From assembly GCA_030698575.1 (NCBI GenBank), contig JAUYMQ010000042.1:1-13473 (forward strand): a DNA stretch of 13,473 nt. The letters run 5' to 3'. This document shows positions 1-13,473 of this stretch, piece by piece. Both the position numbers and the translations under genes were made by a program. The notes beneath the pieces are model-generated. The model did no database searches and was not told the DNA's origin. It was given only the letters and a program-made list of their open reading frames with translations. Positions within the stretch are counted from its first letter, which is position 1. Every line of letters begins with the position of its first letter. Source of the stretch: Deltaproteobacteria bacterium (GTDB taxonomy: Bacteria > JAUYMQ01).

Positions 1-2
1 GG

Positions 3-1991
3 CGCGACATATCGGCGCGTCTCATCGAGATCTCGGCGTCGCTTCTCGAGTCGGCCACCGGCGAGATTCTCCTCACAGAGCTCGAGGACGACCGACCCGC
101 CGCATCGAACGGAATGTCCGAAGACGCCGATTCTGACGAGATGAGCGTCCAGGCGGTCGCCGATTCCGTCGACGATGAAAGCTCGACCCTGGCGGGACTG
201 CGCATCGGGGTGGAGGATCTCGACACGCTTCTGACGGAGGCCGATGCCTTCCTCGCACGCGGCAATCACACCGCCGGAATCGAAATGCTCGAACGGGCCG
301 CCGACCTTCACCCTTCCGAGAAGGCGCCGCTTTGCAGGCTTCAGACAATCCACGAGGAGTGCGCCGATTGGGCCGCGCTCGCCGAGGTGAACCGCCGTCT
401 CGCAAGCGTTCCCACCCCGGGTAGCATGGCCCCGTGCGACGACCCACTCCCGTCCATCCCCGCGACCGCACTGAATCACGGAGAAGACCCGGACGTCCTG
501 GCGGCGCCCGACTCCCCTCTGCTTGCAGATGCACCCGCAACTTCCGCCGTCGAGCCGGAGGCAGATTGTAAAATAAACGCCGGCGACTTCGACGTGCAGA
601 TCGTCATCGACGAGAAGGAGATGGGCGCCACCGGCGAGCAGGCGCCGGCGAAGGAAACGGGCTTCCGGAGCGCCCTTACGGGGCTACCCCTCCGGGATCT
701 CTTCCTGGACCGGGTTGATCGCGCGATCGCGCGCAAGGATCGGATCGAAAGCTACAAATTCGCGGTGCTCGTGCTCGACATCGATCGTTTCAAGCGGATC
801 AACGACGAGTTCGGCCTCCACCAGGCCGACGAAATGCTCGTGGCGGTCGCGCAGAGGCTCGAGAAATGCCTCCGGAAGAGCGACACGGCAGCCTACCTCG
901 GCGGGGACGAGTTCGGAGTCCTTCTCGAGAACCTCCGCGGCGAGCATGACGCGATCCGTCTCGCCCGGAAGATAACCCGGCGCCTGTCCTCGCCCTTTGA
1001 GCTCAACGGCCGGGAGGTCGAGATCAGCGCGAGCATCGGCGTTGCGTTGAGCGCGACCGGCTACGATCGCCCTGAGAAGCTGCTGCAGGACGCCGATGCA
1101 GCGATGTTCCGGGCGAAGGCGAACGGAGGCGGCTCAACGGAGCTGTTCGATGAGAGCCTGCGCACGCGGGCGGCCGCCCTCCTGGAGCTGGAAACCAATT
1201 TGAGGCGCGCTCTCGACGCCGGCGAGTTTCTGATTCACTACCAGCCGATCGTAGCTCTCGGCAGCGGCCGTGTCGTCGGCTTCGAGGCCCTGGCCCGCTG
1301 GCAACATCCCGAGGGAAACCTGATTGCGCCCAACGACTTCATCCCCATGGCCGAGGAGATCGATCTCATCGGCCCCATCGAGAAGTGGCTCATCGGCGAG
1401 GCTTGCCGCCAGCTCGGCGAGTGGCAACGCAATCACCCCGAAGAGGTCCCCCTGACCATGAACGTGAACGTCTCGGGCAAGCATCTCGCGCAGGAGAGCT
1501 TCATCGGGCACCTCGAGGAAGCGCTCTCCGAGTCGGGGATCGAGCAGGGCACCTTGATCTTCGAAGTGACCGAGAAGGCGCTCCTCGAGAACGCCGGGAT
1601 CCTCCCTGCCCTGATGCCGAAGCTCGAGGCGTTGCGCGTCCGCCTGAGCGTCGACGACTTCGGATCGAGCCTGTCTTCGCTCTCGCTGCTCCAGCGGTAT
1701 CCCTTCGCGGCGCTCAAGATCGACGCGGCCCGCGCAGCGAACGGCGGCGCGGGCTTCGAGGGCCCGGGCTTTTTTGGCGCAGACATGATTCGAGCGCTGA
1801 TCAGCCTTGCGCGGATTCTCGGGTCCGACTCTGTCGTCAAGAATGTCGAGAGGGAGGAACAGCTGGCCGAGCTCCGCGAGACCGGCTGCGACCACGCCCA
1901 GGGTCACCTGTTCTGCCGGGCCGTCGACGACCGCGAGGCGTCCGGCCTGATCGGCGAAACGCTTCCGCGCACCCCGCCTGTCGAGAGCTGA
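3..1991 (+). CDS. GGDEF-EAL c-di-GMP protein, 5' end outside the window, degenerate EAL
   Basis: Predicted diguanylate cyclase with a C-terminal EAL domain, probably cytoplasmic since no membrane segment is seen. The frame is open from base 3 with coding-like codons and no stop. The first ATG (114) has no Shine-Dalgarno, so the real start lies left of the window. Numbering from that ATG: residues ~38-90 are helical and TPR-like, ~90-180 a low-complexity linker, ~183-345 GGDEF, ~355-610 EAL. The GGDEF motif (263-267) is intact, and an RKSD product-inhibition site sits five residues before it. The EAL motif (391-393), the NVNVS Asn, the EVTE Glu, DDFG (514-517) and LKID are present. The conserved AEGVE motif reads VKNVE, so the general-base Glu is Lys576, and QGY is QGH. 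Phosphodiesterase activity is therefore doubtful and cyclase activity plausible. The gene converges on the MmgE/PrpD gene with 3 nt between stop codons. Confidence 0.93.
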   Translation, partial: RDISARLIEISASLLESATGEILLTELEDDRPAASNGMSEDADSDEMSVQAVADSVDDESSTLAGLRIGVEDLDTLLTEADAFLARGNHTAGIEMLERAADLHPSEKAPLCRLQTIHEECADWAALAEVNRRLASVPTPGSMAPCDDPLPSIPATALNHGEDPDVLAAPDSPLLADAPATSAVEPEADCKINAGDFDVQIVIDEKEMGATGEQAPAKETGFRSALTGLPLRDLFLDRVDRAIARKDRIESYKFAVLVLDIDRFKRINDEFGLHQADEMLVAVAQRLEKCLRKSDTAAYLGGDEFGVLLENLRGEHDAIRLARKITRRLSSPFELNGREVEISASIGVALSATGYDRPEKLLQDADAAMFRAKANGGGSTELFDESLRTRAAALLELETNLRRALDAGEFLIHYQPIVALGSGRVVGFEALARWQHPEGNLIAPNDFIPMAEEIDLIGPIEKWLIGEACRQLGEWQRNHPEEVPLTMNVNVSGKHLAQESFIGHLEEALSESGIEQGTLIFEVTEKALLENAGILPALMPKLEALRVRLSVDDFGSSLSSLSLLQRYPFAALKIDAARAANGGAGFEGPGFFGADMIRALISLARILGSDSVVKNVEREEQLAELRETGCDHAQGHLFCRAVDDREASGLIGETLPRTPPVES

Positions 1992-1994
1992 GCT

Positions 1995-3467
1995 TCAGCC
2001 GCTGGTCAACCCGACGAGTTTGCGAACCTCGCCCGCATCCAGGGTCTCGAGCCGCCGGATGAGCGTCAGCGCCGCTGAAGCGCGTTCCGGACCGACGTTC
2101 GCACCCGCCTCGCGCAAGAACTTCTCCTCGACGGCGGCCCGCTTCTCGGCCATCGGACGCCCCGCGCCTCCTGCAGGAACCTCGACCTCCGCTTCCATGG
2201 ATCGCCCGCCGGCCAAACGCACCAGAACGCGCGATCCGAATGACATCTTGAATCCCGCCAGGTCGGCGCTCTCCAGATCGAGGGTGGCGCGTGGTCCGAC
2301 CGGCCCGTCCTCGATCTTCACGAGCGACGACTCCTGCATGCGCTGTGTCATATTGTCATCGAAGCCCAGCTGAACTTTCGCAGCGAGCGCCCAGACCGCC
2401 GGATCGGCGATGCGCGCGCGCGTGAACTGCCGGGGGGACAATTCCCGATCGATGAGCGCCACGGCGACGTTGTAGGGGACGGAGAAGTTGAGGGTGACGG
2501 GGGTGCTCTTCGGACCCCGGAGGTGAGAAAGTGAGAGCGCCTCCATGCCGAGGGTCAGCGGGCCGGCATTGACCTCGATCGCCTCCACCTCCGCCGGATC
2601 GATCGCCTCGCGCCCCACGAGTTCGAGCACGCAGTCGACAGCGGTGTCGACGTATGCGCAGCCGGGATAGATCTTGAAACAGAGCGTTTCAGTGAGCCAG
2701 GTGACGCCGAGTCCGCGGTAGGCGCCCATGAGCGGCTTGTCGGTGAAGGCGGCCACGAAACCCTGATCGCTCTCGAGAACGTCTCCGCACCCCTCGAGAC
2801 CCGCCGCCGCGAGCTCCGCAGCCTGCACGCCGCCCACGGTCGTCGGGGACGCAAGGAGGATCTTCGCCTCGGAGCCGAAGAAAGGGGCCCAGAGTCCGTG
2901 AGGAGGCTGAAGCATGGCGATGCCCAGCGCCGATCGCATGCCGTCCGCATCGAGGCCGAGCATCTTTCCCGCCGCGACGGCGCCGCCGACGAGATGGATG
3001 AAGGTCCAGAGCTGGCCGTTCTGAGGGCCAAGGAGCACCGACGCGCCCACGCGCCCCTCAACCTCGTTGGCAATCACTTGCGAGAGGAGCAAGTCACGCC
3101 CCGTGAGATTTCGGGCTTCGGCCATCGCGAGGCTCGCCAGCACCGCGGAGTGCCCGGTGTGCCCGGCGAAGAGGTAGTCGTCGTAGTCGAGCGCCATGCT
3201 GAGGGCGGCGTTCGCGTAGATCGCGTGGTGCAAGGAGGTTCGCCGGCCTGACGGGATCATCGTCGCGCTCTCGTCCCCGCCCCCCCAGGCCGTGACGGCC
3301 TTCACGACGGCGGCGCCCGCCTCGGTGCCGGCGCCCGCGTGAACCGCCCCGAGCACGCTCATGACCTGGCTCTTGGCCTCCTCGATGACCTTCTCCGGGA
3401 TGTCCTGGAATTTCAGGCCGGCACTCCAGTCGGCGAGCACTGTGGTCACGTCTTCCCTGGCCGTCAT
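1995..3467 (-). CDS. MmgE/PrpD family protein (2-methylcitrate dehydratase-like)
   Basis: 490 aa, a normal length for the MmgE/PrpD family, whose members include 2-methylcitrate dehydratase, cis-aconitate decarboxylase and many uncharacterised hydro-lyases. The N-terminal helical domain carries the family signature: SLHHAIYANAAL near residues 78-89, then DYDD (94-97) and the GHTGH segment (102-106) leading into a helix with AEARNLTG. The second domain starts around residue 270 with the FKIYPGCAY stretch. The ATG at 3467 is preceded by a good ribosome site (GAGGAGA), which fixes the start. It lies 46 nt after the GMC oxidoreductase stop on the same strand, so the two are probably cotranscribed. 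No prpB or prpC neighbour is present, so the methylcitrate cycle is not supported. I infer dehydration of a hydroxy- or keto-acid linked to the GMC enzyme, substrate unknown. Confidence 0.88.
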   Translation of the reverse strand: MTAREDVTTVLADWSAGLKFQDIPEKVIEEAKSQVMSVLGAVHAGAGTEAGAAVVKAVTAWGGGDESATMIPSGRRTSLHHAIYANAALSMALDYDDYLFAGHTGHSAVLASLAMAEARNLTGRDLLLSQVIANEVEGRVGASVLLGPQNGQLWTFIHLVGGAVAAGKMLGLDADGMRSALGIAMLQPPHGLWAPFFGSEAKILLASPTTVGGVQAAELAAAGLEGCGDVLESDQGFVAAFTDKPLMGAYRGLGVTWLTETLCFKIYPGCAYVDTAVDCVLELVGREAIDPAEVEAIEVNAGPLTLGMEALSLSHLRGPKSTPVTLNFSVPYNVAVALIDRELSPRQFTRARIADPAVWALAAKVQLGFDDNMTQRMQESSLVKIEDGPVGPRATLDLESADLAGFKMSFGSRVLVRLAGGRSMEAEVEVPAGGAGRPMAEKRAAVEEKFLREAGANVGPERASAALTLIRRLETLDAGEVRKLVGLTSG

Positions 3468-3513
3468 TGATTCTCCTCAGGCGCAGTGCCGCGCGCCACT
3501 CTCGCGCCGATCT

Positions 3514-5502
3514 TCAAGGCGCCGTCCTGTCGTCAACTGCGCGAGCGCCGAGACGGTCGGCCAGCCGCCAGGCGATGCGGGTCGCCATCGCCATGATGGT
3601 CACCTGGGGATTGACGCCGACACAGTCCGGAAAGACCGAGCCGTCGGCGACGAAGAGGCCCGGAAGGGCGTAGCTCTCGCCCGAAGGGTCGACGGCACAG
3701 CGCTGCGGGTCGTCGCCCATCCGCGCCGTCCCCACCGGATGAAAGCCGGCCACCGCCAGCGAGGCGGCCTTCACGGACGCCTCTGAGATCGCCTGGATCT
3801 GCGAGGGACTCTCCAGCACCGGAACCTCCGGTATCCCCGGGTACACGCGCCGCGCCCCCGCTGCAAAAAAGATACGGGCGGCGATCTCGATGCCGGAGAC
3901 AAGACGGCGTGTATCGGTTTCGCCGAGCTGGTAAGTCATCCACGGCTCACCTCCCGGCATGCGGCGCACGCGCCCGGTGGTGGAGTCGGCCACAAAGAGC
4001 CCCACCGATGCGATCTTGCGATAGTCGGCGAGGGAATTCTTGAGCTTCTCCCCGACCCCGGGCACACCCGCGGCGGAGAGCCCGGGAAGCGGCGAAGTGA
4101 CCTCGAAGAGCAGTCCGTGGCTTTCCCGGTACGCGTCGGTGAAGTATGGCTGCAGCGTTCCCCGCCAACCGTAGACATCCTCATCGAATTGTGCGGTGAC
4201 CCCCACTGCGGGATGAACGCGCAAGTTCCGCCCGACGACGCTGCGCGGTGACCCAGCCCCGCTGGCCATGAGGAGGAGCGGCGTGTGCACCGCGCCCGCG
4301 GCGAGCACCACGTGATCGGCGCGGATGCGGAGCCTCCCCTGTACTTCCGCGGCGACGGTCGCGCCGTCGCCATCCGAGAGGATCTGCGCCTCGACTCCCT
4401 CTGCGCGTCCGCCCCGGGTGAGGATGCGCGTCACCCGGCAGCGCGCGTACACGCTTGCGCCCGCCCGCTCCGCGCGCGGCAGGTACGAGAGGTGCATCGC
4501 CTGCTTGGCGTCGCTCGGGCATCCGAAGGCGCACACGCCACAGCCGCGGCACCCGTCGATGTTCCGGCGGATCGGCGCGCCCTCGATTCCAAGCGCGGCC
4601 AGGCCGCGGCGGAAGACCCGCGCGTTCTCACCGAGCAGCTCTTCGGGCACGGGCTTCACATGGATCGTCCGCTCCACCCGATCGAAGACGCCGGCCATGG
4701 CGTCGGGCGCCACTCCTTCAATACCCCATTCTGTTTCCCATGCCTTCAGCACCTCGTCCGGGGGCCGGAAGCAGGTGCCCGAGTTCACAACCGTGGTGCC
4801 GCCGACGGCCTTGCCGAGCGGCACTGGCACGAAGGGGCGGCCCAGCGCGAGCGTCAGCCCGCCGTCGCGGTAGAGCCGGCGCATGCGGTCGGGGAGCGAA
4901 CCCTGGAAATCTTGCTGGGTGAAGTAGGCGCCCTCCTCGACGACCGCGACGGAGAGCCCGCGCTCGGCGAGTTCCTTCGCGACCACCGCCCCTCCCGCGC
5001 CCGAACCCACCACGACCACATCGACCTTGACATCGACCTCCCCCGAGATTGCCGGGTAAGCCTTCGGCCGGAGGCGCGGCCCGGGTCGGGGCGGCGAAGC
5101 GTCGAGGCAGCGATGGTCGAAGCCGATCGCGTCGGCGACTTGCGGGTGCGCCGCGTAGGCCGCCACGCAGAGGGTCTTGAGAGGAAGCAGCATGGCGCGG
5201 CGCCATCCTTGCTTCTCGGCGCTTTCGAGATAGGCGGCGCGGCCGGCTTCTCCGAGGCGGGAGAAACGGGAAAAGTGGCGGCTTGCCAGTGGGGCCATCT
5301 CCCAGGCCGCAAGCATCGCGCGCAGGCTCGCTCGTCCCGAGGCCGGGAGCGCCCCGATGCCCCGGGCAACCTCCAGGGCCACGCCGGTCTCGTCGGCGCC
5401 CGGCGCGATGACGCCGCCCGCCGGCAGGATGGCGCGCGCGGTCTCCACAAGGGTCCGGAAGCCTCGGCTACCGATCAAGGCTTTCGCATTTTCCGGCGTC
5501 AT
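3514..5502 (-). CDS. GMC family FAD oxidoreductase with N-terminal helical domain and Cys cluster
   Basis: 662 aa flavoenzyme predicted to oxidise an alcohol (fatty alcohol, sterol or similar). Residues ~1-140 are a helical domain resembling gluconate 2-dehydrogenase subunit 3, found N-terminal in long-chain alcohol oxidase-type GMC proteins. The FAD Rossmann motif GSGAGG is at 166-171, followed by GKAVGGTTVVNSGT. A ferredoxin-like CxxCxxCxxxCP cluster (C318, C321, C324, C328) leads into DAKQA, as in long-chain alcohol oxidase relatives. The C-terminal half has HPVGTARMG (H588) and GVNPQ (N631), matching the catalytic His/Asn pair of cholesterol oxidase-type GMC enzymes. The frame is open upstream to 5718, but those 72 codons do not look like protein. 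The ATG at 5502 begins the recognisable domain, with GGGAG 11 nt upstream. No signal peptide is seen. It is the first gene of a unit with MmgE/PrpD. Confidence 0.9.
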   Translation of the reverse strand: MTPENAKALIGSRGFRTLVETARAILPAGGVIAPGADETGVALEVARGIGALPASGRASLRAMLAAWEMAPLASRHFSRFSRLGEAGRAAYLESAEKQGWRRAMLLPLKTLCVAAYAAHPQVADAIGFDHRCLDASPPRPGPRLRPKAYPAISGEVDVKVDVVVVGSGAGGAVVAKELAERGLSVAVVEEGAYFTQQDFQGSLPDRMRRLYRDGGLTLALGRPFVPVPLGKAVGGTTVVNSGTCFRPPDEVLKAWETEWGIEGVAPDAMAGVFDRVERTIHVKPVPEELLGENARVFRRGLAALGIEGAPIRRNIDGCRGCGVCAFGCPSDAKQAMHLSYLPRAERAGASVYARCRVTRILTRGGRAEGVEAQILSDGDGATVAAEVQGRLRIRADHVVLAAGAVHTPLLLMASGAGSPRSVVGRNLRVHPAVGVTAQFDEDVYGWRGTLQPYFTDAYRESHGLLFEVTSPLPGLSAAGVPGVGEKLKNSLADYRKIASVGLFVADSTTGRVRRMPGGEPWMTYQLGETDTRRLVSGIEIAARIFFAAGARRVYPGIPEVPVLESPSQIQAISEASVKAASLAVAGFHPVGTARMGDDPQRCAVDPSGESYALPGLFVADGSVFPDCVGVNPQVTIMAMATRIAWRLADRLGARAVDDRTAP

Positions 5503-5554
5503 TCGCGGGTGTGCTCCCGGTCGCGCGTGAGTGGGCGGTGCGCCATCGCCGGGG

Positions 5555-5560
5555 ATTGTA
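5555..5560 (-). promoter_or_regulatory. Possible -10 element for the GMC-MmgE/PrpD unit
   Basis: On the minus strand this reads TACAAT, five of six matches to the sigma-70 -10 consensus in an otherwise GC-rich 285 nt divergent intergenic region. It lies about 53 nt upstream of the GMC start codon. No convincing -35 box is found at 16-18 nt, so an activator would be needed or the match is chance. Confidence 0.25.
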
Positions 5561-5774
5561 CCGCCAAGCCGGCGCTCCTGGATACCCGGGGGGGACCGCA
5601 CGCGGGAGCTGCAACCTTTGCATGGCTTCGCGTTCAAAGACAAACTCGGACGCAAAGATTTCATCCGGCTCACCGGGCGGTCGGAGGCGTAAGCCCGGCT
5701 ATCTTGTGCTTCGAGCAAGGAGGAGGCACATGGAACAGCGATTGCAAGCTAGTAGGGCGGGCCAGAAGGCCGAG

Positions 5775-5783
5775 AAGGAGGAG
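5775..5783 (+). promoter_or_regulatory. Strong ribosome binding site deciding the SRPBCC start
   Basis: AAGGAGGAG ends four bases before the ATG at 5788. The reading frame is open far upstream, antisense to the GMC gene, so this site and the beginning of the recognisable fold mark the true start. A second, very similar Shine-Dalgarno/ATG pair lies 58 nt upstream (5717-5732) in a different frame. Confidence 0.75.
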
Positions 5784-5787
5784 TCAG

Positions 5788-6264
5788 ATGGCCAGGTTTC
5801 CGACCGATGCAAAGCGATCCATCACGGTGAAGGTGCCGCTCGCCAGGACCTACAAGTTCTTCTGGGACGTCCCGGGCCACGCAAAGCTCATTCCGGGACT
5901 CGACAGCTGCAAGCGGGTCGGGCCGGACATCTACCGCTTCGTCTACGAGCCCCGCTCCACGGGTCCTGTCACGATCACGGCCCAGTACACGGCCCGCTAC
6001 AAGGGGAACGGAAAGGACGAGATCAAGTACGAGGGGATGGCGAACAACGGCGACAACACGGACATCGCAGGCGTCATCCGGCTCGATGAGGCGGGAGACA
6101 AGGGGACGAAGGTGACCATCCAGCAGACCATCGCGCCGGACACGCCTGTTCCGAAGCTGGTTCAGGGATTGGTGCGATCATTCGTCGAACGCGAGGCATC
6201 GAACGCTCTCAAGGAGTTTCTCGAGAACATCAAGAAGGAACTGCAGGGGAAGGATCAGCGATGA
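5788..6264 (+). CDS. SRPBCC (START/polyketide cyclase-like, CoxG-like) protein
   Basis: 158 aa single-domain protein. Its pattern fits the helix-grip SRPBCC fold: an N-terminal beta strand (RSITVKVPL), a short helix pair with FFWDVPGHAKLIPG, where the 'Dpe-hakliPG' signature is typical of CoxG-like and cyclase/dehydrase members, a run of beta strands through residue ~115, and a long C-terminal helix ending in charged residues (LKEFLENIKKELQ). The family binds hydrophobic ligands such as lipids, sterols, polyketides or quinones in a central cavity. No catalytic residues can be assigned. There is no signal peptide or membrane anchor. It diverges from the GMC gene across a 285 nt gap, so shared regulation is possible, and a hydrophobic substrate for the GMC enzyme would fit. 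The 3' end overlaps the tail of the convergent response regulator by 10 nt. Confidence 0.85.
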   Translation: MARFPTDAKRSITVKVPLARTYKFFWDVPGHAKLIPGLDSCKRVGPDIYRFVYEPRSTGPVTITAQYTARYKGNGKDEIKYEGMANNGDNTDIAGVIRLDEAGDKGTKVTIQQTIAPDTPVPKLVQGLVRSFVEREASNALKEFLENIKKELQGKDQR

Positions 6265-7982
6265 ACCGGAGGCGCCTGGCGCCCGGCGGATTCGTTCAGA
6301 AGCCTTTCCAGCTCATCCGGCGACTTCGGCTGGCTGAAAGCATAGCCCTGAAATCTGTCGCAGCCGTGCGTTCGAAGAAATTTGATCTGTTGTTCCGACT
6401 CGACTCCCTCAGCGACGGTTTCCAATCCCAGGTTCCGGCCCATGGCGATGATCGACTTGACGATGGCCGCGCTCCTGCCGTCGGCCTCGAGTTCGTCGAT
6501 GAACGACTTGTCGATCTTCAGAGAGTCGACGGGAAAGCATCTGAGATACTGAAAAGAAGACTGGCCGGCTCCGAAATCATCGATCGCGATTCTCACCCCA
6601 TGCTCCTTCAAGGCGCGCAGGGTGCTCACCCCGGCCTCTCCTACATTCGCGATATCCGCTTCCGTGAGTTCCAGCTCGAGATCCGCCGGCGGGAGCCCGC
6701 CTCGCTCCAGGGCTGACAGCACGCTCCCGTAGAAGCTTTCGTCCTGAAGCTGGCGCGCCGTGATCCTCACCGACATGCGCAGGGGCGGAAGTCCCTGCTC
6801 CCTCCACCCCCTTGCCTGGTCGCACACCGCCTGCAGGACCCAGTCGCCGATGGAAACGATCAGGCCAGTCTCCTCCGCGACCGGAACAAAGTCGGCCTGG
6901 GGGATCAGCCCCCGGGTTGGATGCTCCCACCGCAGAAGCGCCTTCAAGCCTGCCAGTCTCCCGTCCGCGAGATGCGCCTGCGGCTGATAGTACAGCCGCA
7001 GTTGACCCCGCTCCCGGGCGTAGGGCAGCGCGTTCCGGATCGCCAGCTTGTCGGCCGCTTTCACGTTCATTGTCGGCGTGTAATAACAGACGCTGCTCCT
7101 GCCGGTCTGCTTCGCCCGGTACATCGCCGTGTCGGCGTTCTTCAGCAGCGTTTCGACGTCGTCGCCGTCCTGCGGGTAGATGCACGCGCCAATGCTCGCG
7201 GAGATGAACAGTTCCTGCTCCTCGAGAATGCAAGGCAGCTCGAGCGCCTTGAGAATCCTGTCGGCCACGATGCCGACGTCCTCGCTAGTCTTCACCTCGG
7301 GGAGCAGAACCGCGAACTCGTCCCCTCCCATGCGGGCCAGGCTGTCGCTCGACCGGAGCACCTCTTTGAGCCGCGCCGCCACAGCCTCGAGAAGTTGATC
7401 CCCCATCGAATGGCCGAGCGAATCATTGATCAACTTGAAGTGATCCAGATCGAAGAACAACACCCCTAGAATTCGATCGTAACGCCTGGCGAGGGCCAGC
7501 GTCTGATTGATCCGATCGTAGAACAGGGCCCGGTTGGGCAGATCGGTGAGCGCATCGTAGTAGGCCAGGCGGCGAACCCGCGACTCAAGGCGCTCGCGTT
7601 CGATCGCATGCCGGATGGATCGGATGAGCAGATCTCCGGTCACCTGGCTCTTGATCAGGTAATCCTGCGCCCCGTGCCTGAGGGACTTGATTGCAGCCGC
7701 CTCATCCTGGAGCGCCGTCAGGATAACGATCGGAATGTCCCGGGCACAGTTGCGCATGCAGCTCACGACGGCCATGCCCTGGGCATCCGGGAGGGTCAGA
7801 TCGAGGAGAATGAGATCCGTTTCGGCGTGCTCGAGGTGCTTCTCGGCGTCGGCGAGACGCTCGACATGCGTGACGTCGAATCCCGGTGGATCGGCCTGGG
7901 CGAGAAGGTCCGTCGCCATGGCCGCATGAAGGCGGTTGTCCTCGACCAGCAGGATGTGAAGAGACTCGTTCGCCACGGGCAT
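6255..7982 (-). CDS. REC-GGDEF-EAL response regulator, degenerate EAL
   Basis: 575 aa. Residues ~7-125 form a receiver domain with an acidic pocket after LLVEDN, the phosphoacceptor D61 (ILLDLTLPD), the TA of VILTA, and the conserved Lys in YLIKS. GGDEF spans ~140-300 with the intact motif at 219-223 and an RSSD inhibitory site five residues before it. FKLINDSLGHSMGD is canonical. EAL spans ~320-565, but the EAL motif reads KAL (K347), and the conserved metal-binding Asn (xVNxS) is Arg406 (SVRIT). DDFG, LKID, AEGVE and QGY are retained. Prediction: a phosphorylation-controlled diguanylate cyclase with no phosphodiesterase activity, whose EAL may bind c-di-GMP weakly or act as a scaffold. The start is ATG 7982 with a G-rich but weak ribosome site. 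GTG 7976 is possible. No cognate histidine kinase is nearby. A sigma-28-like promoter lies 46 nt upstream. Confidence 0.95.
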   Translation of the reverse strand: MPVANESLHILLVEDNRLHAAMATDLLAQADPPGFDVTHVERLADAEKHLEHAETDLILLDLTLPDAQGMAVVSCMRNCARDIPIVILTALQDEAAAIKSLRHGAQDYLIKSQVTGDLLIRSIRHAIERERLESRVRRLAYYDALTDLPNRALFYDRINQTLALARRYDRILGVLFFDLDHFKLINDSLGHSMGDQLLEAVAARLKEVLRSSDSLARMGGDEFAVLLPEVKTSEDVGIVADRILKALELPCILEEQELFISASIGACIYPQDGDDVETLLKNADTAMYRAKQTGRSSVCYYTPTMNVKAADKLAIRNALPYARERGQLRLYYQPQAHLADGRLAGLKALLRWEHPTRGLIPQADFVPVAEETGLIVSIGDWVLQAVCDQARGWREQGLPPLRMSVRITARQLQDESFYGSVLSALERGGLPPADLELELTEADIANVGEAGVSTLRALKEHGVRIAIDDFGAGQSSFQYLRCFPVDSLKIDKSFIDELEADGRSAAIVKSIIAMGRNLGLETVAEGVESEQQIKFLRTHGCDRFQGYAFSQPKSPDELERLLNESAGRQAPPVHR

Positions 7983-8027
7983 GCCCCCCGATTCGCCGCC
8001 ACGGGGCGCGAATGCTTCTACCCAATC

Positions 8028-8055
8028 AAATCGGGAGGATTCAATCCGGGCTTTA
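8028..8055 (-). promoter_or_regulatory. Sigma-28/FliA (sigma-D) type promoter candidate for the response regulator
   Basis: On the minus strand TAAAGCCC (8055-8048) and CCCGATTT (8035-8028) are separated by 12 nt. This gives TAAA-N16-CCCGATTT, against the FliA consensus TAAAGTTT-N11-GCCGATAA and the Bacillus sigma-D form TAAA-N14-16-CCGATAT. It lies in the 115 nt gap before the REC-GGDEF-EAL gene, 46 nt from its start codon. Motility-class control of a c-di-GMP enzyme is biologically sensible, but the match is by eye only. Confidence 0.4.
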
Positions 8056-8078
8056 CAGGCTTCGAGGGGAACTTTCGG

Positions 8079-8098
8079 GCAAGCCTATAAGTGCTTGC
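8079..8098 (-). terminator. Small hairpin at the end of the five-gene operon
   Basis: GCAAGC and GCTTGC form a perfect 6-bp inverted repeat around an 8-nt loop, touching the stop codon of the acyl-CoA dehydrogenase gene. There is no U-tract on either strand, so it is not a canonical intrinsic terminator. It may stabilise the mRNA 3' end or be chance. Confidence 0.25.
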
Positions 8099-9324
8099 TA
8101 TGCATGACGATTGTCTGACAGCCAGGGCTGCTCCATTTGAATCTTGGCGATCACGTTCAGGTGTACCTCGTCGGGGCCGTCACCCAGGCGAAGCGCCCTC
8201 ATTCCGGCGTAAATCGCCGCAAGCGGAAAGTCCTGTGAGAGCCCCGCAGCCCCATGAATCTGGATTGCCCGGTCGAGCACGCGCATCGCCATGTTCGGCG
8301 CGACGACCTTGATCTGCGCGATCTCGGACCGCGCCACCTTGTTCCCCGCCTTGTCCATTACGTCCGCGGCCTTGAGCGTCAGCAAGCGCGCCTGATCGAT
8401 CTCGATGCGCGACCACGCGATGTAGTGCCGGATGACGCCCTGGTCGGCCAGCCGCTTGTGGAACGCCTTGCGTGAGAGTGCGCGAGCGACCATCAGTTCG
8501 AGCGCCCTCTCGGCCATGCCAATCGACCGCATGCAGTGGTGGATGCGGCCGGGGCCGAGCCGGCCCTGCGCGATCTCGAACCCCCTCCCCTCACCCAGGA
8601 TGAGATTCGAGGCAGGTACCCGCACGTTGTCAAAGAAGATCTCGAACTGGCCGCTCGGCGCCGAGTCGTAGCCGAAGACCTGCATGGGCCGGCCGATCCG
8701 GACGCCCGGCGTGTCCATCGGAACCAGGATCATGGAGTGCTGCTGGTGAGGCGGGTTCCCGGGGTCGGACCGGCCCATGAAAATCATGACCTTGCAGCGC
8801 GGATCGCCGGCCCCCGAGATGTACCACTTCTCGCCGTTGATGACGTACTCGTCTCCCTCCCGCACGATACGCGCGTCGATGTTGGTTGCGTCCGACGACG
8901 CAACCGCCGGCTCCGTCATCGCGAAGGCCGAGCGGATCTCTCCTCGCAGAAGCGGCATCAACCAGCGCTCCTTCTGCTCCGCCGTCCCGTAGCGGATCAG
9001 GACCTCCATGTTCCCGGTGTCCGGGAAGCTGCAGTTGAACAACTCCGGGCCGACGAGCGAACGCCCCATGATCTCGCAGAGCGGTGAGTACTCCAGGTTC
9101 GTGAGGCCCGCGCCCAGATCCGACTCCGGCAGGAAGAGGTTCCATAGCCCCTCAGCGCGCGCCTTCGACTTCAGCTCCTCGACAATGGGAGGAACGATCC
9201 AGCGCGACGGGGCCTTCTCGCTGAATTCGTGGATGGCGCGCTCATTGGGATAGACGTGCTCGTCCATGAAGGCGATGAGCCGCCGTCTGAGTTCGTTCAC
9301 CTTCGGTGTGTAATCGAAATCCAT
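8098..9324 (-). CDS. Acyl-CoA dehydrogenase, ACAD10/11 / LvaC-like
   Basis: 408 aa FAD-dependent acyl-CoA dehydrogenase. The N-terminal helical domain spans ~1-130. The flavin/substrate signature AMTEP (135-139) is followed by VASSDATN (141-148), which is characteristic of the ACAD10/ACAD11/LvaC branch, not medium- or short-chain enzymes. The C-terminal helical domain includes [17 protein letters not shown] and [14 protein letters not shown]. The usual catalytic Glu of YEGT-type motifs is replaced by Asp in GDGPDEVH (D382), also typical of this branch. The predicted reaction is conversion of 4-phospho-acyl-CoA, made by the neighbouring kinase, to an enoyl-CoA for beta-oxidation, as shown for Pseudomonas LvaC and mammalian ACAD11. 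A clear ribosome site (GGGAGAG) precedes the ATG. It is the last gene of the operon, 36 nt after the DUF6285 gene. The exact substrate chain length cannot be read from sequence. Confidence 0.92.
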
Positions 9325-9360
9325 GATCTCTCCCGGCCGCTCTTCGGCGGCGACGCGGCG

Positions 9361-9726
9361 CTAGCCATCCTCCAGGTACTTCGGATTCGCGATCCGGATC
9401 TTCCCCTCGGCGGTCTGCCGGAGATGCGCCATGAGTTCATCCCACCGGGAAGCCAGATCCCCTTCGCGGATGAGATCCACCAGCGCGGCCTCGAGATCCT
9501 CCGGCGAACCGTCCCTGCCCAGGAGCCGTTTCATCCGCTCCGTCTCCGCGCCGGACAGGGCGGGGCCGAGATCGAGCTCTCGCCTCGCGATGGTCAGCAG
9601 GTTCACCGCCACGCGGGCCTCGAAGGCCGCATGGCCCGAAAGCGCCGGGAGCGCGCGATCCCGGAGATACTCCTCGACCGCTTCCAGAAGCTCCGCGGCG
9701 TCGGGCCTGTCGATTGCCATCGCCAT
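9361..9726 (-). CDS. DUF6285 protein, LvaB-like partner of the 4-hydroxyacyl-CoA kinase
   Basis: 121 aa, mostly helical, no membrane segment. The layout matches the DUF6285/LvaB family: an N-terminal PDAAELLEAVEEYLRD helix, LPALSGHAAFEARVAVN, a central ARRELDLGP, and a C-terminal HLRQTAEGKIRIANPKYL ending. In Pseudomonas putida LvaB is a small protein of unknown mechanism that is needed with LvaA for 4-hydroxyvaleryl-CoA phosphorylation. The ATG at 9726 shares its A with the TGA of the kinase gene (TGATG), indicating translational coupling. A second in-frame ATG lies at 9720. The frame is open upstream to 10221, but that portion is antisense or out-of-frame to the kinase and was excluded. The family assignment is from memory of the sequence pattern, strengthened by the kinase-LvaB-dehydrogenase gene order. 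Confidence 0.82.
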   Translation of the reverse strand: MAMAIDRPDAAELLEAVEEYLRDRALPALSGHAAFEARVAVNLLTIARRELDLGPALSGAETERMKRLLGRDGSPEDLEAALVDLIREGDLASRWDELMAHLRQTAEGKIRIANPKYLEDG

Positions 9727-10745
9727 CACCCCAGAAGATGGATCAGATCGAACTCGGTCTCCGCCACGCGCCTGCCTATCGCGGCGGCTTCGACGGACCG
9801 CTGTACGCCATTCAGATGAAGGGCGGCCCGGATTGTGCAGAGCGCGCCCCACTTCACAGTTCCGAGAACCTCCCAGAAGCGAACTGCCTCCGGGTCCACC
9901 GCGCCGCCGCCGGCCGCCTCGTAGGACTTGAAGAGCTCCTCCCGCGTGCCGAAGCCGCCGGCATGGAGCGCGTGGTTTCCGAAGCGCCACGGCTTCAAGC
10001 AGAGGAATCCGAGATCCTCCATGGGATCGCCGAGATGGGCGTATTCCCAGTCGAGGACCGCGCGTAGCCCCTCCGGGCCGACGAGGAAATTCCCGTTCCG
10101 GAAATCGCCGTGAACGAGGCGCGGAGTCTCCGCGGCACCCGGCGCGTGATCGGCGCACCAGCGCAGCGCCAGCTCGAAAACGGGTCGCGGCGCGCCGCCC
10201 AGATCCAGCATGCGCCGGCAAAGGACCAGCTGCGAAGCGACGTCCCGGAGCGGAAGCTGCGGCAGCTTCCCGGGTTCGACCCCGTGGATGCGCGCGGCCA
10301 CAGCGCCGATCGCCGCGGTCATCGTCGATCTCGCCTCCGCGAAAGCCTCATCGCGGAGAAGCTTCCTCGGAAGTCCCTCGCCCTCGATGCGCTCCATCAC
10401 GAAACAGTCGCTCAAACCGGTTGCCGGATCGGGGAGGCACACGGGGCGCGGGACGGGAAGCCCTGCCGCATGGAGCGCCTGGAAGAGCGCGTACTCCGCC
10501 GCGCGATCGTAGTCGTCCGGCTCGCCCATCAGGGCGGCCAGTCCGAGCGCCCGGCCCCCCTCGAAATCCTTCCGGAGGATGAGCGACATCGCACCGCCCC
10601 CGGCTCCTTTCGCATCGAAGGCCCAGGTCTCGCGCGACGCACCACCGGAGAGCCGGACGAGGTTCCCGACGCGAACGCGTCCGCCCAGCTCGTTCGACAG
10701 GGCGGCCTCGAGCTGTCCGGCCAGCGTCTCTATCCTGGCGTCCAT
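9726..10745 (-). CDS. APH-fold phosphotransferase, LvaA-like 4-hydroxyacyl-CoA kinase
   Basis: 339 aa protein of the aminoglycoside phosphotransferase/choline kinase fold. The nucleotide-binding loop LSGGASRETW (32-41) is followed by LILRKDF in the N-lobe. The catalytic loop HGDFRNGN (212-219) gives D214 and N219, and the metal-binding Asp is D232 in VLDWEYAHLGDP. The LSGGxSRETW start and the WEYAHLGDPxEDLG stretch are typical of the phosphotransferase branch fused to acyl-CoA dehydrogenase in ACAD10/11 and of LvaA, rather than antibiotic-resistance enzymes. Predicted role: ATP-dependent phosphorylation of the 4-hydroxyl of a 4-hydroxyacyl-CoA. It lies 26 nt after the BtrH-like gene, overlaps the LvaB-like start by one base, and sits two genes before the matching dehydrogenase. 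The ribosome site is weak (AGAG), consistent with reinitiation. An antibiotic-resistance role is unlikely in this context. Confidence 0.88.
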   Translation of the reverse strand: MDARIETLAGQLEAALSNELGGRVRVGNLVRLSGGASRETWAFDAKGAGGGAMSLILRKDFEGGRALGLAALMGEPDDYDRAAEYALFQALHAAGLPVPRPVCLPDPATGLSDCFVMERIEGEGLPRKLLRDEAFAEARSTMTAAIGAVAARIHGVEPGKLPQLPLRDVASQLVLCRRMLDLGGAPRPVFELALRWCADHAPGAAETPRLVHGDFRNGNFLVGPEGLRAVLDWEYAHLGDPMEDLGFLCLKPWRFGNHALHAGGFGTREELFKSYEAAGGGAVDPEAVRFWEVLGTVKWGALCTIRAALHLNGVQRSVEAAAIGRRVAETEFDLIHLLG

Positions 10746-10771
10746 TGTGATTCTCTGGATAAGAGTGGAAG

Positions 10772-11806
10772 TCAGCGCGAAAGCTCATCGAACAGGGCCG
10801 ATTCGAGCCCGTGAATCTCCGAAGCCTTCAGCGCCGCGCGCTTCCAGAGTGTCTCGTCCTCCGGGGCCTTTGAGGCCATCTTCAGAATCCCGGAGAGGTC
10901 GGTCCAACCGGCCGCCGATCGCGCGGCCAGGTCGGCGCAGCCGGCCGGCGCCCGATCGGGAACGAGCCCGTGGGCCCAGCGAAGGAAGGCGGCGAACATG
11001 CGCCTGAAGTTTCCTCCACCGGTTCCGAATTCCTCGAAGGTCTGTGACGCGTAGAAAGCCAGGAAACGCGGATCGGCGTGCTTGCTCCAGAGGGAGACCT
11101 CGGCGGCGAACCGCGCGAGCCCCTCGAGTCCGGTGGAAATCTCGAGGGCGCCGGCGCCCGGGGCGGCTTTCAGGAGATCGGCCTGCGATCGGTCACCCCC
11201 CGTCATCCGCGCGACGCTCCTGTCGATCGCAAGCCCGCAGGCCTCTTCCAGGGAGTGCTTGCGCTCACGCCCGTGAAACTTTCCCCAGAGATTAAGAACC
11301 GACATGCCCGCCGGGGAGTTCCGGCTTCGCGCGAGCGCATCGTAGGAGCAGGGCTGGGGATCCGGGTCGACCCGGTCGGCCACGTAAGCAAGTCGCTTCT
11401 CATCGTCGAAGCCCAGGAGCACGAACCGGTGGCCCGGGAAATGAACCTTGAAATGCCTGTAATCGAGATAGAAGATGTCGCCACAGAGCATGGTCGGATG
11501 CCCCTCCACGACTTCCCGCCGCACGTCCTCCCAGGCCGTCCCGTCATCGGGGTCCACGGTTTCACGATAGTCGATGCCGAGCGCGGACCCGACGTCCGCC
11601 TCCATCGTCACACTCCGGCCGAACACGATGACGGGCGGTTCGAAGCCCGGGTTCGCGAGATAGATACAGTCGATTCCCGATCCGAGTCCGAAGACGACTT
11701 CTTCCTCCAGATCAAGTTCGCAGTAGTGATGCAGGAGATTTCTCATGGCACCACTGCCGCAATGCCGGCCGGGAAGATTACGATAGCCGGGAATCATTTC
11801 TCTCAT
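10772..11806 (-). CDS. BtrH_N / DUF4872 protein, putative papain-like acyltransferase or amidase
   Basis: 344 aa. The N-terminus matches the BtrH N-terminal family: GRHCGSGAMRNLLHH (13-27), then FGLGSGIDCIYL. BtrH, of butirosin biosynthesis, transfers an acyl group from a carrier protein to an aminoglycoside amine. The spacing C16, then GHRFVLLGFDD (H126), then VADR (D144) matches a C39/papain-like Cys-His-Asp triad. The C-terminal ~150 residues are helical, as expected for DUF4872. No signal peptide is visible, so action is probably cytosolic. A good ribosome site (AGAAGGA, 6 nt spacing) supports ATG 11806; Met4 is an alternative. It lies 31 nt after the membrane-protein gene and 26 nt before the LvaA-like kinase. 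A role acylating or deacylating the operon's substrate is an inference. No aminoglycoside biosynthesis genes are seen. Confidence 0.82.
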   Translation of the reverse strand: MREMIPGYRNLPGRHCGSGAMRNLLHHYCELDLEEEVVFGLGSGIDCIYLANPGFEPPVIVFGRSVTMEADVGSALGIDYRETVDPDDGTAWEDVRREVVEGHPTMLCGDIFYLDYRHFKVHFPGHRFVLLGFDDEKRLAYVADRVDPDPQPCSYDALARSRNSPAGMSVLNLWGKFHGRERKHSLEEACGLAIDRSVARMTGGDRSQADLLKAAPGAGALEISTGLEGLARFAAEVSLWSKHADPRFLAFYASQTFEEFGTGGGNFRRMFAAFLRWAHGLVPDRAPAGCADLAARSAAGWTDLSGILKMASKAPEDETLWKRAALKASEIHGLESALFDELSR

Positions 11807-11837
11807 GCGAATTCCTTCTCGGCGCCAGTGGACGTTC

Positions 11838-12275
11838 TCAGCGGATCAGCGGCCGCCGCTGCCGCCAGGCAAGAATGATGACGACGGGACCGAGCGTCAG
11901 GACGAGGCTGACGATGCAGAGCTCGATCGTCGATTCGGGGGTCAGATTCTCGAAGATACCCTGCTCGAGATCATAGAGCAGGTCCATGAGGCCCAGAAAT
12001 ATCGCGGCGCTCCCCGCCAGCAACATGAAAAGCACTCCCCAGTCGCGCATCCTGTAGAGGCCGATGGCGCCGAGGAGGGCGCAGAGCGCGAGCCACAGAT
12101 CGGCCAGCGGGAAGGCTTCCTCGAAGGTCACGTAGGCCAGGTAGCCGGCGTCGTCGGGGGTCATCGATTGCACGAGCTCGGGCGCCCCGAACCAGGCCGC
12201 CCAGTAGAGCGTGACGCCCAGCGCCGAAACGATTCCGAGTCCCATGAGCACGTTCACGGCAAGGGGTCGCTTCAT
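11838..12275 (-). CDS. Small four-helix membrane protein of unknown function
   Basis: 145 aa with four predicted transmembrane segments at about 7-28, 57-74, 79-99 and 117-137, and a positively charged C-terminal tail (WRQRRPLIR) suggesting a cytoplasmic C-terminus. The first loop is acidic (TPDDAGYLAY, FEEAFPLAD), as is the third (LYDLEQGIFENLTPES). I do not recognise the family. The start at 12275 is chosen because GGAGG lies 9 nt upstream and the hydrophobic protein begins there; the ~98 upstream in-frame codons look like non-coding translation. It is the first gene of the probable operon with the BtrH-like protein and the LvaABC-like module. It could be a transporter accessory or a membrane anchor; nothing in the sequence decides. 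Confidence 0.72.
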   Translation of the reverse strand: MKRPLAVNVLMGLGIVSALGVTLYWAAWFGAPELVQSMTPDDAGYLAYVTFEEAFPLADLWLALCALLGAIGLYRMRDWGVLFMLLAGSAAIFLGLMDLLYDLEQGIFENLTPESTIELCIVSLVLTLGPVVIILAWRQRRPLIR

Positions 12276-12480
12276 GTCAGCGCGCCTCCAGGATGGCGAG
12301 GGTCCGATTGATGCTTGATCAAGCCCGGGTCGTCGGTCAAGGCGACGAGCCGCAGGGCGGAAGCGGCTGCCGCAAAATCTGCGTCGACCCGACAGGCGGC
12401 GGCGAACGAAACACGCATCGGCTCGCCCGGCGCTTCGGGATGCGTTAACCTCTCCGTTCCACGCGCCAAGGAGCCAAGCC
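12276..12480. promoter_or_regulatory. Divergent intergenic region with a 12-bp palindrome
   Basis: This 205 nt region separates the five-gene minus-strand operon from the plus-strand sulfotransferase and must hold promoters for both. It contains a perfect palindrome, GCTTGATCAAGC, at 12313-12324. On the minus strand TTGACC (12340-12335) resembles a -35 box but has no good -10 at normal spacing. The palindrome lies just downstream of it, where a repressor site could sit. A 65-codon TTG-start minus-strand frame (12469-12272) overlaps the membrane-protein start as ATGA, but I do not accept it as a gene. AAGGAG at 12468-12473 serves the sulfotransferase. Confidence 0.35.
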
Positions 12481-13473
12481 ATGCTCGAGCCCATCGTCCA
12501 TCCCCTGCCCTCCCGCGTTCTCAACCGCGCTGGCGCGCTTCTCCAGAGCGCCGGAATGGAACTGCTCACCTACACACCCGGAACCTTCAAGGAACGGGCG
12601 ATGCGCATGGCGGGGCTCGATGATTTCGGCGAGCCGGACTATGAAGCCGGGCTGGCGACGCTGTGTGACTCCGTCGAGAAGGATGCGCGACTGCTCCTCA
12701 CCGGCCGTCTCGCCTTCAGGGATGGCGTCACAAACGCGCTCGTGACGCGGCTCCGGCGCATCGAGGCCCGCAAGCGCTCGCCCGAGATCTTCGCGCGTCC
12801 CCTCGTGCCGCCACTCATCGTGATCGGGCTTCCCCGGTCGGGCACAACGCTCCTGCAGCGGCTGCTCTCGCTGGACGAGGAGACGCGCGCGCCCGCGCTC
12901 TGGGAACTGCAGGAGCCGATCGCGGGGCCCGGACCCGATCGCCGCCGGGAACGGAGCATCAAGCAGGTGGCGCGCATGAAGAAGGCCGCGCCGGGAATCG
13001 ACGCGAAGCACCACATCGATTCCGACGAGCCCGAGGAAGACGTCTTTCTATTCGACAGCAGCCTCTGGAGCCTCAGCTTCTGGATGCTCGCCCCGGTCTA
13101 CGGCTACCTGACCTGGTACCTGGAACAGGATCCATTGCCCGGCTATCGAGTGTATCGCGAGCACTTGCAGCTGTTCCAGGCCGAGAACCCGGGGAAGCGC
13201 CTCACCCTGAAGGCACCCGCGCACACCGGCTACGTCGGAGCGCTCCTCGAAGCGGTGCCCGAAGCCCTGGTCGTCCAGACACATCGTGATCCCGTCACCG
13301 TCACCAACAGCGTCAACAGCCTCTTCCACACGGTGCACGGGTATCTGACGGAGCGCGTGGACATCGAGCGCACGGCCGCGGTCAACGTCGATCTGTTCCT
13401 GCGCTACTTCGAATGGAATTTCGCGGCACGCGAGAAGATCCAGGCCGGACGCATTCTGGACATCCGTTACGAT
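12481..13473 (+). CDS. PAPS-dependent sulfotransferase family protein, 3' end outside the window
   Basis: 331 codons without a stop run to the last base, so the C-terminus is missing. Residues 112-125 (LIVIGLPRSGTTLL) form the 5'-phosphosulfate-binding loop. LKAPAH near 224-229 leads to ALVVQTHRDP, where R269 and S277 fit the 3'-phosphate-binding R-x7-S motif. This is the Sulfotransfer_3 type common in environmental bacteria, where the acceptor is usually unknown (lipids, sterols, small alcohols). The first ~100 residues form a helical domain with the segment LTGRLAFRDGVTNALVTRLR that precedes the core in this subfamily. ATG 12481 has AAGGAG at good spacing, and the next in-frame ATGs lie inside the helical domain. 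It diverges from the LvaABC-like operon. Co-regulation is possible but unproven. No signal peptide is seen. Confidence 0.9.
   Translation, partial: MLEPIVHPLPSRVLNRAGALLQSAGMELLTYTPGTFKERAMRMAGLDDFGEPDYEAGLATLCDSVEKDARLLLTGRLAFRDGVTNALVTRLRRIEARKRSPEIFARPLVPPLIVIGLPRSGTTLLQRLLSLDEETRAPALWELQEPIAGPGPDRRRERSIKQVARMKKAAPGIDAKHHIDSDEPEEDVFLFDSSLWSLSFWMLAPVYGYLTWYLEQDPLPGYRVYREHLQLFQAENPGKRLTLKAPAHTGYVGALLEAVPEALVVQTHRDPVTVTNSVNSLFHTVHGYLTERVDIERTAAVNVDLFLRYFEWNFAAREKIQAGRILDIRYD

Follow-up and report, generated by a model that had tools for sequence, protein, structure and literature searches.

A BtrH-type protein is encoded in the window (the whole 13,473-nt stretch of DNA analysed here) directly ahead of a complete kinase/DUF6285/ACAD11-type gene module. 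According to its structural model, the protein has the full-length fold of the acyltransferase-type enzymes CtaG, AziU3 and CcbD and an intact candidate Cys-His-Asp triad. We consider it slightly better than an even chance that this protein is an acyltransferase or thioesterase that depends on thioesters, probably those of CoA, and that its place beside a standard 4-hydroxyacyl-CoA module is specific to this lineage. The pairing of BtrH and DUF6285 genes is not conserved among the genomes sampled, where the nearest member of the window protein's clade is 56% identical to it; BtrH genes of other lineages recur in catabolic cassettes of different composition.

The five-gene run and its ACAD11-type module

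Contig C278, of which the window is the entire length, belongs to a 4.13-Mb genome bin with 653 contigs (completeness 91.6%, contamination 4.6%). Positions 8098-12275 of the minus strand hold five genes, which in transcription order encode a 145-aa membrane protein with four hydrophobic segments in the hydropathy profile (4-TM protein; 11838-12275), the 344-aa BtrH_N/DUF4872 protein (10772-11806), an APH-family kinase similar to LvaA and to the kinase of ACAD11 (9726-10745), a 121-aa DUF6285 protein (9361-9726) and an ACAD11/LvaC-type acyl-CoA dehydrogenase family protein (8098-9324). All five frames were chosen by a gene caller that relies on codon usage and had loci of comparable GC as its training set; the coordinates, the shared strand and the gaps given in the earlier note for the first three genes proved correct, with 31 nt between the 4-TM and BtrH genes and 26 nt between the BtrH and kinase genes. 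The kinase and DUF6285 genes overlap at stop and start (a gap of −1 nt), and 36 nt separate the DUF6285 and dehydrogenase genes. Since the promoter scan found no sigma-70-like site in the region of the run, and terminator-like sites there were no more frequent than expected by chance, it is from the spacing that we infer one probable operon; this supports the previously proposed layout, in which the BtrH and 4-TM genes share a transcript with the kinase, LvaB and dehydrogenase genes. Since a sulfotransferase gene divergent from the run begins at 12481, the start of the run is probably in the 205-nt gap before the 4-TM gene. Genes for a GMC oxidoreductase (3514-5718), an MmgE/PrpD-type protein (1995-3467) and this Sulfotransfer_3-type sulfotransferase (12481-13473) flank the run.

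The dehydrogenase (Pfam E-value 3e-39) matched ACAD11 (PDB 8v3u) with an E-value of 2e-143, against only 4e-41 for the best canonical dehydrogenase. Its residues R255, H263-C264-M265-R266 and D382 align to R626, the HCMR motif and D753 of ACAD11 (residue numbers in the PDB chain differ by one from those in PMC12440821); the HCMR motif, the upstream Arg and the catalytic Asp have been tied to 4-phosphoacyl-CoA processing (PMC12440821). The kinase (Pfam APH, 3.5e-30) carries D214 and N219 in its HGDxxxxN-type motif, HGDFRNGN; the best PDB matches of this protein are 3dxp and ACAD11 (8v3v), the match to the ACAD11 kinase having an E-value of 2.9e-8. The DUF6285 assignment has a Pfam E-value of 5.3e-28. 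An APH gene lies directly upstream of the DUF6285 gene in every one of the 18 other loci that showed both genes, as expected of an LvaB-type partner, and we regard the window protein as a putative kinase partner of this type.

With an ACAD11/LvaC-type dehydrogenase, an APH kinase motif and a DUF6285 gene following the kinase gene, the label 'LvaABC-like' used in the earlier note is sound. The dehydrogenase with R, HCMR and the catalytic Asp and the APH-type kinase are common to the window, to LvaABC of P. putida and to ACAD10/ACAD11, and the small DUF6285 protein would take the place of LvaB; unlike the Lva system, the window has no LvaD or LvaE genes, and BtrH and 4-TM genes precede its module. 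The kinase would phosphorylate the 4-hydroxyl group of a 4-hydroxyacyl-CoA, and the dehydrogenase would eliminate the phosphate to give a 2-enoyl-CoA. Another ACAD-kinase-DUF6285 set in the source genome has no BtrH gene (L073, 6520-9105).

Fold and candidate triad of the BtrH protein

The BtrH protein passes the Pfam cut-offs of both its domains: BtrH_N with 98.9 bits (E-value 3.6e-28, cut-off 29.7) and DUF4872 with 83.2 bits (2.5e-23, cut-off 28). In an alignment of 61 BtrH sequences C16, H126 and D144 are invariant and make a candidate Cys-His-Asp triad. A search of the PDB with the single protein sequence gave no match, and a BtrH profile matched AziU3-type chains only (E-value 8e-4). The AlphaFold model, built from 54 sequences (pLDDT 95.6), matched over its full length CtaG (Z-score 23.0, 288 residues), AziU3 (22.7) and CcbD (21.8). 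The variants C11A, H128A and D144N of CtaG, named in PDB titles, correspond to C16, H126 and D144 of the window protein. The acyltransferase-type assignment made earlier is thus backed by the model and by the invariant residues.

The CtaG-type fold, with the mutated residues of CtaG fitting the triad, supports a thioester-dependent acyl-cysteine mechanism: Cys16 would accept the acyl group of a phosphopantetheine thioester and hand it on to an acceptor, which may be an amine, an alcohol or water. The fold and the triad tell neither the donor nor the acceptor. The structural relatives, enzymes of closthioamide (CtaG), celesticetin (CcbD) and azinomycin (AziU3) pathways, have the fold in common with the window protein at Z-scores of 21 to 23 over 285-309 residues, but they are only 11-18% identical to it and serve in antibiotic pathways; the CcbD structure was solved with a carrier-protein domain bound.

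A weak Pfam score for Peptidase_C39_2 and the resemblance of the N-terminal half to C39-like and phytochelatin synthase structures could suggest a C39-like peptidase or amidase instead of a transferase. Such matches have Z-scores of 14 or less and cover the N-terminal half of the model only, whereas the fold as a whole, helical C-terminal domain included, fits CtaG, AziU3 and CcbD at Z ∼22; moreover, the activity described for BtrH itself is that of an acyl carrier protein:aminoglycoside acyltransferase (PMC10318531). We therefore regard a peptidase as very unlikely.

With BtrH of the butirosin pathway (PF14399/PF16169) the window protein shares both domains and the family-invariant Cys, His and Asp. 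It differs in belonging to a distinct clade with an NLWGKFHG insertion and in its surroundings, as the window has no aminoglycoside genes and no nearby carrier protein, and the BtrH gene adjoins a catabolic module. DarH, a BtrH-related acyltransferase, was considered as an identity and rejected: the match to NF053550 spans the whole length, but its 73 bits are far under the 300-bit cut-off, and the window has no dialkylresorcinol or aryl-polyene genes.

BtrH and DUF6285 genes in other genomes

The neighbourhood survey comprised 66 BtrH loci, 63 of them distinct (window included; three clade members were fetched twice), and 18 DUF6285 loci outside the window, some flanks ending at contig ends. 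Recurrent linkage of BtrH_N and DUF6285 genes, put forward beforehand as a refutable expectation, was contradicted: a DUF6285 gene stands beside BtrH at none of the 62 other BtrH loci, and a BtrH gene beside DUF6285 at none of the 18 other DUF6285 loci, and we reject a recurrent BtrH-DUF6285 operon. Among the 63 distinct loci, it is only in the window that the neighbours of BtrH include a kinase, DUF6285 or ACAD11-type gene; the only other locus with any such trace is L083, where a weak kinase-like fragment lies ∼9 kb from the BtrH gene. Genomes G387, G389, G563, G288 and G149 contain both BtrH and DUF6285 genes, not as neighbours, and a second, distant BtrH gene is present elsewhere in the window's own genome (L072). 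It is this separation within genomes, together with the counts of zero, that shows the pairing not to be a conserved module among the genomes sampled.

Relatives of the window protein were collected by a contig scan (four, at 45-51% identity) and by further genome searches (six more distinct proteins). With the window protein they make a clade of 11 with tree support of 100/100 and a shared NLWGKFHG insertion. Their neighbourhoods, in which some gene functions were assigned by reading the translations alone, are varied and often involve CoA thioesters. Two of them (L025 and L067) have genes for an ACAD, an acyl-CoA ligase, an HMG-CoA lyase and BtrH. These resemble the gene cluster for acetone degradation in Desulfotomaculum geothermicum, which likewise serves the catabolism of CoA esters and includes an HMG-CoA lyase; its BtrH-annotated protein is abundant on acetone, and, in contrast to the window, no kinase/DUF6285/ACAD11 module is reported there (PMC8084838). 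Elsewhere in the clade the BtrH gene is followed after 6 nt by a hot-dog thioesterase-like gene (L071), has a long-chain acyl-CoA ligase gene upstream (L070), or has genes for a lipoprotein and a PaaK-like ligase downstream (L066). It follows genes for a luciferase-like oxidoreductase and a small hydrolase in L023, and lies between TetR and MFS transporter genes in L024 and alone at a contig end in L022, the last two loci having no adjoining acyl-CoA gene; L068 and L069 present yet other neighbourhoods. Genes for an opposing ACAD, an alcohol dehydrogenase, a ferredoxin-like protein, a nitroreductase and TetR also occur in the L025 (845-14729) and L067 clusters, and L025 has in addition a thiolase and a molybdopterin oxidoreductase.

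These very different neighbourhoods are what one would expect if the BtrH and 4-TM genes were hitch-hiking, i.e. were unrelated to 4-hydroxyacyl-CoA metabolism and owed their place to a shared promoter or to chance adjacency. The lack of recurrence at the 62 and 18 loci fits hitch-hiking too, as do the several genomes, the window's own among them, that carry BtrH and DUF6285 loci apart. We hold it to be possible, though clearly less probable than an even chance, because the same-strand spacing of all five genes is tight and the BtrH family is found repeatedly beside acyl-CoA genes.

The earlier note had envisaged a dedicated pathway, with the BtrH protein freeing or loading an amide- or ester-bound 4-hydroxyacyl substrate for the kinase, DUF6285 protein and dehydrogenase, and the 4-TM protein aiding import. 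Shared strand and close spacing agree with this scheme, and so do the ACAD11-type chemistry downstream and the acyltransferase fold; what makes it very improbable is the lack of recurrent BtrH-DUF6285 linkage and the distribution of the 4-TM protein, which is absent from the other BtrH loci of the survey. The latter protein had no Pfam match and no match on plasmids, and its sole detectable relative (L181:711-1151), a weak one with 22% identity over 87 residues, is in an unrelated ArsR/methyltransferase setting; a role as importer of an N-acyl compound is unsupported.

BtrH genes in catabolic cassettes and the probable donor

BtrH-type proteins were detected in 20 of 386 broadly sampled bacterial genomes (about 5%). 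The family recurs in catabolic cassettes, namely P450 clusters with PaaI thioesterases and ligase/ACAD cassettes. On Rhodococcus and Acinetobacter plasmids BtrH genes are located in P450 alkane-type clusters and are followed by PaaI thioesterase genes. In one gammaproteobacterial order the succession of metal-dependent hydrolase, BtrH, PaaI, PaaI, acyl-CoA ligase and ACAD genes recurs, both PaaI-type thioesterases having been read in L125 only. Among haloarchaea, in the plasmid survey, BtrH adjoins genes of aromatic-acyl-CoA type.

The Rhodococcus clusters (L084, L087 and L091) have ferredoxin, P450, FAD reductase and BtrH genes, then the PaaI gene, with a transglutaminase-like gene in two of the three; the Acinetobacter cluster (L085, 4383-7872) has hydrolase, TetR, BtrH and two PaaI genes next to the P450 system. 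The gammaproteobacterial hydrolase belongs to PF10118, and the ligase gene is followed by ACAD genes (L125, 5431-10906; L122, L127 and L128). The haloarchaeal genes (L086 and L089) lie beside TrpB, enoyl-CoA hydratase, SDR, MaoC, ACAD and RidA genes; one of the two loci adds kynureninase and benzoate-CoA ligase genes, and the set suggests an aminobenzoate-type CoA pathway.

Of 141 near neighbours of BtrH, 10 had AMP-binding domains and 5 had acyl-CoA dehydrogenase domains; the corresponding figures for 133 control genes were 2 and at most 1, the latter deduced because the dehydrogenase domain did not appear in the list of 25 control families. Domains of enoyl-CoA hydratase and carboxyltransferase were commoner in the control genes. 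The enrichment is modest and, as some loci are related, partly phylogenetic.

No carrier domain (PF00550) was found in the window, and the only two in the genome are located elsewhere; a CoA thioester, or else the housekeeping ACP, is therefore a more probable acyl donor than any dedicated carrier protein. We name CoA as a candidate donor only, since the structural relatives studied in papers make antibiotics and CcbD was seen carrier-bound. Under our preferred reading, a thioester-dependent enzyme placed beside the 4-hydroxyacyl-CoA module, the BtrH protein would be expressed with the module's genes in the window and would act as an accessory enzyme beside other acyl-CoA pathways elsewhere, its placement before the module being lineage-specific rather than part of a fixed five-gene pathway. 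Against this reading count the heterogeneity of the clade, with L022 and L024 among its members, the modest enrichment, the derivation of the operon from spacing and the distance to the nearest relative (56% identity).

More tentatively, the window clade could represent undescribed CoA-thioester-dependent cysteine acyltransferases or thioesterases whose place is in acyl-CoA catabolism, in the window the breakdown of 4-hydroxyacyl-CoA, and not in the making of antibiotics; forming or removing an N- or O-acyl conjugate of a pathway intermediate would be one such role. The paper-backed members of the BtrH/CtaG fold make antibiotics or pigments, while the family, present in ∼5% of genomes, is often near genes for acyl-CoA ligases, dehydrogenases and hot-dog thioesterases. 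Should its members work on CoA thioesters, acyl-CoA metabolism in bacteria would contain a common step that still awaits assignment, and the role of BtrH in it could be probed in one defined chemical setting, that of 4-hydroxyacyl-CoA, which the window operon offers. Two further loci have features of their own: a BtrH gene on a Streptomyces plasmid lies in a polysaccharide setting, and one BtrH homologue (L041; G619:C26:13072-13992) is broken by a single in-frame TAG.
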